A stretch of DNA of 64,000 nucleotides, taken from positions 930,001 through 994,000 of the forward strand of contig NZ_JADKSG010000002.1 of NCBI RefSeq assembly GCF_015350805.1. The letters run 5' to 3'. The position numbers and the translations under genes were made by a program. A model generated the notes under the pieces. The model did no database searches and was not told where the DNA came from. It saw nothing but the letters and a program-made list of their open reading frames with translations. This DNA is from Herbiconiux sp. VKM Ac-1786. Its GTDB lineage: Bacteria > Actinomycetota > Actinomycetes > Actinomycetales > Microbacteriaceae. Shown here in pieces: positions 1-64,000 of this stretch (position 1 is the first letter of the stretch; every line of letters starts with the position of its first letter).

Positions 1-2
1 AC

Positions 3-659
3 AGCGCCGCCGTGGCGCTGGCCGGCGGCGCCCGGGTCGTGCCCGAGGACGAGGAGGGCATCCCCGCCGCGTCCGCCCGCGGGTTCGACGAGGCCCGGGG
101 CGACATCGTCGCGCGGCTCGACGCCGACTGCGTGCCGCCGGCCGACTGGCTGGCCGGCATCGCGCGGGCGTTCCGCGAACGGCCCCGGCTCGTCGCCGTC
201 ACGGGCGGCGCGCGCTTCGCGGACGGGCCGCGGCTGCTGCGCCGGCCCCTCGCCGTCGTGTACCTGGGCGCCTACACCCTGTTCTCGGCGCCGGCTCTCG
301 GCCATCCGCCGCTCTTCGGCTCGAACTGCGCCGTGCGCCGCGAGGCCTGGCTGGCCGTGCGCGACGAGGTGCACCGGCACGACCTGCTCGTGCACGACGA
401 CCTCGACCTGTCGGTGCACCTCGGCGCCCTGCCGGCGGCCGCGCAGGGTGCGCGGGGCCGATGGCGCCGGCCGGGCATCCGCCTCGACCGCCGGATCGCG
501 ATGGGCATCTCGATGCGGCCTTTCGCCGACCCCCGGGCCTTCCTGCTGCGGGTGCGGCGCGGCGTGCACAGCCTGACCGTGCACGGCGGTCGCGAGCTGC
601 CCCGGCCGCTGCTGCCCCGCCCGACGCCGCTGCGCTCCGCGCTGCCGCCCGCCCCCTGA
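3..659 (+). CDS. Glycosyltransferase family 2, 3' part only
   Basis: This is the C-terminal part of a family 2 glycosyltransferase, which transfers a sugar from a nucleotide-sugar donor at the cytoplasmic face of the membrane. The gene runs in from the left edge, so its start and first donor-binding strand are not visible; about 218 residues remain. Visible support is the metal-binding LDADC motif, GSNCAVRREAW, the acidic HDDLDLSVHL segment after the catalytic fold, and RRIAMGISMRPF near the end. The stop lies 10 bases before the next start, so the two genes were probably co-transcribed. Donor and acceptor cannot be told from sequence. Confidence 0.75.
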   Translation, partial: SAAVALAGGARVVPEDEEGIPAASARGFDEARGDIVARLDADCVPPADWLAGIARAFRERPRLVAVTGGARFADGPRLLRRPLAVVYLGAYTLFSAPALGHPPLFGSNCAVRREAWLAVRDEVHRHDLLVHDDLDLSVHLGALPAAAQGARGRWRRPGIRLDRRIAMGISMRPFADPRAFLLRVRRGVHSLTVHGGRELPRPLLPRPTPLRSALPPAP

Positions 660-669
660 CAGGAACGGC

Positions 670-1759
670 ATGATCGCCCGACTCCGCACGCCCGACTCCA
701 CGCTCCGCTTCCTCGCCCAGGGCTACACCTTCGTGCGCCGGCAGCGTGCAGACGCTCGAGGGCGCGGCGCACGACCACCGCAAGCTGATGTTCCTGGCCA
801 CGCAGCGTGAGGAGCAGCTCGCGCTCCTGATCGGGGTGTTCCGCGAGGAGTGGGCCGAGGCCGCGGAGCGCTGGCAGCGACTGCCCGAGGTGGACCTCTA
901 CCGCGAGTCGGTCGGGGTGCTCGCCCGCAGCGCCACGCGGTGGGCGGGACTCGAGCCCGCGCCCGAGTGGCTGGCCGACACGCTGAGCACGATGGTCGAC
1001 CGCGCCGCCACCGTGGGCCCGCCGAACTGGGCCGCTCGGGCGAAACGCCGCCGCGCCGAGCGCTGGGCCCGGGAGGTCGTGCAGGAGATCCGGTCGGGTG
1101 CCCGCACCCCGCCCGAGGGCTCGCTCGCGCGCACCGTCGCCGAGCATCTCGACCTCGAGGGGCGGCTGGTGCCGGCGGAGGTCGCCGCGGTGGAGCTGCT
1201 GAACATCCTGAGGCCCACCGTCGCGGTGGCCCGCTTCATCGTGTTCGCCGCCCTGGCCCTGCACCATCACCCGGGCTGGGCGGGGTGGGTGGCCGTCGAC
1301 GCGGACGACCGGCTGCACTTCGCGCAGGAGGTGCGGCGCTTCTACCCGTTCTTCCCCGTCATCGGCGGGGTCGCGACCCGCGAGCTGGAGTTCCGCGGCG
1401 AACGACTGCGGCCGGGCCAGTGGGTGCTGCTCGACCTCTTCGGCACCAACCGCGACGAGCGCAGCTGGGCGCACCCCCAACGCTTCGACCCCGACCGGTT
1501 CGCCGGCTGGGACGGCGATCCCGACACGCTCGTGCCGCAGGGCGCCGACGACGTCGCGCACGGCCATCGCTGCCCCGGCGAGACCGCCACGGTGGCCCTG
1601 GTGGTCGAGGCGACCCGGCTGCTCAGCGCGGGGCTGGAGTACCGCGTGCCTCCGCAGGACCTGCGGATCGGGCTGCGGCGGATGCCCGCACTGACCGTCG
1701 ACGACTTCACGCTCACCGACGTGCGGGTGCGTGGGGGCGCCATCGTCAGTTCTGCCTGA
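670..1759 (+). pseudogene. CYP152-type cytochrome P450 (fatty-acid peroxygenase family), internal deletion with frameshift
   Basis: The body (from 746, frame 2) matches the CYP152 family of soluble, peroxide-using fatty-acid hydroxylases or decarboxylases: the VQTLEGAAHDHRKLMF block, LRPTVAVARF in the I helix, RRFYPFFP, and the heme-ligand motif GHRCPGE. The family N-terminus is present in another frame: ATG at 670, behind an AGGA box, reads MIARLRTPDSTLRFLAQGYTF and then RRQR. About 50 residues that should lie between these parts are missing, and the frame changes at the junction around 740. A short overlap, GGCAGCG, fits both sides. I conclude the gene is broken or the assembly lost about 150 bases here; a GTG at 746 would give a protein without the substrate-access N-terminus. 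Confidence 0.75.
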
Positions 1760-1775
1760 TCGTCAGCTCTGCCTG
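1742..1775. repeat. 17-bp tandem duplication at the meeting ends of two genes
   Basis: The unit ATCGTCAGTTCTGCCTG is followed directly by a copy with one change. It carries the stop codon of the P450 remnant on the plus strand and of the YihY gene on the minus strand. Confidence 0.85.
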
Positions 1776-2587
1776 ATCCGGCGGCCCTCCTGCTCCTCGC
1801 GCTCCTCGCGCTCGGCAGCCTTGCGGCTCTTCCGGGTGTCGCGCGGGGGCAGCTGGATGTCCTCCTCCGCCTCGATGCCGGCCTGCAGCTGGCGGGCGCG
1901 TTCGATCTCGGCGTCGAACTCGGCGCCGAACAGCAGCGCGTTGTTCGCGATCCAGAGCCAGAGCAGGAAGATCACGACCCCGGCGAGCGAGCCGTAGGTG
2001 CGGTCGTAGTTCGAGAAGTTGGCGACGTACAGGCCGAACAGCGCCGTCGCGACCACCAGGACCACGATGGCGAGCAGGGCTCCGAGGCTCAGCCAGCGGA
2101 ACTTCGGCTGCCGGGCGTTCGGCGCCGCGTAGTAGAGGATCGCGACGATCAGCACGATCACGACCGCGAGCACCGGCCACTTCGCGATCGACCAGACGGT
2201 CGTCACGACCTCACCGAGCCCCAGGGCGGAGCCCAGCGCATCCGTCACCGGACCCGACACCACCAGGATGACGGCGGCGATCAGGATGAGCAGGATGGCC
2301 ACCACGGTGACCAGCAGCTGATTGGGCTTGAGCTTCCAGAACGGCCGGCCCTCGTCGATCTCGTAGATGCGGTTCATCGCGCGGCTGAAGGCGCCGACGT
2401 AGCCCGACGCCGACCAGATCGCCACGACGATGCCGCTGATCAGCGCGAACCCGGCCGCACCCGAACCGGCGAACTGCTCGAGGGGGCCGCGGAGGACCTC
2501 GGCCGTGCCGCCCGGCGCCACGTCGTCGACGACGCCGAGCAGGGCGTCGACGGCCTGACCCTGCTGGCCGATGACGCCGAGCAGCGA
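1763..2587 (-). pseudogene. YihY/BrkB-family inner membrane protein, 5'-truncated
   Basis: This is a YihY/virulence-factor BrkB-type multi-helix membrane protein of unknown substrate. Recognisable parts are SLLGVIGQQGQAVDALL at the truncated front, IWSASGYVGAFSRAMNRIYE, GRPFWKLKPNQLL and the late helices ending in LLWLWIANNALLFGAEFDAE, then a charged tail. Family members start with 70 to 100 further residues including the first helix and a KxxW-type N-terminus; these are absent. The reading frame opens straight into the DUF3618 gene upstream in a different frame. A GTG at 2521 could start a shorter product of 252 residues. Either both genes were cut by one deletion, or the assembly dropped bases. 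Confidence 0.7.
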
Positions 2588-2588
2588 G

Positions 2589-3098
2589 GGCCTCGCCCTT
2601 GACCGTGTCGACCGCCTCGGACGCGGTCGACTGCACCGAGGACACGGCCTCCTTCGCCGGCTCCTTCAGGTTCTCCGCGACGCCCTTGGCGGCGTCGGTC
2701 ACCTCGTGCACGAGGGGCTGCGCCTGCTCCTTGAGGTTCTCGGCGAGCGCCTTCTCCGTGCTGCTGGCGGGCACCAGGGAGGCGGCGAGGAGGCCGACGC
2801 CGAAGGCGATCAGGCCGACGGCGAGCGGGTTGCCCTCGGCCTTCGCCTTGGCCGCCCCGCCGACCCCGCCGATGCCGTCACCGGCCGAGCCGGCCGCCGA
2901 CGACACGGCGTCACGGGCGTCGCCGGCCGCCCCCATCACGCGGTCGCGCACCGAGTCGACGGCACCGCGCACCTTGTCGGTCTGCCGGTGCACGATCTTC
3001 GAGGGCGTGACCTTGTCGGCCAGCGCGTCGACGTCGCTGCCGAGCTCGGCGCGGGTCGACTCGATGCGGGCACGGATCTCTTCGGGTGAATCAGTCAT
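2589..3098 (-). pseudogene. DUF3618 domain protein, 3' end lost by fusion out of frame into yihY
   Basis: The N-terminus MTDSPEEIRARIESTRAELG followed by SDVDALADKVTPSKIV is the DUF3618 signature of actinobacterial stress-linked membrane-associated proteins; a glycine-rich helix, GNPLAVGLIAFGVGLLAASLV, acts as the membrane segment, and an Ala/Lys/Glu-rich amphipathic tail follows. After VDTVKGEAL the frame enters the yihY sequence and reads an arginine-rich nonsense tail to a stop at 2211. The natural C-terminus is thus missing. Its start overlaps the stop of the holin-like gene upstream (ATGA), so translation was coupled within one operon. Confidence 0.75.
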
Positions 3099-3511
3099 CG
3101 GTTCTCCTCATTTCTCTTCACGGCGTCGGGGATCCTCTTCACGCTGTCCACGGTCTGGGGGGCGCCCTTGACGGCCTTCATCTGCTTCTTGCCCTGCAGG
3201 TAGAGCACCAGGGCGACGATCGCCCAGATCACGGCGACCACGACGGCCGACCAGGCGTTGCCGATCAGGTAGCCGAGACCCCACCAGAGGGCGATCGAGA
3301 GGAACAGCACGGCCATCAGGGCGCCGTAGCCGGCTCCCGCGTACAGGCCGGAGCCCTTGCCGGCCTTCTTGGCCGAATCGGTCAGCTCGGCCTTGGCGAG
3401 CTCGATCTCCTGGCGCATGAGTGTCGAGAGATCACGGGTGACCTCGCCGAGCAGGTCGCCGAGCGAGGTGTTCGCCGCCTTCTGCTCGGAGGGGGTGGGG
3501 ACGTCGGTCAT
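3095..3511 (-). CDS. Phage holin family (DUF1469-like) membrane protein
   Basis: A 138-residue protein of the holin superfamily III / DUF1469 type, common in actinobacterial chromosomes without any phage link. The N-terminal half is an amphipathic helix (SLGDLLGEVTRDLSTLMRQE then IELAKAELTDS); two hydrophobic helices follow (YAGAGYGALMAVLFLSIALW and a second from WSAVVVAVIWAIVALVLYL), with a lysine-rich tail. The start ATG at 3511 overlaps the upstream stop, and its own stop overlaps the DUF3618 start, so three or four genes form one unit with YihY. The likely role is in the cell envelope; its function is not known. Confidence 0.75.
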   Translation of the reverse strand: MTDVPTPSEQKAANTSLGDLLGEVTRDLSTLMRQEIELAKAELTDSAKKAGKGSGLYAGAGYGALMAVLFLSIALWWGLGYLIGNAWSAVVVAVIWAIVALVLYLQGKKQMKAVKGAPQTVDSVKRIPDAVKRNEENR

Positions 3512-4158
3512 GGCCGCAGCCCCTCGTCTCCCTGCGCCTGCACGCGCTCGGTGTAGACCGGGGTGTCGTCGGGCGCGACGAACGGGGGCACGGCCGGCGT
3601 CGTGGCGACGGGGGTGGTCGCGGCGGGGGTGTCGCTGCCGCTGTCGGTGCTGCCGGTGGCGCTGCTGCCGCCCCCGCTCGCGAGCGATCGCGTCAGGCGG
3701 CCGGCGAGCACGCCGGCGACGGCGGCGACCGCGATGAACGTGCCCGGCTTCCGGCGGGCGAACCCCTTGACCTCGTCCAGCAGCGAACCGGGGTCGCGGT
3801 TCTCCAGCCACTCCCCGATGGCGCCGACCCGCGAGGCGGCCTGACCGACGAGGTCGGAGGCCACACCGGGGCTGTCCTGGCCGGAGGCCATCCGGCCGAG
3901 CTCGTCGCCGAGCGAGCGCAGCCCGGCGGCGGCCCGCTGCTGCTGCTCCCCCGCCTGATCCTTCAGCTCGCTGCGGGAGCGCTCATAGAGATCCCGCACC
4001 TGCGTTCCCGCCTCGTGGGCGACCCGGGTGGCCTCGTCCTTGGCCACGCCCGCGACGTGACCGGCCTCCTGGGTCGCGGTGTCCTTCACCTGACCGGCCT
4101 GCGCGGTCGCCATGTCCTTCACTTGCGCGGCCTGTCCGGCTGCACCGTTCTCCGACAT
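3508..4158 (-). CDS. Ala/Gln-rich membrane-associated protein with heptad-like repeats
   Basis: A 216-residue protein I do not recognise by name, first gene of the holin/DUF3618/YihY operon. Residues 10 to 50 hold repeats of the form AQVKDMAT, AGQVKDTAT, AGHVAGVAK, which are amphipathic and resemble late-embryogenesis-like or apolipoprotein-like helices. A single hydrophobic segment, GTFIAVAAVAGVLAGRL, lies near residue 150, and a Ser/Thr/Pro-rich tail ends the protein. The ATG at 4158 was chosen because AAGGAA lies 8 bases before it; an ATG at 4185 is possible. A stress-related envelope role is an inference from its neighbours. Confidence 0.65.
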   Translation of the reverse strand: MSENGAAGQAAQVKDMATAQAGQVKDTATQEAGHVAGVAKDEATRVAHEAGTQVRDLYERSRSELKDQAGEQQQRAAAGLRSLGDELGRMASGQDSPGVASDLVGQAASRVGAIGEWLENRDPGSLLDEVKGFARRKPGTFIAVAAVAGVLAGRLTRSLASGGGSSATGSTDSGSDTPAATTPVATTPAVPPFVAPDDTPVYTERVQAQGDEGLRP

Positions 4159-4393
4159 CAGAGTTCCTTCCGTTCGGCTGTCCATGAGCCCTACCAACAC
4201 CTCACGGGCGGGGGCGCGAACGGGGCTTCCGAAGGCGGCGAGCGATGCGTACAATCCGGTGCGGTCGAGCGGATGCGCGGAGCGCCCACTACCGCGACGA
4301 GCGGGTCGCGCGCAAGGCTCTAGCCGCCTCCCGGCTCCCACGATCAGATGGAGGGATGCACCTCCCCGATGTTCCCCGGCACGACGGCACTCG

Positions 4394-4690
4394 ATGGGCC
4401 GTCTGAGCTACGCGGGCACGACGGTCGACTTCGACGACCGCACCCTGGCGCATCTGCACGCCGTGATCGGGGCGAAGCTGCGCCGCGGCGAGGGCTTCCA
4501 CTTCAGTTGGAGCGATGGCCAGTCGGGCGGCAACGGACGCACGTCGATCTGGGTGCGGCCCGAGATGCCCCTGGTGCTCTCGTTCCATCGGGCCGCCGCC
4601 GAGCCCCTCAACCGACGCTGGATCGACGAGCTGATGCGGCTGGCGAACTCGCCGTCGGGCCTGCAGCTGCGGCCGGAGCCCGAGCCGTAG
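4394..4690 (+). CDS. DUF7882-family small protein (copy 1 of 3)
   Basis: A 98-residue protein of a family found mainly in Microbacteriaceae, sometimes mislabelled as ATP-dependent DNA ligase. Visible hallmarks are MGRLSYAGTTVDFDDRTLAH at the start, AKLRRGEGFHFSW, the proline-flanked core PEMPLVLSF, and NRRWIDELMRLANSPSGLQL near the end. There is no signal peptide or membrane segment. A full second copy lies at 22599-22919 and a 5'-truncated third at 12418-12555. The function is unknown; it stands alone between the stress operon and an oppositely oriented small gene. Confidence 0.75.
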   Translation: MGRLSYAGTTVDFDDRTLAHLHAVIGAKLRRGEGFHFSWSDGQSGGNGRTSIWVRPEMPLVLSFHRAAAEPLNRRWIDELMRLANSPSGLQLRPEPEP

Positions 4691-4696
4691 TTGCCG

Positions 4697-4915
4697 CTAT
4701 TGCGCGGTGGGGTCCTCGATGGGCAGGAGCGCGATGGGGGTGCCCGCCGTGATGAGCAGCCGCGCCTGCTGCGGCACCCCTTCACCGTGGTTGACGGTCA
4801 CCCAGCCGGGCTCGCCGCTGAGGACGATCGACTCGATCTCCTGCTGGAGCTCGTCGACGTCGCGTCCGCCCACCGAGTAGTGGTTGCCGGCGTAGTCGAT
4901 GGCGATTCTGTTCAT
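4697..4915 (-). CDS. Small conserved-looking protein of unknown function
   Basis: A 72-residue soluble protein starting MNRIAIDYAGNHYSVGG, with a central DVDELQQEIESIVLSGEPGWV and a hydrophobic end ARLLITAGTPIALLPI. The predicted alternation of short beta strands and one helix, and its length, suggest a compact alpha/beta fold. It converges on the DUF7882 gene, with 6 bases between stops, and is divergent from the GAF-ANTAR pair. I do not recognise a named family. Confidence 0.55.
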   Translation of the reverse strand: MNRIAIDYAGNHYSVGGRDVDELQQEIESIVLSGEPGWVTVNHGEGVPQQARLLITAGTPIALLPIEDPTAQ

Positions 4916-5024
4916 GGCACGCTTTCGTCGAATGCTCCCGAGGTAAAATGCTCCAGAATGAGCCTCCGGCCGTCGTTTGGCAATGGCACGGCCGAAACCG
5001 GCAGCAATTGGTACGGTTTTGTGC

Positions 5025-5741
5025 ATGGCCGACGCATTCACCGACGCCCTGCAGGAGCTCCGGGAGTTCCGGGGAGACGACCCCTCCCGCCTGGCGGAGC
5101 CGATCGCCCGCAGCTTCCCGGTCTCCGGCGCCTCCATCTCCACCCTCGGCGAGGTGCTCAGCTCCGAGACCGTCTCGGCGAGCGATCCCCTGGCCGCTCG
5201 ACTCGACGAACTGCAGCTCGATCTCGGCGAGGGCCCCTGCTGGGACGCGCTGCGCACCATCTCCCCCGTCCTCGAGCCCGACATCCGCCACCGACCGCGG
5301 GGATCCTGGCCCGTCTTCCTCCCGGCGATCGCGCAGGAGGAGATCGGGGCGGTGTTCGCCTTCCCGCTCGCCGTCGGTCATCTGCGTCTCGGCGCGGTCG
5401 ACCTCTACTCCGTCGACCCCACGACCCTGTCGCCGCTCCAGGCCCGGCAGGCCTCGGCCCTGGCCGCCGTGGTGAGCCGCCTCATCCTCCGCCGCGCGCT
5501 CGAGGCCGCGTCCGACGACGAGCCGGTCGCCGCCCCCGTCGACCGCTACTCCCGCCGTGCCATCCACCAGGCCACCGGGATGGTGATCGCGCAGCTCGGG
5601 GTGTCGGTCGACGACGCGGAGATGCTGCTGCGCGGCCACGCCTACGCCGAGGGCCGGAGCATGGCCGACGTGGCCGGCGACATCCTGAACGGCCACCTGC
5701 GCTTCACCGTCGAAACCGACGGGATCGAGGATCTCGCGTGA
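5025..5741 (+). CDS. GAF and ANTAR domain transcription antitermination regulator (first of a pair)
   Basis: A 238-residue cytoplasmic regulator: a GAF-type sensor domain (about residues 10-150) followed by an ANTAR RNA-binding domain (about 170-230, RRAIHQATGMVIAQLGVSV with DDAEMLLRGHAYAEGR). ANTAR proteins bind paired RNA hexaloop hairpins and prevent transcription termination when activated. The ATG at 5025 has no Shine-Dalgarno box, but TACGGT lies 8 bases upstream, so the mRNA may be leaderless. It is joined to a second GAF-ANTAR gene by a 4-base GTGA overlap. No partner kinase or target hairpin is evident nearby. Confidence 0.85.
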   Translation: MADAFTDALQELREFRGDDPSRLAEPIARSFPVSGASISTLGEVLSSETVSASDPLAARLDELQLDLGEGPCWDALRTISPVLEPDIRHRPRGSWPVFLPAIAQEEIGAVFAFPLAVGHLRLGAVDLYSVDPTTLSPLQARQASALAAVVSRLILRRALEAASDDEPVAAPVDRYSRRAIHQATGMVIAQLGVSVDDAEMLLRGHAYAEGRSMADVAGDILNGHLRFTVETDGIEDLA

Positions 5742-6451
5742 AGGGCGAGCTGCGGGAGGCGCGCCTGATCGAGGGGTTCGCCACGCTCGCCGACACGCTC
5801 GTCGAGGGCTACGACGTCGTCGACCTGCTGCAGACCCTCGTGGAGATCTGCCAGGACGTGCTGGCCGTCGACGCCGTCGGGTTGCTGCTCGCCGACGAGA
5901 CGGGCGAGCTCGACGTCGTGGCGTCCACCAGCGAGGATCCCCGGCTCGTGCGCGCCATGCAGCTCGGCGCCGAGGCGAGGCCGTGCCACCGCTGCTTCGA
6001 GACGGGCGAGCAGGTGAGCCTGGTCGGGCTCGACGGAGCACCGGCCGAGTGGAGCGGCTTCCGCGACGCGGCGGAGGAGCTCGGCTTCGGCACGGTCGCC
6101 GCGGTGCCGATGCGGCTGCGGGAGACCCGCATCGGCGTGCTCAGCCTCTACCGCACCGACACGACCGCCCTGTCCGACGCCGACCTCCGCGCCGCCCAGG
6201 CCCTGGCCGACGTCGCGACCATCGGCATCCTGCACGAACGCGTGTTCCGCGAGACGGATGCGGTGCGCACCCAGCTGCAGCGGGCTCTCAACACCCGGGT
6301 CGTGATCGAGCAGGCCAAGGGCGTGCTCGCGCACACCCACGGGGTGTCGACCGAGGAGGCCTTCGACCTGCTGCGCGGCTACGCCCGCTCGAACCGGTTG
6401 GGCCTGCACGACGTCGCCCAGCAGCTGGTCGGGCGCACGCTGATCTTCTAG
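5738..6451 (+). CDS. GAF and ANTAR domain transcription antitermination regulator (second of a pair)
   Basis: A 237-residue paralogue of the gene just upstream. The GAF domain (about residues 25-165) contains the small-residue and cysteine-bearing segment EARPCHRCFETGE and ends FGTVAAVPMRLRETRIGVLSL; the ANTAR domain is RVVIEQAKGVLAHTHGVSTE followed by EAFDLLRGYARSNRLGL. The GTG start overlaps the stop of the first gene, so both are made from one mRNA by coupled translation and may heterodimerise. The two cysteines in CHRC could bind a metal or sense redox, but that is inference. Confidence 0.85.
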   Translation: MKGELREARLIEGFATLADTLVEGYDVVDLLQTLVEICQDVLAVDAVGLLLADETGELDVVASTSEDPRLVRAMQLGAEARPCHRCFETGEQVSLVGLDGAPAEWSGFRDAAEELGFGTVAAVPMRLRETRIGVLSLYRTDTTALSDADLRAAQALADVATIGILHERVFRETDAVRTQLQRALNTRVVIEQAKGVLAHTHGVSTEEAFDLLRGYARSNRLGLHDVAQQLVGRTLIF

Positions 6452-6477
6452 CGCCCGTCCCGTCGGAGTCCCGCCGA

Positions 6478-6954
6478 TCAGTCCGCGGGCGTGCTCGTGC
6501 GACTCTCGGTGGAGTCGTTGTGGGGCCGGTGCTCGGCGATCCAGGCGAGCCGGCGCAGCGTCTCGACGTTGCGGAGGTAGAGCGGCACGTCGAGCACGAG
6601 CGACGGCACGAACGCTCCCGGGCCCTTGACCGCCCGTTCCCGGATGCGCACGAGCGACCCGTCCCCCCGGGGCTTCACGTCGACGCTCACGCGGGCCTCC
6701 CCGATCGGCCAGCCCGCCGGCTGGATCACCATCCGACGCGGCGGGTCCCACTCCAGCACGGTCGTCTCGTCGTCGATGACGGCGGGCCAGACCCCGAAGG
6801 AGTGGTGCAGCCGGCTGCCCACCCTCGGCCAGTCGTCGTCGACCTCGCGCATCCGCGAGGCCCCGACGACCCAGACGGGGAACAGCCAGCCGTCGGCGAG
6901 CACGTCGAAGACCTGCTCCGGGGTGGCTCTGATGAAGCGGACGTTGGTCGACAT
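6478..6954 (-). CDS. SRPBCC-fold polyketide cyclase/START-like protein
   Basis: A 158-residue soluble protein of the SRPBCC (Bet v1-like) fold: the opening MSTNVRFIRATPEQVFDVLA, the helix with WLFPVWVVGASRM, and the DDETTVLEWDPPRRMVI strand block are typical. Such proteins bind hydrophobic ligands in a deep pocket. ATG at 6954 has GGAAAGG 8 bases upstream; a GTG nine bases earlier overlaps that box and is unlikely. The gene follows the oxidoreductase/SDR pair on the same strand, so it could belong to the same lipid or isoprenoid process. Confidence 0.7.
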   Translation of the reverse strand: MSTNVRFIRATPEQVFDVLADGWLFPVWVVGASRMREVDDDWPRVGSRLHHSFGVWPAVIDDETTVLEWDPPRRMVIQPAGWPIGEARVSVDVKPRGDGSLVRIRERAVKGPGAFVPSLVLDVPLYLRNVETLRRLAWIAEHRPHNDSTESRTSTPAD

Positions 6955-7038
6955 GGTGGTCACCTTTCCGGTCGAGGTTTGATCTGCCGGTCGAGGGGCG
7001 GACGGGCCGGTCGAGGGGCGGACGGGCTCGGCGAGGGG

Positions 7039-8487
7039 TCAGCCGAGCGAGGGCGGGGAGTCGATCCCGAAGTCGGCGGCCAGCGACCGGCGAGCGGCGT
7101 ACCACCCGGCCAGTCCGTGCACGCCCGGCCCGGGCGGGGTGGACGAGGAGCAGAGGTAGACGCCCTTCGCCGGCGTCGCCCACGGGTTCAGCGACAGCCG
7201 CGGCCGGGCGGCGAGCTGCACGAAGTCGGCCGCACCGGCCGCGATGTCGCCGCCGATGTAGTTCGGGTCGTACGCCTCGAGCTGCTCGGACGTGCGGCTG
7301 GAGGAGGCGAGCACCAGGTCGCGGAAGCCCGGCGCGAAGCGCTCGATCTGCCGGGTGATCGCCTCGGTCGGGTCGACGGTCGAGCCCCGGGGCACGTGCG
7401 TGTACGTCCACAGCACGTGCTTGCCCGCCGGGGCGCGCGTCGGGTCGGCGATCGAGGGCTGGGCGGCGAGCACGTAGGGCGAGTCGGAGTGCCGGCCCGC
7501 GGCGACGTCCCGCTCGGCGGCGGCGATCTCGGCGCGGGTACCGCCCACGTGCACGGTGCCCGCGCCCCGGAGCAGCTCGTTCGTCCACGGCACGGGTCCG
7601 TCGAGCGCGAAGTCGACCTTCGCCGCCGCGTTGCCGTAGCGGAACCGCTCGAGCCGCGCCCGGAAGCGGTCGGGCAGACGGTTCCCCGCGATCCGCGCGA
7701 GCGCCCGCGGCGTGACGTCGAGCAGCACCGCGCGGGCGGGCGGCAGGGCGTCCAGGCTCGTGACCTCGGAGTCGGTGAGGATCTCGCCCCCGTGCGCGAG
7801 CAGGTCGGCGGCCATCGCGTCGACGATGGCCTGGCTGCCGCCCACGGGGATCGGCCAGCCGCGCCCGTGGGCGTAGGCCCCGAGCGACAGCGCGGCTCCG
7901 GCCGTCGCGAGCCCCGGCATCGGCAGGATCGAGTGGGCGGCGACCCCGCTGATCATCGCCGGGGCGACCTCGCCGCGGAAGCGCGCGTTCCAGAGCGGCG
8001 AGCCCTGCTCGAGCGCCCGGAGACCGAAGCGGGCGGCGACGAGCGGATGCGCGGGGATGCGCAGGAGCGGGGAGCCCGCGAACTGGGCGACCCGGTCGGC
8101 CTCGTCGGCCAGCGGGCCCATCAGCCGCATCCACGCCGGGCCGTCGGCCCCGAGCTGCGCGGCGGTGCGGCGGATGTCGCGGTAGGCGATGCCGGCCTCT
8201 CCCCCGTCGAGCGGATGCCCGTAGGAGATCTCGGGCACCACGAGGTCGATCCGGCGCTGCAGCCCGAAGCTGCGGAAGAATCCCGACGCGAGGGCCATCG
8301 GATGCACGGCGGAGCACAGGTCGTGCAGGAACCCCGGCAGGGTGACCTCCGCCGATCGCGCCCCGCCGCCGATGGTGCCGTTGCGCTCGTGCACCTGCAC
8401 CGACAGCCCGGCCCGGGCGAGCGTCACGGCGGCGGCGAGGCCGTTGGGCCCCGCCCCCACGACGATCGCGTCGGGCGTCGAGCTCAT
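7039..8487 (-). CDS. FAD-dependent phytoene-dehydrogenase-like oxidoreductase
   Basis: A 482-residue flavoprotein of the phytoene dehydrogenase/amine oxidase superfamily. The Rossmann FAD motif is at the start ([20 protein letters not shown]), followed by an acidic residue-bearing strand ([16 protein letters not shown]), and the C-terminal FAD-binding region reads [20 protein letters not shown]. The substrate is unknown; family members act on carotenoids, other isoprenoids or lipids. The start ATG at 8487 overlaps the stop of the SDR gene (ATGA), so the two enzymes are translationally coupled and may act in sequence on one substrate. Confidence 0.75.
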
Positions 8488-9497
8488 CGGCGGCCGCGCA
8501 GGGCGGAGCGGGCGGCGATGCCGAGGGCGCCGATCCCGGCGGCAGCTCCGGCGCCCGCGATCGAGAGCGCGAGCGGCCGGTGCAGGATGTACCACACCTC
8601 GAGCGACCGGGTCTTCGCCTGGTCGCTGAAGATGCCGCGGGCGCCCTGGTCGCCGGGGGTCGGCTCGTACAGGTTCGTCGGCAGCATCGGCTCGGTCTTC
8701 TCGGGCGCCTGCTGGCCGTCGTAGCCCGTCTTGGCGAGGTACCAGTCGAGGAAGCCCGCCACGAAACGGTTGCCGATGACGGTCTTGGCGGTCGGGCCGC
8801 CCACCCAGGTGCGCCGGCGCGGATGCTCGGCGACGTGGGCGATGACGCTCGCACCGACCTCGGGCTCGAAGATCACGTCCATCGGCTGCGGGTGGTGGGG
8901 CAGCGCCGACTTGACCCAGTTGAACTGGATCGTGTTCATCGCCGGCATGTCCACGGTCGAGATGCGCACCGGGCTCTGCCGGTGGATCAGCTCGGTGGTG
9001 ACCGACTCGGTGAAGCCCTGGACGGCGTGCTTCGCGCCGCAGTAAGCCGCCTGCAGGGGGATGCCGCGGTGGGCGAGCGCCGAGCCGACCTGGATGACGT
9101 GGCCGCGCTCCCGCGGGATCATGCGCTTCAGCGCCGCCCGGGTGCCGTTGACGAAGCCGAGGTAGTTCACGGCTGTCGCCCGCTCGAAATCCTCGGGATC
9201 GGTCTCGATGAACTCCGCGAACGAGCCCACCATCGCGTCGTTGACCCAGAGGTCGATGGGCCCGAGCTCCCGTTCGACCTGGTCGGCGGCCCGTTCGACG
9301 GCCTCGCGGTCGGCGACGTCGGTCGCGATGCCGAGACCGCGCCGGCGGTACGCCTCGATCTCCTCGACGACCCCCTCGAGACCGTCGGTGCCGCGTGCGA
9401 GCACGGCCACGTCCCAGCCCCGGCCTGCCAGTGCGCGCACCGTGGCCCGCCCCAGTCCGGCGGTCCCTCCGGTCACGACGGCGACTCCCTTGCTCAT
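8484..9497 (-). CDS. Short-chain dehydrogenase/reductase with C-terminal membrane anchor
   Basis: A 337-residue SDR. The nucleotide-binding motif is [14 protein letters not shown] near residue 10, the catalytic pair is in [10 protein letters not shown], and the protein extends about 90 residues beyond the classical domain to a hydrophobic C-terminal helix ([19 protein letters not shown]) that probably tethers it to the membrane. It is the first gene of a pair with the FAD oxidoreductase, joined by ATGA overlap. A lipid-like substrate is suggested by the anchor and by the SRPBCC neighbour, but is not proven. Confidence 0.75.
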
Positions 9498-9579
9498 GCT
9501 GCTCCTCTATTCCGGCCCCGTGGCCGGCCCGTTGGCCTGTGTTCGTCAACGTACCCCGGGGCGATGCGGCCCGCTCGCA

Positions 9580-11232
9580 TCAGGCGATCAGGTGCTGCTC
9601 GGCGATCACCGAACGGGAGAGCACGGTGTAGCCCTCCCCGTCGAAGAACACCGTGATGCGATCCGGGTCGACGCTCACGACGGTGCCCTCGCCGAGGCTC
9701 CGATGCCGGATGCGCTGCTCCACCGCGAAGCCGCCCGGGCCTTCCGCCGCGTCGGCGGAGGCGGCGGGCGCGGCGTCGGGACGCGCATCCGGAGCCGCCG
9801 CCCGCGCCTCGCAGAGGTCGCAGTGCCCGCAATCGGTCAGGGCGGTGTCGCCGAAGTAGTCCAGCAGGAACCGCCGACGGCAGCCGAGCGTCTCGGCGTA
9901 GCCGCGCATCATGTCGATGCGGGAGTGCTCGATGCGGGTGCGGCGCTCGTGCACCTCGACCGCACCGCTCACGGCCTCCTTCGCGTCGACGCCGCGGGCG
10001 AGCCGGAGCCCCGCCCGGCGGTCGATCACCGCGCCCGCCTCGGCGAGCAGGTTGACCTGCTGGGTCACCGAGCGGGCCGGCACCCCGGAGGCCTCGGCCA
10101 GCGCGGCGCGGGTCAGCGGCCGCTCCGCCCTGGCGAGGGCCCCGACGATCGCGCGCAGGCGCTTCTCGTCGGGCGAGGAGGAGGCGAAGAAGCTGCGGAG
10201 ACCCAGGTCCTCCGGCCGGTAGTGCAGGGTCGTCTCGGCCGGCTCGCCGTCACGGCCGGCGCGCCCGATCTCCTGGTAGTAGCTGTCGACCGAGTCGGGC
10301 ACGTCGGCGTGCACGACGAAGCGGATGTCCGCCTTGTCGATGCCCATGCCGAACGCCGAGGTCGCCACGACGATCTCGTGCTCGCCCGCGTGGAAGGCGG
10401 CGTAGACCTCCTCCTTCAGCCGGGCGCGCAGGCCGCCGTGGAAGGCCGCGGCCCGGCGGCCCCGCTCCCGGAGGGCCTCGGCGTACTCCTCGGTGGCCCG
10501 CCGGGTGGCGACATAGACGAGGCCGGGCACCTCGAGGGCCGCGACCTGCTCGAGCACCGCCCGGCGCTTCTCGTCGGCGCTCTCGTGCCGCACCACCCGG
10601 AGGTGGAGGTTGGGTCGGTCGAACCCGCTGACGAGCACCCGCGGGTCGTCGAGGTGGAGCTTCCCGACGATGTCGTCCCGCACCGGCGCCGACCCGGTGG
10701 CGGTGAGCGCGACGACGGGCGGATGCCCGAGCCGGTCGGCGATCTCACCGAGCCGGAGGTAGTCCGGCCGGAAGTCGTGCCCCCACGCCGACACGCAGTG
10801 CGCCTCGTCGACGACGAACTGCACCACGCCGACGGCCCGCAGCCGGTCGACGGTCTCGTCGTTCGCGAGCTGCTCCGGGGCGAGGTGGAGGGTGCGGGCC
10901 CCCGTGCCGTGCTCGGCCAGCTCCCACGCGGCGTCGTTCTCGGCCGCGGACTGGGCCGAGTTCACGGCCGCCGCCCGGAGCGGCCCGCCGTCCTCGCCGA
11001 CGTGCCGCACCTGGTCCCACTGCAGCGCGATCAGCGGGGTGACCACGACCGTGAGACCGCCGAGCGCGAGGGCCGCGAGCTGGTGGATGGCGGACTTGCC
11101 GTGCCCGGTCGGCATGACGGCCAGGAGGTCGCGGCCCCCGAGCACCGTCTGGACGGCAGCCTCCTGACCCTCCCTCAGGGTGTCGTAGCCGAGACGGCCG
11201 GCGAGCAGGGTGAGGTCGGGGGTGGTGGTCAA
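9580..11232 (-). CDS. recQ: RecQ-family ATP-dependent DNA helicase with C-terminal barrel-like domain
   Basis: A 550-residue 3'-5' DNA helicase of the RecQ family used in recombination and repair. The Walker A box is MPTGHGKSA (residues 40-48), the DEAH box is VDEAHCVSAWGHD, and the helicase C-terminal domain includes GIDKADIRFVVH and YYQEIGRAGRDG. A zinc-binding segment CRRRFLLDYFGD with CGHCDLC follows. Instead of an HRDC domain it ends in a short beta-rich module (HRSLGEGTVVSVDPDRITVF). I chose the TTG at 11232 because GGAAGGAAG lies 4 to 12 bases before it; upstream in-frame codons lack such a site. Confidence 0.85.
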   Translation of the reverse strand: MTTTPDLTLLAGRLGYDTLREGQEAAVQTVLGGRDLLAVMPTGHGKSAIHQLAALALGGLTVVVTPLIALQWDQVRHVGEDGGPLRAAAVNSAQSAAENDAAWELAEHGTGARTLHLAPEQLANDETVDRLRAVGVVQFVVDEAHCVSAWGHDFRPDYLRLGEIADRLGHPPVVALTATGSAPVRDDIVGKLHLDDPRVLVSGFDRPNLHLRVVRHESADEKRRAVLEQVAALEVPGLVYVATRRATEEYAEALRERGRRAAAFHGGLRARLKEEVYAAFHAGEHEIVVATSAFGMGIDKADIRFVVHADVPDSVDSYYQEIGRAGRDGEPAETTLHYRPEDLGLRSFFASSSPDEKRLRAIVGALARAERPLTRAALAEASGVPARSVTQQVNLLAEAGAVIDRRAGLRLARGVDAKEAVSGAVEVHERRTRIEHSRIDMMRGYAETLGCRRRFLLDYFGDTALTDCGHCDLCEARAAAPDARPDAAPAASADAAEGPGGFAVEQRIRHRSLGEGTVVSVDPDRITVFFDGEGYTVLSRSVIAEQHLIA

Positions 11233-11322
11233 CGGGCTTCCTTCCGGCACGCGCGCGGTCAGCGCATCCGGAACCGTACGCGCGGCGAAAAGCCGCGGCA
11301 CGGGGTTGACACCCGCCGTCGA

Positions 11323-11508
11323 TCAGGCGGGTCGTCCGCCCGCGGGAGTCGTGGTAGCGTCCGGCTCGCCGGGGAGCCCGAAGACGTCGAAGTCGTCGTC
11401 GACGGCGATCCACTCGCCACCGGTGGGGCCCGGGCGGGCGAGGGCGCGCAGCTCGCTGAGAGCGTCGGGGGCGTCGGGCTCCGGATGCGCGGAGTCGACC
11501 GCGAGCAC
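11323..11508 (-). pseudogene. Fragment of a small unrecognised gene, probably frameshifted
   Basis: The 61 codons here read AVDSAHPEPDAPDALSELRA and end with FDVFGLPGEP and a Thr/Gly-rich tail, an acidic, coding-like composition. In frame, the reading continues upstream as LVLGPGTPLVVLAVD to about 11560, then turns arginine/proline-rich and meets a stop. In the next frame, just upstream, the sequence reads ATKRILIGSAELLTGDVFA, which also looks coded. A one-base shift between about 11540 and 11580 would join them into one protein of about 110 residues. I do not recognise the family. GTG at 11508 is only a formal start. Confidence 0.35.
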
Positions 11509-11698
11509 GACGAGCGGTGTGCCGGGGCCGAGGACGAGCCGGGCCGGCCGCGCCCGCCCGTCGGGCGGCGAACACGTCGCCGGTGAGGAGTTCGGCCGAG
11601 CCGATCAGGATTCGCTTCGTGGCCGCACGACCATCGTTCCGCCAGACATACCGACCCCTTCGCGCACTGTCGATCTTCGGTCGCCGGGGTCTGGGGCG

Positions 11699-12420
11699 TC
11701 ACGACCAGGCTACGCCCTGCCCGGCCAGCGCGTCGACGGCCGCCAGCACGTCGTCGACCCCGACCGCCAGGATCGCCGGGTCGGGCGTGGCGGCGAAGGC
11801 GTCGCCGCGGCGCCGTGTCGCGTCGGTCAGCACGATGTGCGGGCCGGGCGGCGGGCCCCAGATCTCGGGCGCCGCCGGCCCGAACAGCACCACCGACGGG
11901 CGACGGTAGGCCGAGGCCAGATGGGCCGCGCCGGTGTCGGCCGAGACCACGAGCTGCGCGTGCGCGATCACCCCGGCGAACTCGGCCAGTCCCAGCTCGC
12001 CGGCGAGCACGCGGCCCGGGCCGAGCCCGGCCGCCTCGGCGACGGCGAGCGCCCGCTCGCGCTCGGCGGCGCCACCCGTGAACACGACGTGGTGACCGCT
12101 CCGCTCCAGCTGCCGCGCCACGGCGGCGAAACGATCGGCGGGCCACAGCCGTGACCCGTAGAAGGCGCCCACGTGCACGACCGTCGGCGCCCGGGTGAGC
12201 GGATCGGCGCCGAGCCGCCGCGCATCCGGAGCCGGGGCCGCGATCTCGAGCACCGTGTCGCCCGGGTCGGCCGGCACCCCGTAGGCCCCGACGAGCCGTA
12301 CCCAGCGTTCGCGTTCGTTCATCTCGTCGATCCACTCCGGTGCGGGCTGCGGCGCCTCGGGCAGCCCGGGCACCTGGTGCACCATCGCCCGGCGGGCCTC
12401 GAGCGCGTCGACGATGGACC
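11699..12420 (-). pseudogene. Glycosyltransferase family 9 (heptosyltransferase-like), 5'-truncated
   Basis: The C-terminal two thirds of a GT9 enzyme, a GT-B fold transferase of the heptosyltransferase superfamily. The signature DTGAAHLASAYRRPSVVLFG and the preceding HVGAFYGSRLWPADRFAAVA block are intact. Family members run to about 330 residues; here about 110 N-terminal residues are absent. In frame upstream of the ATG at 12385 the reading RSIVDALEARRA still looks native up to about 12420, where the sequence turns into a truncated DUF7882 gene on the opposite strand. An internal start at 12385 could give a 228-residue product lacking the acceptor domain. Confidence 0.65.
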
Positions 12421-12555
12421 GGCTCTCCGGGCCGCTCCCGCGTGAACCGTTCCTGGGTCGAGGCGCTGATGCTGACGGCCAACTCGCCGCAGGGGCTGCA
12501 GCTGGTCGGGGAGCCCGACGAGCCGGGGGCCCCGGGCGAGCACGCGCACGACTGA
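12418..12555 (+). pseudogene. DUF7882-family protein, 5'-truncated remnant (copy 2 of 3)
   Basis: The reading VNRSWVEALMLTANSPQGLQL matches the C-terminal third of the two full DUF7882 genes in this window (NRRWIDELMRLANSPSGLQL in the first). It ends with a Pro/Glu-rich tail and a stop at 12553-12555. No start codon with a ribosome site belongs to it, and the first 60 or so residues of the family are missing. Its broken end abuts the broken end of the GT9 gene on the other strand. Confidence 0.65.
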
Positions 12556-12610
12556 GCGCTGGGCTCGAGACACCGGGCGCTTCCGTCCGTCTGGCGCTAG
12601 GCGCTAGGCG

Positions 12611-13144
12611 CTAGGCGCGGTCGGCGTTGGCGGGCGGCGGGTCGTCGCTGTCGACGGACTTGATGGTCACGTGGGAGCGGCCCTTCGGCCCACCCGTGAG
12701 CTCGAGGTGCTTCGCGTAGGAGCGCAGCGCCGAGGCGACGACGCGCGCGTCGATGCCGACGGTCGCGGCGGCCCGCTCGGCGGCCGTGTGCGGCTCCCAC
12801 GACACCGACAGCGTCACGCGCGTGGACGAGTCGTCGACCGCGGCGAAGTCGGCCCGGCCCGTGAACGCCAGGTCGCCACCGATCGTGCGCCAGGAGAGGT
12901 GGTCGTCGGGGATCTGCTCGAGGATCTCCGCGTCGAACTCCCGCGTGATGCGACCGACCGAGAGGAGCCAGTGGCTGTAGGTCTCGGAGGTGACCGAGAC
13001 CGAGGCCACCGGCTCCAGGAAGTCGGGGAAGGTCTCGAGGTCGACCCACTGCTTGTACGCCGCGGAGAGTGGTGCCTTCACGACGACCGAGCGGGTGACC
13101 CGGCGAAGGGGCCGGGTGGTGCGGGGGGTGCTGCTATCTGCCAT
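12611..13144 (-). CDS. SRPBCC-fold protein coupled to a Ser/Thr kinase
   Basis: A 177-residue SRPBCC/cyclase-dehydratase-like protein: RVTRSVVVKAPLSAAYKQWV and DLETFPDFLEPVASV are the opening strand and helices of the fold, with the HWLLSVGRITREFDAEILEQ strand pair after it. Actinobacterial members with this YKQWVDLETFP-like start are often linked to envelope or stress functions. Its start lies inside the end of the kinase gene (11-base overlap), so it is translated from the same mRNA and may be a kinase substrate or effector; that link is inference. Confidence 0.7.
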   Translation of the reverse strand: MADSSTPRTTRPLRRVTRSVVVKAPLSAAYKQWVDLETFPDFLEPVASVSVTSETYSHWLLSVGRITREFDAEILEQIPDDHLSWRTIGGDLAFTGRADFAAVDDSSTRVTLSVSWEPHTAAERAAATVGIDARVVASALRSYAKHLELTGGPKGRSHVTIKSVDSDDPPPANADRA

Positions 13145-14513
13145 TGCCGTTTCCGTTGTTGCCGTTGCCGTTGTTGTTCCCGGGGCCGCTGTTGCCGTTG
13201 CCGTTGCCGTTTCCGTTGTTGCCGTTGCCGGGCTCCTCGACCACCGGGGCGGGCTCGGTCTCGGTGACCGGCTCCGCCGGGGCCTCCACGACGGGGGCCT
13301 CCACGACGGGCGCCTCCTCGACGGGCGTCTCCTCGACCGTGGCGGGCGTCGTCGACTCCACCACCGGAGGAGCCGTCGGCGTCACCGAGCCGCCGGCGGT
13401 GCCGACCCCGATCAGCACGGCGAGCACGCCGATCGCGAGAGCACCCGGAACGGCGATCGCCAGGGCGACCACCTTCGGGCGGCGGCGCTCCGCACGCCGC
13501 TGGGTGCGCCTCGTGGGCAGCTCCAGGGCGACGGTGGGTTCGGGCTCGAGCTCGGCTTCCACCTCGGGCTCGGCGAAGGCGGTGAGCGGCAGGGTCGCCG
13601 CCGCCGGGAGGTCGATCACGCCGGTCGCCTCGAGCGCCCCGTCGTCGGCGGCGCCCGGCACGAGCAGCGCGAGCTGCAGACCGCGCGCGGCGACGGCGAC
13701 CTCGAGGGCGCTGGGACGGTCATCCGGTCGCGGAGCCGTCATCGCGGTGAGCAGCGACTTCCACCCGTAGCCGAGACCGCCCGGGATCTCGGGGCTCTGG
13801 GTGACCCGGGCCATCAGCGACGCGTGCGTGCCGCTCTGCGGAAAGGCCCGGCGGCCGGTCAGAGCCTCGATCAGCAGCAGCCCGAGCGAATAGATGTCGG
13901 CCGAGGGGGCGGGCGCCGCTCCCCGCACCTGCTCGGGGCTGAGGTAGGCGGCCGTGCCCATGATCGTGCCGGGCAGCGTGACCCGGGTGCTGTCGACGAG
14001 GTAGGCGATGCCGAAGTCGGCGAGCTTCGCCCGGAACGCCGGCCCCGGGGTGGTGCTCGGCCGCAGCAGCACGTTCGACGGCTTGATGTCGCGGTGCACC
14101 ACGCCTCGTTCGTGCACCACGTGCAGCGCCTCGGCGAGGTCGAAGGCCATCGCCGCGACGTCGATCGGATCCAGCGGCCCCTCGGCGATCCGCGCCCGCA
14201 GGGTCGGACCCTCGACGAACTCCATGGCGAGGTAGCTGAGCCCGCCCTCCTCCACCCGCGCGTCGAACAGGGTGACGAGGGCGTGGTGGTTCAGCGAGGC
14301 GAGCACCCGCGTCTCGGACACGGTGCGCCCCGACTCGGACGGCTCGGTCGTGCCCGGGCGGAAGACCTTGATGGCGACGGTGCGCCCGAGCAGCTCGTCG
14401 TTCGCGCGGTACACGGTAGCCATACCGCCCTCGCCGGCCGCAGCCTCGAGACGGTAGCGGCCATCGAGGATCTCGCCGGTGCGAGGGACGTCGTCGGTCA
14501 GGAGCTCGCCCAT
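13134..14513 (-). CDS. Membrane-anchored PknB-type Ser/Thr protein kinase with Asn-Gly tail
   Basis: A 459-residue eukaryotic-type kinase. The glycine loop is GEGGMATVYRA (about 27-37), the ATP lysine K49, the catalytic loop HRDIKPSNVLL (140-150) and the DFG motif at 166-168. One membrane helix follows the kinase domain (about 340-365), leaving an extracytoplasmic tail that has Glu/Val/Pro repeats and ends in a run of NG and NGN units encoded by repeats at 13146-13230. No PASTA domain is present. AAGGA lies a few bases before ATG 14513. A palindrome 49 bases upstream may regulate it. Confidence 0.85.
   Translation of the reverse strand: MGELLTDDVPRTGEILDGRYRLEAAAGEGGMATVYRANDELLGRTVAIKVFRPGTTEPSESGRTVSETRVLASLNHHALVTLFDARVEEGGLSYLAMEFVEGPTLRARIAEGPLDPIDVAAMAFDLAEALHVVHERGVVHRDIKPSNVLLRPSTTPGPAFRAKLADFGIAYLVDSTRVTLPGTIMGTAAYLSPEQVRGAAPAPSADIYSLGLLLIEALTGRRAFPQSGTHASLMARVTQSPEIPGGLGYGWKSLLTAMTAPRPDDRPSALEVAVAARGLQLALLVPGAADDGALEATGVIDLPAAATLPLTAFAEPEVEAELEPEPTVALELPTRRTQRRAERRRPKVVALAIAVPGALAIGVLAVLIGVGTAGGSVTPTAPPVVESTTPATVEETPVEEAPVVEAPVVEAPAEPVTETEPAPVVEEPGNGNNGNGNGNGNSGPGNNNGNGNNGNGNGR
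13146..13230. repeat. Short repeats coding the Asn-Gly tail of the kinase
   Basis: Repeats built on the 6-base unit CCGTTG (minus strand: codons for Gly and Asn) encode the kinase C-terminus. Such units are prone to length change by slippage. Confidence 0.7.
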
Positions 14514-14561
14514 CACCGATCCTTCCCGCGGGGAATCCGCTCGTTCCTGCCTACCACGATC

Positions 14562-14581
14562 AGGTCAACAGCGATTGACCT
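14562..14581. promoter_or_regulatory. Perfect 7-bp inverted repeat upstream of the kinase gene
   Basis: AGGTCAA at 14562-14568 and TTGACCT at 14575-14581 are perfect complements separated by six bases. The site is 49 bases upstream of the kinase start and between it and the DUF3817 gene. TTGACC on the minus strand also resembles a -35 box, so a bound protein would cover the promoter. The binding protein is unknown. Confidence 0.5.
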
Positions 14582-14637
14582 AAAAGGGTGGAATTCCGGC
14601 CGATCGCGGGTGAGGCGGCCGGTGGATGCGCGGCCGC

Positions 14638-15093
14638 TCAGCCGACGGGCGGGCCGGCCACCAGGGCCACCGTCGTGAGCACCGCGACGACGACCGCGAG
14701 CACCACCGCGAACATCCACGGATGCCGCAGGAACCAGCGCAGCAGGCGGTCGATCGGGCCGCGGTCGCGGGGGTCGTCGCCCGCCTCGGTGCGCCAGCCG
14801 CCCTCGAGCCGACGCCGGCGCTCGAGCACCGCGTCCATCACGAGCGTGCCGTAGGGCGGCACCGCCGTGAGCCCGGCCACCACGATCAGCCACCACGGCC
14901 AGCGCTGGTTCAGCCCGACCACCACGGTCGTCACCACGAAGGCGATGAAGACGGTGCCGTGGGCGAGGCCGATCGCGAAGAAGAACGGCACCTCGGCACC
15001 GGCCGCGTAGCGGGCCACCATGGCGGCGATCAGGGCGGTCCAGGTGACGGCCTCGGCGATGGACACGGTGCGGTACAGCAGGCGGGGAGACAT
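14638..15093 (-). CDS. DUF3817-family integral membrane protein
   Basis: A 151-residue membrane protein with four predicted helices: the first carries SIAEAVTWTALIAAMVARY, the second FAIGLAHGTVFIAFVVTTVVV, the third WPWWLIVVAGLTAVPPYGTL and the last FAVVLAVVVAVLTTVALVAG. The Y-R-x-V-S-I-A-E-A-V-T-W start and GLAHG motif fit the DUF3817 family of actinobacteria, whose function is not known. A charged loop with ERRRRLEGGW separates helices three and four. The start ATG at 15093 was chosen as the beginning of the conserved region. Confidence 0.7.
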   Translation of the reverse strand: MSPRLLYRTVSIAEAVTWTALIAAMVARYAAGAEVPFFFAIGLAHGTVFIAFVVTTVVVGLNQRWPWWLIVVAGLTAVPPYGTLVMDAVLERRRRLEGGWRTEAGDDPRDRGPIDRLLRWFLRHPWMFAVVLAVVVAVLTTVALVAGPPVG

Positions 15094-15278
15094 CTCGTCA
15101 AGCCTATCGAGGCCCGATGTCCCGAAACGCGGCAAAGTGGGCGCGAAACGCTTCGGGTGCCGCTCGCGCCCGGGGCCCGGATGCGGGACCATCGATGCCT
15201 GGCGCGACGCGGCTGCCCGGCCGCCGTGCCGGAGCCGGACTCCCGGGCCAGCACGACGAGCTGCGAGGAGGTGTGCGG

Positions 15279-16151
15279 ATGAGCGATCGCCCGCTCCTCG
15301 CGGCCTACCTCCGCGCCCGTCGCGACCTGGTGCAACCGGAGGACGTGGGACTCGTGCGCGAGGAGGGCCGCCGCGTGCGCGGGCTCCGCCGCGAGGAGGT
15401 CGCCCGGATCGCCGGCATCAGCCAGGAGTACTACCTGCGGCTCGAGCAGGGTCGCGACCACCAGCCCTCGCTGCAGGTGCTGCAGGCGCTCGCCCGGGCC
15501 CTGCGCCTGGACGACGACGGCCTGCGCTACCTCGTGCGCCTCGCCCGCCCCGCCCCGCCGGCCGCCGATCACGCCCCCGGGCCCTTCGTGGAGCTGCTGC
15601 TCGAGCAGTGGCCGCACACGGCGGCCTACGTCAGCGACCGGCACCACGACGTGCACGCCGCCAACGACCTCGCCCGCGAGATGGCCCCCGGCTACTTCGA
15701 GCCCGGCGTCAACCTGCTGCTCGCCCTGTTCGAGTCGGCACCGCGGGAGCCCGTCGAGGTCTGGGAGGGGGCGGCCACCACGTTGATCTCGGCCCTGCGC
15801 TTCCAGGCCGAGGCCTCGAGCCCGCGACTGCAGGAGATCGTGGGGACGCTCTCGGTGGGCGACCGGGAGTTCCGCCGGCTCTGGAGCCGGCACGACGCGC
15901 ATCCGCAGGTCTCGGGGGTCTCGCCCACGTTCATCGAGCCCGTCGGCTGGGTCGAGTTCCGCTGGCAGACGCTCGAGATCCCGGGCGACGCCGGGTACTA
16001 CCTGACGGTCTTCTACGCCGACCCGGGCAGCCCCGCGGCCCTGGCGAACGAGCTGCTTCGCGGGCGCGTCGCCGCGCGGCTCACGCCGTCCGGGGGTCGT
16101 GAGTTCGGCGGTGCGCCGACCGGAACCGTCGCTGGTACTCCGACGGCGTGA
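15279..16151 (+). CDS. XRE-family transcriptional regulator with MmyB-like C-terminal domain
   Basis: A 290-residue DNA-binding regulator. The helix-turn-helix at residues 25-75 includes RGLRREEVARIAGISQEYY and LRLEQGRDHQPS, followed by a C-terminal PAS-like MmyB domain beginning FVELLLEQWPHTAAYVSDR, which in this family binds a small hydrophobic ligand. GAGGAG lies about 10 bases before ATG 15279. The last 70 bases overlap the end of the convergent GlxA gene. Members often control a neighbouring dehydrogenase, but the divergent neighbour here is a DUF3817 protein, so its target is unclear. Confidence 0.8.
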   Translation: MSDRPLLAAYLRARRDLVQPEDVGLVREEGRRVRGLRREEVARIAGISQEYYLRLEQGRDHQPSLQVLQALARALRLDDDGLRYLVRLARPAPPAADHAPGPFVELLLEQWPHTAAYVSDRHHDVHAANDLAREMAPGYFEPGVNLLLALFESAPREPVEVWEGAATTLISALRFQAEASSPRLQEIVGTLSVGDREFRRLWSRHDAHPQVSGVSPTFIEPVGWVEFRWQTLEIPGDAGYYLTVFYADPGSPAALANELLRGRVAARLTPSGGREFGGAPTGTVAGTPTA

Positions 16152-17076
16152 CCCCGAAGCGCCCGGTGAAGGCTCGGCGGAGGGCCTCGACGGAGCGGTA
16201 GCCGGCGTCGTCGGCCGCGCGCGCGACGGCCGCCCCCGACTCCAGGCTCCGGGTGGCGAGGTCGAGCCGCAGGGAGTTCACGAAGCCGATCGGCGTCGTG
16301 CCGAACTCCTCGCGCATCACCCGGGTGACGTGGCGCGGGCTGACGTTCGCGTGCGCGGCGAGGTCGCCGACCGTGCAGGGCCGCGTCGGATCGGCGGCCA
16401 CGTACTCGGCGATCGACTGCGCGACCGGCGTGCGCGCGGCCGACCCGCGGAGCGAGACCGAGAACTGGGACTGCCCGCCCGAGCGGCGCAGGTACACCAG
16501 GAGCAGCTGCGCCACCGCGCGGGCGTCGTCGGGGCCGAGGTCGTCCTCGACCAGGGCGAGGGCCAGGTCGATCCCGGCCGCGACGCCGGCCGAGGTGTAG
16601 ACGGGGCCGTCCTTGACGAAGATGGAGTCGGTCTCGACCTCGACCGCCGGGTAGCGGGCCGCCAGCAGCTCGGTGAACTTCCAGTGGGTCGCCGCCCGGC
16701 GGCCGTCGAGCAGCCCCAGCGCCGCCAGCGCGAAGGCTCCGCTGCAGATCGAGGCGACCCGGCCGGAGCGGGACGCCAGCAGCTCCACGGCGTCGAGCAG
16801 TCGCGGGTCGGAGAACACCTCGGGCGCGATCTCGCTGCCCGGCACGATCAGCGTGTCGAGCTCGCCGGCGTCCTCCGCCGAGCAGGCGACACCGACGCGC
16901 ATCCCGAGCGACGTGACGATGTCGGCTCCGTCGGGCGAGATGAGCACGATCTCGTAGCTGTCGATGCGCTGGTTCGCCTCGAGGAAGACCTCGGCCGGCC
17001 CCACGAAGTCGAGCGTCTTGACCTGGTCGAACACGAGCACGCCGATCCGCCTTGTCCGTCGGGCACCGTGTGACAT
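16081..17076 (-). CDS. GlxA-family AraC-type regulator with DJ-1/PfpI domain
   Basis: A 331-residue regulator: an N-terminal DJ-1/PfpI class I glutamine-amidotransferase-like domain (about 10-180, with ASICSGAFALAALGLLDG around the nucleophile-elbow cysteine) and a C-terminal AraC helix-turn-helix pair (about 220-320, NVSPRHVTRVMREEFGTTPI and GYRSVEALRRAFTGRFGVTP). Family members sense small metabolites such as amines or glyoxylate-type compounds. GAGGAG lies 5 bases before ATG 17076. Its 3' end overlaps that of the XRE gene on the opposite strand by about 70 bases. No target gene can be named. Confidence 0.85.
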   Translation of the reverse strand: MSHGARRTRRIGVLVFDQVKTLDFVGPAEVFLEANQRIDSYEIVLISPDGADIVTSLGMRVGVACSAEDAGELDTLIVPGSEIAPEVFSDPRLLDAVELLASRSGRVASICSGAFALAALGLLDGRRAATHWKFTELLAARYPAVEVETDSIFVKDGPVYTSAGVAAGIDLALALVEDDLGPDDARAVAQLLLVYLRRSGGQSQFSVSLRGSAARTPVAQSIAEYVAADPTRPCTVGDLAAHANVSPRHVTRVMREEFGTTPIGFVNSLRLDLATRSLESGAAVARAADDAGYRSVEALRRAFTGRFGVTPSEYQRRFRSAHRRTHDPRTA

Positions 17077-17245
17077 CCGGGCTCCTCGCGTCGATTCTGG
17101 ACCGGTCGCTCCAATTGAATCAGACCGTGGGTGGTCATGGGAGGGTTCGGCAGAGCATCCGACGATCGTCGGAACCGCCCTCGACGGCAGGGCTTCCGAT
17201 CGGACCGTGGGGTGGCGTAGCGTCGGGGCGACGAAGGGAGCCGTC

Positions 17246-17596
17246 ATGGCCGAAGCGGTGCAGGCGATCGATCCCTCGGTGCCGCCGAGCGGAACCGGCT
17301 GCGTGGAGTGCGAGGCGACGGGCAGCTGGTGGCTGCACCTGCGCCGCTGCGCGGCCTGCGGGCACGTGGGCTGCTGCGACGACTCGCTGAACAAGCACGC
17401 CACCGCCCATTACCGGCAGACCGGGCATCCGGTGATGCAGAGCTTCGAGCCGGGCGAGGACTGGTTCTGGGACTACGCCACCGAGGACTACACCGACGGG
17501 CCGCGGCTGGCCGACCCGCAGAGCCACCCCGCGTCGCAGACGGTGCCGGGGCCGGCCGAGCGCGTGCCCGCCGACTGGGAGTCGCTGCTCGGCTGA
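17246..17596 (+). CDS. UBP-type zinc finger protein
   Basis: A 116-residue protein with a UBP-type zinc finger: the ordered Cys/His set GCVECEATGSWWLHLRRCA then CGHVGCCDDSLNKHATAHY and TGHPVMQSFEPGEDWFWDY. In eukaryotes this fold binds the ubiquitin C-terminus; bacterial stand-alone members are common in actinobacteria and have no assigned role. A GAAGGGAG box precedes ATG 17246 and TAGCGT about 30 bases upstream is a plausible -10 box. The C-terminal 30 residues are Pro-rich and probably disordered. Confidence 0.8.
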   Translation: MAEAVQAIDPSVPPSGTGCVECEATGSWWLHLRRCAACGHVGCCDDSLNKHATAHYRQTGHPVMQSFEPGEDWFWDYATEDYTDGPRLADPQSHPASQTVPGPAERVPADWESLLG

Positions 17597-17662
17597 TCAC
17601 CCGGCCTAAGTGGTAGCGGAAGGGCCACGCGCCCCGCCCGGGGGCCTTCCTACCCTGAGGGC

Positions 17663-18826
17663 ATGAACCTCCAAGACGTCGTCGACGAACTCGCCGAATC
17701 GCTCGGTCGCTCCGTGGTGGTCAACGATCTCGCCTACCGCCCGCTCGCCGCGAGCGCGCAGGGCGACGAGATCGACCGCATCCGCACGGTGAGCCTGCTG
17801 CAGCGCTCCACCCCCCAGCCCTACCAGGCCTACCTCGACGAGCTGCAGGTCAACACGGCCCGGCAGCCCATGCTGATCGGGCTCGAGGAGTTCGGCGGCC
17901 GGGAGCGGCTCGCCGTGCCGATCCGGGACGAGTCGGGCACCGTGGCAATCCTCTGGCTGATCACCGGCGACCTGCCGCCGCTCACCGCGGCCGACTACGC
18001 CGCGATCGAGGCGGCCGGATCGCTGCTGCGGGCGCTGCTCTCGGCCGACGGCGAGGGGGCGGGCGAGGGCACCAGTCGCCCGGCGGTGCTGCGGCGCCTG
18101 CTGTCGGCCGACCCCGCGACCCGGCGGCGCGCCTTCTCCGACGCCGTCACGAAGCGGTTCCTCGAACGCGGGCCCGGCACGGTCGTGCGGGCGGTGATGG
18201 TGGGGCTCGACCGCTCCCACGTCGAGCGCGTCGCGTTCGGGCGGCACCTCGGTGCGCTCCGCTCCCCCGGCTTCGCGTTCCTCGGCGAGTGCGGCGACGC
18301 CCTGATCGTCGTCGGCCGGGCCGGTGACCGGGAGGTGCTCGACGACACGATCCGCCGTGAGGCCGAGCGGTACGGGATGCCCGTCGCCGCGATCGGCTCG
18401 GCCCACCACGACCGCGCCGACGACGACCTGCAGAACGCCGTCGACCAGGCCTGCACCGCCGCCGCCATCATCTCGGCCCTGCCCCAGCTCGGCCCCGGCG
18501 CCGACATCGGGGAGCTGGGCGCGTGGGCGATGCTCTCCGCGATCGTGGGCGACCGCCGGCAGCTGGCGACCTTCTCGCCCGCCGCCCACCGGCTCTGCGT
18601 CGAGGGCGACCCGCTGCAGCGCACCACGGTCGAGACCTACCTCGATGTCTGCGGGCAGGTGCGCGACGCCTGCGAGCTGCTGCACATCCACCGCACGACG
18701 CTCTACTATCGGCTCGAGAACATGCCGGAGGTGGTCAAGGCGGCGCTCGACGACGGGATGCAGCGGAGCACGCTGCACCTGTGCCTGAAGCTGATCCGGT
18801 TCTGGGAAGCGACGGGCCGGGCGTAG
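17663..18826 (+). CDS. PucR/CdaR-like transcriptional regulator
   Basis: A 387-residue regulator whose C-terminal helix-turn-helix (about 325-375, GQVRDACELLHIHRTTLYYR) is the PucR/HTH_30 type. The N-terminal region starts MNLQDVVDELAESLGRSVVV and looks GAF-like. TACCCT lies 7 bases before ATG 17663 with no Shine-Dalgarno box, so the mRNA is probably leaderless. The next two genes (flavoprotein and MFS transporter) are on the same strand 22 bases downstream and are the likely regulon. Confidence 0.8.
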   Translation: MNLQDVVDELAESLGRSVVVNDLAYRPLAASAQGDEIDRIRTVSLLQRSTPQPYQAYLDELQVNTARQPMLIGLEEFGGRERLAVPIRDESGTVAILWLITGDLPPLTAADYAAIEAAGSLLRALLSADGEGAGEGTSRPAVLRRLLSADPATRRRAFSDAVTKRFLERGPGTVVRAVMVGLDRSHVERVAFGRHLGALRSPGFAFLGECGDALIVVGRAGDREVLDDTIRREAERYGMPVAAIGSAHHDRADDDLQNAVDQACTAAAIISALPQLGPGADIGELGAWAMLSAIVGDRRQLATFSPAAHRLCVEGDPLQRTTVETYLDVCGQVRDACELLHIHRTTLYYRLENMPEVVKAALDDGMQRSTLHLCLKLIRFWEATGRA

Positions 18827-18848
18827 GCCCGGCGGACGAGGACGACGA

Positions 18849-20114
18849 GTGACCGAGCAGACCGCGACCGCCCCCCGCACCGTCCACCTCTACGGCGAGC
18901 GCCGCAGCCGCGACGCCTACGCCATCCGGGACTTCCTGACCCGCAGCGTCGTCGACTTCACCTGGACGACGCTCGCCACCGACGAGCAGTGCCGCAGCCT
19001 CCTCGGCGTGCCGCTGTCGGCGGCGCGGCTGCCGGTCGTCGACCTGCCCGACGGCACCCGGTTGAACGACCCCAGCCTCGCCGAGATCGCGACGCGCCTG
19101 GGCTGGGTCGAGGCCCCGAAGCTCGCCGAGTACGACCTGTCGATCTACGGCGCCGGCCCGGCCGGGCTGTCGGCGGCGGTCTACGCCGCGTCGGAGGGCC
19201 TGCGGGTCGTGGTCGTCGAACGCGAGGCCGTCGGCGGCCAGGCCGGCTGCAGCAGCCTGATCGAGAACTACCTCGGCTTCCCGCACGGCATCGCGGGCGC
19301 CGACCTGGCCGAACGCGCCCGGCAGCAGGCCGTGGAGTTCGGCGCCGAGCTGCTGATGATGCGGGCCGGGGTGCAGGGCGAGTTCCACGACGGCCGCATC
19401 CACGCCCGCCTCGCCGACGGCAGCACCCTGGTCGCCCGCTCCAACATCTGCGCCACCGGCGTGGAGTGGCGGCGCCTCGGCCTCGACCGCGAGGACGAGC
19501 TGCTCGGCCTCGGCCTCTACTACGGCGCCGGCACCAGCGAGGCGCCCGAGTGCGCCGGGGAGCAGGTCTTCGTCGTCGGGGGCGGCAACTCCGCCGGCCA
19601 GGCCGTGATGAACCTCGCCGCCCACGCCGCGCGGGTCACGATGCTCGTGCGCGGTGCGGATCTCAGCGACACGCTCTCCAGTTACCTCGCGATGCGGGTG
19701 ATGGCGCAGCCGAACGTCGACATCCGCCTGAACACGCGCATCACCGCGCTGCACGGCGACGACGGGCTGACCGGGCTGACGCTCGAGGACAGCCTCACGG
19801 GCGAGCGCCAGGACGTCGCCGCGTCGCGCGTGTTCGTCTGCATCGGCGGGTCGCCCGACACCGACTGGGCCGAGGCGACGCCGATCGTGCGCGATCGGCT
19901 CGGCTACCTCGTCACCGGGCCGGACCTCACGGCGGGCGACCTCGCCGCCTGGCCGCTCGAGCGGCATCCGTTCTTCCTCGAGACGAGCGTGCCCGGGTCG
20001 TTCGCCGCCGGGGACGTACGCCAGAACTCGGTCAAGCGCGTCGCCTCGGCCGTCGGCGAGGGCGCCATGGCCGTCACCTTCGCCCACCGCTACCTCGGGG
20101 AGACGTTCGGATGA
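18849..20114 (+). CDS. Thioredoxin-reductase-like FAD oxidoreductase with N-terminal thioredoxin-fold domain
   Basis: A 421-residue flavoenzyme. Residues 10-95 form a glutaredoxin-like domain (HLYGERRSRDAYAIRDFLTR) without a CxxC motif. The FAD motif is IYGAGPAGLSAAVYAASEGL and the NADPH motif VVGGGNSAGQAVMNLAAHAA; the C-terminal block GSFAAGDVRQNSVKRVA is the usual FAD-binding end. The redox CxxC of true thioredoxin reductase is replaced: the equivalent region reads NICATGVEW. It therefore probably does not reduce thioredoxin. It is coupled to the MFS gene by ATGA overlap, which suggests detoxification of an exported or imported small molecule. Confidence 0.8.
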   Translation: MTEQTATAPRTVHLYGERRSRDAYAIRDFLTRSVVDFTWTTLATDEQCRSLLGVPLSAARLPVVDLPDGTRLNDPSLAEIATRLGWVEAPKLAEYDLSIYGAGPAGLSAAVYAASEGLRVVVVEREAVGGQAGCSSLIENYLGFPHGIAGADLAERARQQAVEFGAELLMMRAGVQGEFHDGRIHARLADGSTLVARSNICATGVEWRRLGLDREDELLGLGLYYGAGTSEAPECAGEQVFVVGGGNSAGQAVMNLAAHAARVTMLVRGADLSDTLSSYLAMRVMAQPNVDIRLNTRITALHGDDGLTGLTLEDSLTGERQDVAASRVFVCIGGSPDTDWAEATPIVRDRLGYLVTGPDLTAGDLAAWPLERHPFFLETSVPGSFAAGDVRQNSVKRVASAVGEGAMAVTFAHRYLGETFG

Positions 20115-21331
20115 CCCTCACCCGCTCGCCCCGCCGCCTCGCCGTCGCGCACGGGCCCGCCTTCTGGATCGTGGCCGTCACCTTCCTGCTCGTGATGGCC
20201 TACTCGACCGTGCCGACACCGCTCTACCCGCTGTACGAGCAGCGCGACGGCTTCCCGCCGTTCGTCGTCACCATGATCTTCGCCGCCTACGCCGTGGGGG
20301 TGATGGTCAGCCTCTACCTCGCGGGCCACGTCAGCGACTGGCTCGGCCGCCGGCGGGTGCTGCTCGTGGCCGTGCTCGTCTCGGCCCTGTCGGCCGTGCT
20401 GTTCCTGTTCTTCACCGAGGTGCCGGGGCTGCTCGTCGCGCGCTTCGTCAACGGGGCGAGCATCGGCATCCTGACCGCCACCGCCACCGCGCACCTCGGC
20501 GAGCTGAGGGCGCGGGCGAAGCCCGACGAGAACTCGATCGTGGCCGCCTCGGTCTCCGGTGCCGCCAACCTCGGCGGCCTCGCGCTCGGCCCCCTGATCG
20601 GCGGGTTCTTCGCCGAGTTCCTGCCCGACCCGCTGATGCTGCCGCACCTCGTCTTCCTCGTCGTGCTGATCGTGGCGGCGCTCGTGCTCCTGCTGGTGCC
20701 CGAGACGGTCGACGTGCCGACCGGCGACGACCGCCCCCGGTATCGCCCGCAGCGACTCTCGGTGCCCGCCGGCTCGGGCCGGGCGTTCGCCGTGGCGGCG
20801 TTCGGGGCCTTCTCGGCCTTCGCCGTGTTCGGCCTGTTCTCCTCGCTCGCGCCGACCTTCCTCGTCGTGACCTTCGACTCCCCCGACCACCTGCTGGCCG
20901 GCGCCGTCTCGTTCTCGGTCTTCGCCGCGGCCGCCCTCGGTCAGCTGGCGCTGGTGAAGCTCAGGATGCGCACCCAGCTCACCATCGCCCTCCTCGGCTG
21001 CACGGCGGGCCTCGTGCTCGTCGCGGCGGGGGCGCTGCTGCCCGTGCTGGCGCTGTTCCTCCTGGGCGGCGTGGTCGCCGGGCTCGGAGTGGGACTGCTG
21101 TTCAAGGGGGCGCTCGGCACGGCCATCGGGCTCGCCGAGCCGACGCGGCGGGGCGAGACGCTGGCGCTGGTGTTCCTGATCGCGTACGCCGGGCTCGCGG
21201 TGCCGGCGCTCGGGGTGGGTGCGGCGCTGGCGTTCGTGCCGGCTCTCGTGGCGCTGGTGGTGTTCGTGGTGCTGGTGCTGGTGGCGACGACGGCGGCGAT
21301 CGTGATGATGCGGCGGCGGGCGGGGCGGTAG
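20111..21331 (+). CDS. MFS transporter
   Basis: A 406-residue major facilitator superfamily permease with twelve predicted helices. The first intracellular loop carries the family motif GHVSDWLGRRRVLL (about 70-85), and the start TVPTPLYPLYEQRDGFPP is characteristic of actinobacterial drug or metabolite exporters. Its start overlaps the stop of the flavoprotein gene, and both sit downstream of the PucR-like regulator, so the three probably serve one compound. The substrate and direction are not deducible. Confidence 0.8.
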   Translation: MTLTRSPRRLAVAHGPAFWIVAVTFLLVMAYSTVPTPLYPLYEQRDGFPPFVVTMIFAAYAVGVMVSLYLAGHVSDWLGRRRVLLVAVLVSALSAVLFLFFTEVPGLLVARFVNGASIGILTATATAHLGELRARAKPDENSIVAASVSGAANLGGLALGPLIGGFFAEFLPDPLMLPHLVFLVVLIVAALVLLLVPETVDVPTGDDRPRYRPQRLSVPAGSGRAFAVAAFGAFSAFAVFGLFSSLAPTFLVVTFDSPDHLLAGAVSFSVFAAAALGQLALVKLRMRTQLTIALLGCTAGLVLVAAGALLPVLALFLLGGVVAGLGVGLLFKGALGTAIGLAEPTRRGETLALVFLIAYAGLAVPALGVGAALAFVPALVALVVFVVLVLVATTAAIVMMRRRAGR

Positions 21332-21344
21332 GGGGTGCGGCGGG

Positions 21345-21923
21345 CTAGTGGCCGGCCAGGGCGGCCGCTTCGCTGAGCCAGCGGCGGTGCTGGTCCCAGG
21401 GGTCGGTCGCGCCGGCGCGGAGCACGTCGATGTGCGCCAGGAGCGCGTCGTGCTCGTCGAACCACTCCCGGCCCGCCCGGTGCGCGGCGAACTGCTGGTG
21501 CCGCCTCTGCTCCAGGCGCCGGTCGCCGCGCTCGAACGCCAGCAGCTCCTCGTAGTGCAGCTGCCCGAGTCGGGAGCGCGGGTTGGCCGAGGTGCCGATC
21601 TTGATCCGCCCCCGCGAGCGGATGTAGTACACGACGTCGACCCGCACCGGCCGCGCATCCGGGTCGGGATGCTCGTGCAGCCGCCACTCGCACACCGCGC
21701 ACAGCCAGCCCGACGGCCACCTCACCCCGAGCCGCGATCCACACGCCGGGCAGGGTGAGGGCAGCACATCCGTCACCCCGGCCTCGCCCGCGACCCACTC
21801 GGAGGCGCGCAGCAGGTGCTCCTCGCAGAGCCCGAGCCCGGCCTCGACGACCACGGGCCGGCCGCAGCGGCCGGATGCGCCGAGCGGATCGGTCGCGCCG
21901 CAGCCCGCGTTCGGATGTTCCAT
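21345..21923 (-). CDS. GIY-YIG (T5orf172/Mug113-type) nuclease-like protein with N-terminal zinc ribbon
   Basis: A 192-residue protein. The C-terminal half has the T5orf172 form of the GIY-YIG fold: VVYYIRSRGRIKIGTSANPR, then RSRLGQLHYEELLAFE, and a late histidine-rich EQRRHQQFAAHRAGREWFDE. The N-terminal half has cysteine pairs (GRCGRP, LCEEH, CPACG, CAVCEWRLHEH) that can bind zinc. Family members occur in phages, mobile elements and defence loci and are presumed DNA nucleases. No ribosome site is clear at ATG 21923; an ATG at 21938 is also possible. Nineteen-base repeats lie just upstream. Confidence 0.7.
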   Translation of the reverse strand: MEHPNAGCGATDPLGASGRCGRPVVVEAGLGLCEEHLLRASEWVAGEAGVTDVLPSPCPACGSRLGVRWPSGWLCAVCEWRLHEHPDPDARPVRVDVVYYIRSRGRIKIGTSANPRSRLGQLHYEELLAFERGDRRLEQRRHQQFAAHRAGREWFDEHDALLAHIDVLRAGATDPWDQHRRWLSEAAALAGH

Positions 21924-21974
21924 GACGGCACGGTACAACGGGCCGCCGACACCGGCGTGCGGGTCGCTGCCCGG

Positions 21975-22063
21975 CTCAGGCCGCGCTGTGCGCCTCAGGT
22001 CGCTCTGCCCGGCTCGGGCCGCTCTGTGCGGCTCAGGTCGCTCTGCCCGGCTCAGGCCGCGAC
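21975..22063. repeat. 19-bp tandem repeat, four units plus a partial fifth
   Basis: Units start at 21975, 21994, 22013, 22032 and 22051. The second and fourth are identical (CTCAGGTCGCTCTGCCCGG); the others differ at a few bases. The array fills the gap between ridA and the GIY-YIG gene and its last part lies in the ridA stop region. Confidence 0.85.
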
Positions 22064-22435
22064 GAGCTCGATCTCGACGCGGGCGCCGAGCGGGAGGCCG
22101 GCCACGGCGACGGTGGTGCGGGCGGGATAGGGCGTGGCGAACATCCGCTCGTAGACCGCGTTCATCGCCGCGAAGTCCTCCATCGAGGTGAGGTAGACGT
22201 TGACCTTCACGGCGTCGGCCAGGGTGCGGCCGGCTGCGGCGAGCACGAGGCCCAGGTTCTCGAAGACGCGCTCGGTCTGCGCGGTGATGTCGCCGTCGAC
22301 GAGCCGACCGGTCGCGGGGTCGATGGGCGTCTGGCCGGAGAGGTAGAGCAGCTCGCGCCCCTGCCCGGTGGCCGCGTGCGAGTAGGGGCCGACCGCGCGG
22401 GGCGCGTCGCGGGCGTCGATGGGGTGCCTGGGCAT
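22052..22435 (-). CDS. RidA-family (YjgF/UK114) protein
   Basis: A 127-residue member of the RidA family, small trimeric proteins of which the best known deaminate reactive enamines or imines formed by PLP enzymes. Hallmarks are AVGPYSHAATG, LLYLSGQTPIDPATG, the middle NLGLVLAAAGRTLADAVKVNV and YPARTTVAVAGLPLGARVEI, which holds the arginine used for carboxylate binding in deaminating members. ATG 22435 begins the conserved region. It stands alone between two putative nuclease genes. Confidence 0.85.
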   Translation of the reverse strand: MPRHPIDARDAPRAVGPYSHAATGQGRELLYLSGQTPIDPATGRLVDGDITAQTERVFENLGLVLAAAGRTLADAVKVNVYLTSMEDFAAMNAVYERMFATPYPARTTVAVAGLPLGARVEIELVAA

Positions 22436-22598
22436 GGGGAGATCATCCCACGGCCGGGTGGCGCGCCGAGGGGTTCGGTGGGGGTCACCCACGTCGGAAT
22501 GCGAACCGGCGCCCGCCGGCCGCCGCCGCGCGTTGGATCCCTCGGTCGGCGACGTGACAGCCTGGGCGGGGCGGCAGTCGCGCGCCGGGAAGGCAGAG

Positions 22599-22919
22599 AT
22601 GGGCAAGTTCACCTACGACTCCTCGCTGACCGTCGACTTCGAGGATCGCGCGCTCGCCCATCTGCAGGTCGTCATCGCCGCGAAGCTGCGCCGCGGCGAG
22701 TCGTTCACCTTCAGCTGGAAGGACGACCCGCAGATCGGCGACGGGCGGACCGCGGTGTGGATCCACGCGTCGGTGCCCCTGGTCTTCAGGTTCTTCGGCG
22801 GCCGCGTTCCGGCGATCGACCGGCGCTGGGTGGACGCGCTGATGCAGACGGCGAGCTCTGCCTCGGGCCTGCACCTCGTCCCCGAGCCGCTCGACGGCGC
22901 CGCCCCGCCGGCGCCCTGA
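22599..22919 (+). CDS. DUF7882-family small protein (copy 3 of 3)
   Basis: A 106-residue protein of the same family as 4394-4690: MGKFTYDSSLTVDFEDRALA, AAKLRRGESFTFSW, VPLVFRFFGGRVPAIDRRW and a late SASGLHLVPEP. The two full copies share the AKLRRGE-x-F core and the C-terminal DRRW/NRRW-x-D-x-L-M helix. GGGAAGG lies 6 bases before the start. Its function is unknown. It lies head to tail with the zinc-ribbon nuclease gene, separated by a 32-bp repeat array. Confidence 0.75.
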   Translation: MGKFTYDSSLTVDFEDRALAHLQVVIAAKLRRGESFTFSWKDDPQIGDGRTAVWIHASVPLVFRFFGGRVPAIDRRWVDALMQTASSASGLHLVPEPLDGAAPPAP

Positions 22920-22944
22920 CGCACCCCGCCCGCCCCGGCGGCCT

Positions 22945-23072
22945 CCCGGCGGCAGCGTCGGGCTCACAGCGGCGGGCTGGCGGCACGCTTCTGACTCAGG
23001 GTGGCGGCCTGGCGGCAGCGTTTCTCTCACGGCGGGGGGCCTGGCGGCAGCGTTTCTCTCACGGCGGGGGGC
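22945..23072. repeat. 32-bp tandem repeat, four units
   Basis: Units start at 22945, 22977, 23009 and 23041. The last two are identical (each begins CTGGCGGCAGCGTTTCTCTC); the first two are diverged copies in the same register. The array fills the gap before the zinc-ribbon nuclease gene. There is no spacer between units, so it is not a CRISPR array. Confidence 0.85.
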
Positions 23073-23183
23073 CTGGTGCCCATGACTGGCGTCAGGCGGT
23101 CGGAGGGTCGGGGTGGGGCGATGTCGGTGGTCGATCGTAGGGTCGGAGCGGCCGTGGCGGTGCGGCCGGGAAGGAGCGCGGGC

Positions 23184-24674
23184 GTGCCCGAGAGCATCGA
23201 CGCCTGGTGGTCGCGACGCCAGCGCTCGAAGGGCAGCGATGTGCCCTATGCCGTCGGCACCTACCGCGACGACTGGGCGCGCTACCCCGTGCTCGTGCGG
23301 CAGTACCACCCCGACCTCAACCGCATGATCACCCTCACCCAGGTGCCGCCCGCCGCCGACGTGTACCTCACCTGGCAGTGCGAGGCCGGCCACGTCTTCA
23401 TCGCGACCCCCGCCGAGCAGCGCGCGCGCCCGGGCGGCGGCCAGCGACGGCGCTCGGTCTGGTGCCCCACCTGCTCCGACCTCGCGGCCCCGCGCCGCCC
23501 GCCCCGCCCCTTCCCGGGTCCGTCCGTGCCGCTCGACGGCCCCGCCGCGGCTCGGCCTCGCGCTTCCACCGCCGGGCACGACCGCCCACCCGGCGCACCG
23601 GCCGACCGGGCCGCTGCCTCCCACGAGCGCGCGGATGCGGCAGCCACGACCGGCGAGGCAGCCGTTCGGCGGGGCGCGCCGGCGCGGGCATCCCAGGGGT
23701 CGCGGCGGTCGGGGAGGTCAGGACGATCGGGGCGGCCGACGGGATCGATGGGGTCGGCAGGGTCCACGGGATCGACGGGATCGACACGGTCGACAGGGTC
23801 CACGGGATCGACGGGATCGACACGGTCGACAGGGTCCACGGGATCGACGGGATCGACAGGGTCGACGGGATCGACAGGGTCGACAGGGTCCACGGGATCG
23901 ACGGGATCGACAGGGTCGACAGGGTCGACAGGGTCGACGGGGGCGACGGGATCGACGGGGGCGACGGCGTACCGGCCGGTGGCGCGGTCGGCCGAGGCCG
24001 CGCCGCCGGCGCCGCCCGGGGTGTCGGCCGCGGGGCGGCGGGCTCGGGCGGGGATCGTGCGGCTGGCCACGGCGCCGTTCGTCGTGCCGCCGCTGCCCGA
24101 GGAGGGGCCGGTGGTGCACGGCGGGGACGCGCATCCGCCGCCGCCGTCGATGGAGCTGCCCGGGCATCCGTTCGACGCGGAGGCCGGGGCGTTGAGCAGC
24201 GAGGACGTGCGCACCGACCCGCGGCACCGGGCCGGCGACCCGTTCCACAGCAGCCGGGCGCCGCGCACGGCATCCGCCGCGGAGGCCGAGCTGCGCGCGC
24301 GCCTCGCCGAGCGCTTCGACCTCGACCTCTCCCCCGAGCGGGCGAACGCGATCGCGGTCACCCGGCCGTTCTTCGGGCGGACGGAGGTCTGGCCCGACAT
24401 CGTCATCCCCGAGCTGCGGGTCGCCATCGAGTACGACACGGTCGGCCGCTTCGGCCTCGAGCACGTCGGCCCCCGTGAGGACACCGACCGCCGGAAGGAC
24501 CGGATGCTCCGGGCCGTCGACTGGGAGGTGATCCGGGTGCGCTGCGGCAAGCTGCAGCCGATCGGCCCCCACGACATCGTCGCGTCGGGGGTCACGAATC
24601 GCGTGGTCGACGCCCTGGTGGACGGGCTCCGCGCCATCCGCGGCGATCTCTTCGTCAACGCGTACCTGCGCTGA
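23184..24674 (+). CDS. Zinc-ribbon protein with Gly-Ser-Thr linker and C-terminal PD-(D/E)XK (DUF559/Vsr-like) nuclease domain
   Basis: A 496-residue multi-domain protein. Residues 1-100 have the arrangement of the probable zinc-ribbon DUF4379: [20 protein letters not shown], then [14 protein letters not shown] and [10 protein letters not shown] with the CxxC pairs. A Pro/Ala-rich part and 75 residues of near-pure GST units follow (about 186-260). The last 130 residues, from [20 protein letters not shown], contain [19 protein letters not shown], the D-x(n)-E-Y-D pattern of very-short-patch-like nucleases, and [19 protein letters not shown] 23184 was chosen because AAGGAG lies 7 bases before it; ATG 23121 is possible. 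Its biological role is unknown. Confidence 0.7.
23742..23966 (+). repeat. In-frame 9-base repeats encoding a (Gly-Ser-Thr)n linker
   Basis: About 25 copies of a 9-base unit such as GGGTCGACA or GGATCGACG run without a break of frame, with a few Arg, Ala and Met variants. Higher-order units of 27 and 54 bases recur, a sign of repeated unequal crossing-over or slippage. The phase of three keeps the downstream nuclease domain in frame whatever the copy number. Confidence 0.9.
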
Positions 24675-24744
24675 CCCGCGCCCTCTGCCCGCCGCCCGGC
24701 TCGGGCCCGGCCGCATCGAGGCGAGCCGGCGTTAGCCTGGGGGC

Positions 24745-25176
24745 ATGGAGTGGGCGGACCGCATCGGGCTGACGTTCTGGGTCGTCGTGCTCGGGGTGGT
24801 GCTGGTGGCGTTCGCGGTGATCGGCTGGCGACTCGTCCGGATGGCCGCAGCCGCCCGACGCGGCGACTTCACGACGGGCCCCGCACGCGGCCGCACGGCC
24901 GGCCCCCGATCGACGCGATCCCCCTCGGCCCGCGGCAGCAGCCGCCGCCCCGGCACCGCCGACCGCGTCTACCTGCTCGACGACTCCCCGGACGGCTCGC
25001 CCGCTCCCAAGGCCACGGCTCCCGCCCGACCGGAGGTGGTGGACGACACGCCGGACGCCCCGCCCGCTCCCGAGGCCACGGCTCCCGACCGACCGGACGT
25101 GGTGAAGGATTCCGCGACGACGCCACCTCCCACCGAAGATCCTCGGCCGAGCCGCTCCGACGCTCCCGATCGGTAA
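24745..25176 (+). CDS. Small single-pass membrane protein, disordered tail
   Basis: A 143-residue protein of unknown function: a short N-terminus, one membrane helix (FWVVVLGVVLVAFAVIGWRL, residues 11-30), then a positively charged stretch and a Pro/Asp/Ala-rich tail with two copies of the pattern DDxPDxxPAPxATAPxRP-V. The topology suggests the tail faces the cytoplasm. TAGCCT lies 7 bases before ATG 24745, consistent with a leaderless mRNA. No named family is recognised. Confidence 0.55.
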   Translation: MEWADRIGLTFWVVVLGVVLVAFAVIGWRLVRMAAAARRGDFTTGPARGRTAGPRSTRSPSARGSSRRPGTADRVYLLDDSPDGSPAPKATAPARPEVVDDTPDAPPAPEATAPDRPDVVKDSATTPPPTEDPRPSRSDAPDR

Positions 25177-25191
25177 AGGCACCCGCGCGGG

Positions 25192-25422
25192 TCAGGCGGC
25201 GCGGGATGGGGCGGCGCGGGTGAGGGCGTCGTCGAGCTCGGCCAGGCCCAGCGCCAGGAGGTCGGCGTCGAGCGCACCCGTGTCGGCCTGGTGGGTGAGC
25301 GTGTAGAGCTCGAGCCGCAACCGGGCGGCCGCCGCCGGGGACGGGCCCGCGATCGTGTCGATGCGTGAGTGCAGGCGGCGGCGGTGGTCGATGAGCTCTG
25401 CCGTCCAGAGGCTGGTGGTCAT
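25192..25422 (-). CDS. Small helical protein of unknown function
   Basis: A 76-residue protein, mostly helical: TSLWTAELIDHRRRLHSRID, RLRLELYTLTHQADTGALDA and LLALGLAELDDALTRA. It has no signal peptide or membrane segment. The ATG at 25422 has AGGAG 8 bases upstream, which supports it as a real gene. It converges on the gene at 24745-25176 with 15 bases between stops. I do not recognise a family. Confidence 0.55.
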   Translation of the reverse strand: MTTSLWTAELIDHRRRLHSRIDTIAGPSPAAAARLRLELYTLTHQADTGALDADLLALGLAELDDALTRAAPSRAA

Positions 25423-25440
25423 GGTGATCTCCTGGTGATG

Positions 25441-25500
25441 CGCGGTCGGTGGGGTGCGGTAGGTGGGTGCGGTGCGGTAGGTGCGGTGCGGTGCGGTCGG
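25441..25500. repeat. Degenerate GGTGC/GGTGCGGT short repeats
   Basis: This stretch is built almost wholly from GGTGC, GCGGT and GGTAG words, with runs such as GGTGCGGTGCGGTGCGGT. It lies upstream of the small gene 25192-25422 and could affect its promoter. Confidence 0.7.
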
Positions 25501-25556
25501 GGGATGCGTGGGACGTGCTGGTCACCGTAGGCGACCAGGTGGGACGAGCATCCGAT

Positions 25557-25566
25557 GTGACGTCAC
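25557..25566. promoter_or_regulatory. Palindrome GTGACGTCAC in the intergenic region
   Basis: A perfect 10-base palindrome about 130 bases upstream of both divergent genes. Between 25423 and 25693 I see only this, the GGTGC repeats, a weak CTGGTC/GACCAG inverted repeat at 25518-25538, and a TACGCT box at 25682-25687 before the next gene. Confidence 0.3.
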
Positions 25567-25693
25567 CTCGTCGTCATGAGTCGTCGTGTGACCGAGCACG
25601 GGCGGACACCGGCGCTCAGGAAGATGCTCGCGCATCGCGACGAGCGAACGGCGGCCGGGCCGCGAACTGGGGAAACGTCTTACGCTGGATGGA

Positions 25694-26305
25694 GTGGTGC
25701 AGGACAAGAAGCGGGACGACGGGCGGATGGCCGATCCGCGGCTGAGGGCCGCCCGCTACCGCACCGGCACCGACGACGACCCCGAGGCCGACGAGGCCGG
25801 GCGGCCGACGATGGAGCAGCGCGCCCAGTACGTCGAGATCCAGATCGCGCAGGCCATGCGCCGCGGCGACTTCGACGACCTCCCGGGAGCCGGCAAGCCG
25901 TTGACGGGTCTGGGGGGCACCTACGACCCGGACTGGTGGATCCGCCAGAAGATCGAGCGCGAGCGGCTGACCGGGCTCGGCCCGCCCGCCCTCACGCTGC
26001 GCACCGAGGACGCGGAGCTGGAGGGACGGCTCGACGGCGTCCACAGCGAGCACGCGGTGCGCGAGCTGGTGACCGACTTCAACCGGCGGATCGTCGAGGC
26101 CCGGCGCCAGCTGCAGGGCGGACCGCCCGTCGTCACGGCGACGAGAGACGTCGACACCGAGGTGGCCGCGTGGCGGCACCGCCGCGAGGAACGGGGCCGC
26201 CTCGCCCGCGAGGAGCGCGAGCGGGAGGACGCCGCGATCGCCGCGCTGCCGTGGCGTGAGCGGCGCCGGGCCCTGAAGGCACGTCGCCTCCGCGACGGCT
26301 GGTGA
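25694..26305 (+). CDS. DUF1992 (DnaJ homologue subfamily C member 28-like) protein
   Basis: A 203-residue soluble protein with the DUF1992 signature YVEIQIAQAMRRGDFDDLPG then AGKPLTGLGGTYDPDWWI, followed by a long basic and acidic coiled region ending LKARRLRDGW. The family is widespread in actinobacteria and has no established function; the eukaryotic relative carries a J domain that is absent here. The GTG at 25694 follows TACGCT by 6 bases (leaderless type); an ATG at 25727 begins the conserved part and is the alternative start. Confidence 0.75.
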   Translation: MVQDKKRDDGRMADPRLRAARYRTGTDDDPEADEAGRPTMEQRAQYVEIQIAQAMRRGDFDDLPGAGKPLTGLGGTYDPDWWIRQKIERERLTGLGPPALTLRTEDAELEGRLDGVHSEHAVRELVTDFNRRIVEARRQLQGGPPVVTATRDVDTEVAAWRHRREERGRLAREEREREDAAIAALPWRERRRALKARRLRDGW

Positions 26306-26316
26306 CCGACAGGCCC

Positions 26317-26365
26317 GCCGGAAGCCGGAAGCCGGAAGCCGGAAGCCGGAAGCCAGAAGCCAGAA
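26317..26365. repeat. 7-bp tandem repeat, seven units
   Basis: Five GCCGGAA units and two GCCAGAA units follow the DUF1992 stop codon directly, between convergent genes. The unit is not a multiple of three, and no coding use is apparent. Confidence 0.9.
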
Positions 26366-26386
26366 GCAGCGAAACGGCGAACGCCG

Positions 26387-26584
26387 CTACTCCTTCTTCA
26401 GCCGCTTCCGCGTCGACCGCTCGACCAGGATCGCGAGATAGTCCCGCACCGGCCGCCCCTCCAGCGTGCGGTACTCGTCCCGCGCCACCGCCTCGATCTC
26501 CGCCCGGTCGCGATCGGGGAACCGCTCCTGCAGGCGGTCGACGATCTGCTCGATGGTCTCTTCGTCCGTTGCTTCTCTGGCCAC
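26387..26584 (-). CDS. Small three-helix-bundle protein
   Basis: A 65-residue acidic then basic protein: AREATDEETIEQIVDRLQER, FPDRDRAEIEAVARDEYRTL and VRDYLAILVERSTRKRLKKE form three helices, as in the three-helix bundle dimerisation family of actinobacteria. The GTG at 26584 has AGGA 8 bases upstream and begins the conserved region; a GTG at 26629 would add 15 residues without a ribosome site. Function unknown; a DNA or protein adaptor is possible. Confidence 0.6.
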   Translation of the reverse strand: MAREATDEETIEQIVDRLQERFPDRDRAEIEAVARDEYRTLEGRPVRDYLAILVERSTRKRLKKE

Positions 26585-26632
26585 GGCCGCATCCTGCCAG
26601 GCCCAGGTGAACAGCCGGTGTCGCAGCACGGG

Positions 26633-27061
26633 TCATCGACGGATGCGCGACCGCCGCCCGCGCGCCACGACGATCGCCCACCCCAGCACCGAGGCCAGTC
26701 CCGCCCCCGCGGCGTTCAGCCCCACCACCCCGAGCGACCCCGGCCAGCTCGCGTTCCCCGACAGCAGCACGAGCACCAGGGTCAGCACCGTGCCGATCAG
26801 CACCCCCAGGGCGGCGAACGCCGCAGGACGCGCCACCCCCGCGATCCGCCGCGAGATCCAGGCCCCGACCGGCACCCACACCACCAGGCCGCATCCGGCG
26901 TAAGCCGCCGCCGTCCCACCGATCACGCCCACGACCGAGGCCACCGCCATGTCCCACTCGCGCACACTCAGCAGCAGCACGGCGACGCCCACGACCGGCC
27001 AGGCCACCACTCCCGCGAGAAGATTCCGCACTCCCCCATCGTGCCCGCGCCGGGTGACCAC
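26633..27061 (-). CDS. Small four-helix membrane protein
   Basis: A protein of up to 142 residues with four hydrophobic helices, for example AGVVAWPVVGVAVLLLSVRE, ASVVGVIGGTAAAYAGCGLV, AAFAALGVLIGTVLTLVLVL and GLNAAGAGLASVLGWAIVVA, ending in an arginine-rich tail. I do not recognise the family. The start is uncertain: GTG 27061 has no ribosome site, and GTG 27031 sits directly behind GGGGGA. It lies between two unrelated genes on the same strand. Confidence 0.5.
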   Translation of the reverse strand: MVTRRGHDGGVRNLLAGVVAWPVVGVAVLLLSVREWDMAVASVVGVIGGTAAAYAGCGLVVWVPVGAWISRRIAGVARPAAFAALGVLIGTVLTLVLVLLSGNASWPGSLGVVGLNAAGAGLASVLGWAIVVARGRRSRIRR

Positions 27062-27095
27062 GAGGTGAACGAGGCGGGTCAGCGCTCGCGGAGGC

Positions 27096-28529
27096 CTACC
27101 CGCACCAGTCCGGCTGGAACCCCGGCACCCCGCGCTCGACCGCGCCGCTCGCGACCTCCACGAAGTACGTCGTCATCTCCGAGTACCCGGGCAGGGCGTA
27201 CCCGTCCCCCACCGCCCCCGCCGCGATCGTCTCGACGGCCAGGTACTGCCCGTTCGGCGACAGGCAGAAACCGCGGATGCGCGACCCCGCCGCCGCCGGC
27301 CGGTAGAGCTCGCGCGTGCCGTCCGCGTCGGCGTAGAGGATCACCGACGACTGCGCCGCCGACCCCGACGAGTAGTCGACCTGGTCGTACTGGCGCACGG
27401 TGGCACCGTTCGGCAGGGTGGCGATGGCGGCCGGGTAGAGGGAGGGATCCGCATCCGGAACCGCCTGGTCGAGCGGCTCGACCACCCCGTCGGAGAGATC
27501 GATCGTCGAGGTGCCGGCGGGGTCGGCGACCACGAGCTTCAGCCCACCCGCGAGGAAGTCGCGCATCTCGACGTGCCGCCCGAGCGGGGTCGGGCCACCG
27601 CTGCCCAGCGGGTCGATCAGGTACAGCTGCTGGTCGGTGCTCTGGGCGACGAGCGCCGAGCTGCCCGGCACGAACTGCCAGTCGACGACCCGGAGCGGCG
27701 CGCCGTCGAAGCCCGTCACCTCCTTCGGCCGCCCGGAGGCGTCGAGCGGGTCGAAGGTGAACAGGGCGTTCTGGTAGTCGCGGCCCTGCGCATCCTGACC
27801 GCCGTTGACGGTGTAGCCGAACAGGCCGGCCGTCGTCGAGGAGTGCAGGTTCTGGATGCGCGACCCCGTCGGCGTGAACACGGTGGCCGGCGTCGCCCCG
27901 GCCTGCGACACCGCGAGCGTGCTGCCGCCCTCGGCGTCGAGCAGGATCACGGCCAGCGCGTCGCCCGCGACGGCGTACTGCTGGATGCGCGGGGCCTCGA
28001 GCACCACGTCGGTCGACGACTCGGCGCCCGACGCCAGGCTCGACTTCAGGATCTGGTCGTCCGGCTTGTCCGCCCCGGCTGCCGCCCCGCCGCGCCGGAG
28101 CAGGCTGTAGACGTCGATGTCGGGCGTGCGGAAGGAGTAGTCGATCGAGCCGGTGAGGCCCGTGCCGTCGCCCGTCACACCGTCGACCCGCACCTCGTAG
28201 TCGGTGGCGTAGTCGAGGATGCTGCCGAAGGTCAGGGTCACGTCCGACCCCGAGGAGTCGACGGTGAACGGGGCCGCCGGGGTCACGCTCACCTGCGCCG
28301 CGTCGACCGGCTGGAGCGGCTGGTCGGCGTGCAGCACGAGGCGCTGGTCGGGGCGGGCGATCGTGGCGGCGGGGTTGACCGAGCCCGCCTGCAGGGTCGG
28401 GCCGCGCAGCACTGCGGCCGTGCCGAGACCGGCGGCCGCCAGGGCCAGCACGACGAGCGTCGCCGCACTGGTGCGGCGGAAGCGACGCAGCTGGGAGCGC
28501 TGGGCGCGGGCGTGCAGGGGGTCGGTCAT
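27096..28529 (-). CDS. Membrane-anchored or secreted beta-propeller-like protein
   Basis: A 477-residue protein: a basic N-terminus, a hydrophobic anchor at about 21-41 (SAATLVVLALAAAGLGTAAV), an Ig-like part (VTLTFGSILDYATDYEVRVD) and then repeated strands of the kind SRIRGFCLSPNGQYLAVETI, as in WD40/TolB-like propellers. It ends FQPDWCG with a possible disulfide between the two late cysteines. No enzyme motif is visible. Its start overlaps the stop of the TIGR03943 gene (TGATG), so it belongs to the operon with that protein and the permease, possibly as an extracytoplasmic binding component. Confidence 0.55.
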   Translation of the reverse strand: MTDPLHARAQRSQLRRFRRTSAATLVVLALAAAGLGTAAVLRGPTLQAGSVNPAATIARPDQRLVLHADQPLQPVDAAQVSVTPAAPFTVDSSGSDVTLTFGSILDYATDYEVRVDGVTGDGTGLTGSIDYSFRTPDIDVYSLLRRGGAAAGADKPDDQILKSSLASGAESSTDVVLEAPRIQQYAVAGDALAVILLDAEGGSTLAVSQAGATPATVFTPTGSRIQNLHSSTTAGLFGYTVNGGQDAQGRDYQNALFTFDPLDASGRPKEVTGFDGAPLRVVDWQFVPGSSALVAQSTDQQLYLIDPLGSGGPTPLGRHVEMRDFLAGGLKLVVADPAGTSTIDLSDGVVEPLDQAVPDADPSLYPAAIATLPNGATVRQYDQVDYSSGSAAQSSVILYADADGTRELYRPAAAGSRIRGFCLSPNGQYLAVETIAAGAVGDGYALPGYSEMTTYFVEVASGAVERGVPGFQPDWCG

Positions 28530-29410
28530 CAGTAGACGTAGGGCTCGGCGGGCTGGTCGACGGGGGTGATGTCGGCCGGCTCGAAGACGATCGGCTGGCT
28601 GCTGGCGGTGCTCGGGTTGGTGCCGAAGCTCCCGGATGCCTCGACCCACGAGTCGACCGCGTAGCTGTCCTGCCAGCCCGGCAGATAGACGGGCACGCCC
28701 ACCGGCTGCGCGTCGACGGCACAGCAGGTGACGACGAAGCGGGCGACGTAGAACACGTCGTCGGGGTCGGTCGGGTCGGGGGTGACGAAGCCGGTGAGGG
28801 TCGCGGTCTTGCCCGCGAAGTAGTCCTCGCCGGCCCCCTGGCGGAGGAGGGACGCCCAGTCCTTGATGGTGAACGCGGAGGTGTCGCTGCCGACGAGCGT
28901 CTCGGTCGCGCCGGTGTCGGTGACGGCGGCGGAGGCGTTGAGGTCGCGCTGGTCGACGGTGGCGGTGGTGAGCGTGGAGGGCGGCACGATCAGCAGGGCG
29001 CCGACGGTGCCGAGGATCACGACGCCGGCGAGTCCGGCCCAGACGAGGTCGCGGCGGCGGCCGGGGGGCGGGGGCGGCACGGCGGCGCCGAGGTCGCCGG
29101 CGGCCACGTCGGCGGCGTGCTCGTGGTCGCCGGGCGCGGGCGCGTGGTCGTCGGGCGCGTGGTCGTGGTGCTCGTGCCCGTCGTGGTCGGCGTCGCCGTG
29201 GTCGTGGTCGGCCTCGGTCGCCGTCGGCACGATCGCGAACGCCGCGAGCACCACCACCCCCGCGAGCACCGCCATGATCACGGTGAACTCGTAGTAGCGC
29301 GGGTGGATGTACAGCCCCAGCTGGCCGGTCACGGCGAGCCAGATGATGGCGACGATCCCGACGAGCGAGAGGAGGATGCCGCGCCAGCGGGTGAGAAGTC
29401 GGTCACGCAA
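28529..29410 (-). CDS. TIGR03943 family membrane protein (YcgQ-like) with His-rich loop
   Basis: A 293-residue membrane protein of the TIGR03943/YcgQ family, always found beside a DUF318 permease. Two N-terminal helices (LLSLVGIVAIIWLAVTGQLG and FTVIMAVLAGVVVLAAFAIV) are followed by a loop with about ten histidines and many Asp/Glu (HDHGDADHDGHEHHDH), a third helix, and a C-terminal soluble domain with FYVARFVVTCCAVDAQPVGV and VEASGSF. The His/Asp loop suggests metal binding. The start overlaps the permease gene by 8 bases. Family function is unknown. Confidence 0.8.
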   Translation of the reverse strand: MRDRLLTRWRGILLSLVGIVAIIWLAVTGQLGLYIHPRYYEFTVIMAVLAGVVVLAAFAIVPTATEADHDHGDADHDGHEHHDHAPDDHAPAPGDHEHAADVAAGDLGAAVPPPPPGRRRDLVWAGLAGVVILGTVGALLIVPPSTLTTATVDQRDLNASAAVTDTGATETLVGSDTSAFTIKDWASLLRQGAGEDYFAGKTATLTGFVTPDPTDPDDVFYVARFVVTCCAVDAQPVGVPVYLPGWQDSYAVDSWVEASGSFGTNPSTASSQPIVFEPADITPVDQPAEPYVY

Positions 29411-30452
29411 GAAGGTTCACTCCGAATCCGAGGGCGAGGGAGGCGAGGGCGACCACGGCGACGAGCCGCACGAGGGCCCCCGTAGTGAAGGTGGTGCGCA
29501 GCAGCGTGATCATCTTCACGTCGACCATCGCCCCGAACACAAGGAATGCGACCACCCCGCCGGGCAGGAAGGTCGAACCGAAGGCGAGGATGAAGAACGC
29601 GTCGACGTTGGAGCAGATCGCGATCACGAAGGCCAGCAGCATCAGGGCGAGCACCGACCAGATCGGGTTGCTGCCGAGCGCGGTGAGCACGTCGCGCGAG
29701 AGCCCGACCTGGATGGCCCCGGCGATCGCCGAGCCCACGATCAGCGCCGGCAGCATGGTGGAGGTCTCGTCGGCGAACGCGACGACCCCGCGCCGCAGCT
29801 TCGCCAGCTGGCCGGCCCGTCCGTGCTCGTGGCCGTGGTCGCCGTCGCCGATCCGGCAGGCCTCCTCGAAGGCGGGCGTCAGCAGCAGCTCCGGCCGCGG
29901 GTGCCGGCTGAACAGCCAGCCGACGAGGTTCGCGATCACGAAGCCGCCGGCGATGCGACCGATCAGGATGCCGTCGTTCCAGCCGAAGGCCTGATACGTC
30001 GTGACGATGGTCACCGGGTTCAGGATGGGCGCCGCGAGCAGGAAGGTCATCGCCTCCGGCACGCTGAAGCCCTTCATCATGAAGCCGCGGGCGAGCGGCA
30101 CGTTGCCGCACTCGCAGACCGGCAGCAGCACACCGACGAGGGAGATCACCACGCGCCGGAGCGCCGGGTTGGTGGGCATGATGCGGTGGATGACGTGGTC
30201 GGGCACCCAGAACCGCACCACGACCGAGATCAGGATGCCGAGGAACACGAACGGCAGCGACTCGATCACGACGCTCACCGAGAGGGTGACGAAGTCGCGG
30301 ATGCGGTCGGGGAGGGCATCCGCCCCCCACGTCGCCGAGACGGCCCGGAGCACGAGCAGCGCGACCGCGAGCACGGCACCGACGACGAGACCGCGGAGCG
30401 CGGTTCGGGATCGGGGGGCCCGCGTGCGGGGCGGCAGCACGTCGCTCGTCAC
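29403..30452 (-). CDS. Permease of the DUF318/YcgR (SO_0444-like) family
   Basis: A 349-residue permease with about eight helices. The family hallmark LLPVCECGNVPLARGFMMKG is present, as is TFLLAAPILNPVTIVTTYQA and the second-half ICSNVDAFFILAFGS. Some relatives are linked to arsenic or metal efflux and redox. A His-rich loop DGDHGHEHGR lies between the halves. It is the first gene of the operon with TIGR03943 and the propeller protein. TACGCT lies 8 bases before the GTG start at 30452, which suggests a leaderless mRNA. Confidence 0.8.
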   Translation of the reverse strand: MTSDVLPPRTRAPRSRTALRGLVVGAVLAVALLVLRAVSATWGADALPDRIRDFVTLSVSVVIESLPFVFLGILISVVVRFWVPDHVIHRIMPTNPALRRVVISLVGVLLPVCECGNVPLARGFMMKGFSVPEAMTFLLAAPILNPVTIVTTYQAFGWNDGILIGRIAGGFVIANLVGWLFSRHPRPELLLTPAFEEACRIGDGDHGHEHGRAGQLAKLRRGVVAFADETSTMLPALIVGSAIAGAIQVGLSRDVLTALGSNPIWSVLALMLLAFVIAICSNVDAFFILAFGSTFLPGGVVAFLVFGAMVDVKMITLLRTTFTTGALVRLVAVVALASLALGFGVNLLA

Positions 30453-30506
30453 AAGGAGCCAGCGTAGGGCAGGGCGGCCTGACGTCCCTGGGAACGGCGT
30501 GTCGGC

Positions 30507-31457
30507 CTAGCCCGCGAGCGCCTCCCCCGCCAGCGCCTCCCCCGCGAGCGCCTCCCCCGCGAGCTCCTGGAGCCGCACGTCGCGGTGCTCCTCGTGCGCG
30601 GTGATGGTGACGACGGCGTCGTGGGCGTCGTCGATCACGACGTACTGCCCGTAGCGGCCGTCGAGGCGGCGGCTCTCACCGGGGCCGGCCCAGACCGCGA
30701 GGCCGTAGCGGCGGTAGGGGTCGCTGCCGCCGGTGTCGACACGGGTGTCGAGCATCCGGTCGACCCACTCGGCCGAGACGAGCCGCTCGCCCCGCCAGAG
30801 ACCCCGGTCGCGCAGCAGCTGGCCGATTCGTGCCAGCTCGTCGGTGCGGAGCTCCAGGCCGCTGCCGCCCATGACGTGGCCGAGCGGGCAGCGGTGCCAC
30901 TGCGGATTGTGCAGCTCGAGCGGGTCGAACAGGCGCGGCAGGAGCCAGTCACGCACGTCGCCGCCGATCGCGCGGGCAAGCATCCGCATCGCCACGTAGG
31001 TGCTGGCGTCGCTGTACTGGAAGACCGTGCCGGGGCCGGCGGTGGGGCGGGTGAGCATCTCCTGCGCGAGGTCGGGCCAGGGCACCGGCTGGTGCGCGAA
31101 CCAGCGGAAGTCGATGCCGCTCGTCATGGTGAGCAGGTGCTCGAGGGTGACCGCCTCGACGCCGGCGCCGAGCACGGGAACCGGCACCGGCACGGGCACC
31201 TGCACCTGCACCTGCACCGGCTCGCCGAGCACCTCGCCGACCGTGCTGTCGAGCGCGATCAGTCCCGCGTCGGCCGCGATCCCCGCGGCGATGGCGCAGA
31301 CGCCCTTCGAGACCGAGTACAGGTTCTCGCGGTCGTCGCTGCGCCACCGGTGCCGGGCCTCCTCGTCGCCGACGAGCACGTGCACGCCGTGGGCGGCGAG
31401 CTGCTCGGCGTCGACACCGGCGACGAAACGGGCGAGGACGTCATCGGCGCGGGTCAT
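30507..31457 (-). CDS. Class C beta-lactamase-like serine hydrolase with repeat-coded segments
   Basis: A 316-residue serine hydrolase of the beta-lactamase/transpeptidase-like superfamily. The nucleophile motif SVSK is at residues 48-51, the second motif is YSD in FQYSDASTYVAMR, and the late GLAVWAGPGE block precedes the end. There is no signal peptide, so it is probably a cytoplasmic esterase or peptidase. Two segments come from DNA repeats: VQVQVQVPVPVPVPV at about 80-95 and four EALAG units at the C-terminus. Both arrays are multiples of three in unit size, so copy changes would alter length but not frame. Confidence 0.75.
   Translation of the reverse strand: MTRADDVLARFVAGVDAEQLAAHGVHVLVGDEEARHRWRSDDRENLYSVSKGVCAIAAGIAADAGLIALDSTVGEVLGEPVQVQVQVPVPVPVPVLGAGVEAVTLEHLLTMTSGIDFRWFAHQPVPWPDLAQEMLTRPTAGPGTVFQYSDASTYVAMRMLARAIGGDVRDWLLPRLFDPLELHNPQWHRCPLGHVMGGSGLELRTDELARIGQLLRDRGLWRGERLVSAEWVDRMLDTRVDTGGSDPYRRYGLAVWAGPGESRRLDGRYGQYVVIDDAHDAVVTITAHEEHRDVRLQELAGEALAGEALAGEALAG
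30510..30570. repeat. 15-bp in-frame repeat coding EALAG units
   Basis: Four near-identical 15-base units (GCGAGCGCCTCCCCC, with one C-for-G variant) encode the C-terminal GEALA repeats of the serine hydrolase. Confidence 0.85.
31186..31226. repeat. 6-bp in-frame repeats coding Val-Pro and Val-Gln
   Basis: Units of GGCACC or CGGCAC, then TGCACC, alternate on the plus strand and code (VQ)n(VP)n in the minus-strand serine hydrolase gene. Confidence 0.8.
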
Positions 31458-31514
31458 GCCCCGAGTCTCGCAGGCACAACCGACAGCGGCCCGCGACCCG
31501 GGCGCAACCGCTCC

Positions 31515-31919
31515 TCACACGAGGCTCGCGATGAGCCTTTCGACCCGCCCGCGGATGTCGTCCCGCACCCCGCGCACCACCTCGACCGGCTGCCCGGCCG
31601 GGTCGGTCAGCTCCCAGTCCTCGTACCGCTTGCCGGGGAAGATCGGGCAGGCGTCACCGCAGCCCATCGTGATCACGACGTCGGCCTGCCGCACCGCATC
31701 CGTCGTCAGGATCTGCGGCACCGCCCCCGCGAGGTCGATCCCCTCCTCGGCCATCACGGCGACGGCCGCCGGGTTGACGGCGCCGCCCGGCTCGCTGCCG
31801 GCCGAGAAGACGTCGATCCGGTCGCCGGCGAGCGCGCGCAGGTACCCGGCGGCCATCTGCGAACGGCCCGCGTTGTGCACGCAGACGAACAGCACGGCGG
31901 GCTTCGGGGCAGCGGTCAC
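31515..31919 (-). CDS. arsC: Arsenate reductase of the low-molecular-weight phosphatase type
   Basis: A 134-residue ArsC-like protein of the low-molecular-weight tyrosine phosphatase fold. The P-loop CVHNAGRS begins at C13, and the general acid and second cysteine region reads ITMGCGDACPIFPGKRYEDW, with two cysteines that fit a thioredoxin-coupled arsenate reductase; the closing VRDDIRGRVERLI is typical. GTG 31919 has GAGGAGATCC just upstream. No ArsR or arsenite exporter lies next to it, so a role in general dephosphorylation remains possible. Confidence 0.8.
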   Translation of the reverse strand: MTAAPKPAVLFVCVHNAGRSQMAAGYLRALAGDRIDVFSAGSEPGGAVNPAAVAVMAEEGIDLAGAVPQILTTDAVRQADVVITMGCGDACPIFPGKRYEDWELTDPAGQPVEVVRGVRDDIRGRVERLIASLV

Positions 31920-32008
31920 GGCGGATCTCCTCGGGGTCGGTGACCGACATCGTAGACGGGGCCGGTGAACGGCGGATGCCCGCCCGGCGCCCGAGCGCCC
32001 GCTCCCGG

Positions 32009-32014
32009 TAGACT
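32009..32014 (+). promoter_or_regulatory. Probable -10 box of nhaA
   Basis: TAGACT lies 7 bases before the start of a closing stem (32022). Transcription would begin almost exactly at that stem. No good -35 box is visible upstream. Confidence 0.5.
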
Positions 32015-32020
32015 GGCCGA

Positions 32021-32108
32021 CGGTGTGCCGGGAAGTCTGGTCGGCGGGTGATCACGGGATCGCTCCCCCCTTCCGTCGAGCCACCACCCGTGGCAGCAAG
32101 GACACCGC
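32021..32108 (+). ncRNA. Structured 5' leader of nhaA, candidate riboswitch or cis-regulatory RNA
   Basis: The roughly 88-base leader is bounded by complementary ends: GGTGT at 32022-32026 pairs with ACACC at 32102-32106, and the next GCC can pair with GGC before AAGGA, the ribosome site of nhaA at 32098-32102. Inside it, GCCAC and GTGGC around CACCC form a hairpin (32080-32095), which competes with part of the outer stem. The block GCCGGGAAGTCTGGTCGGC looks like a conserved core. The outer stem would hide the ribosome site, so ligand-dependent control of translation is plausible. I cannot name a family with certainty. Confidence 0.5.
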
Positions 32109-33290
32109 ATGGCCGTCATCCGTTCCGAGCGCGTCGCCGCGTTCCTCCTCCTCATCGCCGCCGCCCTCGGCCTGATCGCCGCGAACACGCCGATCGGCCC
32201 GGCCCTGATGGGCCTGCAGGACGCGCATCTCGCCATCCCCGGCACCCCTCTCGACCTCTCGGTCGGCCACTGGATCAGCGACGGCCTGCTCGCGATCTTC
32301 TTCTTCGTCGTGGCCGTCGAGCTGAAGAACGAGTTCGCGGTCGGGCAGCTGAACTCCGTCTCGAAGGCGGTGCGACCGGCGATCGCGGCGCTCGGCGGAG
32401 TCATCGTGCCGGCCCTGATCTTCCTCGTCATCACCGCAGGCTCGGGCTACGAGGGCGGCTGGCCCATCCCGACCGCCACCGACATCGCCTTCGCGCTCGG
32501 GGTGCTCGCCGTGTTCGGCAAGGGCATCCCGTCGAGGCTCCGCATCTTCATCCTGGCGCTCGCGATCCTCGACGACATCGTCGCGATCCTGATCATCGCC
32601 GTCTTCTTCACCGCCGACCCGAATCTGCTGCTGATCGCCCTGGGCGCGGTCGGCGTCGTGGTGTTCGGCCTGCTGAGCCGCCTGCTCGGCACCCGGTTCC
32701 GGATGCTCGTGGCCGTCGCCATGGTCGCCACCGCCGTGCTGACGTGGTCGCTCGTCTACCTCTCGGGCGTGCACGCCACCATCGCGGGCGTCGCCCTCGG
32801 ACTCGCCATGGTGCGGAAGCCCGCGATGAAGCTCCGCCACCACCTGGAGCCGATCACGAACGGCGCGATCCTGCCGCTGTTCGCCTTCTCGGCGGCGCTG
32901 GTGGCCATCCCGCAGGTCGCACCGAGCGAGCTGGCCGCGCCGTTCTGGGGCATCCTGATCGCGCTGCCCGTGGGCAAGCTGATCGGCATCAGCCTCGGCG
33001 GCTGGCTGTCGAGCTACGTGGGGCCGCGCGAGAAGCGGCCGCACCTGACGCTGCACGGGCTGCTCGCCGCGGGCGCCCTCGGGGGCGTCGGCTTCACCGT
33101 GTCGCTGCTGATGAACGAGCTCGCGTTCGCCGCGCAGCCCGAGGTCGCCGACGAAGGCACGCTCGCCGTGCTGCTCGGGTCGAGCATCTCGATCGTGATC
33201 GCGGCGATCCTCGTCTCGACCCTCGCGGGCACGTACCGGCGGCTCCGACGCCTGCGCCTCGAGGCCGAGCGCCGCATCGCGGCCGCCTGA
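32109..33290 (+). CDS. nhaA: Na+/H+ antiporter NhaA
   Basis: A 393-residue NhaA-family antiporter, which expels sodium in exchange for protons across the cytoplasmic membrane. Hallmarks are FFFVVAVELKNEFAVGQLNS, the PTATDIAFALGVLAVFGKG segment and ILALAILDDIVAILIIAVFF, which carries the Asp pair that binds the ion; a late VGFTVSLLMNELAF is also typical. Length and about twelve helices agree with the family. The gene stands alone behind a structured leader, which probably regulates it. A 20-bp inverted repeat follows the stop. Confidence 0.9.
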   Translation: MAVIRSERVAAFLLLIAAALGLIAANTPIGPALMGLQDAHLAIPGTPLDLSVGHWISDGLLAIFFFVVAVELKNEFAVGQLNSVSKAVRPAIAALGGVIVPALIFLVITAGSGYEGGWPIPTATDIAFALGVLAVFGKGIPSRLRIFILALAILDDIVAILIIAVFFTADPNLLLIALGAVGVVVFGLLSRLLGTRFRMLVAVAMVATAVLTWSLVYLSGVHATIAGVALGLAMVRKPAMKLRHHLEPITNGAILPLFAFSAALVAIPQVAPSELAAPFWGILIALPVGKLIGISLGGWLSSYVGPREKRPHLTLHGLLAAGALGGVGFTVSLLMNELAFAAQPEVADEGTLAVLLGSSISIVIAAILVSTLAGTYRRLRRLRLEAERRIAAA

Positions 33291-33304
33291 CCCGGTCGCG
33301 GCAC

Positions 33305-33377
33305 GTCGGTACGGGAGGAGAATCGGCCCCATAGGCCGGTATGCGCGGTATGGGCAGGATTCTCCTCCCGTACCGAC
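33305..33377. terminator. Perfect 20-bp inverted repeat between convergent genes
   Basis: Arms at 33305-33324 and 33358-33377 are exact reverse complements (GTCGGTACGGGAGGAGAATC and its partner). The 33-base loop can pair further through CCCATA and TATGGG. There is no T-run, so it may be a bidirectional terminator of nhaA and the acyltransferase gene, an mRNA-stabilising hairpin, or a REP-like element. Confidence 0.6.
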
Positions 33378-33395
33378 GGCCGCGCATCCGGAGAG

Positions 33396-35933
33396 CTACA
33401 TGACGCCCTGGGCAGCCAGCTCCCAGCGGATCGACTCGGCCACCCGCACCGAGTACTCGGGCGTCATGTGCACCTGGTCGTAGCGCGTCGGGATCGTGCC
33501 CGCGAAGGCCGGGCAGAAGCCCTGCACGCAGGTGAAGCCGAGGGAGCTGACCACGTGGTCGCCCGTGCCCTGCGCCGCGACGGCCGCCTCGAACGACTTC
33601 TGGAAGTCGTTCCAGGCACCGTCGACCCCGGCCGTGCAGTCCTGGGGGCTCTTCACCGGCGAGTAGCAGGCGCCGAGGTTGGCACCGAGCGGCGGCGGCG
33701 CGAGGTAGACCACGTGCCCCGGGGTGTCGAAGCGCGACGCCAGCGAGAGCGTCGACCCGACGAGCTGGGCGACGGTGAGCGGCTGCCGGTCGGCCGCGTT
33801 GCCGAGGGCGTAGGCGTTCGAGACCACGACGAGCTGGGGGGCGTCGGCCGCGATCTGGGCGGCCACGTCGGCCTTCCGCTGCGGGCAGGAGTCCATCACG
33901 CCGTCGCCGTCGTTCTGCACCAGCACGTCCGTGAAGCGGCAGCCGTAGAGGCCCACGGTGGTGACCTTCCACTGCCCGCCGCTGCGGTCGGCGATCTCGC
34001 GGAAGGCCGGCGCGTAGGCCAGCGCCGTCGAGTCGCCCACGAGGTACATGTGGTTCGGTGCGTCGCCGCTGCCCCAGGTGCAGCGCCCGAAGTCGGGGGT
34101 GCCGCCGAGGTCGAAGCAGCCCTTCGCGGGGTTGCGGCTGGAGGTCTCCGAGATCGCGGCGTCCATCGAGGGCGAGAGGTTCGAGGGCCACTCGGTGGCC
34201 GAGGCGGCGTTCCAGAGCTCGGCCTGCAGTTCGTCCTCGGGGTTCACCGGGGCGGCGTCGCCCGTCTGGCCGTCGCCGTTGGCAGCGGGTTCCGGATGCT
34301 CGTCCCCGCCGAATCCCGCCGCGGGAACCCCGCTCGGCACCGCGAGGGGCAGCGGCCCCTCGCCCTTGACGGACAGCTGCACCGTCACGGCGACCACGAC
34401 GACGATGACGACCAACCCGAGGCCGGCGCCGAGGAACTGCGCGCCGAACCGCTCGCGCCAGCCCTGCCACGCGGAGCGGCGGGCGTCGCGGAGTCGCCGG
34501 CGCTCGGTCCCGCCCGCGCTGCCGCTCTCGGACGCACCTGCCTCCTGGGCGGTGCCGGACGCGGGCGCCGCCGCCGCCGCGGCCCGCCCCGGAGCGGCGG
34601 TGGGGGCGGAGGACGAGGCGGCCAGTTCGGCCCGCAGCCGCGCGCGCTCGGCCTCGGCGGCCAGTGCCCGTGCGCGCACGCGGTCGGACACGGGTGAGCC
34701 CGCCCGCGCCACCGGAGCGGCCCGGGGCGCTTCGCGAGACGGTGCGGGAGCGGGAGCGGGAGCGGGCGCCGGGTCGAGCGGGGCCGGCTCGGCGGGGGCG
34801 GCGGCTCGCGCATCCTGAACCCGGTCGGGCTCGGGCTCGGCCGGCGCCGGCGTCTCGAGCAGCTCACGCCCCCGCAGCCAGGGCGAGCGGTGCAGCGGCT
34901 GCTCGATCAGGAAGTAGGCCACGAGAGACACCGCGAGCGTCAGCGCGAGCACCGCGATCGTCACGGTGAGCGACTGCTCGGGCACGAGCAGCAGCACGAA
35001 CACGAGCACCGGGAAGTGCCAGAGGTAGAGCGAGTAGGAGATGTCGCCGAGGAACCGGCTGACGGGGTTCTCGAGCGGGAAGAGCCACGGCTGCCGGCCG
35101 CCGATGCCCGCCACGATGACGGCGGCGGTGGCGATCACCGCGGGCGCCGCCCAGGGACCGGGGAACGCCATCGTCGAGTCGACGAGCAGCAGCGATGCGA
35201 CGATGCCGCCGAGCCCGAGCCACCCGAGCACGGCCCGCACCGCCGTGGGCAGCCGGGCGAAGAGGGGCGCGGTGACCGCGAGCAACCCGCCGAACGCGAG
35301 CTCCCACACCCGCGTCAGCGTCGAGAAGTAGGCGACCGTGGGGTTCTCGGTGCTCTGCCAGAGCGCCACGCCGAACGACGCAGCCGCCAGCACGGCCAGC
35401 GCCGCCCCGAGCATCCACCGCTGCCGTCGCACCGGGGTGCCGGAGGCGCGGCGGCCCACGAGCGCGATGAGCAGCACCACGAGCACGGGCCAGACGAGGT
35501 AGAACTGCTCCTCGACCGAGAGCGACCAGAAGTGCTGCAGCGGCGACACCGCGTCGCCCTGCCGGAAGTAGTCGGTGCCCTCCGCGGCGAAGCGCCAGTT
35601 CGAGACGAAGAACAGGGCCGAGACGGCGTCCCACGCGGTCGACCAGAAGCGCGGCTGGTTGAACAGCAGCCAGGCCAGGGCGGTGGTGACGACGAGAACG
35701 GTGATCGCGGCGGGGGCGATGCGGCGCATGCGCTTGGCGTAGAAGCGGCGGAGCGACAGCGTGCCGGCCGCGGCGTCGCGAATCAGGAGCCCCGTGATCA
35801 GGAAGCCGGAGATGACGAAGAACACGTCGACGCCCGCGAAGCCGCCGAGCGGCCAGCCGATCACGTGATCGAGGATGACCGCGATCACCGCGAGGGCGCG
35901 GAGGCCCTGGATGTCGTGGCGGCGCGAGTTCAT
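33396..35933 (-). CDS. OafA/YrhL-type acyltransferase with C-terminal SGNH hydrolase domain
   Basis: An 845-residue two-part membrane enzyme that adds or moves acyl groups on surface glycans. Residues 5-350 form an acyltransferase-3 domain (DIQGLRALAVIAVILDHVIG, FVISGFLITGLLI, HFWSLSVEEQFYLVWPVLVV) with about ten helices. A long Pro/Ala-rich linker (about 360-470) follows, then one further helix and an SGNH hydrolase domain with HMYLVGDSTALAYAPAFREI, CRFTDVLVQNDGDGV and a final RYDQVHMTPEYSV, giving the catalytic Ser, Asp and His. ATG 35933 follows TAGGAT by 9 bases. It probably acts on wall polysaccharide. Confidence 0.85.
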   Translation of the reverse strand: MNSRRHDIQGLRALAVIAVILDHVIGWPLGGFAGVDVFFVISGFLITGLLIRDAAAGTLSLRRFYAKRMRRIAPAAITVLVVTTALAWLLFNQPRFWSTAWDAVSALFFVSNWRFAAEGTDYFRQGDAVSPLQHFWSLSVEEQFYLVWPVLVVLLIALVGRRASGTPVRRQRWMLGAALAVLAAASFGVALWQSTENPTVAYFSTLTRVWELAFGGLLAVTAPLFARLPTAVRAVLGWLGLGGIVASLLLVDSTMAFPGPWAAPAVIATAAVIVAGIGGRQPWLFPLENPVSRFLGDISYSLYLWHFPVLVFVLLLVPEQSLTVTIAVLALTLAVSLVAYFLIEQPLHRSPWLRGRELLETPAPAEPEPDRVQDARAAAPAEPAPLDPAPAPAPAPAPSREAPRAAPVARAGSPVSDRVRARALAAEAERARLRAELAASSSAPTAAPGRAAAAAAPASGTAQEAGASESGSAGGTERRRLRDARRSAWQGWRERFGAQFLGAGLGLVVIVVVVAVTVQLSVKGEGPLPLAVPSGVPAAGFGGDEHPEPAANGDGQTGDAAPVNPEDELQAELWNAASATEWPSNLSPSMDAAISETSSRNPAKGCFDLGGTPDFGRCTWGSGDAPNHMYLVGDSTALAYAPAFREIADRSGGQWKVTTVGLYGCRFTDVLVQNDGDGVMDSCPQRKADVAAQIAADAPQLVVVSNAYALGNAADRQPLTVAQLVGSTLSLASRFDTPGHVVYLAPPPLGANLGACYSPVKSPQDCTAGVDGAWNDFQKSFEAAVAAQGTGDHVVSSLGFTCVQGFCPAFAGTIPTRYDQVHMTPEYSVRVAESIRWELAAQGVM

Positions 35934-36024
35934 GGCGTGAGAATCCTAGCGGGCAGGAGAGCGCTCTCCTTCCGCCGTCGGTCGAGCGCCCCGCCGGCCG
36001 GGCCGCGCCGGCGGGGCATCTGCC

Positions 36025-37674
36025 TCAGAGCAGGCGGCGCAGCGCCTTGCGGGCGCCGTCGGCCGCGTCGAGGGCCTGCCGCGCCTGGTCGAGCGAGCGC
36101 TGGTAGAGCACGCCGTAGGTGAACGAGCTCTCCCCCGCCGCCTCGGCCCGCCGCGAGGTGAGCAGCACGAACTCGGCGAACAGGGAGGCGTCGCGGTGGC
36201 GGCCGAGGGCGTCCTGCAGGTCCTCGGCAGACTCGCCGACGGTCGCGACCGACGAGCCGAGCACGCCAGCCGGGCCGTCGGTCGAGAACTCGGCCGCGTG
36301 GCGCAGGCGGCGGGCGGCCTTGCGCGAGTCGTGCAGTGCACCCAGCGCCTCCGCCTCGGCGACCAGCTCGCTGCCGTCGGCGTCGGGCTGGGCGTCGCTC
36401 AGCACGGGCAGCGACTCCCGGATGCGCGTGGCTCGGGTGAGCGCCCGGCGACCGGTGCGCTTCACCGCCTTCCTGGCCTCCTTCTTCGGCGAGGAGGTCG
36501 CGGCCTTCCCGCCGCCCGCGGCATCCGCACCGCTCGTGTCGGCGTCGCTCGAGTCCGTGGTCGCCCCCACGCCCGCGAACTCCTCCAGGTCCTCCAGCAG
36601 CCGGAAGTAGGGCCCCTGCCCCAGCACCCGCACGAGCCGCTGGTGCGCCTCCGCGTGCTCGGCGCGGGTGTCCTCGACCAGCCGTCGCAGCGCATCCGGG
36701 TCGTCGATGCCGCGCTCCCGGGCGAAGGCGTCCAGCTCGTGGGCGGCCCAGTCGGCCCGCACCTCGAGATCGCGCACCTCACCGAGAACCGCCCCGAGCC
36801 GGGAGAGCCGGTCGCGCAGGCCGGCCACGACCGTGTCGTCGAACAGTCCGCGGTGGATCGCGAGCACGTTCCGGAGGCGCCGCACCGTCGTGCGGAAGCG
36901 GTGCACGGCGTCCTCGTCGTCGCGCCGCACCGCCGGGTCGAGCTCGACGAGCCGCTGCACGAGCTCGGCCACCCCGGCGCGCACGACGTCGGTCGCCGTC
37001 GGCTTCGAGGACGACGACGGCGCCGACTCGTCCGATCCGAGACCCGTGCGCCCGAGCGCCTGCGCCAGCTTCGAGACGCTCGGCGAGACCGTGGCTCCGG
37101 CGGCGAGCAGGTGCTGCTCGAGCTCGTCGAGCAGGGCGGTGCGGCCCTTGCGGGTGGCGGGCGCGGCGGGGCCGAGTTCGGCCTCCCACTCGTGCCAGAC
37201 GCGGGCCGTGCCCTGCCGGGCATCCGTCGCCTGCACCGCGTCGTCGGCGATCTCGGCGACCAGCCCGCCCTCGGCATCGCGCAGCTCGGTGACGCGACGG
37301 GTCGTCACGACGCGGGCGAGCGGCGTGAGCGCGTGATCGCGCACGTGCACCCGCACGACCTCGGCGACCTCGGCCGGAACCTCCTGCGGGTCACCCTCAC
37401 CCAGCGGGAACTGCAGCTCGGTGCGCCCCTCGGCGGCCGGCAGCTTGACGTGCCAGCCCTCGTCGTGCCCGCCCTGCCGGTGCCGCAGCGCGATCCGCGC
37501 CCGGGCCAGTGCCAGCTCGGCCGTGTCGAAGTAGACCGCCTCGAGCGTGAACGGTTCGAGCGAGGTCACCTGCACGACACCGGCGGTCGCACCGACCCCC
37601 TCCAGCGGAGGCAGTGCGTGCTCGCCCTCGACGGCGTACTTGCGTTCGATCTCTGTCTGACTGGTGTGAGCCAT
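36025..37674 (-). CDS. CYTH and CHAD domain protein (inorganic triphosphatase-like)
   Basis: A 549-residue protein. The N-terminal CYTH domain (residues 5-190) carries the ExExK signature EIERK at 8-12, with LEAVYFDTAELALARARIAL and WHVKLPAAEGRTE; CYTH enzymes hydrolyse triphosphates. The C-terminal CHAD domain (about 220-520) is helical and His-rich (VHRFRTTVRRLRNVLAIHRG; DSRKAARRLRHAAEF), as in polyphosphate-binding proteins. CHAD fused to CYTH suggests a triphosphatase targeted to polyphosphate granules. A lysine-rich insert sits between them. ATG 37674 was chosen at the start of the fold. Confidence 0.85.
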   Translation of the reverse strand: MAHTSQTEIERKYAVEGEHALPPLEGVGATAGVVQVTSLEPFTLEAVYFDTAELALARARIALRHRQGGHDEGWHVKLPAAEGRTELQFPLGEGDPQEVPAEVAEVVRVHVRDHALTPLARVVTTRRVTELRDAEGGLVAEIADDAVQATDARQGTARVWHEWEAELGPAAPATRKGRTALLDELEQHLLAAGATVSPSVSKLAQALGRTGLGSDESAPSSSSKPTATDVVRAGVAELVQRLVELDPAVRRDDEDAVHRFRTTVRRLRNVLAIHRGLFDDTVVAGLRDRLSRLGAVLGEVRDLEVRADWAAHELDAFARERGIDDPDALRRLVEDTRAEHAEAHQRLVRVLGQGPYFRLLEDLEEFAGVGATTDSSDADTSGADAAGGGKAATSSPKKEARKAVKRTGRRALTRATRIRESLPVLSDAQPDADGSELVAEAEALGALHDSRKAARRLRHAAEFSTDGPAGVLGSSVATVGESAEDLQDALGRHRDASLFAEFVLLTSRRAEAAGESSFTYGVLYQRSLDQARQALDAADGARKALRRLL

Positions 37675-37741
37675 TGCTCCGGTCTACCCCTTCACGGCGA
37701 GTTCCGCTTTCGCGGCCGGGAATGCGGAGCACACTGAAGGC

Positions 37742-38632
37742 GTGTCCGTCCCTGTACTCATTCTGGTCACCCGGCCCGTCGACGACGAGTCCGAGGGGTC
37801 GACGGATGCGCGGACCGCCCCCTTCTCCCAGGCCGACCCGACCCAGCCGCACCTCAGCGTGCTCGACCTCGGGGCGACCCGCGGCGACGGCGTGTTCGAG
37901 ACGGTGATGGTCTCCCGGGGCGACGCCCCCGCGATCGACGCCCACCTCGATCGCTTCGTGGCCTCGGCGGAGCTGCTCGATCTGCCCGAACCGAGCCGGG
38001 AGGTGTGGCGGGCGGCCTTCGATGCGGCGGTGGCCGCGCATCCGCCCGTCGAGCTGCTCGCGGTGAAGCTCGTGCTCACCCGCGGGGTGGAGGGCCAGGA
38101 CGCACCGACGGGCTGGATCCTCGCGCAGCCCGGCCGCGACTTCAGCCGCGAGCGCGTCGAGGGCGTGCGCGTGGTGACGCTGGACCGCGGCTACCGGCAC
38201 GACGTGGCATCGACGTCGCCGTGGCTGCTGCAGGGCGCGAAGACGCTGTCGTACGCGGTGAACACGGCGGCCATCCGCGAGGCGAAGCGGCGGGGCGCCG
38301 ACGACGTGATCTTCACCAGCTCGGACGGCTTCGTGCTCGAGGCGCCGACCGCGAGCGTGCTGCTGCGGGAGGGCGACCGGTTCACGACGCCGTCGGCTGA
38401 GCTCGGCATCCTGCCCGGCACCACGCAGCGCCGGGCCTTCGCGCTGCTCGAGGAGCTCGGCTACGAGACCGGGGCGGTGCGACTGCGCAGCAGCGAGCTG
38501 GGGCGGGCGGATGCGCTGTGGCTGGTGTCGAGCATCCGTCGGGCCGTGCCGGTGGTGGAGCTGGACGGGGTCGCCAAGACGGTGGATCGGGAGCTGACGG
38601 CGCGGTTGAACGAGTACCTCGGGGAGCACTGA
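37742..38632 (+). CDS. pabC: Aminodeoxychorismate lyase-like PLP fold-type IV enzyme
   Basis: A 296-residue class IV PLP enzyme, most like 4-amino-4-deoxychorismate lyase, which releases p-aminobenzoate for folate. The GDGVFETVMV block is the substrate-pocket entry, the PLP lysine lies in GAKTLSYAVNTAAIREAKRR, and FVLEAPTASVLLREG with GILPGTTQRRAF carries the phosphate-binding loop. Branched-chain or D-amino acid aminotransferases share the fold and are the alternative. The start is GTG at 37742; TGAAGG lies too close to be an ordinary ribosome site. It is divergent from the CYTH-CHAD gene. Confidence 0.75.
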   Translation: MSVPVLILVTRPVDDESEGSTDARTAPFSQADPTQPHLSVLDLGATRGDGVFETVMVSRGDAPAIDAHLDRFVASAELLDLPEPSREVWRAAFDAAVAAHPPVELLAVKLVLTRGVEGQDAPTGWILAQPGRDFSRERVEGVRVVTLDRGYRHDVASTSPWLLQGAKTLSYAVNTAAIREAKRRGADDVIFTSSDGFVLEAPTASVLLREGDRFTTPSAELGILPGTTQRRAFALLEELGYETGAVRLRSSELGRADALWLVSSIRRAVPVVELDGVAKTVDRELTARLNEYLGEH

Positions 38633-38672
38633 GGGGCGGGTTCGGGCCGGGTCTGCGTCGGCTGGGCCGGCG

Positions 38673-39077
38673 CTACGCCGTCTCGGCGAGAGCTGAGGGC
38701 TGGGCCAGCCCGGTGCGCTGCACGTTGTCGCCCACCCAGCGCACGAGCGGGATGAGGAGCGCGGCGAGCTCGGCGCCGAGCGGGGTGAGGCTGTAGTCGA
38801 CCCGCGGCGGCACGGTGCCGGCCGACTGCCGCAGCACGAAGCCGTCGCCCTCGAGCTGGCGCAGGGTCTGGGCGAGCATCTTCTCGCTGATGCCCTCGAC
38901 GTAGCGGTGCAGCTGCCCCCAGCGCATCGGCTCGGCCGCGAGGGCGGCGAGCACGAGCACACCCCACTTGCTCGTGACGTGGTCGAGCACGACCCGGCTG
39001 AGACAGCCCGCGGCGAAGGGATTGCCCTCGATCGACGGGGTGTCGGAGTGGATCTCGTCCCAGATGCGCTCGGCCAT
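38673..39077 (-). CDS. HxlR-family winged-helix regulator
   Basis: A 134-residue MarR/HxlR-type DNA-binding protein. FAAGCLSRVVLDHVTSKWGV is the family start with the conserved cysteine that can sense electrophiles, GQLHRYVEGISEKMLAQTLR is the recognition helix, and RVDYSLTPLGAELAALL forms the wing. It is divergent from an NmrA-like reductase gene, and a partial palindrome between them is the expected operator. Such pairs usually respond to quinones or aldehydes. Confidence 0.85.
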   Translation of the reverse strand: MAERIWDEIHSDTPSIEGNPFAAGCLSRVVLDHVTSKWGVLVLAALAAEPMRWGQLHRYVEGISEKMLAQTLRQLEGDGFVLRQSAGTVPPRVDYSLTPLGAELAALLIPLVRWVGDNVQRTGLAQPSALAETA

Positions 39078-39090
39078 GCCCCCACCCTAA

Positions 39091-39113
39091 GGTACTTACC
39101 GGAAAGTGGGTAC
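39091..39113. promoter_or_regulatory. Probable HxlR operator between the divergent genes
   Basis: The sequence GTACTTACCGGAAAGTGGGTAC is a near-palindrome of GTAC-TTACC halves, overlapping the likely -10 of the regulator gene (TACCTT on the minus strand). Its position and symmetry fit autoregulation and control of the NmrA gene. Confidence 0.5.
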
Positions 39114-39193
39114 TGCCGTTAGGGAAGTATGGTCGGGGTGCAGCAGTTCTCCCCTGTGACACCGGCCCCGAGCGGGGCCCCGAAAGGATCATC

Positions 39194-40057
39194 ATGACCA
39201 TCGTCGTCTCCGGAGCCACCGGCCACCTCGGCCGTCTCGCCGTCGAGCACCTGCTCGCCCGCGGCGTCGCCGCCTCCGACATCGTGGCCGCCGGCCGCAC
39301 CCCCGAGAAGCTCGCCGCCCTCGCGGAGGCCACCGGTGTGCGCACCGCGGTGATCGACTTCACCGACCCCGCCACCCTCGACGCGGCCCTCGCCGGCGCC
39401 GAGAAGTTCGTGCTCGTGTCGGGCAGCGAGGTCGGACAGCGCGCCGCCCAGCACCAGAACGCGATCGACGCCGCGGCCCGCGCCGGAGTGGCGCAGCTGG
39501 TCTACACGAGTGCGCCGAAGGCGACCGACAGCGCGCTCATCCTGGCTCCCGAGCACAAGGCGACCGAAGAGGCCATCGCCGCCTCCGGCGTGCCCGCGAC
39601 GGTGCTGCGCAACGGCTGGTACCACGAGAACTACGACGGCTCCTACGCCCAGGCCGCGCAGTCGGGCGTCTACCTCGCGAGCACCGGCGAGGGTCGGGTC
39701 TCCAGCGCGCCGCGCACCGACTACGCCGAGGCGATCGCCGCCGTGCTGACGGGCGAGGGCCACCTCGGCGCCGTCTACGAGCTCTCGGGCGACACGGCCT
39801 GGTCGGGCGACGAGTTCGCAGCGGCGGCCTCGGTCGCGAGCGGACGCTCGGTCGTCTACCGTTCCGTCTCCTCCGAAGAGCACCTCTCGGTATTGAAGGA
39901 TGCGGGCCTCGACGAGGGCACCGCCGGCTTCCTCGTGGCACTCGACGGCAACATCCGCGACGGCCTGCTCGGCGAGACCTCGGGCGACCTCGCGCGCCTC
40001 ATCGGCCACGCCACCCAGCCCCTCGAGACCTACCTCGTGGCGCTCGCCGCGAAGTAG
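39194..40057 (+). CDS. NmrA/QOR2-like NAD(P)H-binding reductase
   Basis: A 287-residue atypical SDR. The NADP loop is SGATGHLGRLAVEHLLARGV, the chain lacks the YxxxK pair, and the middle LVYTSAPKATDSALILAPEH and NGWYHENYDGS are typical of NmrA/quinone oxidoreductase 2-type proteins that reduce or sense quinones. GGATC lies 3 bases before ATG 39194. It is divergent from an HxlR regulator and is probably induced by electrophile stress. Confidence 0.85.
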   Translation: MTIVVSGATGHLGRLAVEHLLARGVAASDIVAAGRTPEKLAALAEATGVRTAVIDFTDPATLDAALAGAEKFVLVSGSEVGQRAAQHQNAIDAAARAGVAQLVYTSAPKATDSALILAPEHKATEEAIAASGVPATVLRNGWYHENYDGSYAQAAQSGVYLASTGEGRVSSAPRTDYAEAIAAVLTGEGHLGAVYELSGDTAWSGDEFAAAASVASGRSVVYRSVSSEEHLSVLKDAGLDEGTAGFLVALDGNIRDGLLGETSGDLARLIGHATQPLETYLVALAAK

Positions 40058-40064
40058 CCGGCCC

Positions 40065-40117
40065 CACCCTCCCTGCGACGCGTCGATATGCGCCCTTCGG
40101 CCGCCGCAGGGAGGGTG
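40065..40117 (+). terminator. Rho-independent-type terminator after the NmrA gene
   Basis: CACCCTCCCTGCG at 40065-40077 is a perfect complement of CGCAGGGAGGGTG at 40105-40117, with a 27-base loop and a T/C-rich tract (TCTCCTTCTCCTTT) after it. Confidence 0.7.
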
Positions 40118-40169
40118 TCTCCTTCTCCTTTAACGAGCTTTCATCAGGGTTTTCTGATAGAATTTCAGT

Positions 40170-41540
40170 ATGCAAGCAGACGTCGGCCTCAAGAAGATCG
40201 CCAGCGATCTCCGGGTCGCGCTGGGGGCCGCTCGTGCCACGACGGCGGGGCTTTCCGACGAGGCGGTTCTGGAGTTGCTGGCCGACTTCGAGGCGATCGG
40301 GCGGCTGGCCTCGGCCGGGCAGGTGCACACCGCCGGTGAGGTAGGGGTACGGTCGCGCCCCGAGCTCGGCGACGGAGGGTTGAGCCGGTCGCAGAACTTC
40401 ACCAGCCCGGTCGCGCTCGTCGCGAGAGTGACGGGCGCGTCGGCGCGGGCGTGCAAGGCGCGGCTCGAACTCGGCCGCAGACTGCGGGGCGCGGTGCTGC
40501 TGGGTGGCGGGGAGGGGCCCGCGCCGTTCCCGCTCATCGCACAACGGCTCGAGGAGGGCACGCTCGGCACCGAGGCCGCATCGGGCATCGTGAAGCAGTG
40601 CATCGCGCTCGCCGACCGCGGATGCTCACCCGACGTCGTGGCCCTCGCTGAGGAGACCCTCGTCGACCAAACTATCTTGTGCCGACTCACCGCGGATGAG
40701 ACCTTCCGGGCAGCCATTCACCTGCGCGAAGTGCTCGACCCCGACGGCGCCGAACCCCGTGATGAGGTGCTGCAGATGCAGCGGTCGCTGACCATCGCGC
40801 TGGCACCGGATGGGATGTATCGGGGGAAGTTCGCGCTCCCGCCCGAGCAGGGCGGGGTGTGGCTGTCGAGCATCCGGGCGATGCAGAGCCCGCGCGTGGC
40901 CGGGCCGCGGTTCGTTGAGGGAGACGAGTACACGACCGCTGATGGCCGTACCGCAGCGCAGAAGAACGCCGACACCGTCACCGAGCTGATCGCCCGCGCC
41001 GCCGGCGCCGAAGAAATGCCCCGCATCAACGGGGCGATCGCCACTGTGAACGTCCACATGACCCTCGACGATCTCGAGAAGGGTCGCGGCGTCGGATGGA
41101 TCGACGGCCTCGACCAGCCCATCCCCGCCTCAACCGTCGAGCAGCTACGGTGCTCATCCCCCGTCGCCGCCACGCTGTTCGGCGACAAGGGCGAGGTGCT
41201 GTACCACGGCAAGGCCAAGCGGCTCTTCACCGCGGCGCAGAACCGGGCACTAGCCGCCCGCGATGGCGGGTGCGTGTGGCCGAGTTGCGACCGACCACCG
41301 TCGTTCTGCGAGACACATCACGCGAACGAGTGGGTTTCGGACGATCATCCGCCCGGACGCACTGATATCGACAATGGCGTTCTTCTCTGCCACTTCCACC
41401 ATTCCCACCTGCACAAATCACCATGGAAGCTGACCATGCAAGGCGGGGTGCCCCATCTCATCCCACCGCGTTGGGTAGACACGGAACAGAAGCCGATCCC
41501 GACCACCCGCCGACGCACCATCCACCGACCCGCCGCCTAA
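40170..41540 (+). CDS. DUF222 and HNH endonuclease domain protein
   Basis: A 456-residue protein of the DUF222-HNH type, often present in many copies in high-GC actinobacteria. The helical DUF222 part covers about residues 5-330; the HNH nuclease end has CVWPSCDRPPSFCETHHANE then RTDIDNGVLLCHFHHSHLHK, with the metal-binding Cys, His and Asn residues in order. The natural role is unsettled; it may be a selfish or defence nuclease. TAGAAT lies 6 bases before ATG 40170, and the promoter is AT-rich compared with its surroundings, so the mRNA may be leaderless. A 24-bp hairpin follows it. Confidence 0.85.
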   Translation: MQADVGLKKIASDLRVALGAARATTAGLSDEAVLELLADFEAIGRLASAGQVHTAGEVGVRSRPELGDGGLSRSQNFTSPVALVARVTGASARACKARLELGRRLRGAVLLGGGEGPAPFPLIAQRLEEGTLGTEAASGIVKQCIALADRGCSPDVVALAEETLVDQTILCRLTADETFRAAIHLREVLDPDGAEPRDEVLQMQRSLTIALAPDGMYRGKFALPPEQGGVWLSSIRAMQSPRVAGPRFVEGDEYTTADGRTAAQKNADTVTELIARAAGAEEMPRINGAIATVNVHMTLDDLEKGRGVGWIDGLDQPIPASTVEQLRCSSPVAATLFGDKGEVLYHGKAKRLFTAAQNRALAARDGGCVWPSCDRPPSFCETHHANEWVSDDHPPGRTDIDNGVLLCHFHHSHLHKSPWKLTMQGGVPHLIPPRWVDTEQKPIPTTRRRTIHRPAA

Positions 41541-41559
41541 TCCAGCCACCGCATCCGGA

Positions 41560-41614
41560 GGCAAGCGCGAAGCGCGCGGCAGCACACCCGGCTGCCGCGC
41601 GCTTCGCGCTTGCC
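41560..41614. terminator. Perfect 24-bp inverted repeat between convergent genes
   Basis: Arms at 41560-41583 and 41591-41614 are exact reverse complements around a 7-base loop (ACACCCG). The arm starts GGCAAGCGCGAAGCGCGCGG. It probably terminates both the HNH gene and the LLM gene, though it has no T-run. Confidence 0.75.
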
Positions 41615-41644
41615 CGAGATGGACATGGCTGGGTCAGGAGGAAC

Positions 41645-42610
41645 TCACAGAGCGCGCAGCTTCTCCAGGAGAGGACCGGCGGCCGTCGCCAGGAACTCGT
41701 CCTGCCCCTCGTCACCCACCTGCACCAGCGCGACGTCGGTGAACCCGGCTTCGATGTACGGGCGGAAGCTCTCCGCGATCTCATCGAGGTCGGGCCCGCA
41801 CGCGATCGAACCGGCCACGTCGTCCGGTCGCACGAACTGGCTCGCCGCCGCGAAGCCCGCGGGCGTCGGCAGGTCGGCGTTCACGGCCCAGCCCCCACCG
41901 AACCAGCGGAACTGAGCGTGCGCCTTCTCGATCGCCGCCTCCTTGTCGGTGCCCCAGCAGATCGGGATCTGCCCGATCGACCGGGACGGCTTGCCGGCGG
42001 TCTCGGTCCAGCCCTTCACGAGCTCGGCGTCGGGCTCGACCGCCACGAGGTGGTCGCCCAGCGGAGCGAACCGCGCCACCGACTTCTCACCCGAGACGGC
42101 GAGCGCGAGCGGCACGCCCTCGTCCGGCAGGTCCCAGATGCGCGCCGAGTCGACCCGGAAGTACTCGCCCTCCCACGTCGTCAGCTCACCGGTGTGCAGC
42201 TCGCGGATGATGTGGATGGCCTCCTCGAGCATGTCCTGCCGCGCCGACACCGCCGGCCAACCCTCACCGACGACGTGCTCGTTCAGGTTCTCCCCCGAGC
42301 CCAGCCCGAGGATGAAACGCCCGTCCGACAGCAGCTGCAGCGTCGCCGCCTTCTGCGCCACGACCGCCGGGTGGTAGCGCACGGTGGGGCAGGTGACGTA
42401 GGTGGCGAGCTCGACGCGCGAGGTCGCCTGGGCGACGGCGCCCAGCACGGTCCAGGCGTAGGGCGCGTGCCCCTGCTCGGTCAGCCACGGCGAGTAGTGG
42501 TCGCTCGACACCTCGAAGTCGAAGCCGACCTCCTCGGCCGCGACGGCGTAGCGCACGAGATCTTTCGGACCGCTCTGCTCGGTCATCAGGGTGTAGCCGA
42601 AGCGCACCAT
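41645..42610 (-). CDS. LLM-class F420-dependent oxidoreductase
   Basis: A 321-residue luciferase-like monooxygenase superfamily enzyme of the F420-dependent glucose-6-phosphate dehydrogenase-like branch. MVRFGYTLMTEQSGPKDLVR, DFEVSSDHYSPWLTEQGHAP and ILGLGSGENLNEHVVGEGWP are family blocks that form the F420 and substrate pocket. The TIM-barrel length is complete. AGGAG lies 6 bases before ATG 42610. The substrate is unknown. It is followed by the 24-bp hairpin and converges on the HNH gene. Confidence 0.85.
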   Translation of the reverse strand: MVRFGYTLMTEQSGPKDLVRYAVAAEEVGFDFEVSSDHYSPWLTEQGHAPYAWTVLGAVAQATSRVELATYVTCPTVRYHPAVVAQKAATLQLLSDGRFILGLGSGENLNEHVVGEGWPAVSARQDMLEEAIHIIRELHTGELTTWEGEYFRVDSARIWDLPDEGVPLALAVSGEKSVARFAPLGDHLVAVEPDAELVKGWTETAGKPSRSIGQIPICWGTDKEAAIEKAHAQFRWFGGGWAVNADLPTPAGFAAASQFVRPDDVAGSIACGPDLDEIAESFRPYIEAGFTDVALVQVGDEGQDEFLATAAGPLLEKLRAL

Positions 42611-42717
42611 GGGGTTCTCCTGTTCTGCATGACGTCCTGCACGTTGGTGCCCTCCACGCTGGCACCACCCGGCAGAACGCGCACGGGTCAGGCAGAACGC
42701 GCCGCAGACGATCCGCG

Positions 42718-43284
42718 CTAGACGAGCGTCGGCTGCCAGGCGACGGATGCGCGGGTGCGCAGCACCGCCGGCCCCACCCTCAGCGTCCCGCTCGACAGCG
42801 GCTCGACCCGCACCCCACCCCGGCCGCGCAGCGCCTTGTGCGCCCCCTCGGCCAGCACCACGTTCATCCACCCGCACGGGCTCGCCGGACGGTGCCCCTG
42901 GAAGAGCACCTCCCCCTCCCCCGAGTCGAGCCCGAACTCCTGGCCGCGGAGCGCGTCGACGTCGACCCCGCGCAGGAGGATGTTGCGCCGAGGTGCCGCC
43001 AGCGGGAACGCCGACGCGACCCCGAGCGCCTGCTGCACCCACTCGAGCGACTCGACCGCCATCACGGTCACGGCCGCCGTGCGATGCGCGGGGCTCCGGT
43101 CGAAGAACCGGTCCCCCACGATGCCGAGCCCGGCCCGCACCTCGATCGCCTCCCGGCTCTCGTCGACCCCGCCCGGCGGCGGCAGCGGCCCGTCGGCGGG
43201 CCGTCCCTCGTACCGGTGCAGGGGCGACGCCAGCAGGTGCACGATCTCGACGTCGTACGCGGTGAAGGGCTCGGCCGCGGTCAC
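42718..43284 (-). CDS. MOSC domain protein
   Basis: A 188-residue MOSC-type protein, a fold used by molybdenum-cofactor sulfurases and by sulfur-transfer enzymes that act on hydroxylated substrates. AGLGIVGDRFFDRSPAHRTA and the cysteine in SPCGWMNVVLAEGAHKALRG match the family; the N-terminal extension VEIVHLLASPLHRYEGRP is usual for actinobacterial members. The GTG at 43284 overlaps the stop of the acetolactate decarboxylase gene, so the two are co-translated, although no common pathway is obvious. Confidence 0.75.
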   Translation of the reverse strand: MTAAEPFTAYDVEIVHLLASPLHRYEGRPADGPLPPPGGVDESREAIEVRAGLGIVGDRFFDRSPAHRTAAVTVMAVESLEWVQQALGVASAFPLAAPRRNILLRGVDVDALRGQEFGLDSGEGEVLFQGHRPASPCGWMNVVLAEGAHKALRGRGGVRVEPLSSGTLRVGPAVLRTRASVAWQPTLV

Positions 43285-44018
43285 CGCTGGTGGTCGCTCT
43301 CGGCGTGGCGGATCGCCGCATCCACCTCGGCACCGAGCTCGAGGTCGGCACCGAGGTACGCCGCCGAGTGCGGCAGACGGATGCTCACGCCGAAGTACGT
43401 CTCGATCCCGAGCTCGCCCGTGGCGCCCTCCAGCCCCAGCACGTGGCCGCCGACGCCGCCCGAGGCGTCGACGAAGTGCAGGTGCGTGCCCGCGACGCTC
43501 ACGCCCTGGAAGAAGGACGGGGCGACGAACCCCACGAGCGTGCCCACCGCATCCGTCACCGTGACCTCACGCTGGTCGTGCACGGCCTCGGCCAGCGGGA
43601 GGTACGGCTTCGTCTGCCGCCGGGCCTCACGGAGCGCGAGAGAACCGAAGCGGCCCTCGAAGCGCACGGCGTGGAAGACGTTCTCGCTGACGGTGCGGGC
43701 GCGCACCTCCTCGATCAGCGCAGACAGGTCGGCGACCTCCTCCAACGGCTCCGACGAGTCGGCCTGGAACGGCACCACCTCGGCGAACGCGAGCGTCTCG
43801 GTGGGCGGCAGCACCGTGACCGTGCCGTCGCCGTGGAAGAGACGGAAGACGCCGTCGAGCACCACCAGCTCGCCGTCCATGTGGTCGCCGCAGCCGAGAC
43901 CGAAGTCGCCTCCCCTGGCCACCTCGGCGACGGTGAACTCCCCGTCGAACAGGCCGGCGACGAGCGCGTCGACGACGGAGTACTGCTGCACGGCCTTCTC
44001 GGCCCGGAATCGGCGCAT
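43281..44018 (-). CDS. alsD: Alpha-acetolactate decarboxylase
   Basis: A 245-residue zinc enzyme that decarboxylates acetolactate to acetoin, diverting pyruvate to the butanediol pathway. QQYSVVDALVAGLFDGEFTV, GDFGLGCGDHMDGELVVLDG and the metal ligands in VAGTHLHFVDASGGVGGHVL fit the family. ATG 44018 was chosen as the first with a normal N-terminus; an ATG at 44027 would add three residues. No acetolactate synthase or acetoin reductase is nearby, so it may act on substrate leaking from valine synthesis. Confidence 0.85.
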   Translation of the reverse strand: MRRFRAEKAVQQYSVVDALVAGLFDGEFTVAEVARGGDFGLGCGDHMDGELVVLDGVFRLFHGDGTVTVLPPTETLAFAEVVPFQADSSEPLEEVADLSALIEEVRARTVSENVFHAVRFEGRFGSLALREARRQTKPYLPLAEAVHDQREVTVTDAVGTLVGFVAPSFFQGVSVAGTHLHFVDASGGVGGHVLGLEGATGELGIETYFGVSIRLPHSAAYLGADLELGAEVDAAIRHAESDHQR

Positions 44019-44066
44019 GAGGGGCATTCTCGCGCACATCTCAGCAGAACGCACCAGAGTAGGAGC

Positions 44067-44900
44067 ATGCCCACACGTCTCGAGCGCAACATCGACCTCC
44101 TGCTGAGCGTTCACCGTCCGGCCGTGCTCGCGCACCTGCGCAGCATCCGCCGCCTGCACCCGAACGCCACGCCCGAGCAGCTGCTCGCGATCCTCGAGCG
44201 CCGCTACGTGGCCGCGGTGACGAGCGGCGGGGCGGCCGTCGGGGCGAGCGCGATGTTCCCCTTCGTGGGCACCGGGGTCTCGCTCGGCCTGTCGGCGGTC
44301 GAGACCGCGGGCTTCCTCGAGACCACGGCCCTGTTCGCCCAGTCGGTCACCGAGGTGCACGGCATCGCCGTCGACGACCCCGATCGTGCGCGGGCGCTCG
44401 TGATGACCCTGATCATGGGCAAGGCCGGGAGCGACCTGCTCAAGCAGATCGCGGGGCAGGCGACGGGTGGGCTCGGCCGCAACGCCTACTGGGGTCAGGT
44501 CGTCACCTCGAGCCTGCCGCAGTTCGTGGTGGGGCCGGTGGCCGATCAGGTGAAGAAGGTGTTCCTGCGGCGCTTCGCCATCGGGCAGGGCACGAACGCC
44601 GTCGGCCGCGCCATCCCGTTCGGGGTCGGCGCCGCGATCGGCGGGGTCGGCAACCTGATGCTCGGCCGCACGGTCATCCAGTCGGCGCGATCGGCGTTCG
44701 GGGCTCCGCCGATCACCTTCCCCGAGGCCCTCGCCATCACGATCAAGGCGCCGAAAGCCGCGAAGCCGGTCGAGGAGACCGCGCCGAGGAAGGGCGTGAA
44801 GCGCATCCTCCCCCGCCGCCGGCAGGCCGCCATCGAGGCCCCCGGGCCGCGGGGAGCCGGGCCGGAGAACGAAACCGGCGTGCCCGACATCCGCATCTAG
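44067..44900 (+). CDS. Membrane protein of unknown function
   Basis: A 277-residue protein with a soluble N-terminus (LERNIDLLLSVHRPAVLAHL), two hydrophobic Gly/Ala-rich regions (AVTSGGAAVGASAMFPFVGT; then around AIPFGVGAAIGGVGNLMLGR) and a basic, Pro-rich tail. EcsC-like proteins share such glycine-rich amphipathic helices, but I cannot assign it firmly. AGGAG lies 3 bases before ATG 44067, rather close. It is divergent from the acetolactate decarboxylase gene. Confidence 0.5.
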   Translation: MPTRLERNIDLLLSVHRPAVLAHLRSIRRLHPNATPEQLLAILERRYVAAVTSGGAAVGASAMFPFVGTGVSLGLSAVETAGFLETTALFAQSVTEVHGIAVDDPDRARALVMTLIMGKAGSDLLKQIAGQATGGLGRNAYWGQVVTSSLPQFVVGPVADQVKKVFLRRFAIGQGTNAVGRAIPFGVGAAIGGVGNLMLGRTVIQSARSAFGAPPITFPEALAITIKAPKAAKPVEETAPRKGVKRILPRRRQAAIEAPGPRGAGPENETGVPDIRI

Positions 44901-44962
44901 ACTCCTGTGCCCCACCTGGCAGTGGTAGCCTTGACTGCAATCGAGGGTATATAAGCGCAGTC

Positions 44963-44991
44963 AGTGGTTCGTCAGTCGAGTGGTTCGTCAG
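44963..44991 (+). repeat. Two 13-bp direct repeats, 16 bases apart, in the leader of the LAETG gene
   Basis: AGTGGTTCGTCAG occurs at 44963-44975 and 44979-44991, between a candidate promoter (TTGACT at about 44932, TATATAAG at about 44949) and the gene start at 45005. They may be binding sites for a regulator or act in mRNA stability. Confidence 0.6.
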
Positions 44992-45004
44992 CTAGGGGGT
45001 CGTC

Positions 45005-45226
45005 ATGAAGTACCGTGTCGCGGCCGCCGTGCTCGCCACGCTGGCCCTCCTCGGCTTCGGTTCGGCCGCCGCGTTCGCCGGCGATGACCACGAGGCCCGG
45101 CCCGTGCTCGCCGAGACCGGCTACGACTTCACGCCGATGCTCGTCACCGCGGCCGTCTTCCTCTTGATCGCGGGGGTCGCGGTCATCGTGGCGAAGTACT
45201 TCGTCGCCCGCACCGGCGCGCGCTAG
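45005..45226 (+). CDS. Mini cell-wall surface peptide with LAETG sorting signal
   Basis: A 73-residue exported peptide. Residues 1-25 form a signal peptide ending AAAFA; LAETG (35-39) fits the LAxTG sorting motif of class E sortases in actinobacteria; a hydrophobic helix (about 45-63) and a basic end (VARTGAR) complete the sorting signal. If both the signal peptidase and a sortase act, the wall-attached part would be about 13 residues (GDDHEARPVLAET), very short for such a substrate. GGGGGTCGTC precedes the ATG. No sortase gene is in the window. An untagged membrane peptide is the alternative. Confidence 0.6.
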   Translation: MKYRVAAAVLATLALLGFGSAAAFAGDDHEARPVLAETGYDFTPMLVTAAVFLLIAGVAVIVAKYFVARTGAR

Positions 45227-45237
45227 CGCCAACCCGC

Positions 45238-46518
45238 TCAGTCCCGCTCCTCGGCCTCGGCCTCGGTGTCACCCAGCGCGACCGGCTCGTCGCGCGCGTG
45301 CAGCGCCGCATTGCGCTCCCACTCCGCGAGCAGCTGCTCGATCGCCCCGTGGAACCGCGCCGTCGCCGCACCCGGCGTCGTGTCGCCGAAGTAGTGCCGC
45401 ACCCACCGCCCGAGCCGCACGCCGGCGGCCGAGTCGTGCGAGAGCTCGTCGAGCCGCGCCCGCACCTGCGGCGCCTGCTCGACCGTCAGCCACTCGCAGT
45501 CCGAGAGGTAGCCGCCCATGTCGATCTGGGCCTCGGGCGAGACCGGCCGTGTGATCAGCAGCGGCTTGCCGGTGGCGAGCCGGTCGTAGACCATCGCCGA
45601 GACGTCGACGATCGCGATGTCGGCCGCCGCCAGCTGCCAACCGAGCTCGGCACCCGTGTCGTGCACGTGCTGCGCCGACGGGTCGGCCCGGTTCGCCGCG
45701 GCGATCAGCTGCACGATCTCACGGTTCGCGGCCGCGTAGGGCGGGTCGAGCACGCCGCTCCGAGGGTGCGGCCGGTAGATCAGCCGGTGCGCGGGCGAGG
45801 CGAGCACGTCGCGCACGAGGGCCACGCCGTGCGAGGCGATCGAGCCGTAGGCCGCCGCCGCGCGGTCGCCCTCCCAGGTCGGCGCGTAGAGCACGACAGT
45901 GCGCTCGTCGGGTGTGAACGGCGTGCGACCCGAGTAGTGGTCGGCCTGGGGCCGCCCGATCGGGAGGGCCCGCTTGTCGAAGTCGAAGTCCCAGAGCACC
46001 CGCTGCAGTCGCGCGATGGCAGCGTCGCCGGCCACGAGGCTGTAGTCGTAGGCCTTGAACTGGTTGGTGGTCATGTACATCTTGTCGCTCTCACCGTGAT
46101 TGATGAACACGTGCCAGCGGCGGCCGTAGCGCATCATCTGGAAGTTGCGAGCGTTCTGGTTGACGTACAGCACGATCTTGAGCTCGTGCTCGCCGAGGAA
46201 GTCCTCGAGGTCGCGCACCGTGCGCACGTAGGCGACCGGCACCGGCGACTCCTCGAGCAGCGCACTCGTGCCCGCCGGGTTGCGGCTGAGGATCACGACG
46301 GGGTGGGTCTTGGCGAGCTCGGCCAGCGGCTCGTACCACTGCCGCAGCTGGTAGAGGTTCACCGGGCCGTCGGCGAAGTAGACGCCGATCTCGAACCGCC
46401 GGGTGGGCAGCGGGGCCCGCGACGCGAGCTGTCCGGCGAGCCGGCGGCGCACCGAGCGTGCTTTCACGAGGTCGCGGACGACGTTCCATCCGAGCTTCGC
46501 ATCGTTCAGCAGTCCCAC
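45238..46518 (-). CDS. CDP-glycerol glycerophosphotransferase-like (TagB/TagF) protein
   Basis: A 426-residue peripheral membrane enzyme of the CDP-glycerol glycerophosphotransferase family, which polymerises or primes teichoic-type wall polymers. VVLYAPTWEGDRAAAAYGS, LIYRPHPRSGVLDPPYAAAN and ADIAIVDVSAMVYDRLATGK with PLLITRP form the nucleotide-binding half; VFINHGESDKMYMTTNQFKA is also characteristic. The GTG start at 46518 follows TAGCCT by 7 bases. It is the last gene of the glycan cluster, 125 bases after the GT2 gene, and may form its own unit. Confidence 0.8.
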   Translation of the reverse strand: MGLLNDAKLGWNVVRDLVKARSVRRRLAGQLASRAPLPTRRFEIGVYFADGPVNLYQLRQWYEPLAELAKTHPVVILSRNPAGTSALLEESPVPVAYVRTVRDLEDFLGEHELKIVLYVNQNARNFQMMRYGRRWHVFINHGESDKMYMTTNQFKAYDYSLVAGDAAIARLQRVLWDFDFDKRALPIGRPQADHYSGRTPFTPDERTVVLYAPTWEGDRAAAAYGSIASHGVALVRDVLASPAHRLIYRPHPRSGVLDPPYAAANREIVQLIAAANRADPSAQHVHDTGAELGWQLAAADIAIVDVSAMVYDRLATGKPLLITRPVSPEAQIDMGGYLSDCEWLTVEQAPQVRARLDELSHDSAAGVRLGRWVRHYFGDTTPGAATARFHGAIEQLLAEWERNAALHARDEPVALGDTEAEAEERD

Positions 46519-46643
46519 CCGTCAAGGCTAACGACGGCCTCCGGGGCCACCCCCCGAATCGGGGCCTTCCGGGGTGTTCTTTAGGCAATCGTGACCTTCA
46601 TCACGTGTCGAGCGAGCGGATGCACGCACCGCCCGAGAGGCAC

Positions 46644-47498
46644 TCAGACGATCGGCGGCCGACCGGCCCGCGCCATCCGCAGCACGGTGCGCCACGACAT
46701 CGGCCGCCGCTCCCCCGCGTCGCTCCGCCAGCCCTCCGACCAGCCGCCGAACCAGGCCTTCAGCGCCGCCGGACGCCGCGCCCAGCGCAGCACCTGGATG
46801 CCCGTCCAGCTGCCCACGTACAGCGGCACCAGCACGGCCGGCAGGTTGCGCTTCGCGAGCCACACCCGGTTCCGCGCGTTCAGCCGGTAGTAGTACGAAT
46901 GCCGCGTCGGCTCGATGGCCGGGTGGTTCGCGACCAGCCCGCCCTCGTACCAGGTGCGGAGCCCCTGGTCCCAGACCCGCCAGGCGAGCTCGATGCCCTC
47001 GTGGGCGTAGATGAACGGCGCCGCCCAGCCGCCCGTGCGGTCGAAGACGGCCCGCGGCAGCAGTGTCGCACCCTCCCAGACCGAGAACACGGGGCCCGAC
47101 TCCTCGGGCGATCCCTTGCGGATGCGCGGCACCCACCGCCGCGGGTTCTCGCGCCCCTCGGGGTCGACCACCCGGGGCTGCAGCAGCCCGATCGACGGGT
47201 CGGCGCGCAGGAGCGCGATCGCGTCCGCGAGGAACGTGGCCGAGGGCAGCGAGGCGTCGTCGTCGAGGAAGAAGATGTACTCGCCCGTGACGACGGCCGC
47301 CCCGGCGTTGCGGCCGGCCGGGATGCCGACGTTCTCGGGCAGGGCGAGGGTTCGCAGCGCATCCGGAAGCCCCGTGGGCACCCAGCCGTTGCCGACGCAG
47401 ACGATGTCGAGGTCGACGCCCTGCTGGGCGAGCAGCGACTCGGCGCCGCGGAGGAGGTCGGCCGGACGCGTGCCCTGGGTGAGCAGCACGACGCCCAC
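46644..47498 (-). CDS. Glycosyltransferase family 2 (rhamnosyl/galactofuranosyl type)
   Basis: A GT2 enzyme of about 284 residues: the start GVVLLTQGTRPADLLRGAES, donor motif FFLDDDASLPSATFLADAIA, the acceptor-side IYAHEGIELAWRVWDQGLRT and SYYYRLNARNRVWLAKRNLP near a short membrane-facing end. GTG 47498 is the first in-frame start; a CTG at 47519 overlaps the stop of the phosphatidyltransferase gene in the same 4-base way seen elsewhere in this operon and may be the true start. It belongs to a three-gene unit with the CDP-alcohol enzyme and the upstream GT2. Confidence 0.75.
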   Translation of the reverse strand: MGVVLLTQGTRPADLLRGAESLLAQQGVDLDIVCVGNGWVPTGLPDALRTLALPENVGIPAGRNAGAAVVTGEYIFFLDDDASLPSATFLADAIALLRADPSIGLLQPRVVDPEGRENPRRWVPRIRKGSPEESGPVFSVWEGATLLPRAVFDRTGGWAAPFIYAHEGIELAWRVWDQGLRTWYEGGLVANHPAIEPTRHSYYYRLNARNRVWLAKRNLPAVLVPLYVGSWTGIQVLRWARRPAALKAWFGGWSEGWRSDAGERRPMSWRTVLRMARAGRPPIV

Positions 47499-47515
47499 GG
47501 TGGGGAGCCCGGTGC

Positions 47516-48328
47516 TCAGGAGCGCACCCGCTTGGAGGCCATGATCGCCACGAAGTGCCCCACCAGCGCGAGCAGCGACAGCGGCACCAGGGCGACGAGC
47601 AGGATGCGATCGGCGAGCACCCCGCCGATGAACAGCCCCACGACGGCGAACGCGAAGATCAGCATCGTCAGCTCGACCGAGTGGTAGAGGCGGTGGAACG
47701 GCACGAAGCGGGCGGCGCGGCGCAGGCGGGCGACGAGGGCCTGGGAGGGCTCGGACTCGCCCTTCTTGTCGGCCAGCTTGTCGAGCCCGGCGTTCGCGCG
47801 GGCGACGTGCACCATGTCGTTCAGCGCCTTGTTCAGCACGATGACGAGGGCCAGCAGGAGGCCGAGGGTCGTCCAGAGGAAGTCCTCGGGAGCCTCGAAC
47901 GGGTAGCCGGCGGCCCGGATGCCGAGAGCGATCGGGATGAGCGACTCGGTCGTGTAGTGCCCGACCTTGTCGAGGAAAACGCCCGCGGGCGAGGACGTGC
48001 GGCGCCAGCGCGCGACCTCGCCGTCGCAGCAGTCGACGAGCATCTGCAGCTGCCCCAGCACCAGGGCGAGGGCTGCTCCGCCGATGCCCGGCACGAGCAG
48101 CGCGGCCGCCGTGGCCCAGCCGGTGAGGATCATCAGGCCGGTGACGCCGTTGGCCGAGATGGAGGTCTTCAGCAGCATCCACGTGACGTAGGGCGAGAGG
48201 CGGCGCAGGTACAGCGACGCCGTCCAGTGCTCGGCGTTGCGGCGGCCGCGCACCTCGGGGGGCTGCGCGACGGCCTTGAGCTCGGCGATCGAGGTCGGCC
48301 GGGCGGAGGGGGCGTGGGGCACGGTCAC
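47516..48328 (-). CDS. CDP-alcohol phosphatidyltransferase family protein
   Basis: A 270-residue integral membrane enzyme of the CDP-alcohol phosphatidyltransferase type, with about six helices. The catalytic motif begins DCCDGEVARWRR and continues SSPAGVFLDKVGH: the usual pattern D-x2-D-G-x2-A-R-x8-G-x3-D-x3-D is kept except that the last aspartate is a histidine. That change may be specific to the subfamily or may alter the reaction. The GTG start at 48328 overlaps the preceding stop. In a glycan cluster it probably makes a lipid- or polyol-phosphate intermediate. Confidence 0.75.
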   Translation of the reverse strand: MTVPHAPSARPTSIAELKAVAQPPEVRGRRNAEHWTASLYLRRLSPYVTWMLLKTSISANGVTGLMILTGWATAAALLVPGIGGAALALVLGQLQMLVDCCDGEVARWRRTSSPAGVFLDKVGHYTTESLIPIALGIRAAGYPFEAPEDFLWTTLGLLLALVIVLNKALNDMVHVARANAGLDKLADKKGESEPSQALVARLRRAARFVPFHRLYHSVELTMLIFAFAVVGLFIGGVLADRILLVALVPLSLLALVGHFVAIMASKRVRS

Positions 48329-49437
48329 CTTCCCGTGTGCGCGGTGATGTTCTTCGTGAGCTTCAGGAATCCGAGGATGAAACCGAGGCCCCAGCTGAAA
48401 TGGATGCAGGGCAAGACTACGAGAAACCAGGCTCCCGCGCGTGCGCCCTGGCTGCGCGCGGCGCCGAGGGCCGCGACCGCGACGAAGACGAGGTAGACCA
48501 GCGGCACGACGAAGCCTGCCGTCAGCACGGCGCCGACGGTGCGGGCCGTGTCGGTGCCGGCATCGCTCGCCGGCTCGCCTCCCGCGACCGCGAGCGTGAC
48601 GAGCCCCGCGATGCCGAGCAGCAGGCCGAGCAGCGCGGCGGTGACCATCACCGGAGGCACGAAGTACTTCAGCGCGTTGGCCGTGAAGAAGCGGCGGGCG
48701 AGCTCGCCCCGCCAGAGCCCGGTCGAGAAGAACTGCCGCGCGAGACGCTCGAGCGAGGGCCGGGGCCGGTAGATCACCACGAGCCGGGGCGTGAACCAGA
48801 CCGTGCCGCCCCCCTCGCGGAGGCGCCGGTTGAGCTCCCAGTCCTGGCCGCGTCGGATGTCCTCGTTGAACAGGCCGACCTTCGCCAGCCACTCGCGCTG
48901 GAACACCCCGAGGTAGACCGTCTCGGCCGGCCCTTCGACGCCGCCGACGTGGTGCGCCCCGCCGCCGAGCCCGGCCTTGGAGCCGTAGGCGTGGGCGACG
49001 GCCCGTTCGAACGCTGTCGTGCCCTCGGCCTTCATGATGCCGCCGACGTTCGCCGCGTCGGTGCGCAGCAGCGCCTCGACCGCGACCCGGGTGTAGTCGC
49101 GCGGCAGCAGCGAGTGGGCGTCGACCCGCACGACCACGGGGTAGCGCGAGGCGCCGATGGCGACGTTCAGCCCGCTGGGGGTCGACCCCGTGGGGTTCTC
49201 GATCACCCGGATGCGCGGGTCGACCGCCGACAGCCGCTCCACCAGCTCGGTGGTGCCGTCGATCGAGGGGCCGAGGGCGACGATGACGTCGAAGGGGCCG
49301 GCGTAGTCCTGGTCGAGCAGGCTCGCGATCGCGGCCTCGACGTGGGTGACCTCGTTCAGCACGGGCATCACGTAGGAGACGCCCGGCAGGCCGGGGTCGG
49401 CATGCTCGGGCGCCGCGGGGCCTGAGGGGTCGGTCAT
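48325..49437 (-). CDS. Glycosyltransferase family 2 with C-terminal membrane helices
   Basis: A 370-residue GT2 enzyme like those of exopolysaccharide clusters: VSYVMPVLNEVTHVEAAIAS, the donor motif VVRVDAHSLLPRDYTRVAVE, YLGVFQREWLAKVGLFNEDI and the acceptor motif RRGQDWELNRRLREGGGTVW, then three or four membrane helices in the last 130 residues. ATG 49437 begins the conserved part; an upstream in-frame start is preceded by no ribosome site. It is the first gene of the cluster and overlaps the next by 4 bases. Confidence 0.8.
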   Translation of the reverse strand: MTDPSGPAAPEHADPGLPGVSYVMPVLNEVTHVEAAIASLLDQDYAGPFDVIVALGPSIDGTTELVERLSAVDPRIRVIENPTGSTPSGLNVAIGASRYPVVVRVDAHSLLPRDYTRVAVEALLRTDAANVGGIMKAEGTTAFERAVAHAYGSKAGLGGGAHHVGGVEGPAETVYLGVFQREWLAKVGLFNEDIRRGQDWELNRRLREGGGTVWFTPRLVVIYRPRPSLERLARQFFSTGLWRGELARRFFTANALKYFVPPVMVTAALLGLLLGIAGLVTLAVAGGEPASDAGTDTARTVGAVLTAGFVVPLVYLVFVAVAALGAARSQGARAGAWFLVVLPCIHFSWGLGFILGFLKLTKNITAHTGR

Positions 49438-49562
49438 CGCATCCGCTCGTCGATCGTGGTGCAGGTCGCGCCGCCCACGACGACGGAAGGCCCGCCGCCG
49501 CTTCACAGCGACGACGAGCCTATCAGCCGGGTGTTCGGCAGCTGGGAGGAGGGGCGGATGCC

Positions 49563-51230
<1,668 letters not shown>

Positions 51231-51405
51231 GTGGTGCTCCTTCCAAGCACTCGCTAGCATCCTCACCCAAACTGGGCGTTCTCTATGACCAGGCTGTGCG
51301 CAGACTGCCGTGTGCTTATGACGACCCTAGGAAGGCCGTCCGGCCGATGATCGAGCATCCCCCTCGCAGCCCGGAACGGCACCCCCGTGGCGGTAGGTTC
51401 TAAGG

Positions 51406-52599
51406 ATGACCCTCACCGGATCCTGGCAGCGCACCGCCCGAGGCGCCGGACTCCTGGCCCCCGACGGCCGGATCGCCTCGACCATCTTCGCCGAGATGAG
51501 CGCCCTCGCCGCCTCGACCGGCGCGATCAACCTCGGCCAGGGCTTCCCCGACCAGGACGGACCGGCCGAGGTGCTCGAGGCCGCCCGCCGCGCCATCGCC
51601 GACGGCGTGAACCAGTACCCGCCGGGCCCCGGACTGCCGGTGCTGCGCGAGGCCGTCGCCGCCCACCAGGAGCGCTTCTACGCGATGACCGTCGACCCGG
51701 CCGAGGTGCTCGTCACCGCGGGGGCGACCGAGGCGCTGGCCGCGACCATCCTTGCGCTCGTCGACGACGGCGACGAGGTCGTCACGCTCGAGCCCTTCTA
51801 CGACGCCTACGGCGGCCTGATCGCCCTGGCCCGCGGCCGGCACGTCACGGTGCCGCTGCGCGGCCACGACTTCCTGCCCGACCACGACGAGCTGCGGGCG
51901 GCGGTCACCGACCGCACGAAGGTCATCCTCGTCAACAACCCGCACAACCCCACCGGCACCGTGCTGCCCCGCGAGACGCTCGAGCTGATCGTCGAGCTGG
52001 CCCACGAGCACGACGCGATCATCGTCACCGACGAGGTCTACGAGCACCTCGTCTTCGACGCTCCGCACATCCCCGTGGCGTCGCTGCCGGGCGCCCGCGA
52101 GCGCACCGTCACCATCTCCTCGGCCGGCAAGACCTTCAGCGTCACCGGCTGGAAGATCGGCTGGATCGTCGCCCCGCGCGAGATCGTCACGGCGATCCTC
52201 GCGGTGAAGCAGTTCCTGACCTTCGTGAACGGCGCGCCGTTCCAGCCGGCGGTCGCCGTGGGCCTCGGCCTGCCCGACTCCTTCTTCACCGGCATCGCCT
52301 CGACCCTGAGGGCCAAGCGCGACCTGCTCTCGCAGGGGCTCGTGAAGGCGGGCTTCGACGTCTCGTCGCCCCGCGGCACCTACTTCGTCGTCGCCGACGC
52401 CGCGCCGCTCGGCTACGCCGACGCGCGGGTGCTCTGCCGTGAGCTGCCGTCGCTCGCCGGTGTGGTCGGCGTGCCGATCAGCGCGTTCTGCCACGACGAC
52501 CTGGCGGGCGAGTACGCCTCGCTCGTGCGCTTCGCGTTCTGCAAGAAGACCGAGGTGCTCGAGCGCGCCGCGGCGCAGCTCGCCCGGCTCGGCCGCTAG
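51406..52599 (+). CDS. PLP-dependent class I/II aminotransferase
   Basis: A 397-residue fold-type I aminotransferase of the kynurenine/methionine aminotransferase or DapC-like group: INLGQGFPDQDGPAEVLEAA, NQYPPGPGLPVLREAVAAHQ, VNNPHNPTGTVLPRETLELI and the PLP lysine in SSAGKTFSVTGWKIGWIVAP. The closing VRFAFCKKTEVLERAAAQL is the usual substrate-carboxylate arginine block. TAGGTT lies 7 bases before ATG 51406, a leaderless arrangement. The carbon-nitrogen hydrolase gene next door (omega-amidase-like) makes a glutamine-type transamination pair plausible. Confidence 0.85.
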   Translation: MTLTGSWQRTARGAGLLAPDGRIASTIFAEMSALAASTGAINLGQGFPDQDGPAEVLEAARRAIADGVNQYPPGPGLPVLREAVAAHQERFYAMTVDPAEVLVTAGATEALAATILALVDDGDEVVTLEPFYDAYGGLIALARGRHVTVPLRGHDFLPDHDELRAAVTDRTKVILVNNPHNPTGTVLPRETLELIVELAHEHDAIIVTDEVYEHLVFDAPHIPVASLPGARERTVTISSAGKTFSVTGWKIGWIVAPREIVTAILAVKQFLTFVNGAPFQPAVAVGLGLPDSFFTGIASTLRAKRDLLSQGLVKAGFDVSSPRGTYFVVADAAPLGYADARVLCRELPSLAGVVGVPISAFCHDDLAGEYASLVRFAFCKKTEVLERAAAQLARLGR

Positions 52600-52628
52600 G
52601 CAGCCTGGCGGCGGTGCCGCTGGTGGGG

Positions 52629-53441
52629 CTAGACCCTCGGCACCACGTCGAAGCGGCGGAGCGCCAGCGCGGGATTGACCCGCCGCACCTCGTCGATGCG
52701 GGCCGGGTCGACCCAGGCCACGGCCACGTCCTCCCGCTCCCCCAGCGAGGCGATCGTGACGCCCATCGGGTCGACCACGAGGCTCGCCCCCACGCCGATC
52801 GGCGGCGTCTGGTCGGCCGCCGCGACGTAGATCGTGTTCTCGAGGGCGCGCGCGGTGACGAGGCTGCGCCAGTGGTGCTCCTTCAGCGGCCCGCGCACCC
52901 ACTCGGCCGGCACCGCCACGAGGTCGGCCCCGGCGTCGACCAGCCGGCGCGTCACCTCCGGGAAGCGGATGTCGTAGCAGGTCTGCAGCCCGATCGTCAC
53001 GCCCTGGATCGAGAACGTCTCGGGTTCGGCGATCCGCCCGAGCTCCACCCAGTCGCTCTCCTGCGCCCCGAAGGCGTCGTAGAGGTGCAGCTTGCTGTAG
53101 GTCGCCACGAGTCCGTCCACAGGGTCGATCGCGACGAGGCGGTTGGCGAAGCGGTCCTCCTGCGCGGAGGTGGCCACGAGACCGGCGACCAGGTGCACGT
53201 CGAGCTCGCGGGCGAGGGCGGCGAGGGCCGCCACGAAGGGGCCGTCGACGGGCTGGGCGTGCTCGAGCATCCGCTCGCCGAGGGGGTCGACGAAGAAGGA
53301 GGAGTACTCGGGGAAGACCACGAGCGAAGCGCCGCGCTGGGCCGCTCGACGGGCGAGGCGCTCGATGGCGGCGAGGTTCGCGTCGGTGTCGTCACCCGGG
53401 GCGAACTGCGCGACGGCCACGCCGAAGCCGGGGGCCGTCAT
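52629..53441 (-). CDS. Carbon-nitrogen hydrolase (nitrilase superfamily amidase)
   Basis: A 270-residue nitrilase-superfamily hydrolase with the catalytic triad E45 (VVFPEYSSFF), K117 (TYSKLHLYD) and C155 (LQTCYDIRFPEV). YDAFGAQESDWVELG and EHHWRSLVTARALENTIYVA are typical of omega-amidase-like members that hydrolyse alpha-ketoglutaramate. It converges on the aminotransferase gene, with 29 bases between stops; the two functions are linked in glutamine transamination, so a functional pair is reasonable though not transcribed together. Confidence 0.85.
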   Translation of the reverse strand: MTAPGFGVAVAQFAPGDDTDANLAAIERLARRAAQRGASLVVFPEYSSFFVDPLGERMLEHAQPVDGPFVAALAALARELDVHLVAGLVATSAQEDRFANRLVAIDPVDGLVATYSKLHLYDAFGAQESDWVELGRIAEPETFSIQGVTIGLQTCYDIRFPEVTRRLVDAGADLVAVPAEWVRGPLKEHHWRSLVTARALENTIYVAAADQTPPIGVGASLVVDPMGVTIASLGEREDVAVAWVDPARIDEVRRVNPALALRRFDVVPRV

Positions 53442-53506
53442 GCCCGGGCCGCCTCGACGGGTCGGGCTTCGAGACCGGTGTTCAGCACTGCACGCATGCC
53501 TCGACC

Positions 53507-54775
53507 CTACCGCCGGGTGCGGGCGACCGTCGGGGTGGCGAGGGTGAGCGAGCGGTAGGCCGGGATGAGTGCCCCCCGCTGCGCCCGACGCCCCGTGATC
53601 GTCAGCGGGGCGACGGCGTGCGCGTCGAGCACCGCGCCGATCGTGCGCTGGATCTGCGCCATCGCGAGCGGCGCCCCGAGGCAGAAGTGCGCCCCGGCGC
53701 CGAACCAGAGCTGCTTCAGCGACGCCGCCGGGTTGCCGATCGGGTCGAAGCGCCCGGCGCCGCGGTTCGCGAGGAACGTGGCCAGCACGAGGCGGTCGCC
53801 CGGATGCACGGCCTCCTCCCCCACGTGCGCCGCCCGTTCGACGCTCCGCAGCATCACCGGCGACGGCGTCGTGACCCGCAGTCCCTCGCCGATCGCGGCG
53901 TCGAGCAGCGTTCGGTCGTGGGCGAGCACGTCGAGCCAGCCGGTGTCGGCGAGGATCGCGACCAGCCGCGGCAGGTACGAGACGAGCGTCTCCGTGCCGG
54001 TGAGCACGAAGGCGCCGACCGCGCCCATCGCCTCCTCCTCCGAGAGCCCGAGGCCGCGCATCCGCCCGGGGAGGGTCTCGTGGGCGGCGGCGAGGTCGCC
54101 CTCGGCCGGTGCCTCGGCTTCGCGATAGGCCCGTCGGGCGTGCCGGGTCAGCTCGTCGAGCACCTCGCGGGCCTCGGCGATCTGCGCCGGCGTGAAGCGG
54201 GGCCGGGCGAGCGAGACGAAGCCGGTGATCGCGGAGACCCGGGCGAACAGCTCCTCGCCCATCACACCGCGGTCGAGGCCCACCAGGCGGCTGATCACCT
54301 GCCCGGCGTACTCGCGCACCTCGGCGACCAGGTCGACCGGCTCGCCCGCCACCAGTCGCCCGGTCAGACGGTCGGCGCCCTCCCCGATGGTCTCCTCGGT
54401 GAGCGCGCCCACGAAGGCCGGGGCGAACAGCGGGGCCAGCCGCCGGCGCAGGGCGGCGTGGTCGGCGCCCTCCATGTTGAGCAGCACCGAGGGGCCGAGC
54501 ACCGGCGTCCACAGCTCGGCCGAGGAGCCGGGGCCGGTCTTCGTGAAGCTCTCGGTGTCGAGCAGCACGGCCCGCAGCAGGGCGGCGTCGGAGACGATCA
54601 CGCCGATGCGCGGCACCCTCAGCGTGGGGCGCGTGATCCGCGCCAGCAGGGGGTAGGCGAGCGGATGCGCGGTGCGCTGCACCCGTTCCTCCCAGCGTCG
54701 CTCGGCGCCCGGTGTGACTCCCGGCACGTGCCGCAGGGGCGTCGGCCCGGGTTCCGAACGGGCACCCGGGATCAC
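53507..54775 (-). CDS. Cytochrome P450
   Basis: A 422-residue soluble P450. The heme-ligand motif is FGAGAHFCLGAPLA, the ExxR is in EGLRVTTPSPVML, and the I helix reads GAFVLTGTETLVSYLPR, in which the usual A/G-G-x-D/E-T oxygen-activation set is replaced by TGTET. PVMLRSVERAAHVGEEAVHP is the meander. The GTG start overlaps the upstream epimerase stop, so it is translated from the F390-like/epimerase mRNA. Its substrate is probably a product of those enzymes. Redox partners are not in the window. Confidence 0.85.
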   Translation of the reverse strand: MIPGARSEPGPTPLRHVPGVTPGAERRWEERVQRTAHPLAYPLLARITRPTLRVPRIGVIVSDAALLRAVLLDTESFTKTGPGSSAELWTPVLGPSVLLNMEGADHAALRRRLAPLFAPAFVGALTEETIGEGADRLTGRLVAGEPVDLVAEVREYAGQVISRLVGLDRGVMGEELFARVSAITGFVSLARPRFTPAQIAEAREVLDELTRHARRAYREAEAPAEGDLAAAHETLPGRMRGLGLSEEEAMGAVGAFVLTGTETLVSYLPRLVAILADTGWLDVLAHDRTLLDAAIGEGLRVTTPSPVMLRSVERAAHVGEEAVHPGDRLVLATFLANRGAGRFDPIGNPAASLKQLWFGAGAHFCLGAPLAMAQIQRTIGAVLDAHAVAPLTITGRRAQRGALIPAYRSLTLATPTVARTRR

Positions 54776-55896
54776 GGGCGCACCTCGGAGGGGACGACCT
54801 CGCCGGAGCGGGCGGCGGCGCGGGCAGAGGTGCGGGCGGCGGCGAGGCCGGCGATCACGCGCTCCAGGCCCTCGCGGGTCGGCACCAGCGGGGCGCCGAG
54901 CACGGCGCGGGTCGCGGTGTCGTCGAAGGTCGTCGAGAAGGCGTACACGATGACCGAGTATCTCGTGATCGGGGGCTCGCCGGGGCGGCGGGCAAGGCGC
55001 CAGGCGAACTCGACCCCGCGCGCGGCGGCGAGGGCGACCCGGCGCGGCACCCGGCGGCGGGGCGCGGGCATGCCGGCGGCCTCGACCATCCGTCGCACCA
55101 CGCTCTGCAGCTCGACGGCCTCTCCCCCGGTGACCACGAGGGTGCGGCCGGCGGCGCCGGGGCGGGTGGCGGCGCGCACGAGCTGCTCGACGAGGGTGTC
55201 GATGTGCACGAGATCCGAGAGCACGGGCGAGGGCGTGCCGAACTCGGGCAGGCGCCCGGCGGCCGCCGCTGCGAGCACGCGCGGCAGCAGTGTGGTGTCG
55301 CCCGGGCCGAAGACCGCGCGCGGGCGCAGCACGACCCACTCGCCCCGGTGGCGGCGCACGAGGTCCTCGGCGGCGGCCTTCGTGGCGGCGTAGCGGCTGA
55401 TGAACGGCGGATGCGCGGCGGCGTCCGAGGGGATGCCGAGCTGGTCGGCGGCCCGCGTCAGCACCGAGGCGCTCGAGACGAAGACCACCCGCGGCGGCGC
55501 CGGGAGCCGGGCCGCGTAGGCGAGCACGGTGGCGGTGAGGCCGACGTTCTCGCGCTCGAACTCGGCGCGGGTGCCCCACGGGGAGCTGCGGGCGGCGGCG
55601 TGCACGATCACGTCGGGGGCGGGCAGGGCGTCGAGCGCGGCGGCGGCCCCGGGGGACGCGAGGTCGAGCACGCGGTAGCCGGTGGCGGAGGCCGGGCGGC
55701 GGCCGACGCCGATCGCGTCGAAGGCGGGGTCGCGGTGGAGGCGGGCCAGCAGGGCGCCGCCGACGAAGCCCGACGCGCCGGTCACGAGCACGCGGAGGGG
55801 CGGCCTGCCGGTGCCGCTCGTGCGGGCGGTGCCCTCGGTGCCCTCGGCGGCTTCGTTGCCGTTTCCTGCGCCCGATCCGGTTCCGGCGGCGGTCAC
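54772..55896 (-). CDS. NAD-dependent epimerase/3-beta-hydroxysteroid-dehydrogenase-like enzyme
   Basis: A 374-residue extended SDR. After a Gly/Glu/Thr-rich N-terminus, the NAD loop is VLVTGASGFVGGALLARLHR, the catalytic pair is in FISRYAATKAAAEDLVRRHR, and WVVLRPRAVFGPGDTTLLPR is the substrate-binding strand, close to hydroxysteroid dehydrogenase and OleD-like reductases. It overlaps both neighbours by 4 bases (GTGA). It could reduce a beta-keto or 3-hydroxy lipid formed from an activated acyl group, which is inference from the operon. Confidence 0.8.
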   Translation of the reverse strand: MTAAGTGSGAGNGNEAAEGTEGTARTSGTGRPPLRVLVTGASGFVGGALLARLHRDPAFDAIGVGRRPASATGYRVLDLASPGAAAALDALPAPDVIVHAAARSSPWGTRAEFERENVGLTATVLAYAARLPAPPRVVFVSSASVLTRAADQLGIPSDAAAHPPFISRYAATKAAAEDLVRRHRGEWVVLRPRAVFGPGDTTLLPRVLAAAAAGRLPEFGTPSPVLSDLVHIDTLVEQLVRAATRPGAAGRTLVVTGGEAVELQSVVRRMVEAAGMPAPRRRVPRRVALAAARGVEFAWRLARRPGEPPITRYSVIVYAFSTTFDDTATRAVLGAPLVPTREGLERVIAGLAAARTSARAAARSGEVVPSEVRP

Positions 55897-57383
55897 GGTG
55901 ACTCCCGCACGATGCGGCGGAGCTTGACGGCCGGGTCGCGCGGCGTCCACGGGTCGTGCTCGATCGTGGCCGAGCATCCGGCCGTGTCGAAGACCTCGCC
56001 CAGAGCCCGGTCGACCGCCTCGCGCGCGCTGTCGCCCGGGGCCCGGCCCGGCCCGTCGGCGGTGGAGCCTGCCGCGGGGACGTCGAGCGCGACGTGCACC
56101 GTCGTGCCCCGCTGGGTCACGCGCCAGTCCGCGAAGGCGGCCGACTCGAGGGCGAACGCGCGCCGCAGCACGTCGGGGAACACCTCGACCAGCCGCGACC
56201 CGTCGACCGCCGGCAGCCGGAGCACCGCGTCGGCCCGGCCGTCGACTCCCGCAAGCACCGTCGTGACGCGTCCGCAGGCGCAGCGCTCCGGGGCCGCCGG
56301 ATCGACCCGCAGCACGTCGTCGAGGCGGTACCGCGCGATGATCTGCGTGCGCCGCTCGAGGTCGGTGACCACCGGCACGAAGCGCGTGCGCCCGGCGTCG
56401 AGCCACTCCCGGTCGAACCGCACCGTCTCCTCGGCGAGATGCAGTGCGCCCGCGTCGCACGGCAGCGCGAGCAGCCCCTCGGTCGCCTGGTAGACCTGCC
56501 GCGGCCGCACGCCCCACGCCGCCTCGATGCGCTCGGCGGTCTCGGGCTCGAGCACCTCGGCCACCGACACCACGAGCCGGGGCGCCGCGATCCCGGCCGT
56601 GGCCGACGCCTGCGCGAGCGCATCGAGAACGGATGCCGGACCCACCAGCACCGTCACGCGGCCCGCCCCGGCCAAGCGCTGCACGAGCGCCTCGAACGGC
56701 TCGGTCAGGTCGTAGTAGGCGAACCGCACCCGCGAGCTCGCCACGGATTCGTAGAGTCCGCCGCCCGCCCGCAGGAAGAACGCGATCGTCACCGGCGGGC
56801 GCCACGGCTGCAGGAGCTGGGCCACGGCGGCCCGGTCGAGGACGCGGGCGAGCACGGTGCCGGCCCAGAGCATCCGTTCTCGAGGACTGACGAGGAAGGC
56901 CCCGCGCCGCCCCGAGGTGCCGCTGGACAGCCCGACGGTGAGGTCGCCGGCGACCGTCGGCGTGAAGTCGCGCGAGCGCTCGGCCGCCTGGGCCGCGGCG
57001 AGTGCCTCGGTCAGCCGCACCCCGCGGGTGTTCATCGCGTCGAAGTGCTCGAGCAGGGCGGTCTTGTCGGTGACCGGGAAGTCGCGGGCGCGGCGGCCGG
57101 CCCAGTACGGGGCGCGACGGGCACGACGCACGAAGGCGCGCATCCGTCGCCGCTGCCAGACCTCGAAGCGGTGCCGGCTCGGGAAGCGGTAGCCCCAGCG
57201 GGCCCGGACGAAGCGGGCGACGAGCAGCGCGCGCAGCAGCGACTGATTCGCGGTGCCGCGTGCACGACCGCGGATGCTCCCGCCTGTGCTGCGGCCCGTG
57301 CTCCCGGCTGCGCTCCCGCCTGTGCTGCGGCCTGCGCTCCCGCCTGCGCTCCCGCCTGTGCTGCCGCCCGTGCTCCCGCCCAT
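55893..57383 (-). CDS. F390-synthetase-related adenylate-forming enzyme with repeat-coded N-terminus
   Basis: A 496-residue enzyme of the PaaK/F390 synthetase-like branch of the adenylate-forming superfamily. The ATP loop is LTVGLSSGTSGRRGAFLVSP, WGVRPRQVYQATEGLLALPC follows, and a CACG zinc-like site is in DPAAPERCACGRVTTVLAG. The normal start RWGYRFPSRHRFEVWQRRRM is preceded by about 45 residues of G/S/T/A/R coded by 12-bp repeats. TAGTCT lies 6 bases before ATG 57383, so the repeats are probably translated. It heads the three-gene operon with the epimerase and P450. The acid substrate is unknown. Confidence 0.75.
   Translation of the reverse strand: MGGSTGGSTGGSAGGSAGRSTGGSAAGSTGRSTGGSIRGRARGTANQSLLRALLVARFVRARWGYRFPSRHRFEVWQRRRMRAFVRRARRAPYWAGRRARDFPVTDKTALLEHFDAMNTRGVRLTEALAAAQAAERSRDFTPTVAGDLTVGLSSGTSGRRGAFLVSPRERMLWAGTVLARVLDRAAVAQLLQPWRPPVTIAFFLRAGGGLYESVASSRVRFAYYDLTEPFEALVQRLAGAGRVTVLVGPASVLDALAQASATAGIAAPRLVVSVAEVLEPETAERIEAAWGVRPRQVYQATEGLLALPCDAGALHLAEETVRFDREWLDAGRTRFVPVVTDLERRTQIIARYRLDDVLRVDPAAPERCACGRVTTVLAGVDGRADAVLRLPAVDGSRLVEVFPDVLRRAFALESAAFADWRVTQRGTTVHVALDVPAAGSTADGPGRAPGDSAREAVDRALGEVFDTAGCSATIEHDPWTPRDPAVKLRRIVRESP
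57277..57383. repeat. 12-bp repeats coding a Gly/Ser/Thr/Ala N-terminus
   Basis: Units of the kind CTGTGCTCCCGC and CTGCGCTCCCGC are repeated about nine times and code GGST and GGSA on the minus strand. The unit is a multiple of three. Confidence 0.8.
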
Positions 57384-57441
57384 CCCGACAGACTACGCAG
57401 GGGGCCGCCGCGGTCGCGATGCCGTGCCGGGCGCGGTGGCC

Positions 57442-57490
57442 GACGGCGCTGCTCCCGGGACGGCGCTGCTCCCGGGACGGCGCTGCTCCT
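57442..57490. repeat. 17-bp tandem repeat upstream of the GAP-family gene
   Basis: Two identical GACGGCGCTGCTCCCGG units at 57442-57458 and 57459-57475 and a third of 15 bases run up to the probable -10 box TAGACT at 57490-57495. Copy change would alter the -35 spacing. Confidence 0.85.
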
Positions 57491-57501
57491 AGACTGACCG
57501 C

Positions 57502-58269
57502 ATGGCGGCGATCATCGGGCATCTCCTCCCGCTCGCGCTCGGGGTGGCGCTGAGCTCGGTGCCGATCGTGGTGATGGTGCTGATCCTGCTGTCGCCGCGG
57601 AGTCGCTGGTCGGCGCTCGCCTACCTGATCGGCGCGGCCGTAGGGCTCACCGGGCTGACGGCGCTGTTCACGGCCATCGCGTCGCTGCTGCCGCCGGTGC
57701 CGCCGGCCGAGCCGAACCCGCTGATCGCGACCATCGAGCTCGTGATCGGGGCGGCGCTGCTCGCGCTCGCGGTGGTGCGCTTCGCCCGCGCGCGCCGCCG
57801 CGCCCGCGCCCGCCGCCTCGCTGCCGCGGGCCTCGCCGCCGGTCCCACCGAGGGGCACGCGGATGCCGCCGCCGATAGCGCCGACGCGGTCGGGGGGCCC
57901 GCCGATGCGCCCGCGCCGCCCGCCTGGATGACGCGGCTCACCTCGCTCGGGCCCGTGCCGTCGCTCGGGGTCGGCTTCGTGCTGATGCTGCGGCCGAAGA
58001 ACCTGCTGCTGACGCTCGCGGCCGGTGTCGCGATCACCGCGGGCGGCGCCCCGTTCGGAGACCAGGTCGTCGCGGTCGCGGTCTTCGTCGTGCTGGGCAT
58101 CTCGACGCTGGCGGTGCCGATCCTCGTCGCGCTGGTCGATCCCGCCCGCACGCTCGGCCCCCTGCGCGAGCTCCGCGACTGGATCGCGCGCAACAGCTCC
58201 ACCGTCACCACGGTCGTCCTCCTGGTGCTCGGCACGGTCATCATCGGCAGCGGCCTCACGCGCTTCTGA
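57502..58269 (+). CDS. GAP/Sap-like family multi-helix membrane protein
   Basis: A 255-residue protein with six predicted helices in two groups of three: LPLALGVALSSVPIVVMVLI near the start and SLGVGFVLMLRPKNLLLTLA after a long Arg/Ala-rich cytoplasmic loop. The arrangement and PKNLLLTLAAGVAITAGG block fit the GAP family (sulfolipid-1-addressing-like), members of which help lipid or glycolipid export in mycobacteria. TAGACT lies 6 bases before ATG 57502. The divergent neighbour is the adenylate-forming enzyme, so a lipid link is possible. Confidence 0.75.
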   Translation: MAAIIGHLLPLALGVALSSVPIVVMVLILLSPRSRWSALAYLIGAAVGLTGLTALFTAIASLLPPVPPAEPNPLIATIELVIGAALLALAVVRFARARRRARARRLAAAGLAAGPTEGHADAAADSADAVGGPADAPAPPAWMTRLTSLGPVPSLGVGFVLMLRPKNLLLTLAAGVAITAGGAPFGDQVVAVAVFVVLGISTLAVPILVALVDPARTLGPLRELRDWIARNSSTVTTVVLLVLGTVIIGSGLTRF

Positions 58270-58446
58270 TCCGGCCGCGGCCGGCCGGCCGAGCCACCAC
58301 CGCGGGGTTCGCACACCGCCGTGTGACCACCCGTCACGGTCCACCCCAAAGCGGGGCAACCTGCACCGCGCCGGCTCGCCGGGCCGAGCCACGCGCCTAG
58401 GCTTCCCGCAGCGGGGCCGTCGGCACCGCGACGAGACGGAGGAACC

Positions 58447-58479
58447 GTGACCGTGCACCATCCCGAGGCCGCCGCATGA
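58447..58479 (+). CDS. Ten-codon upstream ORF coupled to the next gene
   Basis: A GTG at 58447 behind GGAGGAACC opens VTVHHPEAAA and stops with a TGA that overlaps the next ATG (ATGA). The strong ribosome site belongs to this mini-ORF, not to the following gene, which has no site of its own. Translation of the membrane protein may therefore depend on it. Confidence 0.5.
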   Translation: MTVHHPEAAA

Positions 58480-58829
58480 GCATCCGGAACCCCGACCCCA
58501 CCGCCCTGACCGCCCGCGCCCGCCGGCTCGCCCTGCCCGCGGCGCTGCTCTGGGTGGCGCCGCTGATCGCCCTGGTGGCCGTCGTCGTGGCCGCGCCGCA
58601 GCTGCTCGGATCGCCCCTCGTGATCGTGCTGCTCGCCGCACTCGTCGCCTCGATGGCACTGGGTGTCGTGGGCCTCGTCGTCGCCGTGCGCGCCGTGCGG
58701 GCCGACGGGGAGTTCGACCTCAACGCGCGGTCGACGAAGATGGCGATCTCGGCCGGATCCTCGGCGATCGCCGCCGCGCTGCTGTTCGCGCTGACGCTCA
58801 CGCTCGCGCTGCTCACCCGCGCGGCCTGA
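58476..58829 (+). CDS. Small three-helix membrane protein
   Basis: A 117-residue membrane protein with three hydrophobic helices (LLWVAPLIALVAVVVAAPQL; VIVLLAALVASMALGVVGLV; a last from AISAGSSAIAAALLFALTLT). No family is recognised. Its start codon overlaps the stop of a ten-codon ORF. The interval 58270-58475 upstream holds a possible -10 box (TAGGCT at 58398) and no other feature I can support. Confidence 0.55.
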   Translation: MSIRNPDPTALTARARRLALPAALLWVAPLIALVAVVVAAPQLLGSPLVIVLLAALVASMALGVVGLVVAVRAVRADGEFDLNARSTKMAISAGSSAIAAALLFALTLTLALLTRAA

Positions 58830-58860
58830 ACGGCGCGGGGCGGGCCGCACCGCCGGTGCC

Positions 58861-60528
58861 TCAGGCCAGCTCCACCACCACGAGTGCCCGGCCCGTGCCG
58901 AGGTCGATCGTGTGCCGCCCGAGCCGCGTGAACAGCGGCCACACGGCCGGGTCGATCGCCCGACGGTGCGTGCCCGCGAGCGCGAACGCGATCGCCGGAG
59001 GCGCCCCCGCCCCCGGCCGCGACGGCACCAGCGTGAGGTCGAGCGCCGGGGCCGACGGCGGCGCGGTCGCCACCAGCAGCCACACCAGCGCCAGCACCAG
59101 CTGCCGCTGCTCGGTGCCGAGCCGCGCGGCGAGCAGCGAGGGGTCGACGATGCGCACCACGTCGCCGAGATGCTCCGACTCCGAGACGGCGAGCTGCAGC
59201 CAGGTCTGCTCGTGGTCGGCCAGCAGGGCGAGCCGCAGCCCGTCGCCGAGCTGAGCGGCGGATGCGGCCGTCTCCGCGTCGATCGCCCGCCCGGCCGGCA
59301 GGGCCGCGACCCCGGCCAGCAGTCGCTCGGCGTCGCCGTCGAGGCGCCGCAGTTCCGAGGCCGCGAGCACCCCGTGCCCGAGCGCCGGCGCGGTGACGAG
59401 GCTGCCGGTGACCGCCTGGTCGATCGTGCGGCCGAGGTAGCGGTCGGCCGCCTGGATCATCGACACCCCGGCGAGCACCGGTGCCAGTCCGAGCAGCAGC
59501 CCGGTCACGCTCGTGGCCAGGGTGTCCGGCCCGCTCGCCAGCCCGGCCAGCACCGAGCCACCGCCGACCGCGGCGAGCACCACCGTGCCCACCACGCTCC
59601 AGCGCAGCGGCTGCCGCGGCAGGCAGGCGATCAGGCAGGCGCCGAAGCCGATCGTGGCGGTCGGGTACATGCGTCCGTCACCGTCGAGCAGGAAGGCGCC
59701 GAGGTCGAGCACCATCGCGGCGAAGCCCGAGGCCGTGACCAGCAACGACAGGCGCGCCGGGAGGATGCCCCCGAGCAGCCGGGCCGCCACGAACGACGCG
59801 GCGAAGGTCACGATCAGGAGCCCCCACGCCACGAGCGACAGCCAGCGCCACGACCCGTCGGTCAACGACCAGCCGAGCGACGCCAGCCCGCGGATCAGCA
59901 GCAGCACCGCGAACAGGTTGAACCCCAGCCCCAGATACCCGGCACTGAGATTGCGGTCACGACGGATGCGCGCCCGCAGCCGCCCCCGGGCCTCCGGCCC
60001 CCCGCGCATCCCGGCCACCAGCTGCGCCAACGACCCGGCCCGCCCGGCGCCCGCCTCCTCCCCGGCACCGCCGCCCCCGGCAGCCCCGGCCCCGGCAGCG
60101 CCTGCCGCGGTGGACGCGGCGTCGCCACGGGTCGCGGTGGGCACGGTGGCGTCGAGACCCGACGCGTCAGCGGACCCGGCGGCGGTGCGACCCGACGCGT
60201 CAGCGGACCCGGCGACGGTGCGAACCGACGGGTCGGCGGGCGCGGCGGCGGGGCGACCCGACGCGTCAGCGGGCCCGGCGGCGGGGCGACCCGACGCGTC
60301 AGCGGGCCCGGCGACGGTTCGAACCGACGCGTCAGCGGGCCCGGCGACGGTTCGAACCGACGCGTCAGCGGGCCCGGCGGCGGGGCGACCCGACGCGTCG
60401 GCGGGCGCGGCGGCGGCGCGAACCGACGGGTCGGCGGGTCCGGCGGCGGTGCGAACCGACGCGTCGGCGGGCCCGTGGGCTCCCGGAGCCGGCGGGTCGG
60501 CGGGGGTCGCGGGGCGGCGGGGGGTCAT
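58861..60528 (-). CDS. Repeat-bearing membrane protein, likely degenerate histidine-kinase-like partner
   Basis: A 555-residue protein with three parts: ten 11-residue repeats of the form GPADASxRxxA (about 19-128), eight or so membrane helices (about 190-370), and a C-terminal cytoplasmic part. The last part resembles the ATPase region of the neighbouring kinase in layout: LGTEQRQLVLALVWLLVATA parallels the N-box helix, and GTGRALVVVELA at the very end parallels GRGTTVLLEVPR, but the conserved ATP-binding residues and a phosphorylatable histidine are missing. It overlaps the kinase gene (ATGA), which suggests complex formation. Function is inferred. Confidence 0.55.
   Translation of the reverse strand: MTPRRPATPADPPAPGAHGPADASVRTAAGPADPSVRAAAAPADASGRPAAGPADASVRTVAGPADASVRTVAGPADASGRPAAGPADASGRPAAAPADPSVRTVAGSADASGRTAAGSADASGLDATVPTATRGDAASTAAGAAGAGAAGGGGAGEEAGAGRAGSLAQLVAGMRGGPEARGRLRARIRRDRNLSAGYLGLGFNLFAVLLLIRGLASLGWSLTDGSWRWLSLVAWGLLIVTFAASFVAARLLGGILPARLSLLVTASGFAAMVLDLGAFLLDGDGRMYPTATIGFGACLIACLPRQPLRWSVVGTVVLAAVGGGSVLAGLASGPDTLATSVTGLLLGLAPVLAGVSMIQAADRYLGRTIDQAVTGSLVTAPALGHGVLAASELRRLDGDAERLLAGVAALPAGRAIDAETAASAAQLGDGLRLALLADHEQTWLQLAVSESEHLGDVVRIVDPSLLAARLGTEQRQLVLALVWLLVATAPPSAPALDLTLVPSRPGAGAPPAIAFALAGTHRRAIDPAVWPLFTRLGRHTIDLGTGRALVVVELA
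60145..60474. repeat. 33-bp in-frame tandem repeat, ten units
   Basis: Ten 33-base units encode eleven-residue repeats such as GPADASVRTVA and GPADASGRPAA. Several neighbouring units are identical or nearly so, a sign of recent expansion. The unit size keeps frame. Confidence 0.9.
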
Positions 60529-61760
60529 CGCGGGACCTCGAGGAGCACCGTGGTGCCGCGCCCCGGCGACGCGAAGACGCGCAGCGAGCCACCGGCCGCG
60601 GCGAGCCGCGAGCCGATGGTCGCGATGGCCGCCTCAGCGGGCGAGACGGGGGCCGGAGGCACCGCCGCCGCGAAGCCCTGGCCGCCGTCGGTCACGACCG
60701 CGCGCAGCACGGTGTCGTCGCCGCTCAGCGTCACGTCGGCCGCCCGCACTCCCGAGTGGCGTCGCACCGTCTCGAGCGAGTCGGCGACGGCGGCCACGAG
60801 GGCGGCGCGGCGCTCGGGGGCCGCCGGCCCGGTGTCCTCGCCGTGCCAGGTCGCCTCCAGGCCGTGCACCCGGCACCAGGCGCGCACCGTCACCCAGGGG
60901 TCGACCAGGGCGGTCGCCGTGGCGGCGGCCGTGAGACCGACGGCGGGCCGAGCATCCGGAGTCTCATCGCGCTGACCCCCCAGGGTGCCCTCGGTGCGCA
61001 GCTGCGCGAGGAGGGCGCTGTCGTTCGCGGCCTGGGCCCGGAGCGTCTCGGGCGGCACCCCCTGCCCGGAGTGCGCGATCAGGGTGAGGGTCGCGAGCAC
61101 GGTGTCGTGCATCATGCGGGCGCCGTAGCGCAGCTCGGCCTCCGTCTCGGTGGAGCGGCGCTCGGCGGCATAGCTCTCCTTCAGCCGCGCCTGGCCGATC
61201 TCGGCCTGCCGGGCGCTGCGGGCGAGCCAGAGACCGGCGCCGAGCATCGCCGTCCAGCCGCCGACGATCGCGAGCACGACGAACGCCGCGCGCCCGGTCG
61301 GGGCCGTGACCACCCAGGCGAGCACGCTGACGGGCAGCACCGTCACCGCCACGATCAGCCCGAGGGCACGCAGCTCGGCCACCGCGACGAAGAGCGACGG
61401 CACCGCCATCGACGCCAGCGCGGTGACGGTGGCCAGCGTGGGGTTGTCGTCGACCTGCGCCCCCGGCAGGAGGAAGGTGCCGAGCGTGCCGAGGGCGGCG
61501 CAGTAGGTCAGCGCCACCACGAGCCGGCCGTTCCGCGGCGTCAGCACGAAGAAGCCCACCGTCATCAGGAGCATGCCGACGAGCGACGGGAGGAAGGCCC
61601 CGATGCGCTCGTGCTCGGGCGCCGCGAGGTTGACGGCGGCGCAGACGGTCGCGATGATGCCGAAGCGGCGGGCGCAGACGATGCCGAGCCGCAGGTGCTC
61701 GCCGGAGCCCGGCGCCTCCGGCACGGAGGGCGCCTCCGGGGCCGGGACGGGGATCACCAT
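60525..61760 (-). CDS. NarL-type sensor histidine kinase
   Basis: A 411-residue membrane sensor kinase: five or six N-terminal helices, a short linker, a HisKA_3-like dimerisation region with the phosphorylated histidine H218 in GARMMHDTVLATLTLIAHSG, and an ATPase end with VTDGGQGFAAAVPP and GSLRVFASPGRGTTVLLEVP. No large extracytoplasmic sensor domain exists, so the helices themselves may sense. It is divergent from a LuxR-type response regulator (61853) that is its likely partner, and is coupled to the repeat-bearing protein downstream. Confidence 0.8.
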   Translation of the reverse strand: MVIPVPAPEAPSVPEAPGSGEHLRLGIVCARRFGIIATVCAAVNLAAPEHERIGAFLPSLVGMLLMTVGFFVLTPRNGRLVVALTYCAALGTLGTFLLPGAQVDDNPTLATVTALASMAVPSLFVAVAELRALGLIVAVTVLPVSVLAWVVTAPTGRAAFVVLAIVGGWTAMLGAGLWLARSARQAEIGQARLKESYAAERRSTETEAELRYGARMMHDTVLATLTLIAHSGQGVPPETLRAQAANDSALLAQLRTEGTLGGQRDETPDARPAVGLTAAATATALVDPWVTVRAWCRVHGLEATWHGEDTGPAAPERRAALVAAVADSLETVRRHSGVRAADVTLSGDDTVLRAVVTDGGQGFAAAVPPAPVSPAEAAIATIGSRLAAAGGSLRVFASPGRGTTVLLEVPR

Positions 61761-61852
61761 CTGTCGAAGATAGCGCGGTGGACGCGGTCCTCCGGCGATT
61801 GCCCCGGAAGGGGGGACCGTGGGGCGATGGGCGGCGTGGGAGGCTTGCCTCC

Positions 61853-62638
61853 ATGGCCCGGGACGTTGTGCGCATCGCGATCGTCGACGACCACCGGATG
61901 CTCCTGACCGCCCTGACCGAGTGGATCAAGTCCGCGGCCGACGACATCGCGTGCGTCGCGGCGGTGACGACGTGGCCGGAGCTGCTCGCGCATCCGCAGT
62001 TCCCGGTGGACGTCGTGCTGCTCGACCTCGACCTGAAGGACAACCTGCCCGTCTCGATCAAGCTCCGGGCCCTCGACACGGCCGGGGTGAAGACCGTGAT
62101 GATGAGCACGTACTCGGAGCCGGCCGTGGTGCGGGAGGCTCTCGCGGCCGGCGCCCACGGGTACATCGTGAAGAGCGAGGGCGCCGAGACGATCGTCGTC
62201 GCGATCCGGCTGGCGCTGGCCGGCAGCCGCTTCGTGTCGCCGCTCGTGGGGCTGCAGCTGGATGCGGCTCCCGCACTGGCGAAGCTGAGCGCGCAGGAGC
62301 GGCGGGTGATGGCGCTGTACGGCTCGGGCGAGTCGGCGAAGCGCATCGCGACCGTGCTGCAGATCACCGAGCAGACCGCGAAGTCGCACCTGAAGCGCCT
62401 GCGGGCGAAGTACCGCTTGGCGGGCATCGACGTCGGCTCGAAGGTGGCGCTCCGCAACCAGGCCATCCGCGACGGCCTCATCCTCCTCGACGACACGGGC
62501 CGCACCCCCACGGCGGCCACCGCCACCCCCGCCGACGCCGACGTGGACGGGGACGACCTCGACCTCGAAGCCATCGACGCCCTCGCCGCCACCGAGGACC
62601 TCGACGACCTGGACGCCGACCCCGCCGCCCGTCGCTGA
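61853..62638 (+). CDS. LuxR/NarL-family response regulator
   Basis: A 261-residue regulator: the receiver domain (7-125) has the acid pair D12/D13, the phosphorylated aspartate at D58 (VVLLDLDLKDN) and the late lysine in GYIVKSEGAE; the DNA-binding domain (about 145-205) reads LSAQERRVMALYGSGESAKR and ITEQTAKSHLKRLRAKYRLA. An acidic tail rich in Asp and Leu (DLEAIDALAATEDLDDLDAD) follows. It is divergent from the sensor kinase with 92 bases between them, so the pair shares a control region. Its targets are unknown. Confidence 0.85.
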   Translation: MARDVVRIAIVDDHRMLLTALTEWIKSAADDIACVAAVTTWPELLAHPQFPVDVVLLDLDLKDNLPVSIKLRALDTAGVKTVMMSTYSEPAVVREALAAGAHGYIVKSEGAETIVVAIRLALAGSRFVSPLVGLQLDAAPALAKLSAQERRVMALYGSGESAKRIATVLQITEQTAKSHLKRLRAKYRLAGIDVGSKVALRNQAIRDGLILLDDTGRTPTAATATPADADVDGDDLDLEAIDALAATEDLDDLDADPAARR

Positions 62639-62725
62639 CAGCGCCGCCTGCGACGCCTGCGCCGACGCGGGCGGGCGGGCTCGGCCGCACACCCGCCCCC
62701 GCCGCCCCCGCCCCCGCCGCACCCG
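62639..62725. other. GC-rich gap with no gene
   Basis: Between the response regulator and beta-amylase stops (convergent) I see only GGGCGGGCGGGC and CCCGCCCCCGCC tracts that can pair as a hairpin and might terminate both transcripts. Confidence 0.4.
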
Positions 62726-64000
62726 TCAGTGGAAGTCGCGCAGGAACCGCTCGAACTCGCTCCGGCCCGCCGCACCCGGCCGCGACACGTCGTCGATGCG
62801 CAGCACCGTCAGCCCGCGATACACCGACGGCGACCCGGCGAACGCGTCGCGGATGTGCGACCATCCCACGCTCGACGGCGACCCCGCTCCCCCGAGGCTC
62901 GACGCCAGGGCGTTCTCGCCCTTCAGCGTGATGTGCGCCCGGGTGGCCGCCGACCCGACCCACGTCACGAGGGAGGCCGCGTCGGAGTAGGCGTGGTCCG
63001 ATCCGTCCCACTCCCGCCCGTCGGGCATCTCGAGCGCCGTGAAGTGCAGCGTGATCGGATGCGTCGGCACCGACACCCCGTCACCCGTCGTCTCGAGCTC
63101 GCGCACGAGCCCCATCACGCCGTCGTAGCCGTGACCCGTCGAGGCGTCGTTGTAGGCCTGATCGGTGTGCACGAGCCCCGCCGCGATCTCGGGCACCCGC
63201 CGCATCGGGCTCGTCGCCATGGTCTGCCAGTGCACCCCGGGCACCTTGAAACCGAGCGGCACGGCCGCGAACGGCCCGTCGAAGGCGCGGATGGCCTCGA
63301 CCATGATGTCGTGCCCGTGCGACAGCAGGCTCTCGCTGTACCAGCGGGTGAAGTCGCGCCCATACTGCAGCGACGCGTACGACCCCGAGGTGATGAAGCG
63401 GTCGTGGTCGGTGGGCGGGGTGATGGCCGAGTACGTCAGGCCCGGGATGGCCCACGCCGACCCCACCCCCGCCACCGAGCCGTACTTCGCGACGGCCCAG
63501 TCGGCGAAGTCGCGCACGGCCGTGTCGGTGTAGCTCTGGAAGGTGCCGCGGTTCGGGTAGGCCGCCGGTCGGCCGGGCACCGTGTCGTCGTGGTGGGCGT
63601 AGGACGGGTAGCGCAGCTCGCCGGCCGGCCCGGTGCCGATCGTGATCTCCTGGATGCGCCCGCGGTAGTCGGTGGTGCCGCTGCTGTAGTGGTCTTCGAA
63701 CGCGTTCATGAAGTCGCGCATGTCGACCAGTGCCCGGTCGACGCCGATGCCCCACGGCGCCACCGTCTCGCGGTTCGTGTTGCCGTACTCGCTGCGGTAG
63801 AAGTCGTCGACCGGGGCGCTCGCGCACGGGCCGTAGATGCCGCAGATCTGGTACGGATCCCACACCCAGGACGGGACGGGGATGGTCTTGCAGGCGTCGT
63901 CGACGTTGCCGCCGCACTGGTGGAACGACATCATCGGCACGAGGTCGAGGCCCGCCGAGGTCGCCGCCTTGAACAGCTTGTCGTAGTAGCCCCAGTCGAA
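62726..64000 (-). CDS. Glycoside hydrolase family 14 beta-amylase, 5' end beyond the window
   Basis: The gene runs off the right edge; 424 residues are visible. GH14 beta-amylase hydrolyses starch or glycogen from the non-reducing end to maltose. Family blocks present are VPMMSFHQCGGNVDD, VPSWVWDPY, the catalytic acid in GPAGELRYPSYAHHD, FKVPGVHWQTMA, and the second catalytic glutamate in THITLKGENAL-type sequence (HITLKGENALASS). The stop at 62726 is followed by a short GC-rich spacer. GH14 is rare in bacteria. A signal peptide would lie outside the window. Confidence 0.85.
   Translation of the reverse strand, partial: FDWGYYDKLFKAATSAGLDLVPMMSFHQCGGNVDDACKTIPVPSWVWDPYQICGIYGPCASAPVDDFYRSEYGNTNRETVAPWGIGVDRALVDMRDFMNAFEDHYSSGTTDYRGRIQEITIGTGPAGELRYPSYAHHDDTVPGRPAAYPNRGTFQSYTDTAVRDFADWAVAKYGSVAGVGSAWAIPGLTYSAITPPTDHDRFITSGSYASLQYGRDFTRWYSESLLSHGHDIMVEAIRAFDGPFAAVPLGFKVPGVHWQTMATSPMRRVPEIAAGLVHTDQAYNDASTGHGYDGVMGLVRELETTGDGVSVPTHPITLHFTALEMPDGREWDGSDHAYSDAASLVTWVGSAATRAHITLKGENALASSLGGAGSPSSVGWSHIRDAFAGSPSVYRGLTVLRIDDVSRPGAAGRSEFERFLRDFH

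Follow-up and report, generated by a model that had tools for sequence, protein, structure and literature searches.

A 73-residue LAxTG protein of Herbiconiux with a conserved sorting tail and a variable cargo, a candidate minimal substrate of the class E sortase

In the genome of Herbiconiux sp. VKM Ac-1786, a stretch of 64,000 nucleotides was analysed, which is referred to here as the window. It contains a small gene, called the mini gene in the following, which is located downstream of a gene designated up277 and is followed by a convergent gene for a glycerophosphotransferase-like protein. The features of this locus are:

44067..44900, plus strand: up277, the upstream neighbour, no Pfam or NCBIfam assignment above cut-off
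44923..44931, plus strand: TGGTAGCCT, extended -10-like element (TGnTAnnnT), putative own promoter, based on the ortholog alignment
44993..44999, plus strand: ribosome-binding site TAGGGGG, with a comparable purine-rich site ahead of the start codon in 15/15 orthologs
45005..45226, plus strand: whole open reading frame of the mini LAxTG protein, 73 amino acids and stop codon, based on the frame and its orthologs
45005..45079, plus strand: predicted Sec signal peptide, residues 1-25, ending in AAAFA, with presumed cleavage
45080..45106, plus strand: GDDHEARPV, residues 26-34, a short acidic cargo of variable sequence and length as judged by pN/pS, net charge and the ortholog stretches
45107..45121, plus strand: LAETG, class E sorting motif, L, A, T and G invariant in 23/23 homologs
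45122..45139, plus strand: YDFTPM, juxtamembrane segment directly past the predicted scissile bond, pN = 0.000 in 15 orthologs
45140..45193, plus strand: predicted membrane helix LVTAAVFLLIAGVAVIVA, pN/pS 0.27 over 16 helix codons
45194..45223, plus strand: cytoplasmic end KYFVARTGAR with K64, R69 and R73, read from the sequence
45238..46518, minus strand: convergent downstream neighbour, CDP-glycerol glycerophosphotransferase-like (PF04464), assigned by profile match

The product of the mini gene thus consists of MKYRVAAAVLATLALLGFGSAAAFA, GDDHEARPV, LAETG, YDFTPM, LVTAAVFLLIAGVAVIVA and KYFVARTGAR, in this order. An earlier note on this DNA had described a 73-residue precursor with a signal peptide, LAETG, a hydrophobic helix and a basic end, and exactly this arrangement was read at the locus, with a basic end that is thin. 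The helix is clear, and it is followed by three spaced basic residues (K64, R69 and R73) with no adjacent basic pair. The mini protein thereby differs from the sorting signals of PMC13251363, for which, in the available part, two adjacent basic residues are used as a criterion. The positions A22, A23 and A25 of the signal peptide are invariant in the 15-row alignment; cleavage by signal peptidase I would occur after Ala25, as suggested by inspection for an AxA pattern. By inspection, an AxA-type signal peptide is also present in the 15 orthologs of the genus. The order LAxTG, helix and basic end occurs in no other open reading frame of the window and was found in none of 60 first-order Markov windows of equal length, by criteria chosen post hoc, when the protein had already been seen.

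Upstream of the start codon, the TGnTAnnnT element is present exactly once within 150 bases of the start in 15/15 orthologs, at a nearly fixed position 34-36 bases past the conserved block which ends up277. This single element at a near-constant spacing from the end of up277 suggests that the mini gene probably has its own promoter. Just 5' of the start, a 13-base direct repeat, AGTGGTTCGTCAG, is present in two copies with a 3-base spacer (44963-44991); for most orthologs of the alignment, no such repeat is apparent. On the basis of the orthologs, the ribosome-binding site, the upstream element and the dominance of synonymous change in the C-terminal half of the protein, the 73-residue frame is a real gene.

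Orthologs of the mini gene were identified in 15 of the 16 genomes of the genus. The missing case, G009, is an 88% complete assembly of 1110 contigs, for which the search for a class E sortase was negative as well. The closest named relatives are from Herbiconiux, with a protein from H. gentiana being 94% identical over 67 matched residues. The loci L004-L012 largely overlap with the genomes of the G set and are therefore not independent samples. With a profile of the 15 orthologs, matches at E up to 0.01 were obtained in 58 of 398 genomes of the family. The strong matches outside the genus are one in G040 (1.7e-25) and those in seven genomes of a group designated g77 (4.6e-12 to 1.2e-9), so that 23 homologs were counted (15 + 1 + 7). 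The remaining matches, some of which were read, are mostly long open frames. G074 (L070) encodes a small LAQTG protein of 94 residues with a signal peptide and a hydrophilic tail past the helix (E 3.1e-8), which was excluded from the homolog count. At the level of the order, a search of 396 genomes with the alignment A2 gave the gene of the window as the sole strong match; the matches in 25 other genomes had E > 1e-6, were mostly located in long frames and are probably ordinary sorting signals.

The order up277, mini gene and glycerophosphotransferase gene is conserved in 9/9 Herbiconiux-type loci. For up277, matches were found in 226 of 299 Microbacteriaceae genomes, and 70 of its loci were read, comprising the 30 best-scoring ones and 40 picked by hand to spread genera. 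A mini LAxTG gene is located beside up277 in 12 of these (seven from the genus, g1, one from g26 and four from g77), while 57 have no mini gene within 1.2-2.1 kb downstream; one of the 57, L215, is from a g77 genome with the mini gene about 2 kb away. A match in L222 was dropped, being on the opposite strand and within a 487-residue frame. Among the small hydrophobic frames on the up277 strand of the 70 loci, no convincing case of a relative with the helix and no LAxTG was identified; the extra frames in L198, L226, L230 and L243 were judged to be unlike a short one-helix protein. Most simply, a few genera have either acquired or retained the mini gene in the space that separates two older genes. 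The region from 45238 to 51230 resembles a wall-polymer cluster, with the glycerophosphotransferase gene, two GT2 genes and a CDP-alcohol phosphatidyltransferase gene, and adjoins a gene for a trypsin/PDZ protease. For the GT2 and CDP-alcohol genes of this cluster, no matches were obtained in L006, L010 and L012.

The distribution of nucleotide changes along the gene is uneven. For the 15 orthologs, pN/pS was 0.90-0.91 in the 10 codons before the motif and 0.20 in LAxTG, while it was 0.76 for the entire stretch before the motif. In YDFTPM, pN was 0.00 and pS 0.31, which means that codons change and residues never do. From the motif on, pN/pS was 0.25 in the genus and 0.16 in g77. Among all 23 homologs the motif LAxTG is retained, with only X varying (E, Q, A or D); the earlier note had suggested a search for relatives with a conserved LAxTG as a check. 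Loss of LAETG with retention of the helix, which it had named as a refuting case, was not found in these homologs, nor was there a convincing case in the 70 up277 loci. The cargo, for which the cut sites were picked by eye, is represented by 13 distinct stretches among the 15 orthologs, 8-20 residues in length before the motif (12-24 with LAxT). All 13 distinct stretches have a net charge of -1 to -3, showing that the cargo is not wholly free, and the proline two residues before LAxTG is invariant in the orthologs.

As the main control, an ordinary LAxTG protein of 671 amino acids was compared with the mini protein in the same 8 genomes; its orthologs were matched in 12 of the 16 genomes, of which 8 were used, leaving out G009 and weaker matches. 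In the six codons after TG, pN/pS was 1.26 for the control versus 0.00 for the mini gene, in the helix it was 0.36 versus 0.22, and from LAxTG to +35 it was 0.58 versus 0.25. The outer part of the control is also loose (0.79, with 0.61 for its ten codons before the motif), so that what sets the mini gene apart is its tight tail and less so its loose cargo. When the six residues after TG were compared with those of five control proteins, the mini protein was the more conserved one in 28 out of 34 genome pairs, equally conserved in 6 and less conserved in none; the 34 pairs are non-independent, with 28 of them coming from the 671-residue control alone and the others from four smaller control groups.

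The homologs from g77 are proteins of about 52 residues with neither a signal peptide nor a cargo, and read MFARFTEITPVSTT-LADTGVAFVPMLVAAAV... Their start was taken to be MF(A/T)R, in line with the ATG of L063, and an N-out topology was assumed for these leaderless forms. LAxTGxxFxPML and the helix are kept in 12/12 rows of A2, four of which are from g77. The g77 gene is located between up277 and the glycerophosphotransferase gene in G091, G288, G204 and G249, and, by eye, also in G351, while that of G153 is about 2 kb away from up277 on its far side. Since they occupy the same gap, the g77 genes are probably positional homologs of the mini gene. Unlike in Herbiconiux, constraint within g77 extends to the 10 residues preceding the motif (pN/pS 0.26), which tells against a completely free N-tail. 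GTTAC-type direct repeats, for example GTTACACACTTGTTAC in L064, are present 5' of the leaderless g77 genes in L063-L069 and are perhaps the site of a regulator.

None of the curated LAxTG/LPxTG models reaches its cut-off on the mini protein. The scores were 22.3 bits for NF041528 (cut-off 30), 20.7 bits for NF058582 (cut-off 27) and 12.0 bits for TIGR01167 (cut-off 15.9); the G040 homolog passes TIGR01167 with 19.0 bits. In the Pfam and NCBIfam scans nothing was above cut-off, and the highest-scoring Pfam matches, to Phage_holin_3_6 (15.7 bits, cut-off 28.4) and CbiN (14.3 bits, cut-off 25), look like chance matches to the helix. PF00746 was too noisy on the own genome, with 23 matches at E up to 10 and matches in 13 of 14 control genomes as well, and was replaced by LAxTG-specific models. 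Six other matches to the LAVTG model were identified in the genome; of five tails read, four contain LAxTG and one LGSTG. Among 63 distinct tails of long LAxTG proteins, a set which was collected with sorting-signal models and A1/A2, filtered for basic ends and is thereby biased towards typical tails, the residue seen most often past TG is D for position +2 (19 tails), P for +5 (25) and L for +7 (26). Exactly these three residues occupy the corresponding positions of the mini protein.

Known substrates of class E sortases, like the Streptomyces chaplins ChpA-C (described in the accessible part of PMC5148588) and the proteins covered by NF041528 (strep_LAETG) and NF058582 (Microco_LAVTG), share with the mini protein the LAxTG motif, the helix and a basic end, which is thin in the mini protein, and many ordinary tails have the same D at +2 and P at +5. 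The mini protein differs from them in having almost no cargo and in scoring below the cut-offs of the models, and from the control substrates in the stronger conservation of the six residues after TG. Small LAXTG proteins are an already named kind: NF058583 (LAXTG_small_WW, "LAXTG motif-containing small protein") has 54 positions and, judged from the model name, its length and the matched stretch, describes a similarly tiny protein made up mostly of LAXTG and a helix, to which the leaderless g77 form is similar in layout. The mini protein, with 15.5 bits at a cut-off of 65, is not a member; it has no tryptophan in the helix, and in Herbiconiux a signal peptide is present. In view of this named kind, the statement of the earlier note that it knew of no such tiny anchored peptide family has to be qualified. 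NF058583 was above cut-off in 0 of 299 Microbacteriaceae genomes. In the literature, no paper treating small LAXTG proteins as a group of their own was noticed among the titles and abstract beginnings of the matches listed, and no paper was found which joins LAXTG with Microbacteriaceae or Herbiconiux with sortase.

A class E sortase, the presence of which had been proposed as a check and the absence of which as a refuting case, is encoded in the own genome (NF033747, 230.5 bits, cut-off 160). It passes the cut-off in 15 of 16 genomes of the genus and in 8/8 genomes outside the genus which contain the mini gene. Since class E sortases may be near universal in the family, their presence is consistent with a role for the mini protein as substrate but is weak evidence. 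In an alignment with SrtE1 from S. coelicolor, residues of the enzyme match His251, Cys320, Arg329 and Tyr229, the latter located by counting back from His251. Tyr229 of SrtE1 was proposed to be the reader of the alanine in LAXTG, and in vitro SrtE1 preferred an LAETG peptide over LPETG, as stated in the part of PMC5148588 that was available. The sortase gene and the mini gene are located on different contigs and are unlinked. The genome also encodes a class C sortase (173.1 bits, cut-off 160), which in L002 (about 1396-2040) is a 215-residue frame covering only the C-terminal half of the model (profile positions 108-220) and may be truncated or interrupted, and a class F-like sortase with 121.9 bits, below the cut-off of 166.

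In the reading which we prefer, and to which we give an even chance, the mini protein serves the class E sortase as a minimal substrate with almost no cargo, which would be processed and valued for its recognition or processing or for the remaining membrane stub. The protein would be exported by Sec and cut by signal peptidase I after AAAFA. It would then remain anchored in the membrane, its short acidic N-tail projecting outwards, its LAETG lying at the membrane face and its basic end pointing inwards. SrtE would cut between T and G and join a peptide of about 13 residues to a wall precursor, while a stub consisting of GYDFTPM and the helix would stay in the membrane. Selection would act on the recognition and primed-side segment (LAxTG-YDFTPM) and on the helix. 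This constraint suggests that the useful event is most likely the engagement of or the processing by the sortase, or the stub itself, and not a specific 13-residue peptide; with tag and helix conserved while the outer peptide and even the export signal are variable, the tag seems to be what matters. Occupancy of the sortase, signalling by the C-peptide and an acidic wall cap which is indifferent to sequence are possible uses. For Streptococcus gordonii, a stub derived from an adhesin was reported to act on a histidine kinase in sortase C-peptide signalling (Hall et al. 2019, in the part of PMC11502775 that could be consulted). By analogy, activity could reside in the stub left after cleavage of the mini protein, and the conservation of the helix would then be accounted for. 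The two systems differ in that the S. gordonii stub comes from an adhesin and no kinase is tied to the mini gene.

It is possible, though rather unlikely, that the mini protein is instead an uncleaved membrane microprotein, in which LAxTGxxFxPML serves as a juxtamembrane docking site for another membrane protein and resembles a sorting signal by inheritance or incidentally. The g77 proteins, which lack the signal peptide but retain the segment and the helix and may be plain membrane proteins, would fit this view, as would the restriction of conservation to the helix and the juxtamembrane residues, the weak basic end and the sub-threshold scores of the sorting-signal models. However, variation within the pentapeptide is restricted to X, a pattern expected of recognition by a sortase, the residues past TG match those of ordinary LAxTG tails, and SrtE accompanies the mini gene in all eight genomes outside the genus.

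That the short acidic peptide on the wall is itself the functional product, serving as a decoration, a signal or a decoy, appears unlikely. The uniformly negative net charge of the cargo stretches, the invariant proline and the presence of a signal peptide in the 15 genus orthologs are in its favour, but the cargo codons are nearly neutral (0.91), the number of residues before the motif varies from 8 to 20, and the N-tail of g77 is leaderless and not acidic in the same way. With near-neutral cargo and a differing N-tail in g77, only an acidic cap indifferent to sequence would survive. That the 13 residues, which the earlier note had given as the possible mature part, are the conserved and functional product was thus not borne out, given the pN/pS of about 0.9 in the preceding codons, the length of 12-24 residues and the g77 forms with no signal peptide and a different N-tail.

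Quite improbable, in our estimate, is a role as a decoy or governor, by which an abundant minimal substrate would compete with large LAxTG proteins for SrtE and set their loading. The strongest constraint does fall on the sortase-facing residues, and the six other LAVTG-model matches of the genome, four of them with an LAxTG tail, could be such competitors; no pattern of copy number or linkage towards the sortase was seen, however, and by sequence this role is inseparable from that of a minimal processed substrate. A decaying remnant of a larger sortase substrate which has lost its domain would account for the tiny cargo and the leaderless g77 forms, but is scarcely credible in view of the purifying selection which acts from the motif onwards in the genus (0.25) as well as in g77 (0.16) and of the conserved ribosome-binding site, promoter-like element and gene order.

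Other tiny frames with LAxTG and a helix were noted, with start codons of our choice. Family B comprises tiny leaderless LAxTG proteins, for example MTFASELASTGANGQIALIIGGIAVAVLLVGGIVLFVARRRRSNNG, from four Herbiconiux genomes, with a pN/pS of 0.24 for four sequences (L144 and L145, about 435-623; L146, about 444-623; L149, about 339-620); the neighbouring genes are presumably involved in menaquinone synthesis. In family C, with two sequences (L150, about 399-683; L151, about 267-698), only Met-Glu precedes LAQTG (MELAQTG...), followed by the helix and a hydrophilic tail; a nearby gene is one which we take to code for a Clp-type ATPase. In the g57 family (L074, L075 and L108), LAxTG is located a few residues from the apparent N-terminus, with no signal peptide, and is followed by the helix and then by a cytoplasmic tail which is long and acidic. 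The g57 gene of L074 is divergent from a gene whose product starts with MADSSFDVVSKVDKM and which we assume to be YajQ-like. A WW-type protein near NF058583 scored 35.9 bits, below the cut-off of 65. For families B, C and g57, pN/pS was 0.22-0.25 (4, 2 and 3 sequences). We put forward, as a doubtful generalisation, that Microbacteriaceae produce sortase substrates with no cargo, which serve for the sortase reaction as such, be it occupancy of SrtE, capping of wall precursors or C-peptide signalling, and that at least five sequence-distinct families, several of them with no signal peptide, are separate inventions.

Sortase signals are usually taken as address labels for a cargo, whereas in the mini gene conservation concerns the label and not the cargo. 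If the stubs are not processed, the LAxTG motif alone would be a poor guide to surface proteins in the genomes containing the mini gene. If they are processed, there would be sortase substrates which exist for the reaction or for the leftover membrane peptide, and sortase load and C-peptide signalling would become testable in soil actinobacteria.
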